Shown: positions 1 to 64,000 of the stretch, in pieces
Position numbering within the stretch: the first letter of the stretch is position 1
Layout: each line of letters begins with the position of its first letter
Source: Naegleria lovaniensis
Lineage: Eukaryota; Heterolobosea; Eutetramitea; Acrasida; Naegleriidae
Direction of reading: 5' to 3'
DNA length: 64,000 nt
NCBI RefSeq assembly: GCF_003324165.1
Contig: NW_025407846.1
Location: forward strand, 124,001-188,000
Translations under genes and position numbers: made by a program
The notes under the pieces: generated by a model
Told to the model about the DNA's origin: nothing
The model's input: only the letters and a program-made list of their open reading frames with translations
The model's database searches: none

Positions 1-659
1 AACAGTTTCTTCAACTCTTTCTTCTGTTGTTTGAAATCATTGGCCAGTTCTTCTCTCGCTTGCTGCTCAGCCTCCCATGATTCTACCACTTTATAGGGGG
101 ACTTAGATTCATACATGAATGAAAGAAGACTATCGCCTGCTTTTGTTTGCATATCTCTTTCCTTTGTTTCCATTTCAATAACTTGCTCGTTAAATATCTG
201 TGTAGGTGCGACACTTGTTTTTTGCTCAAAAAGCGCTTGTAATATCTTTAGTTTTTGAGCCTCTGCAGAGTTTCTATCATAAATACTATCATTGGCCTCT
301 CTTACTTTCTTCTTTTGAGCTTTCACGGTTTTGGCCTTCTCCGACTTTTGCAAAGCCTCAAACTCAGAGAAGTGTTCCTCTTTCTTTGTTTCCTTCTCAT
401 CTTTCTCTAATTTTGTAACAAATAAATCGAGTAGACTCTTTGTTTTTTTCAAATTTACATTCTTTGCAACATATGGCATGGCATCTTCTACTTCGTAATG
501 TTGAGTCGGATCAAAGCCATCTTTTTCAATGTCTTTGGCATATGTACGTGATTGATGAATAGCCGTTTGTGGTATCAAGAAACGATGGCTGCAGCCTCTT
601 GATGATGCTACCACATGAAGCGAGCGAAAGAGTGAAGCAACCCCAGAGTTTCGTAGCAT
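1..659 (-). CDS. Mitochondrial coiled-coil protein, 3' end outside window
   Basis: A reading frame runs on the minus strand from an ATG at 657-659 to the window edge without a stop, so about 219 residues are visible and the C-terminus is missing. The start is preceded by a run of A, as for most genes here. The first 25 or so residues (MLRNSGVASLFRSLHVVASS and on) are rich in Arg, Ser and hydrophobic residues with no acid, which fits a mitochondrial presequence. The rest is highly charged, rich in Lys, Glu and Gln, and probably alpha-helical or coiled coil. I recognise no family; a mitochondrial ribosome-associated or structural protein is only a guess. It is head to head with the gene at 846. 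Confidence 0.75.
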   Translation of the reverse strand, partial: MLRNSGVASLFRSLHVVASSRGCSHRFLIPQTAIHQSRTYAKDIEKDGFDPTQHYEVEDAMPYVAKNVNLKKTKSLLDLFVTKLEKDEKETKKEEHFSEFEALQKSEKAKTVKAQKKKVREANDSIYDRNSAEAQKLKILQALFEQKTSVAPTQIFNEQVIEMETKERDMQTKAGDSLLSFMYESKSPYKVVESWEAEQQAREELANDFKQQKKELKKL

Positions 660-703
660 TTTTTTCAAAAACAAAACCAGGTTGCAATTTTACAATGATA
701 CCA

Positions 704-827
704 TCATCATGCTCTCTCAAATTAATTAATTTTAATAAATTATATTAGAGAGCATGATGACAATGAACCGTTTCACCTTTTATCGAATTGAAATTATTCT
801 GTTGTTCTTCAATAAGAGAGCATGATG
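704..827. promoter_or_regulatory. Triplicated 13-14-bp motif in a divergent promoter
   Basis: TCATCATGCTCTCT at 704-717 is repeated as its exact reverse complement AGAGAGCATGATGA at 747-760, and AGAGAGCATGATG occurs again at 815-827. All three copies lie in the 186-bp space between two head-to-head genes whose products both carry probable mitochondrial presequences. This arrangement suggests binding sites for a factor controlling both genes. That is inference; no known factor is assigned. Confidence 0.5.
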
Positions 828-845
828 CTAAGAACACCATAAAAA

Positions 846-1649
846 ATGATGAGCCGCAAATTTTTAGCTTCCTCAACCAAGTCCCTGCTCTTTCATCAAC
901 TTGGCTCATCTCCTATTTCGTCATCATCAACGTTAATACGAGCAATGACTATCACGATGCTTCGTAGTGAGCGGAGAGAATTCTCATCATCGAGTCATCA
1001 CTTGGAGGAAAAAAAGAGCAAATCAATATGGGGAAATATTATGGAATTTGTGAATACAATCCGACAGGGAAGAAAGATCAAAAAGGTGGAGGAAGAAATG
1101 AAAAAGAACTATTCTAAACTTGTAGCAAGTGCATTATTAGAGGTATGCATTCTAAAATGATGAATCTAACAATAATCATTCAATGCACTTTCAGTCTATT
1201 CGAGAACAAAAACGAATGAAATCGGAAGTTGACCAACAATTTGCAGACCTTGCTAAAAAGATGAATGAAGAATTTTCAGACATTAAGAAAGAAATGAATA
1301 TCGAAAAAATTAAAAGTGAAATGTTTAAGAAACACGGTGGAGATATGACAAGGGCTATGAGAACGGTTATTGAAGGTAGTGTATTTAATTAATTTATTGA
1401 ATATCAATAACGACTGTCAATGCATCTTAAACAGAACAATACGCAAAGAGTGGTGAAAAGCCAAGTGAAGAAGCCATTACCAACATGGAAAAGGAATTGT
1501 ATAATCTTATGTCACGAAATGATGACAATTTGAATTCTTCCACACCCAATACTCCCTCAACACCGCCACAAACAAGTGCAACAACGACATCTTCCCCATC
1601 AAAATTCAAGCAAATATTAGAAAAAGAAAAGGCAGAAAAAAAGAAATAA
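846..1649 (+). CDS. Probable mitochondrial coiled-coil protein, 3 exons
   Basis: The three exons are 846-1142, 1195-1375 and 1435-1649, joined by GT-AG introns of 52 and 59 nt, giving 230 residues. The start ATGATG follows five A. The N-terminal 50 residues are rich in Ser, Arg and hydrophobics and almost free of acids until a RREFSSSS segment, a typical mitochondrial presequence. After this comes a charged helical region (KSIWGNIMEFVNTIRQGRK and onward) and a Ser/Thr/Pro-rich stretch ending in a Lys-rich tail. The helical part faintly recalls the N-terminal coiled coil of Tim44, but the C-terminal Tim44 domain is absent, so I do not assign that name. Function unknown. Confidence 0.7.
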
Positions 1650-1732
1650 GCTATTTATTGCCAATTGTTTCTTTCATGAACATGGTGTTTGAGTTATAAA
1701 AACATCATTCTACATTATCTCTAATTAAAAAA

Positions 1733-2839
1733 ATGTTTTCGTGTTTTTTAAACGTTTTTGGATGCTGTGATGAAGGTTCGTATGATGGTGATGATAACAT
1801 CACACAGGATGGAAACAATCGCTCCATTGACGTAAATTTGAATGATAAATCCTACTTGTTATCAAATACTTTCATTAACCGGCGAATCTATTAATATTGT
1901 ATTCCGATTGTATGAAATGATGTTTTTAAACTGAAATGATGAACAATGATCCTCCAAACCATATCTTGTGTACAACTGAATATTGGATATGCAATTTAAT
2001 ATCTAACTTTTCCAATAATCAAATTTATTATCATCTTCAACTGAAAAGTAAGGAGAACACTTTGGAAAGGTCATGTACGAAGAAGTGATGCCAATGCTCA
2101 TCATGAACTCAGAGATTCCGATGAGGAAGAAATGCATCATGGATTGGCACAACATGATATGATCGCTGGCAGAACTAGTATGGATAGAACGTCCATGCAA
2201 GAAGAGCACGAACTGGCTCATGATGGTATGACAGATGAGGAATTTGCTCAATTATTGCAACAGCAAGAATATGAAGAAGCAGCACGAAGAAGCAGAAGTG
2301 GCAGTACAAACGTTGTGTCATCCTCTTCGGGCAGTAATGGAAGAACAATGGTTGACTTGGGAGAGTCATCTGCATCGAATGTGAGGGAAGAGCAAGACCA
2401 GGCTTATTTGAGATCTTTGCAAAGAGATCAGGAAAGAAGTAGGCAAGAGGAGTTAGAAAGGCAACGACAAGAGCAAGAGGAACGTGAACGACAACGACAA
2501 GAGCAAGAAAAAATTAGAAAAGAACAAGAAAAAATTGTAAAAAGAAGAGAAAAAGCAACCAAGCTTAAGCCTGAGCCTGCAGAGACAGAGAGTAATTTTT
2601 CAAAAGTCCTTATTCGATTGCCTGATTCTTCACGATTGACTAGATCTTTCAGACATTCTGACACCATTGGAGATATATTTGATTATTTGGATGTTACAAA
2701 AGAAATAGATGTAGATAAGCTTGTGCTAGTAACCACTTATCCAGCTCGAAGATTTTCCTACGAAGAGCACGCTGGACTTTCACTTGCGGAAGCCAATTTA
2801 AGCGAAAAGCAGGTCTCACTGAACTTGGCTGAGAAATAA
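1733..2839 (+). CDS. UBX domain protein (FAF/UBXD8-like)
   Basis: The main exon is open from 2045 to the stop at 2839. It encodes an acidic/Gln-rich segment, a long Arg-Glu-Gln helical region and a C-terminal UBX domain of about 80 residues (from SNFSKVLIRLPDSSRLTRSF to the end). UBX domains bind the N domain of the AAA ATPase p97/Cdc48, so a role as a p97 adaptor in ubiquitin-dependent turnover is expected. The charged helix before the UBX domain is as in FAF2/UBXD8; the UBA and UAS domains of that family are not visible. The ATG at 1733 follows seven A and starts a short Cys-rich exon. Its splice is uncertain: candidate donors lie near 1775-1790 and acceptors at 2048-2055. Confidence 0.7.
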
Positions 2840-2893
2840 TGTGTAAATTATTGTGTACATACATTGAAATATTTATTTATTGATTGTAAATGT

Positions 2894-4113
2894 TTAGAGA
2901 GAGGATTTAAATTGGGAAGGATCTACTCTCTTAATTACTAAAGCGCTAGCTCCACCGCCTCCGTTACAAATACCTCCACATCCGACTGTCTTCTTATTTG
3001 TTGCCAACACATTGCATAGTGTGACAATGATTCGAGCACCACTGCAGCCCAGTGGGTGACCGATGGCAACAGCACCTCCCCAAATGTTTACCTTCTCTTC
3101 TGGAAGATTTAAAAGTTTCGAATTCGCCAAAGCCACAGCAGAAAATGCTTCGTTAATTTCGAAATAATCCACATCGTTGACAGTTAGACCAGCTCTCTTC
3201 AAAGCTTTTGGAATGGCTAAGCTAGGTGCAATTGTAAACCATTGTGGTTCTTTTTCTGCATCCTCGAAAGATAACACTTCAAAGACATTTTCATTTCTCA
3301 AACTTGCAAGATAGGTTGGATTGGATTTCAAAAACTTTCCGCTGACCAGTAAAACGAAAGCAGCACCGTCAGAAATTTTTGATGCGTTTCCAGCAGTCAC
3401 AGTTCCTCCCTCCTTACTGAATGCAGGTTTCAGCGATCTTAGTTTATCTGCTCCTTTGAATTTGGTAACCTCCTCATCTCTATCAAAAGTGACATTATTA
3501 ACTTTCACAGGTACAATTTCCTTCTTGAAATTCTCAACATTCTTTGCAGCTTTTTCATAACTCTTGATAGCATAATCATCTTGATCTTGCTTTGATATCT
3601 TATGAGTAGATGCAGTGACATCAGCAAATTGACCCATCAAACTCTTATTATATGGATCAAATAAACCATCGTACATCATACCATCAATCACTTTACCATC
3701 TCCCATTCTTTTTCCATTTCTATAATCAGTCAAATAATAGGGAACGTTAGACATGGACTCAACTCCACCGCAAGCAATAACATCTCTCATTCCAGTCATG
3801 ATTTGCAAAGATCCGTAATGAATGGCTTTCATTCCAGAGGAGCAAACCTTATTTACAGTGGTACAAATCACTTCCTTTGGTAATCCCGATCCAAGAGCTA
3901 CTTGACGAGCTGGATTTTGACCAACACCTCCTTGCAATACTTGCCCATGATGACTTCTTCAACTTGTTCCGGTTTGAGATGAGCTCTTTGGATGGCCTCT
4001 CGGAGTGCAATAGAACCAATCTGAACAGCTGATTGGGATGAAAGGCATCCACCACTGGATCCGAGGGGTGTTCTTGCGTAAGAAACAATATAAACAGATT
4101 GATCTTTGAACAT
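2894..4113 (-). CDS. ACAT: Acetyl-CoA acetyltransferase (thiolase II), one-base frameshift
   Basis: This thiolase condenses two acetyl-CoA to acetoacetyl-CoA, the first step toward mevalonate and sterols, or runs in reverse in fat breakdown. Visible motifs are the active-site Cys in NKVCSSGMKA, the His in GGAVAIGHPLGCSGAR and the C-terminal Cys in CGGICNGGGGASA. The start ATG at 4113 follows seven A. The N-terminal 57 residues (to VEEVIMG) lie in one frame and the rest (VLQGGVGQNPARQ onward) in another. The conserved family sequence is continuous across the switch near 3940-3943, where exactly one base is missing. With one base added the length is 406 residues, normal for the family. The protein ends in SSL, which could act as a peroxisomal PTS1 variant; this is uncertain. 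Confidence 0.85.
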
Positions 4114-4242
4114 TTTTTTGATTGGTTCCCAGTGCGTTGGATGACAAGAGCTCTTTGGAAAATTTCAAAATACTTCCTATTTTCCAGTAAGGGATCAAAA
4201 GAAAGAGCGAATCGAAAAGCAAAATGTGTTATTTGTTAATGA

Positions 4243-5759
4243 TTACTGTTTGTCCTGATTTTTCGAAAGTAATTCAAGTTGTAGTTTTCGTTTTAGTGCC
4301 ATGGCAACAATGACAGTAATGTCATCTGGTTTTCCACCGCTGACATGACGTCCTGTTGCTTCAGTGTACGCTTTGGAAAATGGTGTGAACGTATATGGAT
4401 TCTCTGACAAGCTTACAACTCTGGCCAGAGTGGCTATTTGTCTTGCTTTGGAGAGTAAAAATTGATTAAGCTCATTGATGGCTTGTACATTTCCGACTGC
4501 AACTTTTTTCAGCAGATCAGCTTGTTTTTGTTCACTCCACAAGGTTTGTCCTTGGTTAATTACTTGTAGAATTTGCCAATCAAATAAATTGTCAAATAAT
4601 CCATCAGTTCCCATTACAATAATGTCACCATCTTGAATTTTGTGTTCCTGTAAATCTCCATCCCTAGGTTGATTCTCGATGCACGAACCATTCCTTTCAG
4701 GAGGACAAATAGTGAGCTGATAAGGAGCATTGAATCTGTGCTGCTGAGTCTTACTTCGGAATACAACCATTCCATCTCGGATAATGACAAAGCCGCTGTC
4801 ACCAACATTTAACGATTGCATTATTCCTTTTTCCAAATCAGAAATCATGACCATAGAAAATGTAGTAGAGCCTGCTCGAATTGATCCACTAGTTTTAATA
4901 TCAGCAAAAACCCTGCTTAGAATTTCCACCGGTGACTCTTTGATAATGAGTTTTGGATTTCTTTCTGTGGGTGATTTACCCCACCAAGACCATCCGGTTG
5001 TTTCTGTTGTTTCCTGAAAGTTAGTATTTTGAATAAAATTAAATATTTTGGTTTCTTTTTCTAGAAATATTGCAAGGACTTTAGAAGTGATGGATCTGGA
5101 AATTAAGCTAGGGTCAACATTGTACTTTGCCCATCCACCTTTACGAAAAATCCAATGTTCAATTAAATTCATAAATATATCTTTGTGAACACTTACCAAC
5201 ACCGTCACCAACCTAAACGAAGACGAATTTCATTTTGAAAATTGTGGACCATTTCAATTTGTACAGTAATACTTACTCCAATAGCAAGTGAGGATTGGAA
5301 ATAAGCATCCTCACCAGCGCTTTTCTCTCCCACTTGATCACTGTGTCCAACATTTGGATAGAAAGACTGAGCATTCAATATTCGCTCCATGTGTTTCGTT
5401 TTTGCTCTTTTTGATAATCCAACAGCAGCAGAAAAGAATCCATACAATGAAACCGTTGGTGTTGTTGAAGCCATATTATTAAACGCAGCCTCTTCTTCGG
5501 CTTGAATCATCATTGCTTGTGGTGGAAAGTTTAACCATCTACCCGAGTTATGATCATCATTGCAATTAAAATCTTTTGAAGCCACTTCCGATGTCTCTGT
5601 CCTTTTGTTCATCATCAAGGAACAACTCCTAGTGATTGAAAATGCTTTTGAAAATAAATTATGAGTACTTGGAAACAAGAGATTTGGTGTTGATGATGAG
5701 GATGGTGGTACGGAGGAAAGATCTGGCTTTTGATTCAAGGCTTCCATTTTTATTGGCAT
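4243..5759 (-). CDS. PP2C-type protein phosphatase (PTC7-like), with 16-nt micro-exon
   Basis: Mg/Mn-dependent Ser/Thr phosphatase of the PPM family. Exons are 5759-5277, 5212-5197 (only 16 nt) and 5138-4243, with GT-AG introns of 64 and 58 nt. Splicing yields the continuous motif VGDGVGGWAKY; the metal-binding Asp is in the micro-exon. Other PP2C motifs are GSTTFSMVMI, NVGDSGFVIIRDG, GTDGLFDNLFD and KPDDITVIVA near the end. The order and spacing resemble yeast Ptc7 and animal PPTC7, which act in mitochondria. The Ser-rich N-terminal 130 residues are not conserved. A second in-frame ATG at 5747, directly after AATAAAA, fits the usual start context better than 5759. Length 460-464 residues. 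Confidence 0.85.
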
Positions 5760-5907
5760 GGAATTTGAAATAAACAGCGGAAAGAATTTGTTTGAATAAA
5801 CAAACGAATACTTTCATTCTACATAAACAAGAAGGTTCAAAGAATAAGGTTGAAAGAAAATGATTTTAAGTTGAAATCAGCAGTTCAACTTTAAAAACAT
5901 GTTTAAT

Positions 5908-5921
5908 CCTTCCCGCCAAGG
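5908..5921. promoter_or_regulatory. E2F-like site upstream of the gene at 5946
   Basis: CCTTCCCGCCAAGG lies about 25 bp before the ATG at 5946. Its core TTCCCGCCAA is close to the E2F/DP consensus TTTSSCGC. It is G/C-rich in AT-rich surroundings. Without expression data this is only a candidate. Confidence 0.3.
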
Positions 5922-5945
5922 AAAAAAACGTTAAAGCGCAAAAAA

Positions 5946-7007
5946 ATGAAAAAAGCTTCATCATCAACGGCCGTTAAAAACAAGAGATCGGATTCGCCTT
6001 CACATTCACCACCCACTTCACAACAGCTTCCTCGTGATGATTATGTTTCTCCTGTTGGAATGGAAAAACGAAAAAGAAAAGAAGAATTTTCTTCTTCTGC
6101 TGCAGAGAATCGGAAAGACGATCGGAGTGGAGAACGAAGAAAGAAGAAGAGGAAAAGTTCGAGAGGTGGTAGCACAAAAGAAACGGAGCACGGTTCAAAG
6201 TTTTGTGCTTCAATCCCACTAGAACTGGATGATAGTAAACGATTAGTAATTTTAAATGAAATTTGGTTAAAGCATGCAGAAGACCGATATTGCAAAATTC
6301 CAATCGTTAAAGAAGCATGTATGTGTTACCAATAATTTACTTTTGTGTGTGACGAAATGAATCACATGATATCTATATTATCATTAATAATGGGTCGTTT
6401 ATGAATAATTTTAATTTTTTACAATATTACAGTTGATGAGATTAAGCGAGAATACTTGACAAACACTTTGCCAAAACTTATCGAGAAATATAACGGTACC
6501 CGTGTGATACCAAATCTTGTGAACCAAGCAAATAGAAGTAAGGAACAATTTTACGATAAAACAATATCACAATTGGAGAAAGAGTTGCAATTTTGGGATA
6601 GCATTGCATCAGCATTAGAGAAAGATTCTGACATGACGAGTAAAATTTCAGATATTAAAATGGAATCCTTCCAACCTAACGTTGAGCAAAAAACCTCAGA
6701 AATGCTGTCAATGCTAACCAAGTTACTGAACGGCTGTATTGAATCAACAGTCGTTCTTAATGATCATCTCAACATGTTTATTGAAGCAATATTGCAGGCA
6801 AAGAGGGATGCCACTAATCTCCAACAAAAAGTTTTCCACAAGATGAAAGAACAACGAAAGCCAGGATCGAGTGACTCAAAAGCAACAACGAATGACGCTT
6901 TGGTGTCTACTATATTAAATAAGGGTAAGAACACTAGGACAGAAAAGAAAGATCAAGCCAATGCACTAGATCCAAAAACAATTATTGGTGAAAAGGACTT
7001 TAAATAG
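5946..7007 (+). CDS. Basic, probably nuclear helical protein
   Basis: Two exons, 5946-6318 and 6433-7007, are joined by a 114-nt GT-AG intron, giving 315 residues; the start follows six A. The N-terminal 80 residues are Ser/Lys/Arg-rich with likely nuclear localisation signals (ERRKKKRKSSRGG). From about residue 90 the protein is helical, with a segment KEAFDEIKREYLTNTLPKL followed by long amphipathic helices. The layout (disordered basic N-terminus, then helices) recalls kinetochore subunits such as Dsn1 or Mis12, but I see no diagnostic motif and do not assign a function. The closely spaced E2F-like site upstream would fit a cell-cycle role. Confidence 0.7.
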
Positions 7008-7094
7008 AAAGTCACCCTCGATTAAAGATTTGCAACATTGTAATTTATTATTCTTGTAAAAACATTCATTGTTGAGATTTCAACGTTGCAAAAA

Positions 7095-7820
7095 ATGTTC
7101 CAAATTTCCAGCAGAGAGCCTATCGATGGTACACTCATCGGAAATCATGTGGTTGTGGATGATTTAACACTCTACAGATTTGATTACTTTGGAAAGGGAG
7201 AAATGTCGAGATCCACACCATGCTTTGCAAATTGGTTTGATGCCAACACAGCCTCTACAAGTACCAATCATCTTAACCATTCGGAGGTGACTTCAACACT
7301 TCCTCCCAACAATATGGAAAAATTAATTCTTTCACTTCAAGAAGCCTTTTATTTATATTTTGCACTGGGATGTTTGCGGATACGAGTTGGTCAGAATTTG
7401 AAAAGTATTCAAGAATGCTTTAAATTATTTTGTGAAATTGAAGGAACCGAGTTCTTCATCTCTCGGTATGCCATTTATCACTATTTTAGATCAAGAGGTT
7501 GGATCACTAGAAGTGGAGCAAAATACGGTTGTGATTATGTACTTTATAGAAAAGGACCCCACCAAGAACATGCGAAATATGGTGTAAATATTATTTCTGC
7601 AAAGAAGTTAGCAAACATGACTTGGAAAGAACTGCAACACCATTGCAGAACCTCACTCAATGTAAAAAAAGATTTACTTATTTGTCAATACCAAATGCTA
7701 GAAGAAAATATCGATTTTAGTACAAATGTCACAGACATTCTGAAAAATTGTATTTCATTGGCAACAATGAAAGTCGCTAGGTTTGTTCCAGAACGAGACA
7801 GAGAGGCAGATAATGATTAA
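7095..7820 (+). CDS. TSEN2: tRNA-splicing endonuclease subunit Sen2
   Basis: Catalytic subunit of the tRNA intron endonuclease, which cuts pre-tRNA at the 5' splice site. The C-terminal nuclease fold is clear: FRSRGWITRSGAKYGCDYVL carries the active-site Tyr, KGPHQEHAKYG the His, and the later SLNVKKDLLICQY segment the Lys region. The true start is the ATG at 7095 after CAAAAA. At 241 residues the protein is shorter than yeast Sen2 (377) and human TSEN2 (465), mainly because the middle region is reduced. It is convergent with the coiled-coil gene on the other strand, and the two stop codons overlap in a TTAA at 7817-7820. Confidence 0.85.
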   Translation: MFQISSREPIDGTLIGNHVVVDDLTLYRFDYFGKGEMSRSTPCFANWFDANTASTSTNHLNHSEVTSTLPPNNMEKLILSLQEAFYLYFALGCLRIRVGQNLKSIQECFKLFCEIEGTEFFISRYAIYHYFRSRGWITRSGAKYGCDYVLYRKGPHQEHAKYGVNIISAKKLANMTWKELQHHCRTSLNVKKDLLICQYQMLEENIDFSTNVTDILKNCISLATMKVARFVPERDREADND

Positions 7821-10592
7821 TTTTGGGGAGACTTTCTGCTCTCAAATTTCGATAACAGGCTACTGGGAGAAAATGTGGAAGTTTTCTGTTTGATTTTTCT
7901 TTCTTCATCCACAATTTCTGCAGTTTTTTCATCTAGCTTAATAAAAGGAAGGGAGGTTGCTTGCCCTGGCTCGCGACTGACAGCGGCAGGGCTCAGTGAC
8001 ATGTCTTGATTTGAATTCTTTTTTTCAATAATTTCCAATTTTCTTTGCATTTCTGATGATCTTTCTTTCTCTTTCTTGATCATTGCAACCTTTCGTTTTA
8101 ACTTTTCATCTTCTTGAGCAATATCAAGATTCTCCTTGTCGCAAATAAATTTTGAGATTTTTTCCATTTTAGACAACAATTTGTTGTTGGAGGTGTCATT
8201 GAGGAAGTAGGTTTCCAATACTTTCTTAGCGTGCAATTGGATTTCCTTAAACACAGTTTCTAAACAAGTTTCGTCTGGCTCACCCAGATTTATCATTTTA
8301 GAGAATATCTCTTTTGTTTTTTCTCCATCTAAACTGTGCATGTTATCATGTAATAAAGGATCGAGACAGGAGCAGATGGTGGAGTCATTGTGATAGTCGT
8401 CGTGTTGCGAAAAAATAGATTTTACATCTAAATGGGTCTTTTCCAAAAGTGCATCTAGGATCGATATGAGCCTCTTCTCAACATATTTAAATTTCACATT
8501 GGCATGCTTCAGTTCGTCCAAGTTGTCCAAACTTTGTCTCCAAGTGCCTGTGTGGTACTTCATGCAGTCATGATCAAACAATTTGGAAAAGAACAAGAGC
8601 ATTGGGCGCATTTGATGCACTCTAGTTAAAGTTGCGTTCACCACATCGTCTGGAGCTGTCTTGCGCATTATGGTCTTCATATCTTCAAATAAATCAAGTT
8701 GCTTCTCAGCATAAATAGTAATGATAGGATTGTCTGACATAGTTTCAATGACACAGATTACTTTCATGACTGCATACAAATGAATCATCTTCTGAAGAAT
8801 GCTAAAATTTCTTGATACTTGAATTTCCAAGGACTCGCAAAGTTCTTTCAGCAAATTAGTAAATTTCATACTTTGGTGTTTGTAAAAGCGTTCTTCTGTG
8901 AGAGCTAATTTAGAGTTGATTTCCATTGAACACTGCATCTCTTTGAACATATCCACCTCAAATCTGGCTGTTGATAGCTGTCTGTTGTGTTTTAACCGAG
9001 AAAGCTTGGTAGTTATTGAGGTAACCTCATGCTCCAGTTCACTTTTTCGTTCCGACAATTTCTTGAGGTTATTTTCTAGCTCAAGTGCCTTAGAATCAAT
9101 TTCCATATTCTTTGCTTCCAATTCTTTTACACTGTCCTCCTCAATGTTCAAGCTCTGTATGGACTCTTTAGCCACTATTTCTGTTTGTTGTAGTTGAGAA
9201 CCCAAATCTTGTAGTTCTTTTTCAACTTCAAGCTTCATTTGTTGAATTTTTGGAAGCTCCACTTTCAAATTCTTCGAAGTCAGCTCTGTTAAACCTATCA
9301 ACGAATCAGTTGTAATCTCCGAACTTTTTTCCTCCTGTTGTTTGATTTGTTGGAGCTGCTTCTTCAATTTTTGAATGGATTGTTTTAGAGTTTCGTTCGA
9401 CCTTGTGGAGGAAGATATTTGTTGTTTGATAGTGTCAATTTGCTTGTCGTTGTACTCTTTTTTAAGCTGTACTTTTTCATTCCATTCAAAAATCTCTTTT
9501 TCATTCTATCAAGCTCAGCATCAACAACTCCAATAGCTGTTTCATATTCTTCTATATCTGCCTCTAAAAACTCTGTGATTTCGTCAGCTGTTAATTGAAT
9601 AATATTTTTTCCTCTATTGATTTCCTCCACTTTCTGACTGCAACAGATGTTAAATTGGTGGTCGTGATATTCTCTAACTTTGTTCGCCAGTGTGTTGAAA
9701 TACTTCTCCTTTTCGTTGTTACAAAGCAATTTGTGTGAATGTTGAGCTAGTTCGTGCTCTTCCTTAATTTTCGTAATTGCAGGTGAAATATATTCGGTAA
9801 TTGATTCTCGTATTTCTTTATATTCTTGCTCCTTCGGAATACAAATGAATTTTTCAAAGTTTTTGATGAAATGGTCTTTCAAATACGTGTTATGATTCTC
9901 TGATTTTTCCTCAATATATTCTCTTGTTTTGGTTTTGGCTGAATCTACTACCTGGTTCAGCGATATTAAAAGTTTGTCATTTTGAGCGTTCTCGAATGCA
10001 ACCTCATTGGCACGTTGTTTAGCTAAAGAATTGGATTACGTCCAATTTAAATAACGAATATTGCTGCTTTGTAAAATCACTTACCGTACAAAGAGAAAAG
10101 TTTAGCAAGTAACCGCTTCTTTCTTTGGCTTTTAGCATGGTGTGTGGCCTCAAGAGAGATGGCTGCTTGTCTTACTGCCTCTACTTCCTGTTGTTCGGAT
10201 TTCTCAAACACTCGTAAACGATCCAGATGTTGCTGTTTGGATTGTTCCCTTAACAATTTTACCTCCTGTTCAACCTTTGCCTCTGCTTGTTGTTTGATCT
10301 TTCTGATCTTTCTGCTTTCCGAGCGCTTTAGAATTTCCTCTGCAATTTCTCGTTTCCTTTCTTCGTTCAGTTCTTCCTCGCTTGTGAAACGATGATCTGT
10401 AGTTTCTGCTCCCGAAGTGTTTATAGTGAGGGGTGAAAGCATGGGAGATGACGTTTTTTGCACTTTGTTCCGCATTAAGGGGGAAGATAGTGTTTTAGAT
10501 TGAGAGGGTGAGGAGTATTGAAGAGGACGATTCAGTATTGGGCTGCAATTGCGGTTAAGCAATGGTGAGTCGCCAACATTATGTTTGAGCAT
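7817..10592 (-). CDS. Long coiled-coil protein, one-base frameshift
   Basis: Exon 1 (10592-10085) and exon 2 (10022-7817) are joined by a 62-nt GT-AG intron; the ATG at 10592 follows a run of A. The N-terminus is Ser/Pro-rich (SPLLNRNCSPILNRPLQ); almost everything after residue 90 is charged coiled coil rich in Glu, Lys, Gln and Leu. Near 9503-9507 the frame changes: the reading ending AELDRM continues one base off as EIFEWNEKVQLKKEYND. One missing A in an AAA run would explain it, and with that base the product is 904 residues. A 23-nt intron would also fix the frame but seems too short. No family recognised; a structural or cytoskeletal role is a guess. Confidence 0.7.
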
Positions 10593-10755
10593 TTTTAAAA
10601 TGTGATGTCGCAAAAGCAACGTGAAAATACTCACATTAAATTATATAAGCATGGTTTAATAATGCCAAAAAGACATGTGTATCCAATCCTTTCATAAATG
10701 TCCTTCTCATCATAACTCCTGAATCATACAGTTGTAAATAAATAATAAATAATAA

Positions 10756-12923
10756 TTATTTCTTGAGTTGAATCTTATTCTTCAACTCATCCAAAGATTG
10801 ATATTGCTTCTTTTCCAAAATAACTTTGCGAGCATGACTTAACTTGTCTGGAACGTTCCACATCAAAATACCAACAACCTTCTTGTCTCTCAAATAATAA
10901 ACGATACCATTTCCGTAGTTGGATGCAACAACTGGTGCAGCGGATGTCGTCCAGGAGCTTCCATTTTGTTTAACAATTACGTCATCCCAAACAGCATAGG
11001 TGTCGAGACTAGAGTTAATCTCACCAACAGCTTGGAAATGAACGTCACCAATATCGCTCCAGAACATACTGATGTGATGGAATGGCTTCTTGGCATTAGA
11101 GCTCATATTGATACCAGCATGTCTACCAGTGGCTTCAGCATGTTCGTGGTGTTCAGATCTTCTTCTTCCCAAAACAACATCATAGTAGCTCAAGACATCA
11201 CCAGCAACAAAAACATTTTGAACAGCCTCTAATTGAGAGTTGGTAACAATACCACTGTTTTGAGGGTCGATTTCTAAGCCTGCCTCTTCAGCAATATAAG
11301 TGTTGGGGTAGATACCTGTAGTGGTGACTACATAGTCGGCCTCAATCTTTTCACCACTATCGAGAGAAACCACCACTTTATCCTTATTCACGCTTGGTTC
11401 AACATTCACTACGTTTCTATTTGGCTTCAAATCAACACCAGCAGCAACTAAGGTTTGTCTTACACGCTCGCTAAGGTATCTTGGAATCCAACGAGCCAAG
11501 ACATCAGGTTCAAGGTACACTTGGGTAACTTTGGAACCTTTCTTTTCACGAAGCTTGTTGGCCACAGCTGTAATTGTGAGTAATAATCATACAGAAACAT
11601 TGGATCATGTTTGAGGAATCAATATTAGAATGTACATACCATAACTCAACTCAGTACCCAAGAAGCTTCCACCAACTATGATATTTGTCCATGGTCATTA
11701 CATACAATTTCAGTGACATTCATGAATCATTCTGAAATACATACCAATCACAATCTGAAAAGATGATGTTTACCTCAAAAAAATGTTCAATGTGCTTCTT
11801 AGTACTTACGTGTGCATTGTCTTTCTTGGCTACAGCAGCCAATTTCTTGTAATCGTTAATGGATCTGAAAGTGGTTACACTATTTGGGAATAGATCACTA
11901 CCTGGTAATTCTCTTGGTGTTCCTCCTGTTGCAATGAGACACTTTTCATAGCTGTATTGCTTGCCGTCGGAGGTGGTAACAACTTGGTTATGAGTATCCA
12001 ATTGAACGACTTTGGTCTTGGTCAAGAGTGTGGTTGATGGATCAGAATCATAGGCAGATATTGGCTCATACTCAACAGAAGTCTCTTGGCCAAGCCAGTT
12101 CACAAACTTGAGCTCGTCAGCCTTATTCGAACTCCAGAGCTCCTTGGAGAGAGGTGGACGCTCGTAGGGAGCATATTCCTCACCTGTAACGATAAGAACT
12201 TGAGCTGAAGGATCATTCTTCTTGATGGCCTTCAATGCTATAATTTAAAAGTAATTTTCCGTAAAACAACACGTTCGTCATCATCACGTACGACAATATT
12301 GTTCAATGAGACGGTTGGTACGAGAACACCGTTGTCGACAAAACTTACCAGCATAAGAAGCAGTACCACCACCAATTAAAATATACTCTAAATAAATTCA
12401 TCAAGTATTGTTATGAATATAATATGAAAATATTATTATTATATTAAATGTTGCAAATTGCAAATAGAATTCCTAGCGTAAATCACCTGACCTTGTTGTG
12501 TCTCTACATACTGTATTTAGCAGCTTCAGTCTTCTTTGCCGAAGCAACAGTAACATCCCCGGAGTTTCTTTCCTTGTCCTTCTTGATTTCTTCCTTAACT
12601 CTGCGATGTTCAAGATATTCTTCCAAGTTAGGATCTCCATGTTCACGATCACTTCTAATCCAATAATCCACAAACATTGGTGTTAAGACTAAAGGAACTA
12701 ATCCAGCAGCGAGGAAGAGTGGAAGCACTGATGTCTTTCTCTTGTTTTGCAAATATTCAGGTCTGCTTCCGTACTCATTAAAATATTTCTCTTTATCTGC
12801 GTTTGATTTAAACCTTCTTGTCACTTTCTCAAAGTTCTTTCCGTTATTGTTATGTTTGGTGAAGAAGCTGCTTGATCTCTGAAAGAGAGAACGGGCAGCA
12901 GAGGTAGACGCTTTGGAGAACAT
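10756..12923 (-). CDS. AIF: Apoptosis-inducing factor (mitochondrial FAD/NADH oxidoreductase), 6 exons
   Basis: Exons: 12923-12512, 12387-12349 (39 nt), 12237-11810, 11754-11745 (10 nt), 11675-11640 (36 nt), 11567-10756; all introns are GT-AG and phases match, giving 578 residues. The N-terminus has a mitochondrial presequence (MFSKASTSAARSLFQRSSS) and a membrane segment (LPLFLAAGLVPLVLTPMF). The FAD-binding motif is YILIGGGTASYA, spanning exons 2-3, followed by the AIF signature YERPPLSKELW. The NAD-binding motif IVIVGGSFLGTELSY is assembled from exons 4 and 5. The second FAD motif is NVFVAGDV. In other eukaryotes AIF sits in the inner membrane and supports import and assembly of respiratory complexes, notably complex I. 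It is head to head with NDUFA9. Confidence 0.92.
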
Positions 12924-12931
12924 TTTTTTTG

Positions 12932-13009
12932 TTTACAACAACAAAATTCTCCGTTCAGTGCTATGAAACTATTAATGCTATCGATGGTTTTTAGTGTTGT
13001 TGTTGTAAA
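12932..13009. promoter_or_regulatory. 13-bp inverted repeat in the AIF/NDUFA9 divergent promoter
   Basis: TTTACAACAACAA at 12932-12944 and its exact reverse complement TTGTTGTTGTAAA at 12997-13009 lie symmetrically in the 167-bp space between the two start codons. Such symmetry suggests a shared bidirectional control region. Function is inferred only. Confidence 0.4.
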
Positions 13010-13090
13010 TGTTGCATAGTATGATTCTAATGATGAGTTCTTGTTTTTGGATTTGAATTTCTTGTTATTATCGTTAGTGAAAAATAAAAA

Positions 13091-14364
13091 ATGATGAAGC
13101 GAGTTGCATCAAGAATTGTGAGCGGTCAAGCCACAAAGAAGAATTTTTCATCTGCCATGATGATTCACCATCAACCACAACAAAATGTAAATATCGATTT
13201 TATATAATATTTGGATGCATCATCACCATTTTCTCTTCATTTTATAGTGTTATTCTTCATCGGCAAGAAATGTCAAACCAACAGTGACCATCTTTGGAGG
13301 CAATGGATTTGTTGGACAACAAATTTTGAATCGTATTGCTTCTCAATGCGAGAAAGTTATTATCGCTTGTAGAGGAGTCTCCCAATTTGAACATACTGCT
13401 AGAAACTTTGGTAGGTTGGCTTTCAATATGGATTGTTGTGCTGAAAATAATAATTTATCGTCCATTATATTCCCTTGCGCCCGTTGTGTATTTAAACTAT
13501 TTGATTTGATTTTATGGATATTTGCGGAAATAATGTCATCATTTGATGCTTGTATCACCATAACCATCAGACAATGTTAGCGTCGTCTATTCTGACGTTG
13601 CCGATAAGGATACAATTGACAGTGCAATTTACGGAAGTGATGTTGTTATTAATCTTGTTGGGCTTCTTTATGAAAGCGACAATACTTTTGTTGAGGCTCA
13701 TATTGATGGAGCCAACAATATTTCTCATAGTGCCCATAGATTAGGTGTTGATCAAATGATTCAATTCAGTTTCCTCAATTCCGAGCTCGATTCACCATCA
13801 TGGTGGTCGGACACTCGTTTCAGATCGGAGGATATTGTCTATTCCAATTTCCCAACAGCAACATTTGTAAAGCCAAGTATTATGTTTGATAAGAAGGAAA
13901 ATGTCTTTTCTGGTGCTTACATTAACAGACTCAGAAGAACTCCTTTGAGATTCCTACCAGTAATTCCTGTTCCTTTACATGACGCTAAACTTCAACCTGT
14001 TTTTGTGAATGATGTTATTGATGCTGTCGAGAAGGTCATTTTCTCCAAAGTGGAAGAAACTAAGGGAAAGAGCTTGTATTTGGCAGGACCAGAAGAAATG
14101 TCACTTCAACAAATGATGTCAAAAGCCTTTGGAAGACCAGCCATACCAGTCTGGTATCCAGTATTTGATTTTATTCTTGGATGTACACAAATGTTACCAA
14201 ACCCTGTTGTCACTCGTGACCAATTCCTTGTTTTGAAGCAACACGGAGGTGATTTAACTCTTGCTTCCACATTGGAAAGAGTAGTTGAACCATCTGCAAA
14301 GAAGGCTATCATGACATTTGAAGATTTAGATATCAAACCCAAGTCTTTGACCTCTCAATATTAA
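13091..14364 (+). CDS. NDUFA9: NADH dehydrogenase complex I subunit NDUFA9 (39 kDa)
   Basis: Exons 13091-13186, 13248-13410 and 13571-14364, with GT-AG introns of 61 and 160 nt, give 350 residues. The first 35 residues form a mitochondrial presequence (MMKRVASRIVSGQATKKNFS). The mature part starts with an atypical short-chain dehydrogenase Rossmann motif, VTIFGGNGFVGQQILNRI, and continues with DVVINLVGLLYES and FVNDVIDAVEKVI, all typical of the 39-kDa accessory subunit, which binds NADPH at the edge of the matrix arm. Length is near that of human NDUFA9 (377). It shares a promoter with AIF. Confidence 0.92.
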
Positions 14365-14629
14365 TTCTTTTCTCCCTAATAATACAAGAGTGGGAGCATG
14401 AAAACTCTCTTGTATATTCGATAATGAACAATTCCAAATAAAATTGGGTTTCAGCTTTAAAAATCAGCCTTTCATAAACAACAGTGTCACTCTGGAAGTT
14501 TGTTTCAACAACCAAATGATGAAATACTATGCATGATCACAGACCAAGCAGTTGTCCCTTTCAAGAAGTGTTGTATGGGCCCAGGTCAAAGACCGCCATT
14601 TCTTTACAACAATTTTTAAATTCAAAAAA

Positions 14630-16512
14630 ATGTTTGGTTCGGAATCAAAAGGCAGAGCCATCAATCTTCGCAACTTCTCGGCCCACAAGAAACAAGTGTT
14701 GTGTTCAAAAATTGGGCGTAAATCTGGTCAGATTGTAGCAACTGGAGGTGAAGATGCATTAGTAAAATTATGGCATGTGGCTAACGACGAGCCCTTAATG
14801 TCGTTGGCAGGACATAAGAGTCCGATCACTTGTATTACTTTCAACAGTACGGAGGATGTTGTTATTGCTGGCTCAGAGAGTGGGTCCATTAGATTATGGG
14901 ACTTAAACTCGGAACAGCCAACATCATCAAAAACATTTCAGGGCGGCCATAGGTCAGCAGTGACTTGTGTTGATTTTCATCCTTTCGCTTCTGAATACTT
15001 TGCAACAGGATCGCTTGACACAAACGTAAAAGTATGGGATTCAAGAGTTAAAAAAGACGTGCAGTCACATAGAGGAGAATCAGAAAATTATAAGGAACCA
15101 ATTTCATCGTTAAGATTTACCCCAGACGGCAAGTGGATTGTCGCCGGAGGAGAAGATGGAACCATCAAAATTTATGATATCACAACTGGTAAAAAGTTTG
15201 GACAAATTCAGAGTCACAGATCGACAGTTACCACCATTGATTTTCACCCCTCTGAATTTTACTTGGCAACAGGAAGTGCAGACAGAACTGTTCAAGTGCT
15301 GAGCTTGGAGGACACAATTGAGGTTGTTTCAAAGTCTGACATTTTCCCATCAGGAGTGAAGTCAGTACAATTTAGTCCTGAGGATGGATCAGTGCTGTTA
15401 TCTATCTGTGATGAGGGAATGAAGGTTCATGCTTGGAACTCTGCCAACATGCGTTGTATAGATACCATTGATGCCAAGTGGGGTAACATTAGCGACGTCA
15501 ATCTTCATCAAGGTCTTAATCAAATATTTGCAGTAAGTGCCAATCCAACTGTAACGGGATATGTAGGTATTTGGGTGATACCAGTTGATTCTGTGAGGCC
15601 GTGGTACAATGGTCAAGAAGACAAGAAGATGCATTTCTCTCCTCAAGTGACCAAGGAAATGGTAAATGAGACTCTTAATAGCTCAACTGAGGATGTGTTA
15701 AATGAAATACGAAATAGAAAACCTGTGAGTGTGGCAACTACAACCACCAACAGAGGAGAGGTTATCACAGTGACCAAAGTTTCTGGGAAAGAAGAACACC
15801 TGTGTTGGGCGGACCTCAAACACCACCAAGTGAGGTTATCGTATCGTCGAAAAGAAAGGAGCCAGCCAATATTGATATTGATTCTTTCGTTCCAGTAAGT
15901 ATTCCGTCTATGCGCAAGTTGATCAATTTGGTAACTTGAATGAAGAAGGGAGAGGCTTTCTCTGAGCTCGACGATGATCAAATCATAGAAGAAATAATGA
16001 AATCCCACCAAAAAATGTCAAGTGCCATGACGAATAGATTGAATAATTTAAAAATCGTACGAAGAATTTGGATTGATCAGGGAGATTCAAAGGAAGCCAT
16101 TAAGGCTCTTGTAAAAATGAAAGATTTGCCGCTTGCATCCGATATGTTAGGGCAGCTGTTACGTCCAGAGTGTAAAAAGCATTTAACTCTTGAATTATGT
16201 TCTCTCCTTTTACCAGTAATTATTGACCTCATAAAGGAAAATTATGAGGAACACATATCAACCGCACTCAAAGCATCCATGTTGCTGTATTCAAGCTTCT
16301 CAGGAATGATTGAAGAAAATTTACAACTATTTAATAGTAATCCAAATATTGCACAAATGGATATTAATGCAGAGGCAAGAATTTCAAAATGTCAAGCATG
16401 CAAAAGAGGTTTCGGAGAAGTGAAGCGCATTATAATAGAAAGAGCAGCTGATTTCTCGCAAATGACAGATCTTGCTTTGTTATCGAGGAGAGTTGTAAAG
16501 GCGATCAAATAA
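14630..16512 (+). CDS. KATNB1: Katanin p80 WD40 subunit B1, one-base frameshift
   Basis: Regulatory subunit of the microtubule-severing ATPase katanin. The ATG at 14630 follows seven A. Residues 1-310 form WD40 repeats (GGEDALVKLW, GSESGSIRLWD, TGSLDTNVKVWD, GGEDGTIKIYD, TGSADRTVQV). The C-terminal 180 residues are the con80 domain that binds p60 (QIIEEIMKSHQKMSSAMTNR onward). Between them the frame shifts at 15791-15796: VTKVSGKE continues one base off as RTPVLGGPQTPPSEVIV. One added A in the GAAGAA stretch repairs it. A GT-AG intron (15895-15945 or -15948) precedes con80. The corrected length is 610 residues, near human KATNB1 (655). Confidence 0.87.
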
Positions 16513-16517
16513 ATTAT

Positions 16518-16820
16518 TCACTCTTGCCACAATTTGAGTTTGAAGATCGTATCTGTCTTTTTGTCATGATAATTGGAGATGTGGGAGGTGAGGATCATTA
16601 AAGGTCCAATTTTTTGATTTCTTTCTCCGTAAGTAACAAGTCGAGTTGTTGATAATTTAAATGTGTCCGAGGTGTTTACTAGAAGCGGAATTTGCTTTAA
16701 CAAAAGGTTGTCAATAAAATCTAGAGATGGAGTTTTTAGAAACGTTTCAGTGTGGTCATTGATGATAGTGGGCTTGTTAGAAGGAGAATCTAAAAATCTA
16801 GAGAGTGACGATGATGCCAT
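16518..16820 (-). CDS. Small unknown protein, 100 aa
   Basis: Single exon; the ATG at 16820 follows CAAAAA, the normal start context. The protein has a Ser-rich start (MASSSLSRFLDSPSNKP), a middle helix and a C-terminal half that looks like beta strands (FKLSTTRLVTYGERNQKIG; TDTIFKLKLWQE). I recognise no family; a small OB-fold or clamp-loader accessory type protein is possible but unsupported. Its stop lies 5 bp from the katanin p80 stop on the other strand. Confidence 0.6.
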   Translation of the reverse strand: MASSSLSRFLDSPSNKPTIINDHTETFLKTPSLDFIDNLLLKQIPLLVNTSDTFKLSTTRLVTYGERNQKIGPLMILTSHISNYHDKKTDTIFKLKLWQE

Positions 16821-16905
16821 TTTTTGTTGATGAAATTATTATAATCGGGACGAAATTCATAATCAAATATTGTAGATGAAAATAACAATTAGCTGATGTA
16901 TCATA

Positions 16906-17172
16906 TTACAAAAACTCCCAATGATGTCTGCACAATGGGCATGTTTGGTCTTCTGTTGGCTTTGTTTCCAGCCATTTGGCAATACAGGTGAGATGGAAGG
17001 CATGTTTGCACTTGCCCCATACCACTGGACAATCATCACCAGGCTGTTGAAGCTTGCTAGCTCCGTCTGGAGAGAGTCCGTCCAAAGGCCAATGGCAAAT
17101 ACCACATACTTCATCGGGACTCTTCCAAGTCCATGAAGCAACAAAATGCGCTCTCTTGATTCTAATTTTCAT
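16906..17172 (-). CDS. APC11: Anaphase-promoting complex RING subunit APC11
   Basis: RING-H2 catalytic subunit of the APC/C ubiquitin ligase; with the cullin APC2 it recruits the E2 and drives anaphase and mitotic exit. At 88 residues it matches the family (human 84). Visible features are MKIRIKRAHFVASWTW, the first zinc ligands in CGICHWPLDG, GDDCPVVWGKCKHAFHLTCI with the Cys-His-His ligands, W in IAKWLE, and CPLCRHHWEF at the end. The start follows seven A. It is head to head with VPS28, 168 bp apart. Confidence 0.95.
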   Translation of the reverse strand: MKIRIKRAHFVASWTWKSPDEVCGICHWPLDGLSPDGASKLQQPGDDCPVVWGKCKHAFHLTCIAKWLETKPTEDQTCPLCRHHWEFL

Positions 17173-17340
17173 TTTTTTGTTTTAGAAAACCAATAATATT
17201 AGGTTCATGTGTACGAGAAAATTGGATATCTAAAAACCACGTGTCCTCTACCACTGGTAATACATTGCATTAACAAGATCATCCTTGTACCCAAGTTCAA
17301 CGACCCGAATCGAATTCAAATTCCAATTTAAAAATAAAAA

Positions 17341-18269
17341 ATGCAGCGAACCTTCAGTTATTCAAGCCAGCAATACGGAACTTCAACACCTCCTCCATCT
17401 TCGTCGGGTGTGCCTTCAACAGCATCCTCGTCCTCATCGATATCACCTGTAAATAGCGGATCATCATCCGTTTCCCCATCCCAACAAAAAACTGGTTCCC
17501 AAGAGAAAGTTAAATTATTTGAAAATAGAAAGGAAAGAGAAAAGTATGAAAATATGGCTGAATTATATTCTTTGATTGTTTCTGTGGAAAGGTTAGAAAA
17601 AGCCTATGTAAAGGATTCCATCGTAGCCAATGAATATGCGGAAGCTTGTAGAAAGCTAATTGCAAAATTTAAAACAATTCAGCCAATTGTTTCGGCAGAT
17701 GTACCAGATATTGAACGATTCATGAAAGAATATAGATTGGATTGTCCTGCAGCAACTAACCGATTACTTAAAGTTGGTGTTCCAGCAACAGTTGAACACG
17801 GAGGAAAAGACCCTCAATCATCGACTGTTAAATTGATCGCACAAGCAACACAATACTTTATCACCGTAATGGATACCATAAAACTCGGATTGTTAGCCAA
17901 AGATCAGTTAGCTCCGATTTTGGTTGATCTCATGGATTGCCTGAATTCGTTACATATCAAAGACTTTGAAGGAAAGACAAAAATTAGACAATACAACCAC
18001 ACGGTCTGAATTACCCCCCCTGCGCAATCGAGAGGGGTACTCAACTGTCACAGCGCAGCTGGCTCGCAAAAAATTTTTTAATTTCTCTGGTGTAAGGAAT
18101 TACTTCGCGCAACCTTTTCTCAAGAAATTTGTGAAGAGTGGTTGTATTGGATTGGACTGTTACTTTTAACCAAATGAAGGCTCATGAAAGCTTGGATGAG
18201 GAACAATCACGACAATTATATTATGATGTAGAACAGGCTTATAACCAATTCCACAAGGTGTTGCAATAG
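17341..18269 (+). CDS. VPS28: ESCRT-I subunit VPS28, interrupted by a 161-nt insert
   Basis: VPS28 is part of ESCRT-I, which sorts ubiquitinated membrane proteins into multivesicular bodies. The ATG follows ATAAAAA. After a Ser/Pro/Gln-rich N-terminus the ESCRT-I core helices start at KVKLFENRKEREKYENMAE. The C-terminal four-helix domain, which binds ESCRT-II, starts near DPQSSTVKLIAQATQYF. It stays in frame to DFEGKTKIR (codon ending 17988) and then runs into a stop at 18007. The expected continuation DWTVTFNQMKAHESLDEEQS starts at 18150 and ends at a TAG at 18267-18269. Deleting exactly 17989-18149 gives a 255-residue protein that aligns to my recollection of human VPS28 without gaps across the junction. 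See the insert entry. Confidence 0.85.
17989..18149. other. Intron-like insert with 12-bp terminal inverted repeat, not GT-AG
   Basis: The insert starts CAATACAACCAC (17989-18000) and ends GTGGTTGTATTG (18138-18149), perfect reverse complements. No GT start or AG end exists that keeps the VPS28 frame. Inside are further complementary pairs: CTGCGC near 18019 with GCGCAG near 18053; ACCCC with GGGGT; AATTTCT near 18080 with AGAAATT near 18125. The RNA could therefore fold into a closed multi-stem structure. No target-site duplication fits: removing any extra flanking copy breaks the frame. The options are a non-spliceosomal or non-canonical intron with paired ends, a small element removed precisely, or an inserted element that inactivates the gene. 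Confidence 0.6.
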
Positions 18270-18431
18270 TTCCACAAATGGATTTGGAATTGTTTCACAA
18301 CCATCTAATCTTGGTTTGTGTTGTCAGAATTATTCCATGAATGTGTCATCTTGTAAATTTTCAAAATAATAATTTAATATTTTGTAAAAACAAATATCAG
18401 ATTTGTGCGTAGTTGTCGTCGTGCAAAGATA

Positions 18432-18857
18432 TTATTTCTGTTGTACGCTTCCGGCTTTTTGTTGTTGAATCTTTTGGAAAATGTTCCTAAAGTTTTCTTC
18501 TTCTGCTTCAATTCTCTTGAAGATGGATGTTCTTGTCTCTTGAAGCTTTTTCAGCTCGGCTTCACAATATTCAATATTTCTACCAATATCTTCCTTCAAA
18601 GAACCCTTGCTTTTGGTGATATACATTCGTCCGATGGCTTTGTAGGTTGGAGTTTCTTCGGGAAGCCTTTCCACTTCAGCAAGAGTGAGTGTTGCCATTC
18701 TCTTCTCCCTTTCCAAGAGTTGTGTTTGAGTGATATTGTTTGATCTGTGTTTATACAACTCGAAGAGTTTATTTTCAGAATCTACATATAATTCCTCATC
18801 TTCGGTCAGTGTTTTGATGGGAGCTTTTGATGTTGCAGCAGTTGTTGTAGTGGACAT
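18432..18857 (-). CDS. PFDN1: Prefoldin subunit 1 (beta type)
   Basis: Prefoldin is the hexameric jellyfish-shaped chaperone that passes nascent actin and tubulin to CCT. This 141-residue protein has the beta-subunit pattern: a first helix (EDEELYVDSENKLFELYKHR), the hairpin segment MATLTLAEVERLPEETPTYKAIGRMYI and a second coiled helix (EDIGRNIEYCEAELKKLQE). The hairpin and the GRMYI/GRMFI motif match PFDN1. It is slightly longer than human PFDN1 (122) because of a Thr/Ala-rich N-terminus. The start follows ATAAAAA. It is head to head with the F-box gene, 190 bp apart. Confidence 0.85.
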   Translation of the reverse strand: MSTTTTAATSKAPIKTLTEDEELYVDSENKLFELYKHRSNNITQTQLLEREKRMATLTLAEVERLPEETPTYKAIGRMYITKSKGSLKEDIGRNIEYCEAELKKLQETRTSIFKRIEAEEENFRNIFQKIQQQKAGSVQQK

Positions 18858-19047
18858 TTTTTATGTGTTTGTTGGTTGTATTCGACACCCTTTGAAAATG
18901 AATGAAAAGACTTGTCGTCATCATCATGCTTCAACAGTGATTCAAAACCATGTAATGGATATCAAAGTGAGGCTTGTTTGTTGAAGAGGTGGTTTTGACT
19001 TTCACACTTCATACAGTTTTTGTGATGAATAAATTAAATTCAAAAAA

Positions 19048-20931
19048 ATGTCTCCTCTGGTCGATGAACTTCCTCATGACATTCTCTTTCATATTTTCAC
19101 AAGTTATTGCACTCCAGACCAATATTTAAATGGTCTGATGCTTGTATGCAAACATTGGAATGAACTCACAGAGTATGAAATGTTTTGGGTTGCTACTCTC
19201 AAACAATCTCTCCGAGCTCAAATTCAACTCTCATCACAACAGGAAATTCAAGAAATGGAGAGCTTGCTGCAAGACGATGCTCAAGGTTCCTCTGTATTTC
19301 AAGCTGGATTCATTTCAAAGAAAGATATTCAGAAAGAACGGGAACGTTTTATAAAGTCCATGGAAGTCAGAGAGAAAATTCTCATCATAAATTTATTGCC
19401 TTTTACAAAAAGAAAAGAAACCAATGCCGACATATTTGGCAAGGTTTACAAGCAACGTACTGTTCAATTTTTGAAAGAGAGATCGAAAAGAAGAGTTGCA
19501 TTGGAGCTAGTGAAAAAGATCATTTCAATTCAAAATCGTGTCTCATTGCATAATCAGGATGAAAATTTTGATGTATATTTTGAATATGGATGGGAGGATG
19601 TTGTTTCATTCATTGAAAATCATCCCATCTATGACAGAGAACAGATATGCAGTATTTCTATATTGAACATTTCTGAGGGCTTGTGTCATCTTTTCTTGAA
19701 GAGTTGTAAACTGTATTTAAAAAGTTGGGAGTTTTCTGAAAAACGAACGAGATTCTTTGCAAAAATGGTTGAATATTTTGTTGTGAAATGTAATGTACCC
19801 ATTAGTCCTCTCATGGACGCATTATTTTCACTTGGGTGCCAAGAAATATTTATTGAGAAAGACGACGAGTTTTCAGAGCATGGTGAATTGTGTTACTGCT
19901 CAGGACTATTTAACAAGTTTGAAAGCGAACTCAAAAGCTCTAGCAAAGGAGGAGTGTCGAAGACCATATTCAAGACACTGATTCAAAACACTGCTTTCAA
20001 CAGAAAAGGATCTGGACATGTTACTACCAAGTTTGTGCGATTGTTACTATCCAAAAAGCTTGTAAAGCTTAAAGAAACAATGGTAGAACCTTATTTGCAA
20101 GATATGCATATGCCATCATTCATGGCAAGACCAAATTATGAGTTATTGCAAACCTTGTATTTGGACATTGGTATCCAACATATGAAAACATTTAATGAGA
20201 ATGAGTTTGTTGAGTCATTACTCCGTAATTCGATCAGAGAATATGCTCATTTGCAGAAAATTCACGAATTGGTTCCGTTCTTAAGAAAATGTAAAGAACA
20301 ACTTGGTATCAATTTTTCTCATCCCAGAGCTCTCTATGCTGCAGTATCGCGAGGCCATGATTCCTTTGGAGCTCTCAAATTTATTGTTGACGAATGCAAT
20401 GTAGATGTGAATGTTGACCTTTCGCCAAATGCAGGTGCTCTACCACTGGCCATTTACAATTCTGTGTCTGGAACCAATCTTGATTCGATTTTGTTCCTTA
20501 TTGAAAAAGGAGCTACTATATCAGAGAGCAATATTGGAACCTATGAAGGATTAACAATGGACCAACTGTTGTCAAATTTCATTTGTGACATGAAAGATTT
20601 CTTGCCAACTTGCAAACTACTGATTGAAAAGTTTGGATTGAAACCAGACGCCTTTGCATTTTTATATAACTTGGGCTATTGTGACACGGTAACTGGTTAT
20701 ACTGTGGATTCAATCTTGGAAATTTTAGACTTCTTTGACCAAGCAGGATCCTCGATTACGGCCAACAAGGAAGATGCTAAACATGCATTAGAACATGTTT
20801 TCAATCGATGGTGTGAATTATCTTTTATTGCACAAGATCAGAAATTGCTGAAACACGAGTTTGCAGCAAGAGTTTTTGAAAAGTACGGTATTATATTGGA
20901 AGAGAGAACAGACGACAGAGATTTCATGTAA
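19048..20931 (+). CDS. F-box protein with ankyrin-like C-terminal half
   Basis: Single-exon gene of 627 residues; the ATG follows seven A. Residues 5-50 form an F-box (VDELPHDILFHIFTSYCTPDQYLNGLMLVCKHWNELTEYEMFW, in parts), which would bind Skp1 in an SCF ubiquitin ligase. The rest is helical; from about residue 425 it shows degenerate ankyrin-like units (HPRALYAAVSRGHDSFGALK; ALPLAIYNSVSGTNLDSIL; FLIEKGATI). This would be the substrate-binding part. Naegleria-type genomes carry many such F-box/ankyrin proteins. The stop lies 25 bp from that of RPC5 on the other strand. Confidence 0.75.
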   Translation: MSPLVDELPHDILFHIFTSYCTPDQYLNGLMLVCKHWNELTEYEMFWVATLKQSLRAQIQLSSQQEIQEMESLLQDDAQGSSVFQAGFISKKDIQKERERFIKSMEVREKILIINLLPFTKRKETNADIFGKVYKQRTVQFLKERSKRRVALELVKKIISIQNRVSLHNQDENFDVYFEYGWEDVVSFIENHPIYDREQICSISILNISEGLCHLFLKSCKLYLKSWEFSEKRTRFFAKMVEYFVVKCNVPISPLMDALFSLGCQEIFIEKDDEFSEHGELCYCSGLFNKFESELKSSSKGGVSKTIFKTLIQNTAFNRKGSGHVTTKFVRLLLSKKLVKLKETMVEPYLQDMHMPSFMARPNYELLQTLYLDIGIQHMKTFNENEFVESLLRNSIREYAHLQKIHELVPFLRKCKEQLGINFSHPRALYAAVSRGHDSFGALKFIVDECNVDVNVDLSPNAGALPLAIYNSVSGTNLDSILFLIEKGATISESNIGTYEGLTMDQLLSNFICDMKDFLPTCKLLIEKFGLKPDAFAFLYNLGYCDTVTGYTVDSILEILDFFDQAGSSITANKEDAKHALEHVFNRWCELSFIAQDQKLLKHEFAARVFEKYGIILEERTDDRDFM

Positions 20932-20956
20932 GGATAATTTAATTGAGTTGGTTCCC

Positions 20957-22930
20957 TTATTGACCTGGAGGTTTTAAGGGTTCGGTTCCTGTTTTAGCAT
21001 GCCATCTGTTGGTAGCATCACTACTGGCCAGATCAGCCATGACCTTTGCAAAAATACTTGGCACAATTTCTTCTCCAGTCGCTTTCTTGTACACATCTTT
21101 CACAATTTGTTTAGTTAAGGTGTACTTATTATCCTTAAATGCTTTCACCACTAGTTCTCGTAGCCTGCTTTCTTGTTCTGTGTACTCGGGTTTGTGCTTT
21201 AAAATTCTGGCATTGTTGAACTCGACAGAAATTTCATCTAGGATGTTTTGAAAATCCTCTTCCTTGGCTTGTTTGATGTATCTTGAAGATGATTCATTCT
21301 TTCTCTTCTTGAGGTAGGATTCGCTGCACACACCCCACTGCTTGAGAATATCACAAAGGAAGTTTCGTAACTCGCTCTCCACGCTCTGTATAGGTCTGTT
21401 TGTGGATGAGCCAGATCTTGATCCAGGTTTTGGTGTTTCGTGTAGTAAAATAGAAAGATCCCTAAACTTTGACTCTAACATAATCTTCATCTCTAGCTCC
21501 CTCTTTTTCCACATTTCCTTAAGTGTGACTGCAACAAATGCTCGAAATTCACTCTCAAATTCATGATCAACATCGTACTTTAACACCCAATATGCGGCAA
21601 TATCTTGTGAATCTGTCTTCACTTTAACAGCGATTTCTTCAAGAAGTTGCTTGGCTTTCTCAGGCTCAATTCCTGTTTTTTCAACAAAGTTTCTTCGAAC
21701 CACTCGTTTCTCCGTGTGGAAAAGATATAATAGATACTCCCTGAAGGCTGCTGTTTTTGGATATTTGAGCAGTGTCCATGGATTTTTGTCCAACTCTTTG
21801 AGCTTGATAATTTTCTCGTTGAATTCAGATCTTAGGACCCATCTTCCATCTACATAAACTCCGTACTTTTGTAAAGCAGATGTTAATTCTTCGTCACTTC
21901 TTATACGAGTTGCTAATTCTCTTATTTTAGCAAAAGGCAAAATCTTGGCAAGGTACAGGGCATAATATACTTGTCGCTCTCCAAACTTGATTTTCTTTAT
22001 AGCACCAAGAGACCCTTGCGCCATAGATGATTGATCCTCCTCTCTGTATTGAACAAGTTGTTTGAGATAGGCTGTTGGAGGAACGTTAAACTTCACAGGT
22101 TCGTCTCTCTGCTCAAACAGATTCTCTATATGTTGTCTTGAGTCATGAGGAGGATAAAAAGCAAGTGCCACAGGTTTTTCACTATTTTCCTGGTCTTTCA
22201 TAAACTGATAAGATCTTTCAAGAGCTTTTCTGTCAGATTGTAGTCTGAAATTTGTGGTTCCTGTTGTTTGTGACGTCGTGTTTGACTCTGCTTTTTCGTC
22301 ACCTTCTCCTTCGGTCCCTTCATCAGTTTTCTTTTTTCTTACAACCTTAGTCTTTCCAGTCGAATAACCCTCGTTGATGTGTTGAAAACTTGGTCGTAGT
22401 TGAAGCATATTCCATAATGGAGTTAAATGCAATTGGTTTCCTCTCAAAATTCCAACAGCATAATTGGCTTTGACCGGTACAGAAGTTGAAGACAAGGAAA
22501 AACTTGAATATTCTTGTCCAGTATCCGAATCAAAGTGTTCGCTTCTTGTATTCACTTCAAACTCCATTTCCATCTTTTTATGATTAGGCTTGAATCGTAC
22601 TTCTTTTAATTGATTTAAATTATAATTATTTTCCTTAGGACGCATCGGGTATTGCAAAACGTAAAGTTTATCCGACAATTTATGAGATAAATACACTTCA
22701 AATCTCTTTATAACTTCATCACCACTTTGGTCTGTCATTGTTACATCTCCTTCTGCATCCAAAGTAGAATTCGTTGGCTGATTTTGAAAACTATGTAGAG
22801 TACCATGCGAAGAACTAGTATTTATGGACTGTGCAATTGGTCCGATATCAAGTCCTTGCAAATCATCATCATCTTGAGTCATCATGTTGTTATTTGAAGA
22901 TGAGGATGCTGTTTGTTTGTCGTTCAGCAT
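20957..22930 (-). CDS. POLR3E: RNA polymerase III subunit RPC5
   Basis: Single exon, 657 residues. RPC5 (Rpc37 in yeast) pairs with RPC4 in a TFIIF-like heterodimer needed for Pol III initiation, termination and reinitiation. Family features seen are FEVYLSHKLSDKLYVLQYPMRP near residue 75, the Sin-like motif YAVGILRGNQLHLTPLWNMLQLRPSF near 155-180 (given here as marks only), and QYREEDQSS with the following helical region. The long C-terminal half carries winged-helix-like units as in metazoan RPC5 and unlike the shorter yeast protein. The start follows eight A and is head to head with the P450 gene. Confidence 0.85.
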   Translation of the reverse strand: MLNDKQTASSSSNNNMMTQDDDDLQGLDIGPIAQSINTSSSHGTLHSFQNQPTNSTLDAEGDVTMTDQSGDEVIKRFEVYLSHKLSDKLYVLQYPMRPKENNYNLNQLKEVRFKPNHKKMEMEFEVNTRSEHFDSDTGQEYSSFSLSSTSVPVKANYAVGILRGNQLHLTPLWNMLQLRPSFQHINEGYSTGKTKVVRKKKTDEGTEGEGDEKAESNTTSQTTGTTNFRLQSDRKALERSYQFMKDQENSEKPVALAFYPPHDSRQHIENLFEQRDEPVKFNVPPTAYLKQLVQYREEDQSSMAQGSLGAIKKIKFGERQVYYALYLAKILPFAKIRELATRIRSDEELTSALQKYGVYVDGRWVLRSEFNEKIIKLKELDKNPWTLLKYPKTAAFREYLLYLFHTEKRVVRRNFVEKTGIEPEKAKQLLEEIAVKVKTDSQDIAAYWVLKYDVDHEFESEFRAFVAVTLKEMWKKRELEMKIMLESKFRDLSILLHETPKPGSRSGSSTNRPIQSVESELRNFLCDILKQWGVCSESYLKKRKNESSSRYIKQAKEEDFQNILDEISVEFNNARILKHKPEYTEQESRLRELVVKAFKDNKYTLTKQIVKDVYKKATGEEIVPSIFAKVMADLASSDATNRWHAKTGTEPLKPPGQ

Positions 22931-23100
22931 TTTTTTTCACTTGTAGGCTTTTGTTCGAATTTTAAATTGCATCTGTTGATCGTTGAAGGATTCATTACTC
23001 CAACAATGAATGAGGGTACAACATTGATTTCAAAAAAAAAGATGTTTTTGAATTGATTTTACGTGCCAAATTATGAATAGTTGGAAATTTATTCAAAAAA

Positions 23101-24682
23101 ATGTTTTTAATCCTTTTTTCGTCTTTCCTCATTCTTTTCATCACGTACCATTTGTATCATTATTCGTTGCATCGCAAGGAAGTGAATCGAGTGAAACATA
23201 TTCCAGGATATTCCTTTTATTCCTATTTTACGTTAAAGTTATTTGCTCCTGAACAAGATTTCCTCTTTCTTCCTCGCTCACAAGCCTTGAATGCTGCCAA
23301 GTTCGGAAAACATAATATTTGGAGAATTACAATGGGAACTGATACGATTTGCTTTGTAGTTAATCCCGAGCATTACAAAGATATTTTGGTAACAAAAGCC
23401 AAATTATTTAGAAAACATCCATTATTTAATAATTTAAATATCGACTATAGGGTAAAGAACGTGTTCACAGATTATGGAGATTCCTGGAAAAGACATAGAC
23501 AGTTAACACAACCAAGCTTTTCAGATGATAATCTTGCCAAAATATTGAAAGAACATGTACATCGTATTTCGAATCGATTGGTGGAAAAGATTTGGGAAGG
23601 AAGAAACTTGGAAAATAATTGTGTAGTGATCAATGATTGGATGAGAAGAGTGACACTGGATGTTATAAGTAATGCTGGATTTGGAGCTGAGTTTGATTGT
23701 CTTGGAAATGAAAAGGATATTCTCCCTCTTATTGCTAAAACAATTGTTCAAGTATTATCAGCAGGATTACTATTCAACAGAAGATATATTGAACCTTTTA
23801 CAAAATTTTTCTTCCCTTCCAAGTACAAGTTGGTATTTAAGGAATGGCCATCCATTCTTCGTAACATGGTTGACAGGAGAGAGAAGGAGATTGAGCTGGA
23901 GAAAGAAAGTGGAGAGATTTATAAGAGCAACTTAATTTCTCAAATGCTTCTTGCCAAAGAAGAGGAACCAACCGATGGCGTCAAAAAAGGTTTTACAAAG
24001 GATGAGGTAGTGGCTAACTCGCATGCATTTATGCTTGCTGGAGATGAAACAAGTCAACAAACATTGATATGGATGTTTTACTTTATTTCTAGGCATGAAA
24101 ATGTTCAGGAAAAATTAAGAGAAGAGGTTATTAGAGAGGTTCCTCTAGAGGGTATTGACTTTGAGCTCTATCAAAACAAGGAAAAACTTATTTATGCTAG
24201 AAATGTGCTAAATGAGACTCTAAGGCTAAAAGGTCCTGTTCACACCAACACCAGATACACCTTAAAACCAGTAGAAATTGCTAACAAAACTATTCCTAAA
24301 GGCGTGACGGTCGAAATGAAGTTTTGTGTGTCACAAATGGACACAGAAATTTGGGGTGAAGATGCCTTACTGTTCTGCCCAGAAAGATTTGAACGGCCAG
24401 AAATCAAAGATCTACTCAAACAAAATAGATATACTTTCATACCCTTCAGCATTGGGCCAAGAACATGTATTGGAATGAAGTTTGCAGAAATGGTAAGTAA
24501 TCCAAGCAAGAAATTTTGTTTATTGGAACTTGATTTAATAGGAAATTTTGGATGTTGTCTGCAGAATGGTTAGAAACTATGACATGAAATGCCAAAATCA
24601 AGGTGAAATTAAGGAGGTTGCCGGAATTACTCTAAAGCCAGCGGATGATATTGTTGTCAAACTGGAAAAGCGAGGAGTATAA
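23101..24682 (+). CDS. Cytochrome P450 (CYP4-like)
   Basis: Exons 23101-24492 and 24542-24682, with a 49-nt GT-AG intron, give 510 residues. The N-terminus is a membrane anchor (MFLILFSSFLILFITYHLY), so the enzyme should sit on the ER facing the cytosol. The oxygen-binding I-helix reads FMLAGDETSQQT, the K-helix ETLRL, then PERF and the heme loop FIPFSIGPRTCIG with the heme thiolate at about Cys456. The overall motif style resembles CYP4-like fatty-acid or terpene hydroxylases, but the substrate cannot be read from sequence. A sterol 14-demethylase role is unlikely, since the CYP51 signature is not seen. Confidence 0.9.
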
Positions 24683-24841
24683 CTCATGTCAGGTCTTAAA
24701 TGAATGATCAATCACTCACATGGATAACAACCATCCATGTCCATTCTACCCCATCTCGCACAACTTGAGTTTTTTGCCAAACAAAAATCATGCACCATTA
24801 AGTTCACAATATTATTTTTATTTTGTCATTCTGCAACGTGT

Positions 24842-26095
24842 CTATGGTTCTAGAGGCTGGATGTGAGAAAGATTGTTGTCACCAATGGGAGGACCAACAA
24901 GAACTGTAGTTGTTGTTGTACTAGTAATCATTCCTGCTTGGTTCATTGTATTTGGATAAGGTGGGGGAGGATAGTCTCCTTGCATGCCAATAGGGTTGAA
25001 TATTGGTTGAGGAATATAATTATCATTTTGAATAGGATAAGGAATTGGTGGTTGAAAATTCATATTTTGATCAATCACATGCTGCTGTTGCTGGTAGACA
25101 TGGGGTTGAACATAATTTACAATGCCTTCATTTGAATAATTTGTGACCACTTCTCGAATTGGAGGAGCAATACCTTTTTGATTGACCTCAGTCACTTGGA
25201 CACGTGATGTTACCGCAGATGGTGGTTGAGAGGGTGGAATACTTTGTGAAGTATTATTCTTGTGTGAATTATCGTGCGCAATTTTATCCCTCTTGTGTTT
25301 CTTTTTTTCGTCGACCTTACCGTCGTCCTCCTCAGGTACTTGAGATTCGTCCACAATCTTGTTGATGGTTTGTCGCATCTTCTTTTTTACAAAGGCATAC
25401 ACCATTACAATGGCAGCAAATCCCAAACCTAATAGAGGAACCAAAAAGCTTGGAATGGTGATGATAATGGTGTTGTCCGAGTAGGGTTTCTGTTCAAAGC
25501 CAAATTGAACCTTACCGTATTCTTGTGCTGCCAGATCAGAACTTACATCCACATACATGTATGGAATGTTTTTACAGTTTTGAAATAAGGCAGAATGTTG
25601 ATAATTATCTCTATTAAGGTCAGCATTGATGGGATATTTAGAGGAAGTAATAACACATGAATCGACATCTATACTAAGGGAAAACCTATTATCTGGTTTC
25701 GTTGACGAGATAACACTTGCAGTGAACACAAGTTGTTGATCTGACCTTTCTGTATCATTCACTTGAATGTAAAAGTACTTGGTTTGACGACCCACTAATT
25801 TGACCTTCATACCAGTGTACATGGGTTGATATTGAACGGATGATTTGAATACTGTTCGTGGCGTTGCAGACCCACTACTGTGAGGAGTGTTTTTCAGTGG
25901 AAGGGACGACAAAGACGATAATGGAAGTGCGTGCAAGGAGAGACCTTGAACGTGATTCAGAGATGGGTGTCCAAATACTAGCAGAACAATGATGATTGCT
26001 TTCACGATCCAATCCAACAATAAATATTTGGCCGTAATCGAAGGATTAAGGCGCACTTTTCGCCTCAAGTTGGAACATCGGAAATATTTGATCAT
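24842..26095 (-). CDS. Type I membrane protein, related to its neighbour
   Basis: Single exon, 417 residues. A hydrophobic segment near residues 30-45 (AIIIVLLVFGHPSLNHVQG) could be a signal peptide or anchor. An extracellular beta-rich domain follows (GMKVKLVGRQTKYFYIQVND; FSLSIDVDSCVI). A second membrane helix lies near residue 222 (SFLVPLLGLGFAAIVMVYAF), then a Lys-rich stretch and a Pro/Gln/Thr-rich cytoplasmic tail ending near TSTTTTTVLVGPPIG. The next gene has the same order of parts and a similar Thr-rich VFV/VLV motif in its tail, so the two are diverged tandem paralogues. Function unknown. Confidence 0.7.
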   Translation of the reverse strand: MIKYFRCSNLRRKVRLNPSITAKYLLLDWIVKAIIIVLLVFGHPSLNHVQGLSLHALPLSSLSSLPLKNTPHSSGSATPRTVFKSSVQYQPMYTGMKVKLVGRQTKYFYIQVNDTERSDQQLVFTASVISSTKPDNRFSLSIDVDSCVITSSKYPINADLNRDNYQHSALFQNCKNIPYMYVDVSSDLAAQEYGKVQFGFEQKPYSDNTIIITIPSFLVPLLGLGFAAIVMVYAFVKKKMRQTINKIVDESQVPEEDDGKVDEKKKHKRDKIAHDNSHKNNTSQSIPPSQPPSAVTSRVQVTEVNQKGIAPPIREVVTNYSNEGIVNYVQPHVYQQQQHVIDQNMNFQPPIPYPIQNDNYIPQPIFNPIGMQGDYPPPPYPNTMNQAGMITSTTTTTVLVGPPIGDNNLSHIQPLEP

Positions 26096-27573
26096 GATGA
26101 ATATTATTAATTTTTGGATTCTGCAAGTGAGCTGAAACTAGTAAAAGATAGAGGATGAGAATGATAGATTGTAGTTTTTTTGTTTCTTTGATTTTGCAAT
26201 CATGTTATCCAATGAACTTTAAATTCGCGGCAAAAAATAAGAGATGTGGAACTTGGTGAGAGATAGACAGTTTTTAATCCTAGTAGCGGATTGAATCTGG
26301 AAGGGGAATGGAAGGAATGTACTGATCCTCAGAACGGTCATTGGGATTGGTCACAAATACAGTGGTCGTATACGACGTTGTCGTTGTAGTGTTGGAATCA
26401 TAGAGTATGGTTGTGGACTGAAGTGTCACGCCTACTTCTGGAGGTGAAACAATTGGTGTTGGTAGTTGAGGTATTCTAGGAACTGCCACAGTGGCTTGTT
26501 GTTGTGCATGATTGAAAGTGGAAGGAAGAGAAGTGTGTTGATAGTACTCGACTGCTTGTTGCTCAAGATCAGGAATATCATCTCTGTGCTCATGTTGAGA
26601 ATTGTTTGTTGTGACGAATGCATTCGAAGAGGATGGAGCTACCACCTGTACATGATCTTGTTTGGAATCGATCGATTCTACTTCGTCAGAACAAAGCTCA
26701 GCCTCAAAGACATTTCTTTTGTATTCCCTAGAAGGATTCGAGTGTTGTGTGGTATTGCTGTTAAAATTGTTGAGGGGTACATTGGTGAATTCAACTTTAT
26801 GATTCTCCACTACATGAAAAGCTGCTTCATCTCGATTGGCGACACTTCGGTTTCTCACAGCAGTTTCCATTTCTTCCTTAATGAATCCTCCAATTTTTCC
26901 CATGACATCTTTAGCTTGTTCAATCTTGGAGACCACTCCTCCTGAAACGACTTGATCCGTCATTTGTTTTGCTCTGAGTGCGGCTGAAGAAGCCTTTCTT
27001 TTAATAATGGCCCAATATCCTGATGGCACGAGGAGCATTGCTACGAAAATGACACCGAGAGGTATGAGTGTGGCATAGAGGATGGTTGTCAAATCAGAGT
27101 CAGAATTTTCAAAGGAATAACTGAATTGAAGAGAGCCATATCCTGCCTGCGTCAGAAAGGGTGGTTTCATCGATACAAACACGATTGGAGCTGGGTCCGA
27201 GGATTTGAGTTGAAAATTCCATGTATAAGTCATTTCCGATGTGTCTACACTAAGGGTTTTAGGAAAATCTGAAATTGGTGTACTCAATGTTGCATTCATT
27301 GTAAATGTCATTTTGAAGGCATCACTGGGTGACGAGGACGAACGCACTTTGGCAGTAATCTTCAATGTGACTGATCCTTGTTTTAACGTTGAGACGTACA
27401 AGTAATAATATTGTGTTGATGTCCCTTGAAAGGTCAAGGTTGTTGCCACAGATGGTTGAATATATGAGGGATTATTAACGCTGGATTGTTGAATACTCCT
27501 ACTCAACGTTGATTTCATTACATAAAGTGCGCTACCATCTTGTATGAATGAGTGTATCAACAGGATGGACAAT

Positions 27574-27593
27574 GGGAAGTGCCACTAATTACA
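27574..27593 (+). repeat. Left terminal inverted repeat of the transposon
   Basis: Twenty bases, 18 of which match the reverse complement of 30099-30118. The inner twelve-plus bases GCCACTAATTACA are identical in both ends. Preceded by the AAT duplication. Confidence 0.85.
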
Positions 27594-27619
27594 CTTTTTA
27601 GTTGCTGGAGGGGGTGGAG

Positions 27620-27650
27620 GCAATTTCATCGGTTTCACCGATGAAATTGC
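27620..27650. repeat. Perfect 14-bp hairpin in the left subterminal region
   Basis: GCAATTTCATCGGT (27620-27633), a TTC loop, then ACCGATGAAATTGC (27637-27650). It lies inside the transposon between the left end and the transposase gene, next to a G-rich stretch (27608-27620). It may be a transposase or host-factor binding site, or affect the 5' UTR of the transposase mRNA. I found no equivalent hairpin at the right end. Confidence 0.6.
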
Positions 27651-27747
27651 ATCCCGCCTTCAGTTCCCACCAAAACTAAACGTTCAAATTTAATTAATTT
27701 AAAATAATAATTATTATTAATAAAGTGAATAAATATTTACCTCATGT

Positions 27748-29991
27748 ATGGCTTTAATAACAAGAACAAAACAAATGGTGAAACGTCAAACCTTACTCGC
27801 TCCAATCAAGAAACAGATTCCAGTAGATTTTTACACAAGTGAAGAAAATCTTGACCAATATCAACTCTTCATGAATAGGTATTGCTTTCTCACAATGACA
27901 AGGCTTCAAATAATTCCATCTCAAAAGCAAGCAATTCATTCAGCTGGAGCACGTTTGTATCAACAAATCAAAAACCACTCAGAACTTCTCGATGCAATTA
28001 CTGATGTTCACTCAAACCTATTCACAACATCACATGAAGAATTCACAGTCCTATCTAAATCTGGTCGTGAATGGCTGGAGCAAAGGACTAGCAAGAGAGG
28101 TCGAGTTACAAAGCAAGACCAACTGCGTAAATCAATACAAGACCTTCAGTTACAAAGAAGTAACATACTTGAATTGAAATCCTCAACTCAGGATGAGGTG
28201 TTGTTGGCAGAATATGACAAACAATTGCAAGAACTGGACTTCAAAACACTTGACAAAAAGCAAGCGATTGCATATCTCGAAAGGAAAGCAGCTGAACAAA
28301 GGATCCGTAGACACAACAGCAGCACGAACAAAATTGAAAAGAAGAGAGGACGTCCACGGAAAGCATCAGGAATGGCTCAAAGACTTCAAGCAGTAGTTGA
28401 AGGAACTGGTATTGCCTCTGCATCAGAGAGAAGAAGAGATTCATTTGTTCACACTCCTATGAACGGTGTTGATTTGGTTAAAGAAGCAAACGCTAAATTA
28501 TCAGAAGAAGGATTTCGTCCTTACAGCAGGTCTGGAATGTTACGGTATGTCGTTCCAAGGTGCAAAAGTAGTCGAGAGGGTAAACGACATGACTCTGAAG
28601 CTACTGTTAAACTTACCAAACCGTCAAACGACCTGACTGAGGAACATGTTGATCTACATGCTACCCATTCTCTCAACAAATACATCAAGCAGTTGTGTTG
28701 TCTATTGCCTGAAGAAAGTACAGCTATTTCTTTGGATGAAAAAGCGAAAATACCAACAAAAGGAGCGGCTGTATCGACATCAACACAAATAGCAATGACT
28801 TCCAGTAGCAAAGTTTCACTACCAGACCATGATTTTCCAAAAGGTAAAGAGAATTCAATCACTCCAAATGTTGCTGCATTGTTACGTGCGGTTGTTGGTG
28901 GTAATAACAGTCTTCGTTGGATGGTGGAAAAAGTGTATGTGAGAAGTAGTTCTAACGCCGAGTTTTTGAAGACCACTAGTCGAGATAAGGACAAGATGTT
29001 GTGTGATCTGGTTTTCTTCCTCGAGAAGCTGAAGGAAACCGGAAAGCTTCTTCCGTTATTTTTTTGTAACACTGACAACTGTGTAAACGTTGCTCCCCAG
29101 AACCGGAAGGTGCAGGTGAGGATGTTCTACGTATTCATTTGCTTCGACCTTGATGCTCTCATCCACACATCCTTTGCCGCAGGAGGTAGTAAGTACAATC
29201 GTGTTGAGCGATGTATGGCTCCGCTTTCAAAAGGCTTGGTGGGTGTTATTGATTTGGATGATGAAAGTTTTGCAAGCAAGCAACAGAATCATCATTCAGC
29301 TTTAATCAAACTCACAAATATCTTCAACCAAAAGGGTGGCAAGGATGTACAGGCGTACTATGCTAGTGTATTCCAACAAGACCGTATTCGAGATTTACCT
29401 GGATGGCCATCTTTTGCTAGCATTGATGCTTTTTTGGAAGGAAAAGATATTACTGATTTGGAAGAAGAGAAGAAGGTGAAGGCAATACTTTTTAAACTCC
29501 ACACACACTCAGAGCATGGTAATGGGTTGAACATCTTTTGTCTCCGCAAGTGCAATGATCCAAGTTGCTGTCCACCAAAAAGAGCAACTAAATATTGGGA
29601 ATTGATGGAAAAGTTTGATGGTTTCATTCCATCTCCAATCCTCGATGAAAGTAATCCTGGTCATTATTTGTCGTTTGAAAAACGAAACAATGTGGAAGGA
29701 GTTAGAATGGATGAAGGGTTTCCGAGCGTTAAGGATGATGTCAAAACTTGTTCCCTTTGCGATCGTAGAGTCCACTCCGACATTGATTTAACGATTCACA
29801 TGAAAGTGGTGCACCCGAACAAAACCCAAAATCAGCTTGATGGTAGTCTTGACAAGGATGCACGAGTAAATCAAGTCGAGAAAACGCAGTTGGAAGGAAG
29901 GTCATTGTCTGCTCAGATAAACAGCATCGAAAGAAGGGCACAAGAGCAACCTTTGCGAGCTCGGGCAAAGAGACGCTTTTTGAACAAGTGA
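27748..29991 (+). CDS. DDE-like transposase with AT-hook and C2H2 finger
   Basis: Uninterrupted 747-residue frame inside the element. Visible parts are a helical N-terminus, an AT-hook (KKRGRPRK, about residue 200), a core starting with YSRSGMLRYVVPRCKSSREG, and a C2H2 zinc finger near residues 668-690 (CSLCDRRVHSDIDLTIHMK). The core resembles uncharacterised transposase-like proteins common in invertebrate genomes, from memory. Likely catalytic acids are D330 in SLDEKAKIP, D443 in CNTDNC and E487 in KYNRVERCMAPLS. The start context differs from the host genes (no A run). Absence of stops or frameshifts suggests recent activity. Confidence 0.75.
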   Translation: MALITRTKQMVKRQTLLAPIKKQIPVDFYTSEENLDQYQLFMNRYCFLTMTRLQIIPSQKQAIHSAGARLYQQIKNHSELLDAITDVHSNLFTTSHEEFTVLSKSGREWLEQRTSKRGRVTKQDQLRKSIQDLQLQRSNILELKSSTQDEVLLAEYDKQLQELDFKTLDKKQAIAYLERKAAEQRIRRHNSSTNKIEKKRGRPRKASGMAQRLQAVVEGTGIASASERRRDSFVHTPMNGVDLVKEANAKLSEEGFRPYSRSGMLRYVVPRCKSSREGKRHDSEATVKLTKPSNDLTEEHVDLHATHSLNKYIKQLCCLLPEESTAISLDEKAKIPTKGAAVSTSTQIAMTSSSKVSLPDHDFPKGKENSITPNVAALLRAVVGGNNSLRWMVEKVYVRSSSNAEFLKTTSRDKDKMLCDLVFFLEKLKETGKLLPLFFCNTDNCVNVAPQNRKVQVRMFYVFICFDLDALIHTSFAAGGSKYNRVERCMAPLSKGLVGVIDLDDESFASKQQNHHSALIKLTNIFNQKGGKDVQAYYASVFQQDRIRDLPGWPSFASIDAFLEGKDITDLEEEKKVKAILFKLHTHSEHGNGLNIFCLRKCNDPSCCPPKRATKYWELMEKFDGFIPSPILDESNPGHYLSFEKRNNVEGVRMDEGFPSVKDDVKTCSLCDRRVHSDIDLTIHMKVVHPNKTQNQLDGSLDKDARVNQVEKTQLEGRSLSAQINSIERRAQEQPLRARAKRRFLNK

Positions 29992-30098
29992 TTCATTTTT
30001 AATTAATTAAATTAAAAATAAATAAAAATTATTTTGAAAAAAAAAATTTTAAATTTGAATTTAATTCCAAAAGCCAAACCCCCCTCCCCCCCATGTTC

Positions 30099-30118
30099 TG
30101 TAATTAGTGGCTCCTCCC
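30099..30118 (-). repeat. Right terminal inverted repeat of the transposon
   Basis: The outer end of the right terminus; reads GGGAGGAGCCACTAATTACA on the minus strand. Just inside it is a C-run pair (six C, T, seven C at 30079-30092), which makes a G-rich strand comparable to the G-rich stretch at the left end. Followed by the AAT duplication. Confidence 0.85.
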
Positions 30119-30349
30119 AATAGAATAGTTGCAACCAACAACAGTCGGGATGGAGGTGACAAAAGTACCTTTGAACTCAATCTCCCACCACTCATCGTAG
30201 TTGGCAATTTTTTTTAAGGTGGAAATGAACCTTTGAATAACAAGAGAGATACAAAAGTTGTAATTATTACACTTCATGCAACGTTGATCTGAAACTTGAC
30301 AACTTGAAAGGTTTAACAGAATAAGGCTTTTCTCTTAATTAAGCATTTT

Positions 30350-33300
30350 TCATTTTGAGCATGAAAGTTCTATCAATCTATGAATGCCTGTCGATGATCG
30401 AGGAGAATATGTCACCTTACAAGCATCTCCTGACACTGTCAACATGATATAAGCTTGTTTTTTAGATGGATTATCGAGTACTGCATGGAATTTGACACAA
30501 TAATTGAGTAGAGCATTGCAGTTGATTGCTCTTGTATGGGCTCTTACGATAGACGTTGCTTCCATAATGCACTCTTGTTGGAAAGAAGCAAAGTCCATCA
30601 CATTGTTAGACTCTCTGACAAGATGGTGATTCACTTTACCCACTAACTTTTCAATCTTTGCTCCAGGAATGAAATACATGGGTGAGGTGACAACATAACT
30701 TTCTTCAAGCCATTCTCTGTCAATATCATTCTCTTGAGCAATGACAATATCTCTAATATTCTTCAATTCCTCTGAAGAGGAGGTTGCATCTTCTTTGTGA
30801 TCCATATCCATGTTAAACAACATGTCTTCTGCATGAATTGCAAGATTTTTGTTGAGAGGAGATTGTTGATTAGCTCTTCTTGGACTATTCACAATCCGAT
30901 CACTTGATCCACTTATATCATGAGGATATGGAAATGGAGGGAATAATTTTGGTAAGTTGGATTTCAATTGATCTAGCTGACTGGATGTGTTTGGCTTCGA
31001 TGAAACAAGCACTGGCATTGCTTGTAAAGTGATGGTAAAATCATTGGCATTGTTAAATCTAAACTTTTCAGAAATTCCCATCACATAAACGCTTTGATTG
31101 AGTTCTTGACTTGCAAATAGCAATAATTTGAAGGAAAGTGTAATGTATAATTCTCTGAATAATGATGCAATGTACTGTTGTTGTTGTTTCACATTATGTG
31201 TTGTTTTTGAGAGCGGAAATGATTTTTCTAAGAAAATAAATTGCAAATGAGACATGTGTTTAGAGGCAATATCTGATTGGTGTTTGAGAGTTGTGAAATG
31301 AATTCCATTTGGTAACAGTGGTTCGAGAATGGAATTTATGAAATCCTCGTCTTGTTCATCCTCTAATTCAAGCGCAAATCCTGCACTTCCCATTTCTCCA
31401 ATAATGTCTTCATTATCTGAGGAAGTATACGAGCTATTGTCTAACATGTCTTTCAATCTTGGAGAGTCTACAGGTCTTTCTTCTTCTAGTATATCTCTTG
31501 ATAAATGAGGCTCCTCAATGATCGACGTATCCAGTTCAGCAGACTATGATTGGTGTAAGGAAATCAAACATTCCTGTTCAAAAAATAATACTTACGTAAT
31601 AATCACTATATTCTTTAAGTAATTTCAGCTGTTCCGTATTATCTTTTTCATCAGGCAAAATAAAGTCCATCTTGGCGTTTCTAGGAAGAGCGTCTAGATA
31701 CACTCCAGTTCCCTTACAAGTTAGCACAATAAAGTTGTCATTAATTGTGAGTCCATATGTTACACAAAATGCTGAATTACAATGGCAAAGCTTCATCTTG
31801 TTCATAAATTGTTTGTGTAAGTCATGAACTGCAAAAGGAAGAATATTGCTCACGACCGTTGCATTGCTCTCACCGAATTCTTTCTTCTTAGATCTACAGA
31901 TACGTGCCTCTATATAGTGCTTGGGCTGATTGAGCACTCTTTGTTCAACTATTGATGGCATCTCACACGTGGAGAGGAATATGTTTGGAACATAACCATC
32001 CGCATGAAGTGGACACTTCGATGCACCAGCTCTATAGAAAGGACTATTTCTTGGGAGATGGAAAATGGAACAATACTTTTCTTCAGACAACTTTTCAGAG
32101 ATAATATTTTCTTCGTGCAGATCATCAGACAAGTTACGAATGTTGCATATATCATATTGCGGGTTAAGAATAGCGGCTGTACCTTGTGCACATAAAATAC
32201 AAACAGATCCACGAATGAATATTTCATAACTCTCTGAATATCCAATGACGTGAGTACATCCAAGTGATTTTGCATTCTCTCTAATTTCTGTACGCAATTC
32301 ATTCCACCAATTGTCTCTTTCCTTTTGCATGTCACTTAACTTCATTGTCTCGGTTGTCACTAATTTTACAGATCTTGCTTGAACAATTCCTGCTAAATAA
32401 ATGATATGCTGAGAGTCCAGTGATTTGATGGTAAGCAGTTTAACATCGCTTTGTGGTGTTGTAAATCCAGTTCCAGTTGGAGAGTCTAAATTGGCTATAT
32501 TGGCTGTTCCTGTAGGAGATGCATGGAACTCAAGAAGAGGAATAATGTTCATTGGAGGTGTAATGCTGGACAATGTTATTGCAGGCTCTATTGCAATTTG
32601 TGGAGGAATTAATGCTTTTTCAGCATTGTGTGCAGGAGAAACGGATGATCTGATTGAGCTCAATTTACATCTGGTTCCCAAGCCTCGTACGATAATATTA
32701 TCATCTTCCAAATCAAAACATTCTTCATAACCAATTACAATGTTGTCTCCTGCTTCAAAAACCTTTTTTCCAATTCTTCTTTTTAATCTTCCTGATAATT
32801 GATATAATAATAACTGCCTCTCATCATTGGATGTTCTGCTACTTCTAATGAGATCTTTCCATGAGTCATATTCAGGATCGTCGTCAATGAGAAGCTCTTC
32901 AACAAGGTCTCCTATTCTCAAAGAATATTGAGTATACTCCATTAGAGGATAAATGCTTGGACAAGAGAAGAATTGCACCTCAGGCGAGCTATCTCTATAT
33001 GGGTTGATGTTTTGAATAAAATCAATCTTAATATTTACATTCAGCTCGCCACAAACACCTCTTATTGAATCAAAAATTGGGAGCCATCCACTGCATTGAG
33101 TCACTTGATTTAACGCTAATAAATTAGTATCCACCACTACTGTTCCGATCACATCATCTTGCGTTACAACATCGTAATCTATAACTTTAAATTGTATAAC
33201 ATTTTCTTGTAAATAATCATTATTGGGCACTTCAAATCTAAATGCATCAATATTCCAGGTGGGATTTAATGTTTTTCTGCAAACAGGTGTTCTAAATTGA

Positions 33301-33410
33301 TATTCCGGCCCAAATTTAACAATCACATATGCATCAGTGGACGACGAGCTCCGATCCATGATGGGCAGGTTTCTACAGCTTTTTACTGTGATTTTAACTT
33401 TTGCTCCCAT
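30350..33410 (-). CDS. C2CD5: C2 domain protein C2CD5/CDP138-like
   Basis: Exons 33410-31596 and 31543-30350, with a 52-nt GT-AG intron, give 1002 residues, close to animal C2CD5 (about 1000). The N-terminal C2 domain (VKITVKSCRNLPIMDRSS; SSTDAYVIVKFGP; TLNPTWNIDAFRFEV) should bind Ca2+ and phospholipids. Family-specific segments follow: DLVEELLIDDDPEYDSW, GRLKRRIGKKVFEAGDN with VIGYEECFDLE, WWNELRTEIRENAKSLGC, THVIGYSESYEI and MYFIPGAKIEKLVGKVN near the C-terminus. In mammals CDP138 is an Akt substrate that promotes fusion of GLUT4 vesicles; here a general role in vesicle-plasma membrane fusion is inferred. Confidence 0.9.
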
Positions 33411-34098
33411 GTTTGTTTATGTTTTGAAATTTCTGTCTGAATCGATGATTAGTAAATCAATGTATGAAAGGCTATTTGAAAAGAGAAGGATAATTTTCGC
33501 AGAATTTTTTTGTGTGTAAAATGTGGTTTCTCTCTTGCCAAGAATGATCATCAACATAGCATCAATATTATCACTAATATCGATAGTATGAAGCTAGTTT
33601 CTAATTTCTGTAAGAGGTTGTTTATTGAAGTCGATAAGCTTTCCAACGGTAACTGGTCTCTCTTCAAGTTGACTCCATGATTTTTTTACTGTTCCATGAT
33701 AAACTGCCGCCACAGTGGTTGTTTATCCATGATTAAACTCGCGAAAACAATAGATTTCAATGAAGCCACACTGTAGCAAACGTTACCGAAAGCTGGTGGT
33801 CCCCAAAATAAGTCCGAAATTGGAAGAACCAACAACTCACAAGCTTCGCACATCGAAGTCATTCAATTGAACAAGTTTGTCGAAAATTCAAGGGCAAGTC
33901 GTAAACGAGAAACTCACCACCGCAAAAAAAATTTAACAGATAAGCCTTTTCTTGTGGTTCAGTTCAACAAAACAATTCACTCTCCGAACGAGACCTTCCA
34001 CTGTTATCATTACGAGCGTGTGTGTTCTTCGTTTCAACTCAGAAAAGCTATTCTAATTACCACAATTATTAAATCTAGATATTTCAATAATATTCATC
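33411..34098. other. 688-bp divergent intergenic region, no gene seen
   Basis: Lies between the start codons of the C2CD5-like gene and squalene epoxidase. I see no convincing coding frame, RNA gene or repeat. The open frame at 33867-34235 starts here but overlaps the squalene epoxidase start in another frame and looks like chance. Confidence 0.5.
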
Positions 34099-36071
34099 AT
34101 GGCTCCAATGAAACCATCATCATCGGCCGCTTCAAAGCCAACAACTACCACAACCAATACTACTACCGCTCCAAAAACCAATACTACAAGCACCACGGCC
34201 ACAACGACTACTACCTCCACACCTACTACCTCTAATCAAACGCTGTTGCAATCTTTGCATAGCACTCTCTCTAAAACTCTTGATTCTTCCATTGATACCA
34301 TAAGCAATCAATTTCTCTCAAAGATGTTGGGAATTAACCTTCCAAGCGATCAACAACGCAAGCTTAGTCTTGCTGTTGGAATGACGGGGGCTGGCCTTAC
34401 TTTCTACATGTTGAAGAAGCTCATTAACAAGATGATGTACATGTTCTCGCTTCCAAAGCCCTCAATTACCAATAAGGATTATGATGTCATCATTGTTGGT
34501 GCTGGTATTGCTGGCTGTGCTCTTGGATCTGTACTTTCTAAGGCATCTAAAAAAGTTTTGGTAATCGAAAGAGATATGAGCGAGCCTGATCGTATCATTG
34601 GAGAATTGCTTCAACCTGGAGGTGTTCAACACTTGAAAGATCTCGGTCTTGGTCACTGTCTCGAAGGTATTGAGGCTGCCACCGTTAAGGGCTATCAAGT
34701 ATTCTACAAGGACGAAACTGTTCATATGCCTTACCCACAATCTGCTGAAGGAAGAGCATTCCACTATGGCAGATTTATCATGAATTTGAGAAGAGCTTGT
34801 GAGAAAGACGGGTAAGTAACTTGGTATGATAACCAAAATCATGTCTTAATTTTTTCAACTTGATTACGACGTTTTTAAATGAATCGTTCACCTACAATAA
34901 CAACACATGTTACAGAGCTAAGATGATACAAAGAGTTGTCACTGGTTTGATTGAAAAAACTCCAGGACTTGTTGAGGGTGTAGAATATAAGGAAGGAGAC
35001 CAAACAGTGGCTGTCACCGGACATATGGTCATTGTATGCAATGGAGCTGGTAGCTCATTCACAAGACAAATCCGTTCCGATAAAATTGGTAGTGGAAACA
35101 AACCATTGGTCGTTTCTCAATTCATTGGATTAGAATTACCAAACTGTGCAGATAAGTTACCAAATCCTGGACATGGAAACGTTTTCTTATTACCTGATGC
35201 TCCATGTTTGCTTTATCCAAACAGCACAACTTCTGTCAGATGTTTGGTGGACTTCCCTGATGGAGATTCTAGCAAGCTACCAAAGCGAGGAGACGAAATG
35301 GCAAAGTATTTGTTGCAATACATTATGCCCCAACTTCCACCACAAGTACACGATACCTTTAAGGCTGAAGTCGATGCTGACAGAATTAAGGTAGTGCAAA
35401 ATCGTGAAATTCCAGGTGAAACTGCAGACACACTATTAAAGAAGGGCGTTGTATTGATCGGAGACGCCATGAACTGTAGACATCCTCTCACTGGTGGAGG
35501 TATGACTGTAACATTCTCAGACTGTAAGGAGCTTTCCAAGGCAATCATTAATGTTAAGGATATGTCATCAGTAGCTGAAGTTGACAATGCAATTGCAACA
35601 TTCTACAAGAACAGAGCAAAGGTTGCCAATACCATTAACATTCTTGCAAACGCCCTATATAGCATTTTTGCTCCACCTGGAGGTGCTAAGAATTGGGAAT
35701 CATTTAAGCGTAACGAATCTACTCCTTCACTTTCTGAAAATGACAGCATGAGTATTATGCGTCGAGCAGTTTTTGAATATTTTAAGAAGGGCGGCATTTG
35801 TCAAACTGGACCACTTTCTCTCATTAGTGGTATCTGGCGTTCTCCTCATGGACTTATTACTCACTTCTTTGCTGTTGCAGTTATTGGATCGTTTGATCTC
35901 ATTAAGGAAGGAGGAGTTTTTGGTATTTTTGGAGCTTTAGCCAAAAGCTTCAAGATGATCACAGGAGCAACCGGTTTAATTGCTCCACTCATTGCCGAAG
36001 AAGGATTGCTACCATTCCTTTTCCCAAGATTTATCTGGAGGAGAAAGCCATCGCCAAATCATCAAAAGTAA
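34099..36071 (+). CDS. SQLE: Squalene epoxidase (squalene monooxygenase)
   Basis: FAD- and NADPH-dependent enzyme that makes 2,3-oxidosqualene, a rate-limiting step of sterol synthesis on the ER. Exons 34099-34811 and 34916-36071, with a 104-nt GT-AG intron, give 622 residues. A Thr/Ser-rich N-terminus is followed by a hydrophobic segment (KLSLAVGMTGAGLTFYMLKK), then the FAD Rossmann motif DVIIVGAGIAGCALGSVL, ERDMSEPDRIIGELLQPGG and the second FAD motif GDAMNCRHPLTGGGMTV. The hydrophobic C-terminal region resembles the membrane helices of human SQLE (574 residues). The start is in a CATCATGG context, not an A run. Confidence 0.93.
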
Positions 36072-36246
36072 AAAGAATGGAACCAATTTGTATGTACCAA
36101 AATAAAGGTGTTGAAAACAACCTTAATTACTTTGAATGTTTGCGAGAATCGTTAACAGGGGCACAAAGGAATTTATTAAGAGATGAGAGGATGGTGATAC
36201 AATTAGGAATTAATTTAGGAGATTAGGAGGGTGGAAATTCAATAAC

Positions 36247-36858
36247 TTAGGATCGAACTGGAATTGAAAAATCAAAATGTTGAAACACTGGTTCAAAGCT
36301 GGTTTCAAACGACAACGAATGTCCATTATTTTCTTGCTTGATAGTTTTCACTACCGAACAACAAATAATTTGAAAGTTTTTCACTGTGGTTGTTGTCTGT
36401 TGTTTCGTTGAGTTGTTGGCATCTTTTTGAAATGGCAACATATTTGTATCGATTTGAACCACTAAATGGTTACCTCCAGGAACATGATGAAAATTCATCA
36501 CATCCCAAAACTCTGTAAAACATGGAAATAAGCTAAAAACTCGTCGCTTGTCATCAACAAACATGATAATGATATATGTGGATTGATCACTAAGATTTTC
36601 AAAAGACAGTCGCAATTTCTCTCCTTCCAAAAGCATTGACTGGTCCATGGGTTGAGCAGTGGCGAGATGTTTGTTGGGAGCATGCTCTCGCGACATTTTA
36701 CACGAATGTACGCAGCTATAGGCTCTCGATTGTGCAATGTACTCGGGAGAGTATGTTCGTTCAAGAAGTAATTTCTGAACAGTGATTGTAGTGGCCATCT
36801 GTGGTTGTGTGTGGTGTTGATGCTTTTTTTCTTGCACAATATGCTGTGAAAGATTCAT
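36247..36858 (-). CDS. Unknown protein, DUF4384-like segment
   Basis: Single exon, 203 residues. A His/Gln-rich N-terminus is followed by a predicted beta domain: EGEKLRLSFENLSDQSTYII, FVDDKRRVFSLFPC and FHHVPGGNHLVVQID. This order (raised to act as surface strands, then a short LFP motif) resembles DUF4384, a domain mostly described in bacteria, often beside kinase or caspase-like modules. The match is by eye and weak. No membrane segment. Convergent with squalene epoxidase. Confidence 0.6.
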   Translation of the reverse strand: MNLSQHIVQEKKHQHHTQPQMATTITVQKLLLERTYSPEYIAQSRAYSCVHSCKMSREHAPNKHLATAQPMDQSMLLEGEKLRLSFENLSDQSTYIIIMFVDDKRRVFSLFPCFTEFWDVMNFHHVPGGNHLVVQIDTNMLPFQKDANNSTKQQTTTTVKNFQIICCSVVKTIKQENNGHSLSFETSFEPVFQHFDFSIPVRS

Positions 36859-37324
36859 GTCAAGGAACTACATATTTTTAAAGTTCACAACCAACAAAAA
36901 GACATCAATGAACTTGTGCCAAAAGTGTTCGAAAGGAGTTCTTTGTGTTTCAACCTGTGTTACTTGGGAGATTGAAGAACTTGGTTTTGGAAAGGGTATT
37001 GTAATTAACCTCGTAGTTCGTCACGGTCTTCCTCGACCAATTAAAATGTTTTAAAAATGAAAACCACAACAAGGGAGCTGGTAAACAGGGAACAAACATG
37101 GCAGAAGAAAACTCTCTCTCAAGATTTTATTCGGCAAACGTAAAGGACTCTCAGGGAAAACACCGCGTCTGGTGTGACCCGCAACGTTCTCTGCGTGAAA
37201 ACAAAATCCCCCATGTACTTACTCTTAAGCCGCAGCGACAGCCTGATTCAACGTCAATAGTCGCCTCCTGCAAGTTCAACATTCTTTATGCAATTTATTG
37301 ATTGCTTTTTATTGCTTTGAAAAA
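36859..37324. other. 466-bp upstream region of DNMT2
   Basis: Divergent space between the gene ending its 5' side at 36858 and the DNMT2 start. It contains a 67-codon frame (37098-37301) beginning MAEENSLSRFYSANVKD, with somewhat richer G+C than its surroundings. It has no A-run start and no recognised family, so it is probably not a gene. No RNA gene seen. Confidence 0.4.
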
Positions 37325-38794
37325 ATGTCTCCAAGTGAAAAATGCACTCAATCATCAACAGTATCCGATTGTACGACAAATAATCCAGAAATTGAAATTC
37401 ATGTTGCAGAATTTTATAGTGGAATCGGAGGCACAAGAATGGCCATAGAACTCATTGAAGCATTTATCGAACAATTTTATACAAAGAAAACTGTAAATGA
37501 AGAATTATCTTTTGTCATTCCGAACAAAATTACATTTTCATGGATCGGAGCATTTGATATCAATGAAAATGCAAATATATTATACAAACATTTATTCAGT
37601 CATGATCCTTGTGCAAAGGACATTGCTCACATTCCAATTTGTGATTTCCAAAGACAATACTTTAAGAGATTTTTGGAGAAACGAAATGAACAAAATTCAA
37701 CCACTTCATTCTCCTTTGAAAATTCTAAAAAGAAGCAAAAACTAAGCGAAGATCACTCTCAAAAATGTTCAAAATTGTTGTGGACTATGTCCCCTCCTTG
37801 TCAACCCTTTACACTTAATGGCAATAGAAAAGACAGCGAAGACGATAGAACTAAAAGTTTTTTGTATCTAATGAGTGAGCTTTTTCCAAAGATATTGCCA
37901 GATTATATATTTGTGGAAAATGTCAAAAATTTCGAAATTTCAAAAACTAGACAGCATTTAGTGAATCAATTAACAAATCATGGATATCAATTTAAGGAAT
38001 TTATGTTATGTCCAACTCAGTTGGGACTTCCTAATCAACGAGTGCGATATTATCTTATTGGACAAAGAGTGGATTTCAACATTGAAAATGCTATTAACAT
38101 AACTGAGACTTCTGAACTGAAAGACGTTAAACTAGACCTACACACTTCTCTTCCCGAATACATGTTTTCAAAATCAGGAAACAATGAAACACGACCACTT
38201 CTTGATTATGACCGAGTTTTTAACAACCCTGAAAAAGTTGAACAATTACAAAAGCAAGGAAAGGCTGCTACATTTATGGATCTTTATAACCACTCTTCGA
38301 TATTGCTTACCTCTGAAGAAGAAAAGATTTATGAAAACGATATGATTTTTGTGGAACAAAAGCATCTTTCCAAGATTAAGGGTTATCGATACGACCTGAT
38401 TTTAAAAAAGAGCAACCATTCCAAAGACACTCCTCCACTAAAACGTGTCTGTAGCTGTATTACAAAGTCGTATGGTCAAACTCAATTTCTCAGAGGAACT
38501 GGACCTCTAGTTGTGTTACTGAGTGACACATACTTGAACGCGGATTTGGAGACAACCCTACACAGCATTGACTTTGATAACGTACAGTCGCTGACTGAAT
38601 TGGGAAGAATACGATTCCTACATCCAATCGAAGTGGCACGTTTAATGACCTTCTCGCCTTGGTTTTCCTGTCCTTCTTCAAAACTTTCTATCAAGCAACA
38701 GTATAAATTGATGGGAAACTCGGTGAACGTTCTATCAGTGGCAAATGTCATCATCCAACTGTTCTTGGAAGAGAAAGCAAAGGGTTCTAATTGA
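37325..38794 (+). CDS. DNMT2: Dnmt2-type tRNA (cytosine-5) methyltransferase
   Basis: Despite its DNA-methylase fold, Dnmt2/TRDMT1 methylates C38 of tRNA-Asp and some other tRNAs. The ATG follows GAAAAA. Motifs in order: I, FYSGIGGTRMAIEL; IV, SPPCQPFTLNGNR with the catalytic Cys near residue 159; VI, FVENVKNFE; VIII, GLPNQRVRYYLIG. The Dnmt2-specific target-recognition motif is CITKSYGQTQFLRGTGP (C-F-T in most species, here C-I-T). Motif X is KLMGNSVNVLSVANVI. At 489 residues it is longer than human Dnmt2 (391) through inserted loops. Confidence 0.92.
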   Translation: MSPSEKCTQSSTVSDCTTNNPEIEIHVAEFYSGIGGTRMAIELIEAFIEQFYTKKTVNEELSFVIPNKITFSWIGAFDINENANILYKHLFSHDPCAKDIAHIPICDFQRQYFKRFLEKRNEQNSTTSFSFENSKKKQKLSEDHSQKCSKLLWTMSPPCQPFTLNGNRKDSEDDRTKSFLYLMSELFPKILPDYIFVENVKNFEISKTRQHLVNQLTNHGYQFKEFMLCPTQLGLPNQRVRYYLIGQRVDFNIENAINITETSELKDVKLDLHTSLPEYMFSKSGNNETRPLLDYDRVFNNPEKVEQLQKQGKAATFMDLYNHSSILLTSEEEKIYENDMIFVEQKHLSKIKGYRYDLILKKSNHSKDTPPLKRVCSCITKSYGQTQFLRGTGPLVVLLSDTYLNADLETTLHSIDFDNVQSLTELGRIRFLHPIEVARLMTFSPWFSCPSSKLSIKQQYKLMGNSVNVLSVANVIIQLFLEEKAKGSN

Positions 38795-39058
38795 AAGAAT
38801 TAGTGACCAAGTTCAATAAACCAATGCCGACTTGTTGTCACCATAAAACAACCTTCAACTCATTACAACACAAAGTTAGAAGTTTTACTCTAGATCCAGT
38901 GAGACTGGAGTGATTTGGAAAATTGCAAAGATGATGATGTCAAGTCTCGACCAAAATTGCAAATCATAAATAATGTTAAATAATTACAATAAATACTGTC
39001 AATTAGCTTTGCTCTGAGGACCTATCTATTGCTTGATGGATGAAATTATTACGATTCT

Positions 39059-39463
39059 CTATAGCTGATTTTTCCAACGATTATTACATCTGGTGCATAT
39101 TAGCCACAAATTCATACCACCTTGGTTTTCCTTGATGATACCAAATCCTGTTTGTAAATACACAACTTCGCCGTTACCACAGTTTTTGCAGGCACCCACA
39201 CCTACAGTACCTCTAGGAAGGGTCGGATCTTTGGTTAGTTCTGCCCAATCAATGTTACTCCATTGGATATCCTTGGCGGCTTTGATATCGTTTTTATATA
39301 CAACATAATCGGATGTATCTACCGCTTCTCTGTTATCACAGTGTCTACATTTAAATTCTAAAGTCTTATTTAATCGGTTTTCTCTTGCGTACAACATGTT
39401 GTTACACTCGGAGCAAAATCTCATGCCCAAGGCTTTGTCCTCCACCTCGTAATCGTCGTTCAT
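39059..39463 (-). CDS. RPB9: RNA polymerase II subunit RPB9
   Basis: Small zinc-ribbon subunit of Pol II involved in start-site choice, proofreading and TFIIS-stimulated cleavage. The ATG at 39463 follows seven A; in-frame codons further upstream lack an ATG context and are excluded. The first zinc ribbon is FCSECNNMLY with CRHCDNREAVD; then DPTLPRGTVGVGACKNCGNG opens the second ribbon, closed by LICTRCNNRW. The DPTLPR linker is typical of RPB9. 134 residues, near human POLR2I (125). Confidence 0.92.
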   Translation of the reverse strand: MNDDYEVEDKALGMRFCSECNNMLYARENRLNKTLEFKCRHCDNREAVDTSDYVVYKNDIKAAKDIQWSNIDWAELTKDPTLPRGTVGVGACKNCGNGEVVYLQTGFGIIKENQGGMNLWLICTRCNNRWKNQL

Positions 39464-39574
39464 TTTTTTGTTTTTGAATTTGTTTCCCAAACTTCACAGA
39501 TCATTGTAAACTCTCGTTTCAAGTTGACCAGAGATTTTAAAAATTTGTCGACAAAAAAATAAGCCAAAATCATC

Positions 39575-40053
39575 ATGTCACTCGTAAGTGTTCATTGTTT
39601 GAATTTTTTATTGAAATCCGAATTGCTCCTCTAATTATTTCAAAATCATCCTAGATCTGGGAAATCACAAAGAACAACAGCAGCTTGTTGAAGAGAACAA
39701 GACTCTACGGTGGTGCTTCTTTCCACACCTCACCAACCAACCCACTCAACATCAACTCTGAAAAGTACACCAAGACATCCAATGCCAGCGTTGAAGTTAC
39801 ACCAAAGGGTGATTTACTCATCAAGAAGGCTTCTCATGATGCTTCTGTCAGAAAGCCAAAGGAATATGTCAAGAAGACAAAGGTTGCCAACAAGCAATTG
39901 TCCGTCACCAAGGCTGCTAAGACTATTGTTGAAACAACTGAAGGTGAGGATTTCAGAGGTGATTTGAAGACTGTCCTCGTTGCCAGAGCTGCCAAGTTGT
40001 TGAGATTGAAGCACAAGTCAAAGAAGACCACCAAGGCTACCCAATCCAAGTAA
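39575..40053 (+). CDS. RPL28: 60S ribosomal protein L28 (eL28)
   Basis: Exon 1 is only ATG TCA CTC (39575-39583), followed by a 71-nt GT-AG intron and exon 2 (39655-40053), giving 136 residues. The N-terminus IWEITKNNSSLLKRTRLYGG, the middle segment with KKASHDASVRKPKEYVKK and the Lys-rich end fit eL28 (human 137). An intron right after the first codons is common in ribosomal protein genes. The start is in a CATCATG context. Confidence 0.88.
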
Positions 40054-40100
40054 ATTAATTAAAACAAAAATTTATTTCAGCTTGCACATTGTTCCAAGAT

Positions 40101-42668
40101 TTAGTTGTGGAACATGACCGCTCGAAGATAGAGGTCTTGCTCTTCCACTGGTAATTGAACCGCACTTAAATTACCGTTCTTTACAACTCCCTTCCTGAAC
40201 AGGTTTTCAAATAGTGTGATAAGGCGAGAACTCAAGTGAGGAGGAAGATCTTTGCAAAGAGAGGTCAGTTCAAAAGGGACATACTTGAGCCCATACGTTA
40301 TCAAATGCTCAATGAGCAATTTACATGATTCCATGTCATCCAATTGTGATGCAAAAACTAGTAGGGATTTGTAATTGTTGGGAGTGACATGTTTGAGCAA
40401 AATTTGACAGCAAAACTGAGTAAGCCAGTCCATTTGAAATTGCAAAGACGTCATGATCGTTTGACACAACAAATCTACACTGATTTGTGGAGATGATGAA
40501 ATATCTTCAAACTTTGAATAACATGCCTTCAATGTCATCAATAGCGCTGTTTTTTTCAATTCTTGTTGCTCTTCACTGTCACTCTCATCCTTTACAAATC
40601 CATAAATATCAAAAGAAGCATCATTTGAGGATGAAGTGTCCGAGAATCGATCACTTTCATAGAGAACTTTCAAAACTGGACTCAAGGCAGAAATGACATG
40701 TTTGTGAACATGTATAATTTCATGTGAGTCATTGCTGATCGAGAGTTTAAGATCGCTAGTTGTAGCATCATTAAAGAGAGAAGCTATTAATTCTGGTGTA
40801 TCGACATCTTCTTTCATAAACGAATCCTCTCTCCAATCCATTCCAATCGCACCAAACTCTTTGTTAGATGCTTGAATTTTCTTTTCAAGTTTGATCAAAC
40901 GATCGTCTTGCAATTGTTGTTGTTTCATGTTGTTCCAGTGAAGCTTTAGAAATGCTAAACATTTCTTTACGGTAAGCATGAGAATACTCTTTTTGGAGTT
41001 TGTCAAGATGTTTGTGGCTAAATAATCTGATATTTGCTTTAAAATATCCAACACATTGTACGTATTAATCATTTCAGAGAGTGTTTCAAAGCAATACTTT
41101 TTAAATATTTCTCCAATATCACACACATCATTAAGGAAAAACATGAGAAAGATATAAAATTGAGTATTTCCAAGATATGGACAGAAATGTTTCGTAAATA
41201 AATCAACGACCTCATAACGAGACACTACTTGGTAGCCCTTTACCATGAACATTTTCACAAATGTGTATGTCCATTCTATTTCTTGTGGGTTCAGTAATTT
41301 CATAAATTCTTCTCGTTTCAGAAAGGTGTGAATATTTGGAGAAATTTTTTCAAGCAAAGGTTCGAATATTCTTTGTTCACACTCATTGGTCATTCCTAAA
41401 ATTCTAGAAACTACTAAATCTTCTATATATGGAAATTCCTCCTTGTTTTCTTCACAATTTGGAATATGAATGACCACCGTGCACGAATGTCCAAGAAAAA
41501 CTTTCACTTCATCTTGCTCCTTCCATTCAAAAGGAAGTTTCACCGATGAAAATCTCACACCATACGGAATCGATTGAGAATGGCCAATTCCTAACTCACC
41601 ACACGTATTTTGACCTCCTGCTTGGAGGGTTCTCTCATTCGTCTTGATCATGTAATGCGTGTTGGAACAATACAGATCGATGGGTTGGTAAGGATGTTCC
41701 AAGTGAGTGATCATCATGGTAGATCCGTCATTAAAATAATAAGACAAATCTCCTCCAGCACTAATCTATGAAGTAATGACCCATTCGTAATTCACATTTC
41801 GATTGTATCCTATTTCTCAACTTACCTGACCCGTGTTGGTAATGTCAAACCAAGAATGATCACTCACTTTGAGCTGCTGAATGCAACTGAAATGATCTTG
41901 AAAAGTTTTGATTTTCTGTTCTGGAATTAAGTGTGGAATGGAGCCATTTGAATTTGAATTCATATTTCCACACGCATACACTTTTCTTGTTGTTGACACA
42001 AAATATGATTGAAAGGGAAAGGCAAATATTTTCACAATTGGAGAATCAAAGTACGATGGATTAATTAATTGAGGATATTCAAAGGAGCGAGTCATTTCGG
42101 TTGAGGCTGTCGAACGAGCCTGTTTTTTCTTTGATGAATGAATTTCAAAATCATTCTTTTGGAAATTAGTATCATGAATCGGTATTTCACCATATTCACT
42201 CGTTCCACATGCAAAGACTTTTCCACTCTCTGTTAAAAACAAACAATGTTGAAATCCAAGAGAACAGTCCGTAACCTTGTCATGCTCATTCCATAAATCA
42301 GAATTGAATACAGGAATAGGCTTTGGATTACAATCTCTCAATCCCAAAACAAATGCTGTGTTTCTTCCGAGACCGTATACCTTTCCGAGTCGAGTCACGA
42401 GTTGCCAAGAGCCATACCTAGTTTCAAATTTAATGATTTCATCTTCAGCGTCATCTAAAACATAGTCCATCCCATCAATTCTTGTTAATTCACAAAGAAA
42501 TTGATTTTCTTGTAATTTGGATTGATTTTGTTCTTTCGACAACATGGGAATAAAGAAGTCTTGTCCACAAGCATAAATATCTTGCCGAGGCTTTTGCTTT
42601 AATACATGACGTTTCTTTACAGGTTGTTGGTTCGAGCCAATTGATCCTTGAAGGGTTGGAACGAACAT
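40101..42668 (-). CDS. RCC1-repeat / BTB domain protein
   Basis: Exons 42668-41826 and 41765-40101 with a 60-nt GT-AG intron give 835 residues; the ATG follows CAAAAA. The N-terminal half holds degenerate RCC1 blades (IYACGQDFF; GKVYGLGRNTAFVLGL; GKVFACGTSEYGEIPI; KVYACGNMNSN; QAGGQNTCGELGIGHS). The C-terminal third has a BTB/POZ fold (LIASLFNDATTSDLKLSI; HVHKHVISALSPVLKVLY) with a BACK-like tail. Such proteins often serve as substrate adaptors for cullin-3 ligases. The long helical insert between the parts is not recognised. Confidence 0.8.
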
Positions 42669-43205
42669 TTTTTGCAGGGTTGTGTTCTGAGTTGCAACAA
42701 TGGAATGCCTCCTTCTCAATGTAAAGAATTAAAGAAATACAGTGCTAAAGAGTTGGAACAAGCTCATCGAACCTTAATTGGTGCAGTTTGTTGTGCCGAT
42801 GAATCATGGATCGGTTCCAAAATTATTTCCCTCAAGTCTTGAGGTGTAACCTGAGAAAACCATTTCCAATCAATTTTGATGCAAGAAACACGTAAAAGTT
42901 CTAGATGTTTTCTTATGTATGGAATCCATTCTCTTGTGAGAAGATCATCTTTTAAAATTGATTTGATGAGCATTTGCCATCAACATCAACCATAAAAAAA
43001 TTTGATCATCAATCTCGGTCCAACTGTTGAATCTTACCACACAATCAACTTGATCAGTAAGTTTATATACCTTTCTCTTCTTGTTGGAGTGATCGGAATC
43101 ATATGTATTCATCCATGTAATTAAACCATTTGATCTTTCATGGATGATGATTCATCATGGGTAGATATCCAATTCATAGATCTCTATTAAATCAACTACA
43201 TCATC
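42669..43205. other. 537-bp divergent region with small ambiguous frames
   Basis: Between the RCC1/BTB and SppA starts. Two short frames overlap on opposite strands: minus 42973-42764 (MLIKSILKDDLLTREWIPY onward, 69 codons) and plus from about 42702 to 42842. Neither has the A-run start or a recognised domain; at most one can be real. I leave both uncalled. Confidence 0.35.
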
Positions 43206-45369
43206 ATGGACATGACAACATACACCGATTACGTAACCAAGACTGTTCAACAAGCATACGACAAGGGTAGAGGTGTTTTAGAATATTATGGCGTTGTTGA
43301 AAAACCTGTTCAGCCAAACACTCAAGATCCAATTCGTAATTTCATTGGTAATCATCCATACATTACCACAAGTATTGTTTCACTTGCTGTGAGCTCTTCT
43401 GTCAAGTTCATTCTTCGTCAATTGAAAAAGAGAGTGTCTCCAAATACTGTTCTCGAAATAGATTTAGAAGATTTAGATTTTACAGCACAACCTGTCACCC
43501 CATCACTCTCAGCATTGTTTTCTCAAGGAAAAACAAAGATGCATTACTTGACATTTGTGGATATGCTAAAAGTTGCCAAACAGAATCCAAATATTGTTGG
43601 TCTTATCCTTTATTTCCAAGGATCATCACATAACCCATTTTCCGGAGTGTCACTTGCTCACTTAAGTGAAATGAGAAAGGCATTATTTGATTTCAAACAA
43701 CACAAAACTACCATTGCTCATTCACACTTTTTCAGCAATACTGTAAATTATTACTTTGCATCTGCGTGTGAAAAGATTTATATCGGAGATCAAGGCCTTA
43801 CAGTTTTGAATGGCTTCCAACTTCGTAATTTCTTCTTGAAGCAACTTTTGGACAAGGCTGAAATTGAACCATATGTTGTGAAGAGAGCAGAATACAAATT
43901 AGCCATGAATACTTTCACTGAAACCAAATATTCTGAGCAGCACAAGGAACAAGTTGAGTCATTGGCTAAAGATCTTTTTGATACAATCATTAAGGATATC
44001 TCAGAAACAAGAGAAAAGAACGCTACCTCAGTTCGTGAGTGGTTCGATATTGGTGTTTTTGGAGCATCTGCTGCTGTTGAACACAAGGTCGTGGATGGTG
44101 TGAAGCATAGGGATGAAATGCTTTCAGTGATGGCTGACAGTTTGAGTGTAGACTCAAAGAAGATTAATCTTCTCTACATTCAAAAGTATCTTCAACAAAA
44201 GTTAGAAGGAAATCCTCTTGATTATCTCAATCCTAAGAAGAAGTCTGACAACGTTGTCGCAGTCATCTATGCCAGTGGAGCAATTGTCAGAGGCAGACCA
44301 CAAAACCCACAAGATACCAACATGAACAGTGACGTATTGGTCGACGCTATCTATAAGGCAAGAAAGAACTCTGAGGTTAAAGTCATTCTATTGAGAGTAG
44401 ATTCACCAGGTGGAGAAGTGTTTGCCAGGTAAGTGATGAAGTCTGAAAGAACTTTGAGAATTTTTGAACAATGACCTTTATTTTGAAACATGAAATGTAA
44501 TAACCATTTCGAAAATTATGGCGACATGATAAACAGCGAACACATCAGAAGAGAGTTAGAGCTTGCAAAGACTGAGGACAAAAAGAAGATCGTTGTCAGT
44601 ATGGGAGGTGTCGCTGCCAGCGGAGGTTATTGGATTTCCTCAGTTGCTGATAAAATTGTTGCACACCCTTTTACCATTACTGGATCTATTGGAGTGATAA
44701 TGGGCAAGTAAGTATCTCATGATTTTGAATGACACTTATCATGCATTCCTTAGATTCTTCCTTGGAGATTTCTTTTCAAACAAGCTTGGAATTACCAATG
44801 ATGTTATTTCGACAAACAAGAACGCTTCTGTCTTTTCTTATTTTGATCGTGTCACTGAGCAACAAACAGAGTTATTCAACAACGTTATTGACGAATTCTA
44901 TGACTCCTTTATTGAAAAAGTCAGCCAAGCAAGAAATATCAGCAAGGACGATTTGAAGAATAAGATTGCCAAGGGTAAGGTTTACTTTGGTGAGGCTGCC
45001 AAAGAAGTAAACTTGGTTGACCAAGTTGGCGATTTTTACGATGCTGTTAAAGTGGCTAAGGAGGTTGCTGGCATGCAGAATGAGCCATATCTTTCTGTGT
45101 TCTATCCAAAGAAGAAGTCGTTGTCTGAGGCATTGCTATCATCTCAATCACCAACCAATAGTAGAGAGCGTGCTTTCAAGTCTGGTATCTCAGTTTTAGA
45201 ACCATTCTACGCCATGTTCCAATCTTTGAGTGGATTATTCAAGGTTTCAAACTTCTTTGTAAAGCATGGCTCTGTAGTGGACAAATATGTTCAATTCGCT
45301 GAGAAAGCCATACAAGCTAACAATGGAGAGGTCAAAGCTGAGTTAGAACCAAGCATCGAATTCAACTAA
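43206..45369 (+). CDS. sppA: Signal peptide peptidase SppA-like protease (family S49)
   Basis: Membrane Ser/Lys-dyad protease that degrades cleaved signal peptides in bacteria and is found in chloroplasts. Exons 43206-44428, 44537-44707 and 44754-45369, with introns of 108 and 46 nt, give 669 residues. The protein has the long tandem S49 layout of E. coli SppA. The dyad Lys is about K231 ([14 protein letters not shown]) in the first repeat, the Ser about S436 ([14 protein letters not shown]) in the second. A membrane segment is near residue 57-75 ([19 protein letters not shown]). No cleavable signal or transit peptide is obvious. The start is in a CATCATGG context. Confidence 0.9.
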
Positions 45370-45409
45370 ACTCTTCTCACTATTAATCGGGAATTTTCCA
45401 CAATAAAAA

Positions 45410-45514
45410 TCACTTTCCACCCAAGTATCGATTGAGAGTGCCCTCATGTCCAAAGTAATTTGACACCATAGCATTTCCATTTGCTGTAACCTCCGTTAAA
45501 AGTTGGCAAGGCAT
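45410..45514 (-). CDS. Candidate 34-aa small ORF
   Basis: In the 395-bp gap between SppA and the kinase gene a minus-strand frame reads MPCQLLTEVTANGNAMVSNY and 14 further residues ending RYLGGK. Its codons look like those of real genes here and the ATG is preceded by GAAAAAATCAA, near the usual start context. I recognise no family. The rest of the gap shows nothing. Confidence 0.35.
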   Translation of the reverse strand: MPCQLLTEVTANGNAMVSNYFGHEGTLNRYLGGK

Positions 45515-45764
45515 TTGATTTTTTCAAAATTCACTAAAAAAATAGCTCATCAGGCGACATTCATTGCAGTGGCCAAAATCCGAATCTCTACATTGACGGG
45601 ATTTGAAGATAATCACAGCACGATTAGCATCTTGTACACACAATTTATTATCGCATCAGTTTCATCAATCTGAATTTCAACTGACACAGTGAGTCATAAT
45701 CATCCACTTGTATCAGTAACAAAAATACACTATCATCATTATCATCATTGAACGCCATCGCAAC

Positions 45765-47463
45765 ATGGGAAATTCGAGCGCTTCTCGTTCTGAAAATTCT
45801 ATTGCAAAATTTCTCATGAGGGAAGAGGATGATGACGATGCCTATGAGCGACCGCAATCCGGCAGCACCACCACGTCATCAAACACCAGCAGTCCCAACG
45901 GTAACGCTCCACCTTCAAAGGCAGGCAAACCATTGCGAAGCCCAAAAGTAGGAGATCCATTTGTTGACCTCGGAGTCATGTTGTCAATTGATAGTATTTA
46001 TCATGGATATCAAATTACATCATTGATCGGAAAAGGAAGCTATGGAGAAGTGTATTTAGTGAAAAAGGGAAATGCAAATTATGCTTTGAAGGTTTTAGAA
46101 CTGCCAAAGACCACCGATAGAGAAGCTGTTGAAGCAATAGATAAGGAAATCAAAATTTTGAAAAATTTAAAACATCCAAATATTATGCAGTTTATTGAAG
46201 AATTTCCGTTGAAAGATCAAATGGATAAGAGTTGTGTGGGTGTTGTAACTGGTAAGTTGTTGTTTTACCAATATTCAAAGAATACGAGTTTGTGCTTGTT
46301 CTTATTAATAACTCTCATAGAATATTGTCAAAAAGGTACTATTGGAGATATTATTGAAAAAGATCTGCATGTGAATATCAACGTGTGGCGGGTACTTGCA
46401 TGGTTCACTCAACTTTGCAGTGCGCTCAAGTATTGTCATGAAGAAGGAATTATTCACAGAGACATCAAGGTTTGTTATCGCAGCAATTTGAGTCATTTAT
46501 TCAAACGAATTTATATAGCCATCAAACATGCTCATTGGAGAAGATGATACATTGAGATTGTGTGACTTTGGATTGGCCAAAATGTTAAATTCTAAAGGTG
46601 CTGTAACATATACCATTTGTGGAACTCCTCTCTATGTTGGTACGTTTTAATTAACTCTTCATGTGAATCTTATGACCATTATTTTAGCTCCCGAGATTGC
46701 TCTTCAAAGACCATACGCCTTTAGTTGTGATATTTATAGTATGGGTTTATGCGTTTTTGAGCTCACATGTCAACAACAACATGATTTGTTTTATAGAGCT
46801 GTTTTAAGAGAACGAGAGAAAATTCCTGGAATGTTTGAAAAAATTAAGCTTGCTTCATTGAAGGATTTAATTAGAAAAATGGTTGAACCTGATCCCGATT
46901 TGAGAATTTCAGCAGCTAATTTATTTAAACACCCCTATGTTAGATGCTATCGCTATTTAACCTCAAACCCTGATTATACATTGACGCCTACTGAAGGTTC
47001 TGATGTTTATTTTATTAGCGCAATAATAGAAGCAATAGTTTTTGAGGGTCTTCAAAATAATGAAACCTCCAGAACCTACTCAGTGATTTCAAAAGCAGTG
47101 AATTGTATATTATTATTCATTCATGAGCAATCAGTCATTGAATTACTAACTAAGGAACAACAGTATATCAAAGCACTGTTCAGTCTGTATCTAGATTCCC
47201 ATCTGAATGCAACTGTGAAAACAGAACTTTCACAAATATTTATTACGTACATCCAAACATCAGAGAGATGTAGGAAGCATTTTGCGAATACTTTAATTGA
47301 AATAGCTCAACGATCTCCAGAGTCATCCGTTGAAGAAAGAACCCTCCCACCATTGGTGTCACTGCTCTCACAAAATGAGCCTGCTTTTATTACCACTCTT
47401 TCCACTCAATTAGAATTTAGAGATGCACCCAAAGCTTCCAAATTGTTACTCTCACAACAATGA
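45765..47463 (+). CDS. N-myristoylated Ser/Thr protein kinase (NEK/Fused-like)
   Basis: Four exons (45765-46251, 46321-46469, 46519-46639, 46688-47463) with short GT-AG introns of 48-69 nt give 510 residues. The N-terminus MGNSSASRS fits N-myristoylation and suggests membrane attachment. Kinase motifs: IGKGSYGEVYLVKKG, the VAIK-type Lys in YALKVL, catalytic loop HRDIKPSNML (joined across intron 2), CDFGLAKM, and APEIAL (joined across intron 3). The C-terminal 200 residues are helical, perhaps ARM/HEAT-like. Resemblance is to NEK and Fused/STK36-type kinases; exact family uncertain. Confidence 0.85.
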
Positions 47464-47574
47464 AAGACATTATTGTAAATCCTTGGATATCCAATCATTG
47501 GACAATAACAACTCAAACTAGAATGTACATTGTTTTTTTGCGTGTGAACTTGTGAACAACACCAAAAGAAAAAT

Positions 47575-49110
47575 ATGCTCTTGCCACGCCCTCCATCGTT
47601 CGGTCAATCATCACTGTTACAACCATTGATTCACAAAACAATTGCTCCTTCTTATGATTATGGTATGATCATTTGTGGAACACCATTCTCTGGTCGATCT
47701 ACTTTACTACGACTCATCCGAAAGATGGATCTCATGAAATTACTTTCTGGCACTCATTCATCCAACAATAGCACCTCTTCGGTAGGCTCACTCGTAACAT
47801 CATTAATTTCGGCATTGTCGAGTACGAGTTCTGTGGATTCCTTTTCCTATAAAAAAGTTGTTCAATTTGCAATTCTAAGTTCCTGTTTAAATGCCATGCA
47901 AATGATCTTGAAGGAATTATCACTTTCAACATCTGCACCACAAGATGATGCTTTTTCTGCATACGATACGGAACACGGACAAACCAAATCGAAAAAGACC
48001 ACATTGTGGTCTGAATACGATGAATTGATCAACAATTATGAAGCACAAGTGAATGGTGTGAACGGTATTCACACAGCCATCAATGCATCCATGACCACAT
48101 GGGACAACTTCTTGGATCAAGCTCCAACAATTGTCAATTTCATTGAAGAATTGTGGAGAGTACCCATTGTGAAATTGACCTATGAAAAATTAATGCAAGC
48201 TTCCTTTTTTACTCCCTATGTATCGAAGCAACACACGACACACGTCACAAAATTGACCCATTTGCAAGGTGAAAATTTTCATGAATTATTTGACAATTTG
48301 CATGTCATTATGAATTCAGATTACAATTTTGCACATGGTGTACATGCAAATGATTGCTCAAACAGCAAGCTATTACAACTCATTTATTCATCCTATTTAT
48401 TGGATAATACATTCCATGATTGGAAAAATTCATTGGGATCTAGTGAGAAGAGTACAAACATTATTATTGAAAATATTCCATCCGTGACAAGATTTGACAA
48501 GAGACGATGGTGTTTGAAAACAGAGAAAGCAGCAATGGAATTTAATTCTCTGCAATTTAATGATCAACCCAATCTTGCTCCTATCGTTGTTTATTTAATT
48601 TCATTGGCAGATATTGACCGATATAAGAAGAATACTCCAGTTTTTGATAGTCATGTGAAATATTTTACATCTTTATTGTCAACTCCAGGCACACAAAAAG
48701 TATTACTTTTTACCAAAGTCGACATTTTTGCAAGCAAGGTCATGGCTGGCAAGGTTAAAGTTTCTGAAATATTTCCAAATTTTGTGGGAAATGATCGTGA
48801 CCCATTGAGGGTATTTGAATTCATCTTTAACAAATTTTGGATCCCGTGTCGAAAATACCATGAAAATGTACCGTATTATGTCGTGAATTTAGTAGACTTG
48901 GAAGAATGTTCACAATTTCTTTCAATTTTATTAGAAAAGGGATCACCTTACATGGGACGATCCTTTATCAGTCGACATTTATTGCGAATGATGGAAATTT
49001 ATTTGAAGAATAATTTAAAGAATGCTTACATTTTTTCGTGCTCACGTGGAATTGGAACCAAAAGATACTTTTCAGATGTTCGTATAGTGACCAGTGGTGG
49101 AGAGGATTGA
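47575..49110 (+). CDS. Divergent G-alpha-like GTPase
   Basis: Single exon, 511 residues. The layout resembles a heterotrimeric G protein alpha subunit: a P-loop-like GTPFSGRSTLLRLIRKMDL near residue 35, a long helical insertion, then SVTRFDKRRWCLKTEKAA where switch II lies, a strand VVYLISLADIDRY and FTKVDIF in place of NKxD. The P-loop Lys is Arg, and the switch II catalytic Gln is not present. The protein may bind nucleotide poorly or not hydrolyse it. The N-terminus (MLLPRPPSFG) lacks the usual myristoylation Gly. Naegleria-type genomes have large G-alpha families, so a decayed paralogue is likely. Confidence 0.65.
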   Translation: MLLPRPPSFGQSSLLQPLIHKTIAPSYDYGMIICGTPFSGRSTLLRLIRKMDLMKLLSGTHSSNNSTSSVGSLVTSLISALSSTSSVDSFSYKKVVQFAILSSCLNAMQMILKELSLSTSAPQDDAFSAYDTEHGQTKSKKTTLWSEYDELINNYEAQVNGVNGIHTAINASMTTWDNFLDQAPTIVNFIEELWRVPIVKLTYEKLMQASFFTPYVSKQHTTHVTKLTHLQGENFHELFDNLHVIMNSDYNFAHGVHANDCSNSKLLQLIYSSYLLDNTFHDWKNSLGSSEKSTNIIIENIPSVTRFDKRRWCLKTEKAAMEFNSLQFNDQPNLAPIVVYLISLADIDRYKKNTPVFDSHVKYFTSLLSTPGTQKVLLFTKVDIFASKVMAGKVKVSEIFPNFVGNDRDPLRVFEFIFNKFWIPCRKYHENVPYYVVNLVDLEECSQFLSILLEKGSPYMGRSFISRHLLRMMEIYLKNNLKNAYIFSCSRGIGTKRYFSDVRIVTSGGED

Positions 49111-49246
49111 GATCAAATTTTGTTGAAAATAAATGATTGGAACATGAGACATGTCGGAATCTAAGCTAACAAACATCAGTTGCTTTGCCTATTTTCTTGC
49201 TTTTTTTACTTCACCAGCATGAAGTTTTTTTAAGAAGTAGGCCATC

Positions 49247-49399
49247 ATGATGAAGAAATTGATGCATAGAGCCATGCAGTTTGCTTTATATTCACCATTC
49301 TGTCTACTTGTTTTGTTTTCAATCATGAAGAAGATCCTCAACACCGTCGCTGCTCACACCCGCAAATTAAAAGAAAGCGATTCGAGATCAGTTGTTTGA
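49247..49399 (+). CDS. Candidate 50-aa small membrane ORF
   Basis: In the 320-bp gap between the G-alpha-like gene and tRNA-Ser a frame begins MMKKLMHRAMQFALYSPFCL and continues with a hydrophobic segment and a basic tail ending SRSVV. A minus-strand frame of 45 codons (49326-49189, MIENKTSRQNGEYK onward) with its own hydrophobic segment overlaps it. At most one is likely real; I have no family match for either. Confidence 0.25.
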   Translation: MMKKLMHRAMQFALYSPFCLLVLFSIMKKILNTVAAHTRKLKESDSRSVV

Positions 49400-49429
49400 T
49401 TAATAAGTAACCAGTACATTTTATCAGAT

Positions 49430-49510
49430 GCGGTCTTGGCTGAGTGGTTAAAGCGTTTGACTAGAAATCAAATGGGGCGACCCGCGCAGGTTCGAGTCCT
49501 GCAGACCGCG
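49430..49510 (+). tRNA. trnS-AGA: tRNA-Ser (anticodon AGA)
   Basis: Acceptor arm GCGGTCT pairs with AGACCGC, followed by discriminator G as in Ser tRNAs. Anticodon stem TTTGA/TCAAA with loop CTAGAAA gives anticodon AGA (read as IGA, codons UCN). A long variable arm (GGGGCGACCC region) marks a class II tRNA. T arm GCAGG-TTCGAGT-CCTGC. No intron. A TTTTTT Pol III terminator follows at about 49514. An identical gene lies inverted at 52130-52210. Confidence 0.95.
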
Positions 49511-49723
49511 ACTGTTTTTTATTGTTTTGGACAAGTTTTAATTTCCGGCTACCACAAAGTAACTTGTGTGAAGGTTGGATGGGTGGGTTCTGTGCGTGAA
49601 AATAGTTCAAAAAGACTGAACAGATTTTAAGAATAAGCAACAAAGGGCTACAAGAAAGGTTATGTGGACAATTACAGCGATCCACAACCTCTACAAATCC
49701 TTAAAAAAATTCCTTTACTCATC

Positions 49724-51440
49724 ATGAACAGCATTGGATCGGGCTCAAGCGCCTCATCATCACATCCACCAATCACGACCAATTTTCAATGGGAATTTGC
49801 CCTTAGACAATTAGAGATTGAAAAAGAAAGATTACAGATTGAAAAAGAAAGATTACTGATTGAAAAAGAAAAAATACTGGCTGAAAGGGATAAGATTGAA
49901 AAAGAAACATTACAGATTGAAAAAGAAAAATTACAGATTGAAAAAGAAAAATTGGAAATTAAAAGCAAAGAAAGAATAGAAAAGTTGCAGATTAGAGAAC
50001 GAATATTAATGAAAGAGCTTGAACTGAAACACGGTCAAACTCCAATATCTAGCAGCAGTTCAAACGATTCTGTTTATTAAACGAGGTACTTTAAAAAAAA
50101 GGTAAAGGAAAATGGGATCAGCGATCATTTAGAAGTTCCTTCTTGGCTACTAACTGAAAATGACGTTCCTTATCATAGAGTTTCAGAATTTCATATCAGT
50201 ACTGAGGCAGATGTTCAAGACTGTTTTATGAGGGAATTGAGGAAACACAAAGATGCATATCATGTAACTTATTTAGATACCAGATACGTTTCTGTTGTGC
50301 AGGGGCTTTCTCCTGACCTGACTCTTATCCCAAAACCAATAACAATAGCCAAAACAGACTACTCGGGCGTTGCATCCTATAAGGGTCTGTCGTTTCTTGT
50401 CTCTGGTTATATTGAATTCAAGAACCCCTTCAACAGGTTTGGAAGCGATGAACAAAAAGGACAGCTTATCGTATATCTGATGAAAACTCTCCAAATTCAC
50501 ACGTCCAAAAGTGAGGTTGTGGGTTGCCTTTCCAACTTTCATAAAATCATTTTTATGAGAGCAAAAAGAGCACCCAATTTCAAAACCATCTATTGTGAAA
50601 TCACCAAAGAGTTTGATTTGTTCGGTGAAGATATTACTTATGAAGGGTGGAAGTATTTATTTAACATGCTGAAATATAATTGTAACGAGGAAGTAACAAT
50701 ATCTCCTGCAATTGAGCACACTTTCGAGTTAACTCTTGGTAAAGGGGCTTCTTCGTATGTGTACGCTATGAACAACAGGACTATTGCTCTAAAACTGTTT
50801 GCACCAAATGAAGAAACAATGCACGCCTTTAAAAACGAAACACAAACATTGAACATGCTAAAAGGGATTCCTGGACTTCCTGAAATACTTGACATTGGTG
50901 AAAATTATTTCACCATGAAAGTGTACTCTCCTCTTTCTAACGCACCCAACAATCAAGAAATGATTCAGCTCCTGCGTATTCTTCAACAAGCTCATGCTCG
51001 CAAAGTGTTTCACAGAGACATTCGGCGTGAAAATATTTTAAGACACCACTGTTCAAGTGAAAATACTATGGTATTAATTGACTGGGGATTTGCTTGTAAC
51101 GGTGATCCGCTGATAGGGAACTGCTTCAGAGTACGGACGAAAATTCTTGCAATGCGAAATAGCTTGCTTTCCATATTTTCCCAGATAAGATTGTGAAAGT
51201 TTAGTGAAATGCTTTGCATACATGAAGGATGAACTGTTAAAACACAATCTATCTAAATTGAGATCCCTGCCATTTAACGACCGCGTGAAACAATCTTTGG
51301 AAATTTGGACTGAGTATGAAGAGAAAGACAAGGTGTTCAAAGCTGCAACGCGTCGAATGACTGTCGATTGTTATAAAGCTGTTGAAAACTATATTGACGG
51401 TCGTGTGAAGAGAGAGCTCATGAATTGTGATAACGACTAA
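49724..51440 (+). pseudogene. Decayed kinase-like gene with heptad repeats
   Basis: One gene can be followed through several breaks. From ATG at 49724 a Ser-rich start and an IEKERLQ-type repeat run to an in-frame TAA at 50078-50080. The same frame continues (RYFKKKVKENGISDHLEV; PSWLLTENDVPYHRVSEFHI) into a kinase domain: LGKGASSYVYAMNNRTIALK, the catalytic loop HRDIRRENILRH and VLIDWGFAC. Near 51113 the frame shifts, another TAA follows near 51160, and the end (ESLVKCFAYMKDELLKHNL) lies in a third stretch to 51440. The style resembles the large lineage-specific kinase families of fungi and amoebae (Crinkler-associated or FunK1-like). A stop, a shift and a second stop argue for a true pseudogene. 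Confidence 0.75.
49817..49957 (+). repeat. 21-nt tandem repeat coding for IEKERLQ heptads
   Basis: Six near-identical 21-nt units, each starting ATTGAAAAAGAAA, with one 15-nt irregular unit in the middle (49880-49894). They encode the heptads IEKERLQ / IEKEKLQ, a coiled coil. Near-identity at the DNA level shows recent unit duplication rather than old protein-level conservation. Confidence 0.85.
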
Positions 51441-52129
51441 TATCTTTGGTTTCACCTGTATTCTTGAGCGATTATTTCTTTGAAGAGTGGTCCAAAAGGT
51501 CTCAGTCATGCAAGCTGCACCAGAATAAACTGAATTTTTTCGACTATTGTAGAAATTAAAGGGAAAATCGTAAACGAGAGTGCCAGACAACAGTTGTACA
51601 GCAGCAACATAAGTCACGACAGAGGTTACCAACAAGATTGGTGTTTTTGATTTACACTAAAACTTTGTATAGCTTGCTTCATGGGTTATCGTGTATGAAA
51701 ACGAGATTGATGAATTCTGCTTGGGTTGGTTCGCTCAACATTCCGCTGCTGGTAGAGACAAGCAAAAGGGTTGAATGACTTCAACAGATTCAAATAGGAC
51801 TTCCTCCTTCTCAATAAAGGTTCAGTACGTTAAAACTGCAGCTGGACCAAAGAAGAAGACAACAACGGTACACTGCCTACCTTCAGGAAGAAAGACTGTG
51901 CGTATTCCCGTTTAACAACAAATGTAGTCAAACGTTTTACTGATTTGACAAAGTAATGTCAAGACGGACTTTGTTTTTTGAGCTGTAATGATAATCCTAG
52001 CATCGATAAGTTTATGTCTTTTGTTTTGCAACAGACAAATTGTGATGCTTCTTCGTTTCTTTGGTTTGGATAATTCAGCCAACTGTATTGAGACAATACC
52101 TTGCCTTTCAATTACCAACAAAAAACAGT
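51441..52129. other. 689-bp gene-poor stretch with remnants
   Basis: Between the kinase pseudogene and the second tRNA-Ser. A 46-aa frame at 51775-51915 (MTSTDSNRTSSFSIKVQYVK, basic C-terminus) could be a small gene or a remnant. Just before it a fragment reads EIDEFCLGWFAQHSAAGRDK and ends in a stop. Together these look like debris of one or more decayed genes. Confidence 0.4.
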
Positions 52130-52210
52130 CGCGGTCTGCAGGACTCGAACCTGCGCGGGTCGCCCCATTTGATTTCTAGTCAAACGCTTTAACCACTCAG
52201 CCAAGACCGC
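52130..52210 (-). tRNA. trnS-AGA: tRNA-Ser (anticodon AGA), second copy
   Basis: The 81-nt sequence on the minus strand is identical to 49430-49510, with the same arms, long variable arm and AGA anticodon. It is followed by ACTGTTTTTT, the same ten bases as after the first copy, which supply the terminator. Upstream flanks differ. The two copies face each other and enclose the kinase pseudogene. Confidence 0.95.
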
Positions 52211-52395
52211 TTACATTGAAGTTAAAACGTGACAATAACATGTGATAAAGTTGCCATATCTTGCGAGCAACTGTAGCGTTAAGTGCGTTATTCAAGGTTG
52301 ATTGCCTTGAGATCTCTTGATACCATCCATTAGAATCATACCAGTAAAGACAATTGAGGAAATTTCAAATTTGGCTCTTTTTTGAACCAGAAAAA

Positions 52396-54065
52396 ATGAA
52401 TTCATCATCGGAACCTTCCACTCCTTCAACCGACCAACCTAACACTGTTGATCAAGAACACGATCAACAACCAGAGAGCAACAACAACAGCGGATGGGGT
52501 TGGGGAGGTGGTTGGCTTTCTTCGACCATCGGTAATGTGGTTAGAGTCATGAATCAACAAACCAATGAGTTTGGACAAAAATTGCAACAATTAGTGGCTG
52601 AAGAGGACGAGGATGTAAGCACACCCTCTACAGAGCCATCAACGACTCATCCAGCTTCATCCGAAACACCCAATGATCAAGCAGATGAAGAAAATGGACA
52701 AATCAATGACAATGGTGGAGCAGCAAATGCATCATCCCTCATTGAAGAAACGGAAAAAACCATTGAAACCTCGCTCAAAACTGCAGAGCAAAAACTCAAA
52801 TCTCTTTTCACTTCCTTTTATAACGAAACATCTCAATTAGTGGACGAAACGGCAGAGTTGAAATATGTAAAAGGGTGGGCGTCTTCGTTTGGAAAAACTG
52901 TTTTGCATACTCTTGAAGAAGCGAGTAGAATTCTCTATGATAATGAGGAGGTAAGTCATTCACATTGGTGTCATTCCGATGGTCATCAAATAATAATTAA
53001 CCGTTTTTAAATATCACATTATTTATGAAAATAATATCCATCCATAAATCTAAACAGAACGATGATGGCATTCATATCTATGTCAATTTTAAAGAATTAT
53101 TTATTGAATACCAAGGATTAAAATATTTACAAGAGGTTGCCTCCCTCTCTAAACAATGTAATGAAGAATTGGCCAAGTACATGGAAAATAGAACCGATGA
53201 ACAACGTGACAGAATTGAAAGTAAGTGCTCTCTTTTGTAAAGGATGAACTATTCAACTGCCCATCCAACACATTTCCAATAGAACTTTTACGTGAATTAA
53301 AAGACATACTCATTGACTCGACACAATTCAGTACAAAAGAGGTAGAAGAAAAGAAAGCCTCTTATCAATATATTGCTTTGCTTCCTGTTGGAAAGGAAAT
53401 TTTAGAAACTACCAATGCGTGTGTGGAGCTAGCAAAAAATGCCTACAGCAATTTGGAGGATGTATTGGGATCAACCATCGAGATTGAAGAAACGGTTCAA
53501 ACATCTACTCTACTTTTGGAAAAAAGTAAAGCAGAGTGTTACAGGTCTCTTGCAAAATTAGCATCATTGGCTTCATTACATGTAGGTTTATGATTCTTAT
53601 GATATGTTTATTTCATATATGTATTTTTTAATCAAAGATTCTAACCTTGTCACAATATCTAATAGATGTAAATAACGGAGGAAAGCTTCCTGAACAGTGG
53701 CAATCCACAGAGCTCAGTGTCACCAAAGACGCTAAACAAGTTGCTATAATTCTGAGAGATTACTTACTCTTTTTATATTCTCAATTAATTGAAATTAGTA
53801 ATCAATACACCGAGGCATTGAAGAAGAATACATCAATCGTTGGAATTAAGCTAGACGAACAACGAAAAGAATCTCTTGAAAAACGAGCTGTAAATATGGC
53901 AGCTCGCTTACATATTCACAGTGATAAGGTAGGTTGACGTTTTTTGAGAAAAACAAATTCCAAATATTTTACAATTCATTCCAAAAGGCTCTTTCCATCA
54001 TTATTAGCTGTGACAAGGAGTTTCTGACCATTCTTCAATACCTTGGCGTCATTTGGACTGAATAG
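52396..54065 (+). CDS. FAM114: FAM114 (NOXP20)-like protein, 5 exons
   Basis: Exons 52396-52950, 53058-53220, 53283-53581, 53638-53928 and 53988-54065, all GT-AG, give 461 residues; the ATG follows GAAAAA. The acceptor of exon 4 could instead lie at 53665 with a donor at 53586. The family signs are a Gly/Trp-rich N-terminus (SGWGWGGGWLSSTIGNV), an acidic linker, then KYVKGWASSFGKTVLHTLEEA and FKELFIEYQGLKYLQEVASL, matching the FYQ/EYQGLxxLE region of FAM114A1/A2. Animal FAM114 proteins bind Rab2 at the Golgi; the same role here is an inference. Confidence 0.75.
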
Positions 54066-54167
54066 AAACATGAACAATATTATGGCTATTATTTGGACAA
54101 GTCGCCGAAACTTTTTGTCTGACAAATAGTTAAGGTCGGCGAAACCAACCAAACACCACAATAAAAA

Positions 54168-54739
54168 ATGTTTACATCCTCACCAGCCAAACGACAAGTC
54201 CTCAACTCACTATTCCAATCTGTCTCCTCAAAAGTGCTTGTGAGTAGTGGGAGTGTTTGCAACATTAGATATTCTTACTCTGCATTCGCAACAAGAACAA
54301 TTGCCAATCAACCTTGCATGACTTGTGAAAGACACTTATTTGTAAACAAAAAACGATCAAATAATCATTTACCAATTGAAACAACGCCAGACGGTAGCGA
54401 GAAATATTCGAACAACTCCCAAAGAATTGTTGATGATGGAAGCTTCAAATCGCTTTTCAGAATCTGTCTACAATTTCTCACGAATATTCGAAAACATTTA
54501 TCACTCATGGAAATGTCCATGATTGGTATTGGAATATTGGCTACCTCAACAGTTGTCTATCGATATTTGTATGTTGTGTAGATTTAGATAGAACAGAAAT
54601 TGATTCATTAGAATTGATCAATTTTCCAGAAGCCACCCTTTCGCAATGCTCACATCTCTCCACACCTATTGAAGAAAATCCAACATTAATACGAAAAAGC
54701 ATCTATGACAGTAATTCAATTCTTAATATTGAACCATGA
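54168..54739 (+). CDS. Small membrane protein, one-base frameshift
   Basis: The ATG follows ATAAAAA. The first 137 codons include a Ser/Arg-rich, acid-poor N-terminus (MFTSSPAKRQVLNSLFQSVS), possibly a mitochondrial presequence, and a membrane helix (MSMIGIGILATSTVVYRYLY) before a stop at 54579. One base off, a clean frame continues (DLDRTEIDSLELINFPEATL onward) to TGA at 54737-54739, directly next to the stop of the villin-headpiece gene. One missing base near 54572-54579 would link both into 190 residues. No family recognised. Confidence 0.6.
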
Positions 54740-56557
54740 TTAAAATAGACCCTTCTCAATTTTTAGTCTTCTCTTTCTACTGATATTTAATTCCTCAAAG
54801 GTCTTTCGATCCATTTCAAAAACCTTAATAAACTCTTCGTCACTCAAATACTTTTCCTTTTCATTTTGTTTGACACCTTTTGGAAATTTATCTTTCAATT
54901 CCAAGTATGAAAATTTGTAAATCATTGGATCTAAATAATAATGACTGGTTTGACTAATATTTCCAGATTCTGAAGAAGCATCAACACTTGTCCTATCCAT
55001 GGCAGTACTAGTAGTTGATGTAGATGTGTAATTACTCATGGTTGAGGATGCCATGGAATGTCTATTTCCTTTCAAATGGTGGTTGTAAAACATGTGAGGA
55101 GGATGACTCGAATCATGATCTTCTTCATTACTTTCAATACTCGTTCGTTTCAAATATAATTTGTTGTTAGAAACAGTATTCGAAGAGGATGGAATTATAT
55201 TCGCTTGAGAAGAGTAATGTTGTGCATCATTGAGCATGTTAAGAATGGATGTGAGTTTTTTTCCAACTTTGGAATGTGAAGTTTGAATTTTGGGTAAATG
55301 AGTTGAAAATGTTGCATGGGACGATGTCAAGTGTGGAGCAGAAGGTTGTGAAAGAGATGAATTCATGAATGGTTGAGATGAAGTTGTTGCTGTGGTGGAA
55401 GAATTTGGTCCAAGGATGGTCTTGCATGGATGTTCAATCAATGTTTCTTCTATTGTGCCATCTTTAGAAAAGGGTGTAGTGGATGTAATCGTATTGGTTT
55501 GAATTTTGGTTGTTGTTGTTGATAGTTGTTGCTGATGATGATGAGGAGATTCTTGACCATGGTGTGAAATTTTCAAATCTTGTTCATTGAAATCTTCTAA
55601 TGGATAAATTAAATGATCAGCTGAATCATCCTCTTCATCATACTCTGTAAATAATGATGAAGCCTCAATATATTGTTTACAAATCCATTCTCTTTTTTGT
55701 TCATACTCCTCTCGTGACATTAAGCTATGTGTTCGTTCATGTCTTGCTAAAAATTCACGATTCAATTCCATATTTTCAAATTGAATGACTGGAGATGAAA
55801 AACGTGGAGAAATTTTGTTCTCATTTTGTGTTGAATGATGATTAAGGGATGAGGATTGTTCAGATTCCTCTCCACTCTGTTCATCCTCAGAAACCATATT
55901 ATCAAAATATAATTCATCTAATTGCTCTAATTGTTCAAAAACTTCATCAAAAAGTTGTTGTTTCGATTTGGATCGATTTTTTCGATTGTTAGGAGTGTGA
56001 GAAGATGATTGTTGAATATTCTTTGGAATTTGTGAATTTGATGATGAAAGGACAGAAATTGTTGAATCATTTTGGTTGAGAAAAGTAGGAGAAGGAAGGA
56101 CCAAATGTTGTGGTGACCATTGCTGGTGTTGTTGTTGTGTGGAAATGGTTGTTGGATGAATGGGATGAGAAGATACAGGATGATGTTTTGAGTTTTCGGA
56201 AGTTTTTAATAATGAGAATTTGAATGTAGAATTTGATGTGTTCTTTTGTGAAATGTCACGACTATTGATACTACGACTTGTACGTAATTGGTGAGAATTA
56301 GAGGAAGCATTCTTGTTCAATTGTTGGACTCGTTCTCGAACTTTGGATGGTTGTTGGCTTTTGATTGGTTGAAATTGTTGTTGTTGTTGTGATTGAACAA
56401 TGACATGTTCATTGCCCATTGAATTTTGTACTAATATGGGAGATGACTTGGGAGTATCATCAATTTCTGTATCATTAGTGAAATTCCGAGGTGTTGTGGA
56501 TGACGACGATGATGATGGTGCAGATGAGGATCGATCATGGTTTGTTTTGGCCATCAT
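54740..56557 (-). CDS. Villin headpiece domain protein
   Basis: Single exon, 605 residues; the ATGATG start follows CAAAAA. Nearly all of it is low-complexity Ser, Gln, His, Asn and Thr, predicted disordered. The last 65 residues are a villin headpiece: FSYLELKDKFPKGVKQNEKE, KYLSDEEFIKVFEMDRKTF and the hallmark C-terminus RLKIEKGLF, matching the KKEKGLF end of villin that binds F-actin. No gelsolin repeats, so the protein is not villin itself but may link actin filaments to a flexible scaffold. Confidence 0.88.
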   Translation of the reverse strand: MMAKTNHDRSSSAPSSSSSSTTPRNFTNDTEIDDTPKSSPILVQNSMGNEHVIVQSQQQQQFQPIKSQQPSKVRERVQQLNKNASSNSHQLRTSRSINSRDISQKNTSNSTFKFSLLKTSENSKHHPVSSHPIHPTTISTQQQHQQWSPQHLVLPSPTFLNQNDSTISVLSSSNSQIPKNIQQSSSHTPNNRKNRSKSKQQLFDEVFEQLEQLDELYFDNMVSEDEQSGEESEQSSSLNHHSTQNENKISPRFSSPVIQFENMELNREFLARHERTHSLMSREEYEQKREWICKQYIEASSLFTEYDEEDDSADHLIYPLEDFNEQDLKISHHGQESPHHHQQQLSTTTTKIQTNTITSTTPFSKDGTIEETLIEHPCKTILGPNSSTTATTSSQPFMNSSLSQPSAPHLTSSHATFSTHLPKIQTSHSKVGKKLTSILNMLNDAQHYSSQANIIPSSSNTVSNNKLYLKRTSIESNEEDHDSSHPPHMFYNHHLKGNRHSMASSTMSNYTSTSTTSTAMDRTSVDASSESGNISQTSHYYLDPMIYKFSYLELKDKFPKGVKQNEKEKYLSDEEFIKVFEMDRKTFEELNISRKRRLKIEKGLF

Positions 56558-56747
56558 TTTTTGCGCTGTGACATTGGATCAAAGTGGTGCTTGCTGTTTC
56601 AGATTGCTTTATTGGTGAGTTGAGAGCAAATTGTCACAATCACCCAGACACAATAAGAGAGCAGCACGTTTTACGTGACATGGTTTATGTCTCACAAATT
56701 GCTCGAGTTTTTGCATTGAATTGTCTCAAGTCGGATTTTCTCCTGTT

Positions 56748-57745
56748 CTACTTGGTAAAATCTCTGATAAATTGTGCAACGGTCGAATGTCCATACATCT
56801 CTGCAATCATGTCTGCTGTATCTGTACTTCCTCGTGTTGCTTGATTCTTGTCTGCACCTTTTTCAAGCAAAATCTTCACAGCAAGAATGTCACCATTGGA
56901 AGCAGCTACATGGAGAGCACTCATCTATTGGAGTCAATTTCAAAGTCTCATGATAAGCAAAAAGAGTCATTCAAGAGAAATCGATACTTACACCGTTTTC
57001 ATCCATGTGATTGATGTTTGACCCTTTTTCAATCAACAATTTCATCACTTCATATTGTTTGGAGTTGGTGGCAAGAATTAGAGGAGTATCTCCTTCGAAC
57101 TATATGATCCAAAGAGTAGATTATGAAGAATGCATTCAATTTAAAATAAGTTGTAATTAACGGATTATTAATACAGCACGACGACATTATTCGAATTGAT
57201 TCAACGAACAACAACATACATCAGGCAAATTAACAATTGGCCTTGCAAGTTCAAAAAACAAAGTCAAAGCTTCGATTTGACCTTTAACCGCTGCATACAT
57301 GAACGGAGTCATCTATATAGGTGTGTATCATGATCATGTCAAGGTACAGAGGTATGATGATTGCGTTAAGCTTGAAATTAATTCTTACCTCTCCTAGTAC
57401 TTCATCAAAATTTAAAAATTCATTGACCAAGTATCGATTCTCTCGTTCTGATAACACCTTTCTAATCACATCTAAATCTCCATTATAAGCAGCATCACAT
57501 AAGGCTTCATGAGGAGAAAGTTGTCTCTCCTCATTTTCATCAATCGGAGTGGTTGGTGTGAGTACTTCTTCATCTTGCTCTGATGGTTGATGATCATCAA
57601 CTTGTTTGCTCGGTGTAGAAGAACTACTCTCACCCGATACTTCCTTCTTTCCTAGTGATTTTACTTCTCTATTCAAATCCTCAAGGCTCGTATTGATGTT
57701 TTGAAAACGTTGCGTTAAATCTTGTATCCGTTTATCGTCTTGCAT
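56748..57745 (-). CDS. Ankyrin repeat protein, 4 exons
   Basis: Exons 57745-57389, 57312-57220, 57099-56992 and 56924-56748, all in phase 0 with GT-AG introns of 67-120 nt, give 244 residues. The start follows seven A. An N-terminal coiled coil (RIQDLTQRFQNINTSLEDLN) and an acidic Ser/Pro linker precede four ankyrin repeats, each roughly on its own exon: LCDAAYNGDLDVIRKVL; TPFMYAAVKGQIEALTLF; TPLILATNSKQYEVMKLLI; SALHVAASNGDILAVKILL. The repeat-per-exon layout is notable. Protein partner unknown. Confidence 0.85.
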
Positions 57746-57992
57746 TTTTTTAAATGAAAAGATTCAAATTATCACGAATCTTTGAAACAAGCAAATCCAG
57801 ATGGAGGTTGCCAAGAGCTCTACTCATATTCTGCTCAGTTTTCGAATTCTTTCTATCAAGTTTTTGAAAATTGAACGTCTTTAGTTGATAGAGTTTAAAA
57901 TGTACAATTTAGAATTTCATAACTGTTTGAATTCAGTACTGGTCATTGTTGACCATAGTCGTAGGATATTGGTCTTCTATTCACACTGTATT

Positions 57993-59905
57993 CTAGTTCA
58001 AGATCTTTTCGAGAGAATTATCTTTTCTCAAATCTTGAATGGTTCCAACAAATCCACGTTCTCCATTCCATTTCGTCTCACTTACACTCAACCAAATTGG
58101 GAATTGATTCCCTTGCTTATCTTTAGCAGTGACCTTTCTTCCTCTACCAATCACCTTCTTTTCTCCAGTTTCTAAATAGTGAGAAACATAAGTGTCGTGA
58201 ACTGAAGCATATTTTTCAGGCATGAGTTTGTTAATATTCTTTCCAATCATTTCATCTCTATTGTAAGAAAACATTTTCTCTGCTGATTTGTTCATAAAGC
58301 AAACAGTGCATTTCGTATCAATAATGATGACAGCATCCACCAAGTTCTCTAAGAGATTGGTAACAGAAGAGTTTGTTTGTTTGCTCTTATCCTTTCTCAA
58401 ATCTTGAATAGTTCCTGTGAATGCATGTCTTCCCAACCAAGAAGATTCAGCGACTGATAACCAAATTGGGAAAATTAAACCATCCTTTGCACGAGCTTCA
58501 ACCATTCTTCCTGATCCAATAATCTTTGCTTGACCAGTTCTCAAATAATTATCTACATAGTTATCATGTTGAGCTCTGTGTGGATTGCTCATCAAGATTT
58601 TAACATTTCTTCCAATTAATTCCTTTCTATTATAACCAAATGCCTTTTCCACACTCTTGTTCACATATTGAATAATCTTATCATCTGTAATAATAATAAC
58701 AGCATCAACAAAGTCATCAAAGAAAACAGCACCATCATCCATTTCTGGTTCTTCATCTTCACCATAAATACTTGGAAATTGTTCAATGTGACGTTGAACT
58801 TGCAATTGCGCCATATTGCTGGATGATAATTCACTTCCACTGGTTTGACTTGATGTATCATCGTTCAATTGAGCTGAAGAATCATTCTCAGTAGTAATGT
58901 ACAATCTAATAGCAGAATCCACTGGAACGTTTTGTAAACAAATTGCAAAATCTTCTTCTTTTCTAATGTTAATGAAATCACCTTCTGTGTCCTTGTATTT
59001 AATCACTGGTTTTAAACAGTGATATTCTTCAATGATTCTCAACTTTAATTCATTAAATGTGGCTCTATCTTTCTTGAGAGCAATCAAATGGACGTCATCA
59101 TTGTGATAACACTTGAATACAAGATCAATACCAGAAGAGGCATTATTATTGGAAGAACTTCCACCACTCAAATCCGAAGATTGATTTTGTGCCGCGGAAG
59201 AAGGCTGTGAAGAAGATTGAGCCGATGGCATATTCTCTGCCGAGTCATTGGATTCTGAGAGAGCTTCGAGAAAGTTTGTAATGTTGGAATTCTTTTTGAG
59301 AGCCTCAACTAATTTCTTAAATTTCTTTCGGTGACCTAATTTAGTGATTTGAAGTTGATTCATATCTGTTGTATTGGATAGGGTGGTGTGTGTGACAATG
59401 CAAGAGTTGTGATGATGATAAATTTGTTGACAAGAAATTAAATTGTTCAAACACCTACCTTCTTCTCCTAATTCTAATAATTCTTGACCACTGATAGAAT
59501 TGTTGATGAATACATTCTACCACAGTAGTAATGAGATCCAGGTTGTCCACATGTATAAAATTGTTAAATTTAACAACACGTGTTGTATACCCAAATTTAA
59601 CAATTATATACAACGCGCACAATACGAAACATACCTTGTATTCACCCAATCCGACCAAGTCCAACCAAATACCAACTTCGTTCACAGCCCATGACCCAGC
59701 ATCTGAAAATTCATGTGATTCCATTCAGCCAATTGAATTTTAAAGTTTCATCATTGACACCAAGCGAAAGTCAATAAAACTATTCTGATGTTGATCATCG
59801 ATGTTTCTACATACCTTTCTGTTGCAATTTCTTTGCTAGATCAGAATTTGGTTTGGCATTGGCCTGAGGTGTATCCTTGTTCTTTTTGAAGAAACCGAAT
59901 GGCAT
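57993..59905 (-). CDS. SAM-PB1-PAS-PAS protein, 4 exons
   Basis: Exons 59905-59815, 59702-59635, 59516-59459 and 59365-57993 with GT-AG introns give 529 residues. A SAM domain is assembled from exons 2-4 (VNEVGIWLDLVGLGEYK; ISGQELLELGEEDMNQLQI; TKLGHRKKFKKLVEALKK). A PB1-like domain follows (LVFKCYHNDDVHLIAL; IKYKDTEGDFINIRKEEDF). Then come two PAS domains of the FixL type, each ending FPIWLSVAES/FPIWLSVSET and GTIQDLRKD. No kinase, cyclase or other output domain is present. It may sense a ligand or redox state and act by SAM/PB1-driven assembly; this is inference. Confidence 0.85.
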
Positions 59906-60403
59906 TGTTAATGATGAAGAAGGGTTTCAATGGAACGGATCAGATATTTGAATATCTATTCTGTTTTTGAAATGACAATCATACGAATATGATGAAATGT
60001 AATGGTTGTTGGGAAAGAAGTCCATAGAACACCACGATCACAACATTGGTGTAATTGGTCAGAATTTGACAGGTTTGATCATCATTTGTAAAATACATCA
60101 ACAAAATAACATCATCACCAACACATCAAAGGTTCATTCACATCATCTAACAGCCAAAACGTATTCACAAAACTTACAATGATTTTGCAAGAGATGCAAG
60201 CGAGTTTTTTTGAAAAAGTTACTCCAATGACTAATGGAGAATTCATGGCGAGCAGCAGTTCCCATAAAGTACTCTACATAAGACACATGACGAGAAGACA
60301 AGTCGAACGACTCAAGTTTTAGAAAGCGAGAGAACAAAAAGATCAAAGAAATGCTGTTTTATACAAAAACATAAAAGATCGTAACGTGCTTGGGTGTTCA
60401 TGA
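59906..60403. other. 498-bp intergenic region, no gene seen
   Basis: Lies upstream of the SAM-PAS gene and downstream of CPI1, both on the minus strand. A 67-codon minus frame (60346-60143) lacks an ATG at its start and has no family likeness. Presumably promoter and 3' UTR sequence. Confidence 0.5.
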
Positions 60404-61243
60404 TTACATGAATGGAACGCATTGAGGGATATCCTCAACAATTCCTCCAACAAAGAGTCTCCAGAAATCCAACAAAATTGTCACTAGCATGCATGAAGCC
60501 AAACTTTCCACACACACCTTGAAAGTAGAATACTTCTTCTTTGTCTCATCTTCATCAACTCTGTAGTACATTGGGAAACCAACAATAAAGTAAATTCCAT
60601 AAACTATTGAGCCAACCTTATACATCAAATCTCTGTTCTTAAAGGTATAATACTTGAAATATTGAATGGTATAAGTCTCCATGAAAGCAGTGAAATACGA
60701 AAATACCAAAATAAATGCTGACACAAAGAGGAATCTAGCAATGGAAGGATTTCTCCAAGAAGTATAAATAATTCTCAATAATACATTGCTAAGGGAAAAG
60801 TAAAAGGTAAAGTAAGCTTGGGTAGCTAAAAACATGAGGTAAGGAACATTGTTAATTCTATGAGTATCCATGGTATAACTAGCACCTAAAAGATTATAGA
60901 AATAGTGAGTCCAAAAGTAATTTCCAACAAAATTGAAAATGAAAACCCAAAGATTACACTTGAACCAATATCGTTGAGTGATTGGAAGATTACGATCAGC
61001 CTTTCCAGGAAATAATAATGGATATAAAACGCATGGAACAGCCATGATGACTCCGTACATGGTCCATTCCATTCTCGATGCTCCATCATAAATTTCATTG
61101 TAAATGAGATAAGTAAAATAGAGCATCCAGACAGGTCCATAGAATAAGAAGAATTTCTCTGCCCAAGCTTTGCTTTCGTTTTGAGAAAAGAGCCTCATCC
61201 CGACGGGAGCCTTGTTTGCTTCCTGCATTTGTTGCTTTGACAT
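60404..61243 (-). CDS. CPI1: Cycloeucalenol cycloisomerase
   Basis: Opens the cyclopropane ring of cycloeucalenol to give obtusifoliol, a step found in plants and other organisms that make sterols through cycloartenol. Single exon, 279 residues (Arabidopsis CPI1 280); the start follows GAAAAA. Conserved segments: FFLFYGPVWMLYF, PLLFPGKADRNLPITQRYWF, KCNLWVFIFNFVGNYFWTHY, FYNLLGASYTMDTHRINNVP, MYKVGSIVYGIYFIVGFPMY and LLDFWRLFVGGIV. Several membrane helices. With squalene epoxidase at 34 kb it supports a cycloartenol-type sterol route. Confidence 0.95.
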   Translation of the reverse strand: MSKQQMQEANKAPVGMRLFSQNESKAWAEKFFLFYGPVWMLYFTYLIYNEIYDGASRMEWTMYGVIMAVPCVLYPLLFPGKADRNLPITQRYWFKCNLWVFIFNFVGNYFWTHYFYNLLGASYTMDTHRINNVPYLMFLATQAYFTFYFSLSNVLLRIIYTSWRNPSIARFLFVSAFILVFSYFTAFMETYTIQYFKYYTFKNRDLMYKVGSIVYGIYFIVGFPMYYRVDEDETKKKYSTFKVCVESLASCMLVTILLDFWRLFVGGIVEDIPQCVPFM

Positions 61244-61307
61244 TTTTTCGTTTCGACTGTGTAAAGAAATAAACGGAAACCGACTTCAAGTCTTTCAATC
61301 CGCACCC

Positions 61308-61323
61308 CCGAGGCATGCCTCGG
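61308..61323. promoter_or_regulatory. Perfect 16-bp palindrome in the CPI1/MKT1 divergent promoter
   Basis: CCGAGGCATGCCTCGG equals its own reverse complement. It is strikingly G/C-rich for this region and sits 65 bp from the CPI1 start and 163 bp from the MKT1-like start. A 7-bp hairpin TTTGTTT/AAACAAA follows near 61330-61350. Likely a dimeric factor site; inference. Confidence 0.45.
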
Positions 61324-61485
61324 TCCATCTTTTGTTTGTGGAAAACAAACACTGGAGTGATGCCAAAGGTTATGAAAATGGATGTCCCCAAAAAGTGAGA
61401 AGGATTACAAAGACTTGACTCGTTTCCACAACAACAAAAAAATAAGTCTGCTGCAGATTAATAATTTTTACTTTTCATCATCAAA

Positions 61486-63904
61486 ATGACGATTCAGGGT
61501 TTGAGTGGTATGTATGGATAGTGGAGATGAACATTATTTGGTACCAACATTACACGCTCCGAACATGTTTCTAATAATTTTTGATTAATTGATTGTCCAA
61601 CAATATTGTATTTTGTATTTATACTTTTGGTGAACATCTACAATATGGACAATATGATACAACAATATCATCGGGCTGTTTGTGCTCACCACGATTATTC
61701 TTCTTTTCCTATGAAGGCTTTCTTATTGAGAAAAAATACATAAACACGGAATCTCTCGAGTATCTTCGTGGATGTAAAATAGGGATTGATGGCTTCCATT
61801 GGTTGAAATTATTATATCATGAAAAACATGAACCTTTTCAGATTGCAACAGGAGGAATACCAATTTCATTAGCATATTTGGTTCAAACAAATTTAAAGCA
61901 AATCAAGTAAGTAACTGTTAGTGACAGTAAGCATAATAATATCTTTGCAGAGATGCTGGCATCACTCCAGTGTTTGTTTTCAATGGTATTAACTGTGTTA
62001 AAAAAGAGCGTTCAACAGGAGTATATCAATCAAGAACTGTTTCTCTTAAATCAGCTTGGGGATCTTATGAAAAGGATCAGAAATCAGAGGCTAAAATGCT
62101 TTTTTCTAGAGCACAAGGAAATCAAATTCTGGCCTCTCCTGACACAATTAATGCTTTGTTTGACTTATTTATTGAAAATAATGTGGAGTTTATGAGGGCT
62201 CCATACTTGGCTTGGGGACAGCTTGGCTATATGACAGACACCAACCTAGTTCATGGAGTAATGGGAGATGAAGAGTTATTGATGTTCGACATCCCAAGAG
62301 TTATTTTATCTATTGATTGGACACAAAAAACATTTCAATATGTAGAAAAACAACAAATACTAACAAGTGAAAGAGTAACAAACAATCAATTTTTGGATGC
62401 TGCTTTGCTTTCTGGAAGCTACTTCTTCAAAGGATTTTCAACTCCATCACCTTTCCAAAATAACGTCAAGAAGGAAGAGCGCTTCAAAACAGAAATTGAG
62501 AATATTAAGGCAATCGGATCTGCTAAAGCTATTTTCTCTATGAATCACAGAGAGGATCTTTCTATTCCATTTCTTTTAAACAAATATTTGATAATGCATC
62601 ATCCAGTTTTGGACTTCTTTACAAATACTGTGGTAGTTATGAACAGGGATGAACTTCCAAGAGATTTCGACGAGATTGTAGGCGAGAGATTACCAGACGA
62701 GATTTACTTTTTAATTTGCCACGGACTTTTGTCTCCACAATTCGTTGGAAATCTGGTTAATGGCATATTCTATGAACCAAGCCCATTATTTGACTCTGAA
62801 GAGTACAAGGAATTTATTGAAGTATGGAAACCAATTTATTCAACATCGCTCAACTATCTTACAAGCGAAATGAGTGATTATTTCAAGCAAAAAGGTGTTG
62901 TTCTTATTAGGTATAACAGCTCTGACGAGCACAAATTAAGTGAGATTACCATTGACAGAAAGCCTGTAAATGTTTTTTTAGATGGTCTCCAATTCCAGAT
63001 TACTGATGCCGCGATTTCCAAACACTTCCAACAACAAAAGCTATCTTACTCAAAGGATTGCACTTCTCTAGGTTTTGCACTAAATTGGAAGCCAACTCCT
63101 ATGAAAAAAAATCAACCCCAAGAATTCTCGACAGTTAATGAGGTTAAAACGTTCATCCATTTGAAAGTATTGGAATCTTTGACATATATGAAGAAGCCAC
63201 TACAGGGATCCACTGATTTTTTGACTGCAAAAGGAAAAGCATTAGCAACAGCTAAAATTTATGTAGAGCAAACATTAATTCTTATAGAATTAGCAAAAAT
63301 GTTAACAAACACATGGAGATATGAAAAGCCATATGCTGTTGAAGAAAAGATTGCCAACGAAGAAGATGTAATTTTAATTACCAGAGTTATGAGTCTAGTT
63401 CCATTGACATTTAGACGAACAGGTCTTTCTCAAAGTGGCTGGTCTGGTCCCATCAAGCTAGATCTTGCCATTTTTTACTCTATTGTTAAGTTATTGCAGA
63501 CAAATATTGCTCATTTGTATGAATCCATTTTGACTGCTGTTTATATGTCACATAACATTGCCTCAGACAGTGTAGCATCTATCATGACCTCGCTGAGAAA
63601 TTTATCATCCTTCAGCGTTGATTCTAACAACACCATGGGTATTGTAGCTCACGTATTGTTGACCACTCCAATTGAAAAATTAACTCCTACCCTCTTCAAG
63701 ACGCATTTCCTTTGTTGCCAAACTCCATTCAAAGAGTTTAAGGATAAGGCAATTCCATTCTGGCAACAAAGTATTGGTGTACTCAAAAAGCTTGCAGCTG
63801 GCAACAATGAGTACAGAGGGCTTGCACAAAGACTTGATAGAGCAAATGAATTGCTCGAGGAACGATTGAAGCTCGTCTCTCCAATCCTTTCTTCATTAGA
63901 TTAG
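61486..63904 (+). CDS. MKT1: Mkt1-like XPG-fold protein, 3 exons
   Basis: Exons 61486-61507 (22 nt), 61717-61906 and 61951-63904, with GT-AG introns of 209 and 44 nt, give 721 residues. The joined N-terminus MTIQGLSGFLIEKKYINTES, then CKIGIDGFHWLKLLYHEK, is the XPG-N fold; DAGITPVFVFNGINCVKKE, SAWGSYEKDQKSEA and APYLAWGQLGYMTDTNLVHG are the XPG-I part. The acidic residues needed for nuclease action are only partly kept, as in yeast Mkt1, which acts with Pbp1 in post-transcriptional control. The long C-terminal region corresponds to the Mkt1-specific domain. Exo1/FEN1 is less likely because of that domain. Confidence 0.8.
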
Positions 63905-64000
63905 GGATGGTTGTTGTTTTGTTAGGGTTTTAATTTTATTATTTTGGGTGGTAGTATTACAACTTTAACCATTCCATTTTTAACATTATGTACACTATTG

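What the first reader, a model, noticed from the sequence alone, without database searches (positions are those of the whole stretch)
17989..18149. Inverted-repeat-bounded, non-GT-AG insert in VPS28 whose exact removal restores the protein
The VPS28 frame breaks after KTKIR and the conserved C-terminal domain resumes at 18150. Removing exactly the 161 nt between CAATACAACCAC and its reverse complement GTGGTTGTATTG restores the frame (161 is not a multiple of three) and gives a gapless match to the conserved VPS28 C-terminus. No GT-AG pair fits. No target-site duplication fits either, since removing one more flanking copy breaks the frame. Internal complementary segments suggest a folded RNA. 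Every other intron in the window is GT-AG. This looks like an intron with base-paired ends, as known for euglenid non-conventional introns, or another precise RNA- or DNA-excision element not described for this lineage.
Basis: partly seen in the sequence, partly recalled or inferred. Interest (0 to 1): 0.88.

Follow-up and report, generated by a model that had tools for sequence, protein, structure and literature searches.

The report
Mobile DNA insert splitting Naegleria VPS28
The odd 161-base insert in this amoeba's VPS28 gene is one copy of a small jumping-DNA family that inserts without leaving the usual duplicated target bases; whether the cell also cuts it out of the messenger RNA is open and easy to test.

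Summary
VPS28 is broken by 161 nt bounded by a perfect 12-bp inverted repeat, and exact removal gives a gapless VPS28 C-terminal domain. It is not a lone intron. The same genome holds 11 loci of this 161-bp element, three shorter derivatives, and three long elements (2.3-3.7 kb) with the same 12-bp ends, one carrying intact 805-aa and 260-aa open frames. So it is a MITE, a non-autonomous DNA transposon. At 15 of 15 clean sites there is no target-site duplication of 3 or more bases, and a paralogous empty site equals the flanks joined exactly. Five of 15 sites lie in long frames, two are borderline, eight lie outside. VPS28 is single copy in the assembly. No GT-AG pair restores it without losing at least 10 conserved residues. 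The euglenid-intron features tested are mostly not met. Whether VPS28 is supplied by an uninterrupted allele or by end-paired RNA excision cannot be decided without reads. New here: a transposon lineage without target-site duplication or confident Pfam match, and a sharp test case for MITE-to-intron conversion.

The parts
17341..17988 (+). VPS28 coding part before the insert (216 codons from ATG)
   Evidence: PF03997 profile 1-153, E 9.2e-52
17989..18149 (+). 161-bp MITE inserted in VPS28
   Evidence: 10 full or nearly full-length copies at 96-100% in the genome; ends equal those of the long elements
17989..18000 (+). left terminal inverted repeat CAATACAACCAC
   Evidence: 12 of 12 complementary to the right arm; the 12-mer occurs 50 times in the genome against 6 for the backward control
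18138..18149 (+). right terminal inverted repeat GTGGTTGTATTG
18007..18009 (+). in-frame TGA if the insert is retained
18150..18269 (+). VPS28 coding part after the insert (39 codons and stop)
   Evidence: PF03997 profile 149-188, E 1.8e-11; alignment to yeast VPS28 C-terminal domain after joining

Best explanation
A recent insertion of a 161-bp MITE into the single VPS28 gene of the assembly. The element has 12-bp terminal inverted repeats and is presumably moved by the protein(s) of the long elements with the same ends. It inserts without duplicating target bases, so the empty site equals the two flanks joined. Shown: multicopy family, long coding relatives with the same ends, exact ends, no target-site duplication, an empty site in a paralog, interruption of VPS28. 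Inferred: cut-and-paste movement by the 805-aa protein, and a target cut without stagger. For the cell, I think it most likely (about 0.5) that functional VPS28 comes from an uninterrupted allele not shown by this assembly; RNA-level excision is the main alternative. The confidence below is for the MITE reading, not for the allele reading.
For: 18 genome matches, 10 full or nearly full length at 96-100%. Three elements of 3690, 2259 and 3733 bp with the same 12-bp ends; MITE and 3733-bp element are 84% alike over the first 62 nt and over a 37-column alignment at the right end. No duplication of 3 or more bases at 15 of 15 clean sites. Empty site in a paralog: 19 nt left and 60 nt right flank joined exactly. 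Seven exact 161-nt copies differ by 0-5 bases, mean 2.0. Two of five members of the 805-aa family match Transposase_21 weakly (best E 0.0079). Single VPS28 locus. Naegleria described as mainly heterozygous diploid (PMC9928731, passages).
Against: The 805-aa protein itself has no Pfam match and no solved-structure match (the family profile finds only a GCN4 chain at E 0.068), so transposase function is inferred. No uninterrupted VPS28 allele is seen in the assembly, and this copy's consensus is clean, unlike the ragged copies on C29 and C2, which gives no hint of a mixed site here.
Confidence: 0.93

Rival explanations
1. The MITE is cut out of VPS28 mRNA without the spliceosome: the paired ends form a stem, an endonuclease cuts at its base, and an RtcB-type ligase joins the exons, as in animal SOS splicing. 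The gene stays functional. (This concerns the fate of the insert; it is compatible with its being a MITE.)
For: Single-copy conserved gene interrupted; flush 12-bp stem at the ends; exact removal restores VPS28; four of five long-frame sites are in phase after exact removal; two RtcB-family matches in the genome; SOS splicing described for animals (PMC13247085, passages).
Against: Exact removal restores the frame for any insertion without duplication, so it does not show excision. Coding copies look depleted: 5 of 15 against about 73% of the window in frames of 150 aa or more, P 0.0015 (0.027 if the two borderline sites count). The two old diverged copies seen are not in long frames. No RNA evidence. 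CAAP1 search found nothing, without a positive control.
Confidence: 0.22
2. VPS28 is simply disrupted in the sequenced cells, or the product truncated by its last 39 residues, and this is tolerated.
For: Early TGA in the insert. Yeast survives loss of VPS28 (recalled, from no call).
Against: VPS28 is conserved and single copy here, and the part after the insert still matches PF03997, though a recent insertion would leave it so anyway.
Confidence: 0.17
3. Ordinary spliceosomal removal using sites in the element or nearby (an introner).
For: One GT-AG pair (18004..18179) keeps the frame, and an AT-AG pair (17991..18136) adds only 5 residues.
Against: The GT-AG version loses 10 conserved residues and scores 203.4 bits against 229; the AT-AG version scores 219.3, and its ATACAA start is not a donor type that I recall.
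Confidence: 0.07
4. Assembly fault: the insert is not at this place in the real genome.
For: Some copies have a ragged consensus (C29, C2), so the assembly is imperfect at such elements.
Against: The VPS28 copy is clean, identical to the C23 copy, and its flanks are continuous coding sequence.
Confidence: 0.04

Closest known systems
Spy transposons (PHIS superfamily); PMC4482050, passages
   Same: TIR DNA transposons without target-site duplication
   Different: Spy prefers AAATTT; no such motif at the 15 sites here. The 805-aa protein has no Pfam match.
CMC/CACTA-type transposons (tnp2, Pfam Transposase_21)
   Same: Weak tnp2 signal in two of five family members, best E 0.0079; TIR elements with MITEs
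   Different: CMC elements make 2-4 bp duplications (PMC4482050, passage); none here
SOS splicing of transposons from animal mRNAs; PMC13247085, passages, (primary paper not held)
   Same: Would remove a transposon from mRNA without the spliceosome; that paired terminal repeats are the signal there is recalled
   Different: Shown in animals with RNA data; here no RNA data
Euglenid and diplonemid non-conventional introns; PMC4770533, PMC11170887, PMC12621601, passages
   Same: Non-GT-AG ends brought together by pairing; MITE origin has been proposed for them
   Different: Flush pairing, first base C, copies outside genes, no RNA proof
Introners, including Amoebophrya (PMC7789003, passages) and TIR introners without duplication in Acanthoeca (PMC9860276, passages)
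   Same: MITE-like repeats with inverted ends found in coding genes
   Different: Those are introns supported by RNA data or annotation; Amoebophrya introners have 3-5 nt direct repeats; here removal from RNA is unproven

Membership tests
MITE (non-autonomous TIR DNA transposon) | Short, multicopy, nearly identical copies with terminal inverted repeats | tested here: met
   11 loci of the 161-bp kind among 18 matches
MITE (non-autonomous TIR DNA transposon) | Longer coding relative sharing the ends | tested here: met
   Three long elements with the same 12-bp ends; subterminal similarity
MITE (non-autonomous TIR DNA transposon) | Proof of insertion by an empty site | tested here: met
   C10 paralog of the C72 gene; VPS28 family itself
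MITE (non-autonomous TIR DNA transposon) | Target-site duplication (usual, not universal) | tested here: not met
   None of 3 or more bases at 15 of 15 clean sites
Spy (PHIS) transposon | No target-site duplication | tested here: met
Spy (PHIS) transposon | Insertion within AAATTT | tested here: not met
   Flanks of 15 sites show no such motif
CMC/tnp2 transposon | tnp2-type transposase | tested here: inconclusive
   Transposase_21 in 2 of 5 members, best E 0.0079; none in the 805-aa protein
CMC/tnp2 transposon | 2-4 bp target-site duplication | tested here: not met
Euglenid non-conventional intron | Purine as first intron base (51 of 55 in PMC4770533) | tested here: not met
   First base is C
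Euglenid non-conventional intron | Pairing +4,+5,+6 with -6,-7,-8, mostly CAG/CTG | tested here: not met
   +6/-8 is C/T; pairing is flush instead
Euglenid non-conventional intron | Purine at the start of the downstream exon | tested here: met
   Downstream exon begins GAT
Euglenid non-conventional intron | Removed from mRNA | not testable with these tools
   No RNA reads available
SOS splicing substrate | Transposon excised from mRNA and exons joined by RTCB | not testable with these tools
   No RNA reads; two RtcB-family matches exist in the genome
SOS splicing substrate | CAAP1 present (that it is an SOS factor is recalled) | tested here: inconclusive
   No match, but no control rang either

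The most novel reading that the evidence does not exclude
In a heterolobosean amoeba, TIR transposons that insert without target-site duplication are excised precisely from mRNA through their paired ends, so that a fresh MITE in a single-copy gene works at once as a non-spliceosomal intron. This would be a present-day first step of the proposed MITE-to-non-conventional-intron route, outside Euglenozoa and outside animals.
Probability: 0.18. Interest if true: 0.88.

Novelty: new variant of a known kind. Interest (0 to 1): 0.45.

Why it matters
It describes a lineage of eukaryotic TIR transposons that insert without duplicating target bases and whose 805-aa putative transposase matches no Pfam or solved-structure entry, together with its MITEs. 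Such insertions leave a reading frame exactly restorable, so they are ideal test cases for how non-spliceosomal introns arise. One RT-PCR on VPS28 would tell whether a discoban outside Euglenozoa can remove a MITE from mRNA.

Tried and rejected
Lone intron or structured RNA: rejected as the primary reading after 18 genome matches. Rfam gave two matches far below their gathering scores. Folding is unremarkable.

Target-site duplication: the GA/GA at the window site is a chance match, since removing it too breaks the frame; the other 14 clean sites show 0 or 1 base.

L021 (129 nt, C29) first looked like an old diverged copy inside a gene. Alignment showed it to be the same locus as L014 (C87), the difference in the compared 1401 columns being 37 gaps and no mismatch. 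It is no evidence for an old intron-like copy.

L014 (frame with a PH-domain match): exact removal leaves the halves out of phase. The assembly there is ragged, so I drew no conclusion from it, but it counts as the one of five not in phase.

Gapped patterns for short TIR-bounded elements: none at the shorter range and one at 98 nt. The 44-nt copy has a mismatch and escapes such patterns, so these counts are lower bounds.

First splice-pair enumeration had a wrong end point and was replaced.

Classifying the 805-aa protein by PDB sequence and profile, phage records and viral contigs gave no relative. Structure prediction was not run: its stated rule does not list loci fetched by the genome search.

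Full report
CHECK. The window holds VPS28 on the + strand. Pfam PF03997 matches 17341-18009 (profile 1-153) and 18135-18269 (149-188). Between the frames lie 161 nt whose ends are a perfect 12-bp inverted repeat. Kept, the insert stops translation at 18007. Removed exactly, the protein is 255 aa, scores 229 bits over the whole profile and aligns without a gap to three solved yeast VPS28 C-terminal chains, the W beside the junction included. I tested 473 GT-AG, 398 GC-AG, 1163 AT-AC and 957 AT-AG pairs. The least damaging GT-AG pair loses 10 conserved residues and adds 5 and scores 203.4 bits. An AT-AG pair adds only 5 residues (219.3 bits), but its ATACAA start is not a donor type that I recall.

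IT IS A REPEAT. Sorting all 18: 11 loci of the 161-bp kind (the one on C2 with a ragged consensus), one second contig of one of those loci (C29), two 98-nt derivatives, three ends of long elements, and one partial match on C52 that I did not resolve. The TIR 12-mer occurs 50 times, against 6 for the backward control. Of 21 unpaired 12-mer places I fetched 20. One is a 44-nt derivative. Two (L073, L077) look like old diverged copies and are not in long frames. Two more have short weak matches, and in the rest I saw no likeness. Seven exact 161-nt copies differ by 0-5 bases, mean 2.0.

LONG RELATIVES. Three elements of 3690, 2259 and 3733 bp carry the same 12-bp ends. MITE and 3733-bp element are 84% alike over the first 62 nt and over a 37-column alignment at the right end. 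The 3733-bp one has an 805-aa and, convergent to it, a 260-aa open frame (both stop to stop). In the other two the 805-aa frame is broken or partly lost, while the 260-aa frame is open. The 805-aa protein has 29 matching stretches in the genome, several from one element. It has none in Pfam, PDB sequences or phages. The family profile finds only a GCN4 chain at E 0.068, and viral contigs gave no relative. Among five family members two match Transposase_21 weakly, best E 0.0079. The 260-aa protein has one Pfam match below cut-off (CBP_BcsQ, E 0.0059). I read the lineage as DDE-type and tnp2-like; that is inference.

NO TARGET-SITE DUPLICATION. At 15 clean sites there is no direct repeat of 3 or more bases. 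Four rows were left out of that count: L017 and L020 (ragged ends), L021 (same locus as L014) and L025 (one end only). Two empty sites support this: the VPS28 protein family itself, and a C10 paralog of the C72 DUF4116 gene in which 19 nt of left and 60 nt of right flank stand joined with nothing between.

WHERE COPIES SIT. Long frames on both sides were found at 5 of 15 sites: VPS28 (217|39 open codons), a cyclase-like gene (521|806), a DUF4116 gene (300|220), an unnamed frame (376|622) holding the 3690-bp element, and a frame with a PH-domain match (68|574). In four of these five the halves are in phase after exact removal; in the PH case they are not, in a ragged assembly. Two more sites are borderline (L011, L028); eight lie outside long frames. 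About 73% of the window lies in frames of 150 aa or more, so coding copies look depleted: P 0.0015 for 5, 0.027 for 7. The 73% is a crude six-frame figure from this window alone. Depletion argues against the element being fully invisible to its host genes.

WHAT HAPPENS TO VPS28. It is the only VPS28 found in the assembly. The genome fits N. lovaniensis in size, GC and contig number (PMC6125883, passages: 30.8 Mb, 37%, 111 contigs; window GC 37%); the identity is inference. Naegleria is described as mainly heterozygous diploid (PMC9928731, passages). A second, uninterrupted allele missing from the assembly is therefore the plainest explanation (about 0.5). For RNA excision speak the single-copy status, the flush stem, the clean consensus of this copy, two RtcB-family matches and the precedent of SOS splicing in animals (PMC13247085, passages; the primary paper was not held; that paired terminal repeats are its signal is recalled). 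Against it speak the depletion in coding frames and the lack of any RNA evidence. A CAAP1 search found nothing but had no working control.

COMPARISON. Euglenid non-conventional introns pair +4,+5,+6 with -8,-7,-6 and mostly begin with a purine (PMC4770533, passages). Here pairing is flush, +6/-8 does not pair and the first base is C; only the purine after the intron fits. It should not be filed there. Those papers name MITEs or transposons as a proposed source of such introns, which makes this case useful. Amoebophrya introners have inverted repeats, 3-5 nt direct repeats and RNA support (PMC7789003, passages). TIR introners without duplications are mentioned for Acanthoeca (PMC9860276, passages). 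Spy elements lack duplications but prefer AAATTT (PMC4482050, passages). I saw no description of this Naegleria family in the listings of searches, which cover only the open library; this does not show that none exists.

VERDICT. The thing is a young MITE, of a TIR transposon lineage that makes no target-site duplication, inserted in VPS28. Intron behaviour is possible but unproven.

Noticed in passing
L014 (C87) and L021 (C29): Two contigs of one locus. In C29 the element and about 30 nt of flank have only gap-type differences from C87, mostly at runs of one base: a polishing fault, possibly the mark of a mixed (heterozygous) site.
   Followed up: partly
L042-L046, L082-L084: A sister transposon family (951-aa frame, copies on C36, C46, C72, C86 and C13) has 12-bp ends CACAACAATTTA in the three copies whose left end I read. 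Two of these three show AT on both sides, so a 2-bp duplication is possible there.
   Followed up: partly
L068:96-139 (C17:13535): A 44-nt derivative that is little more than the two terminal repeats.
   Followed up: partly
whole genome G000: 205 matches to one DUF4116-repeat protein, a very large repeat-protein family.
   Followed up: no
C22:501837 and C55:114631: Two RtcB-family matches of quite different score (407 and 246 bits), perhaps two ligases of different origin.
   Followed up: no
L039, L040 (C31, C20): A 1155-aa relative of the 805-aa protein; one of five family members matches a Zn2Cys6 cluster domain, by eye this one.
   Followed up: no
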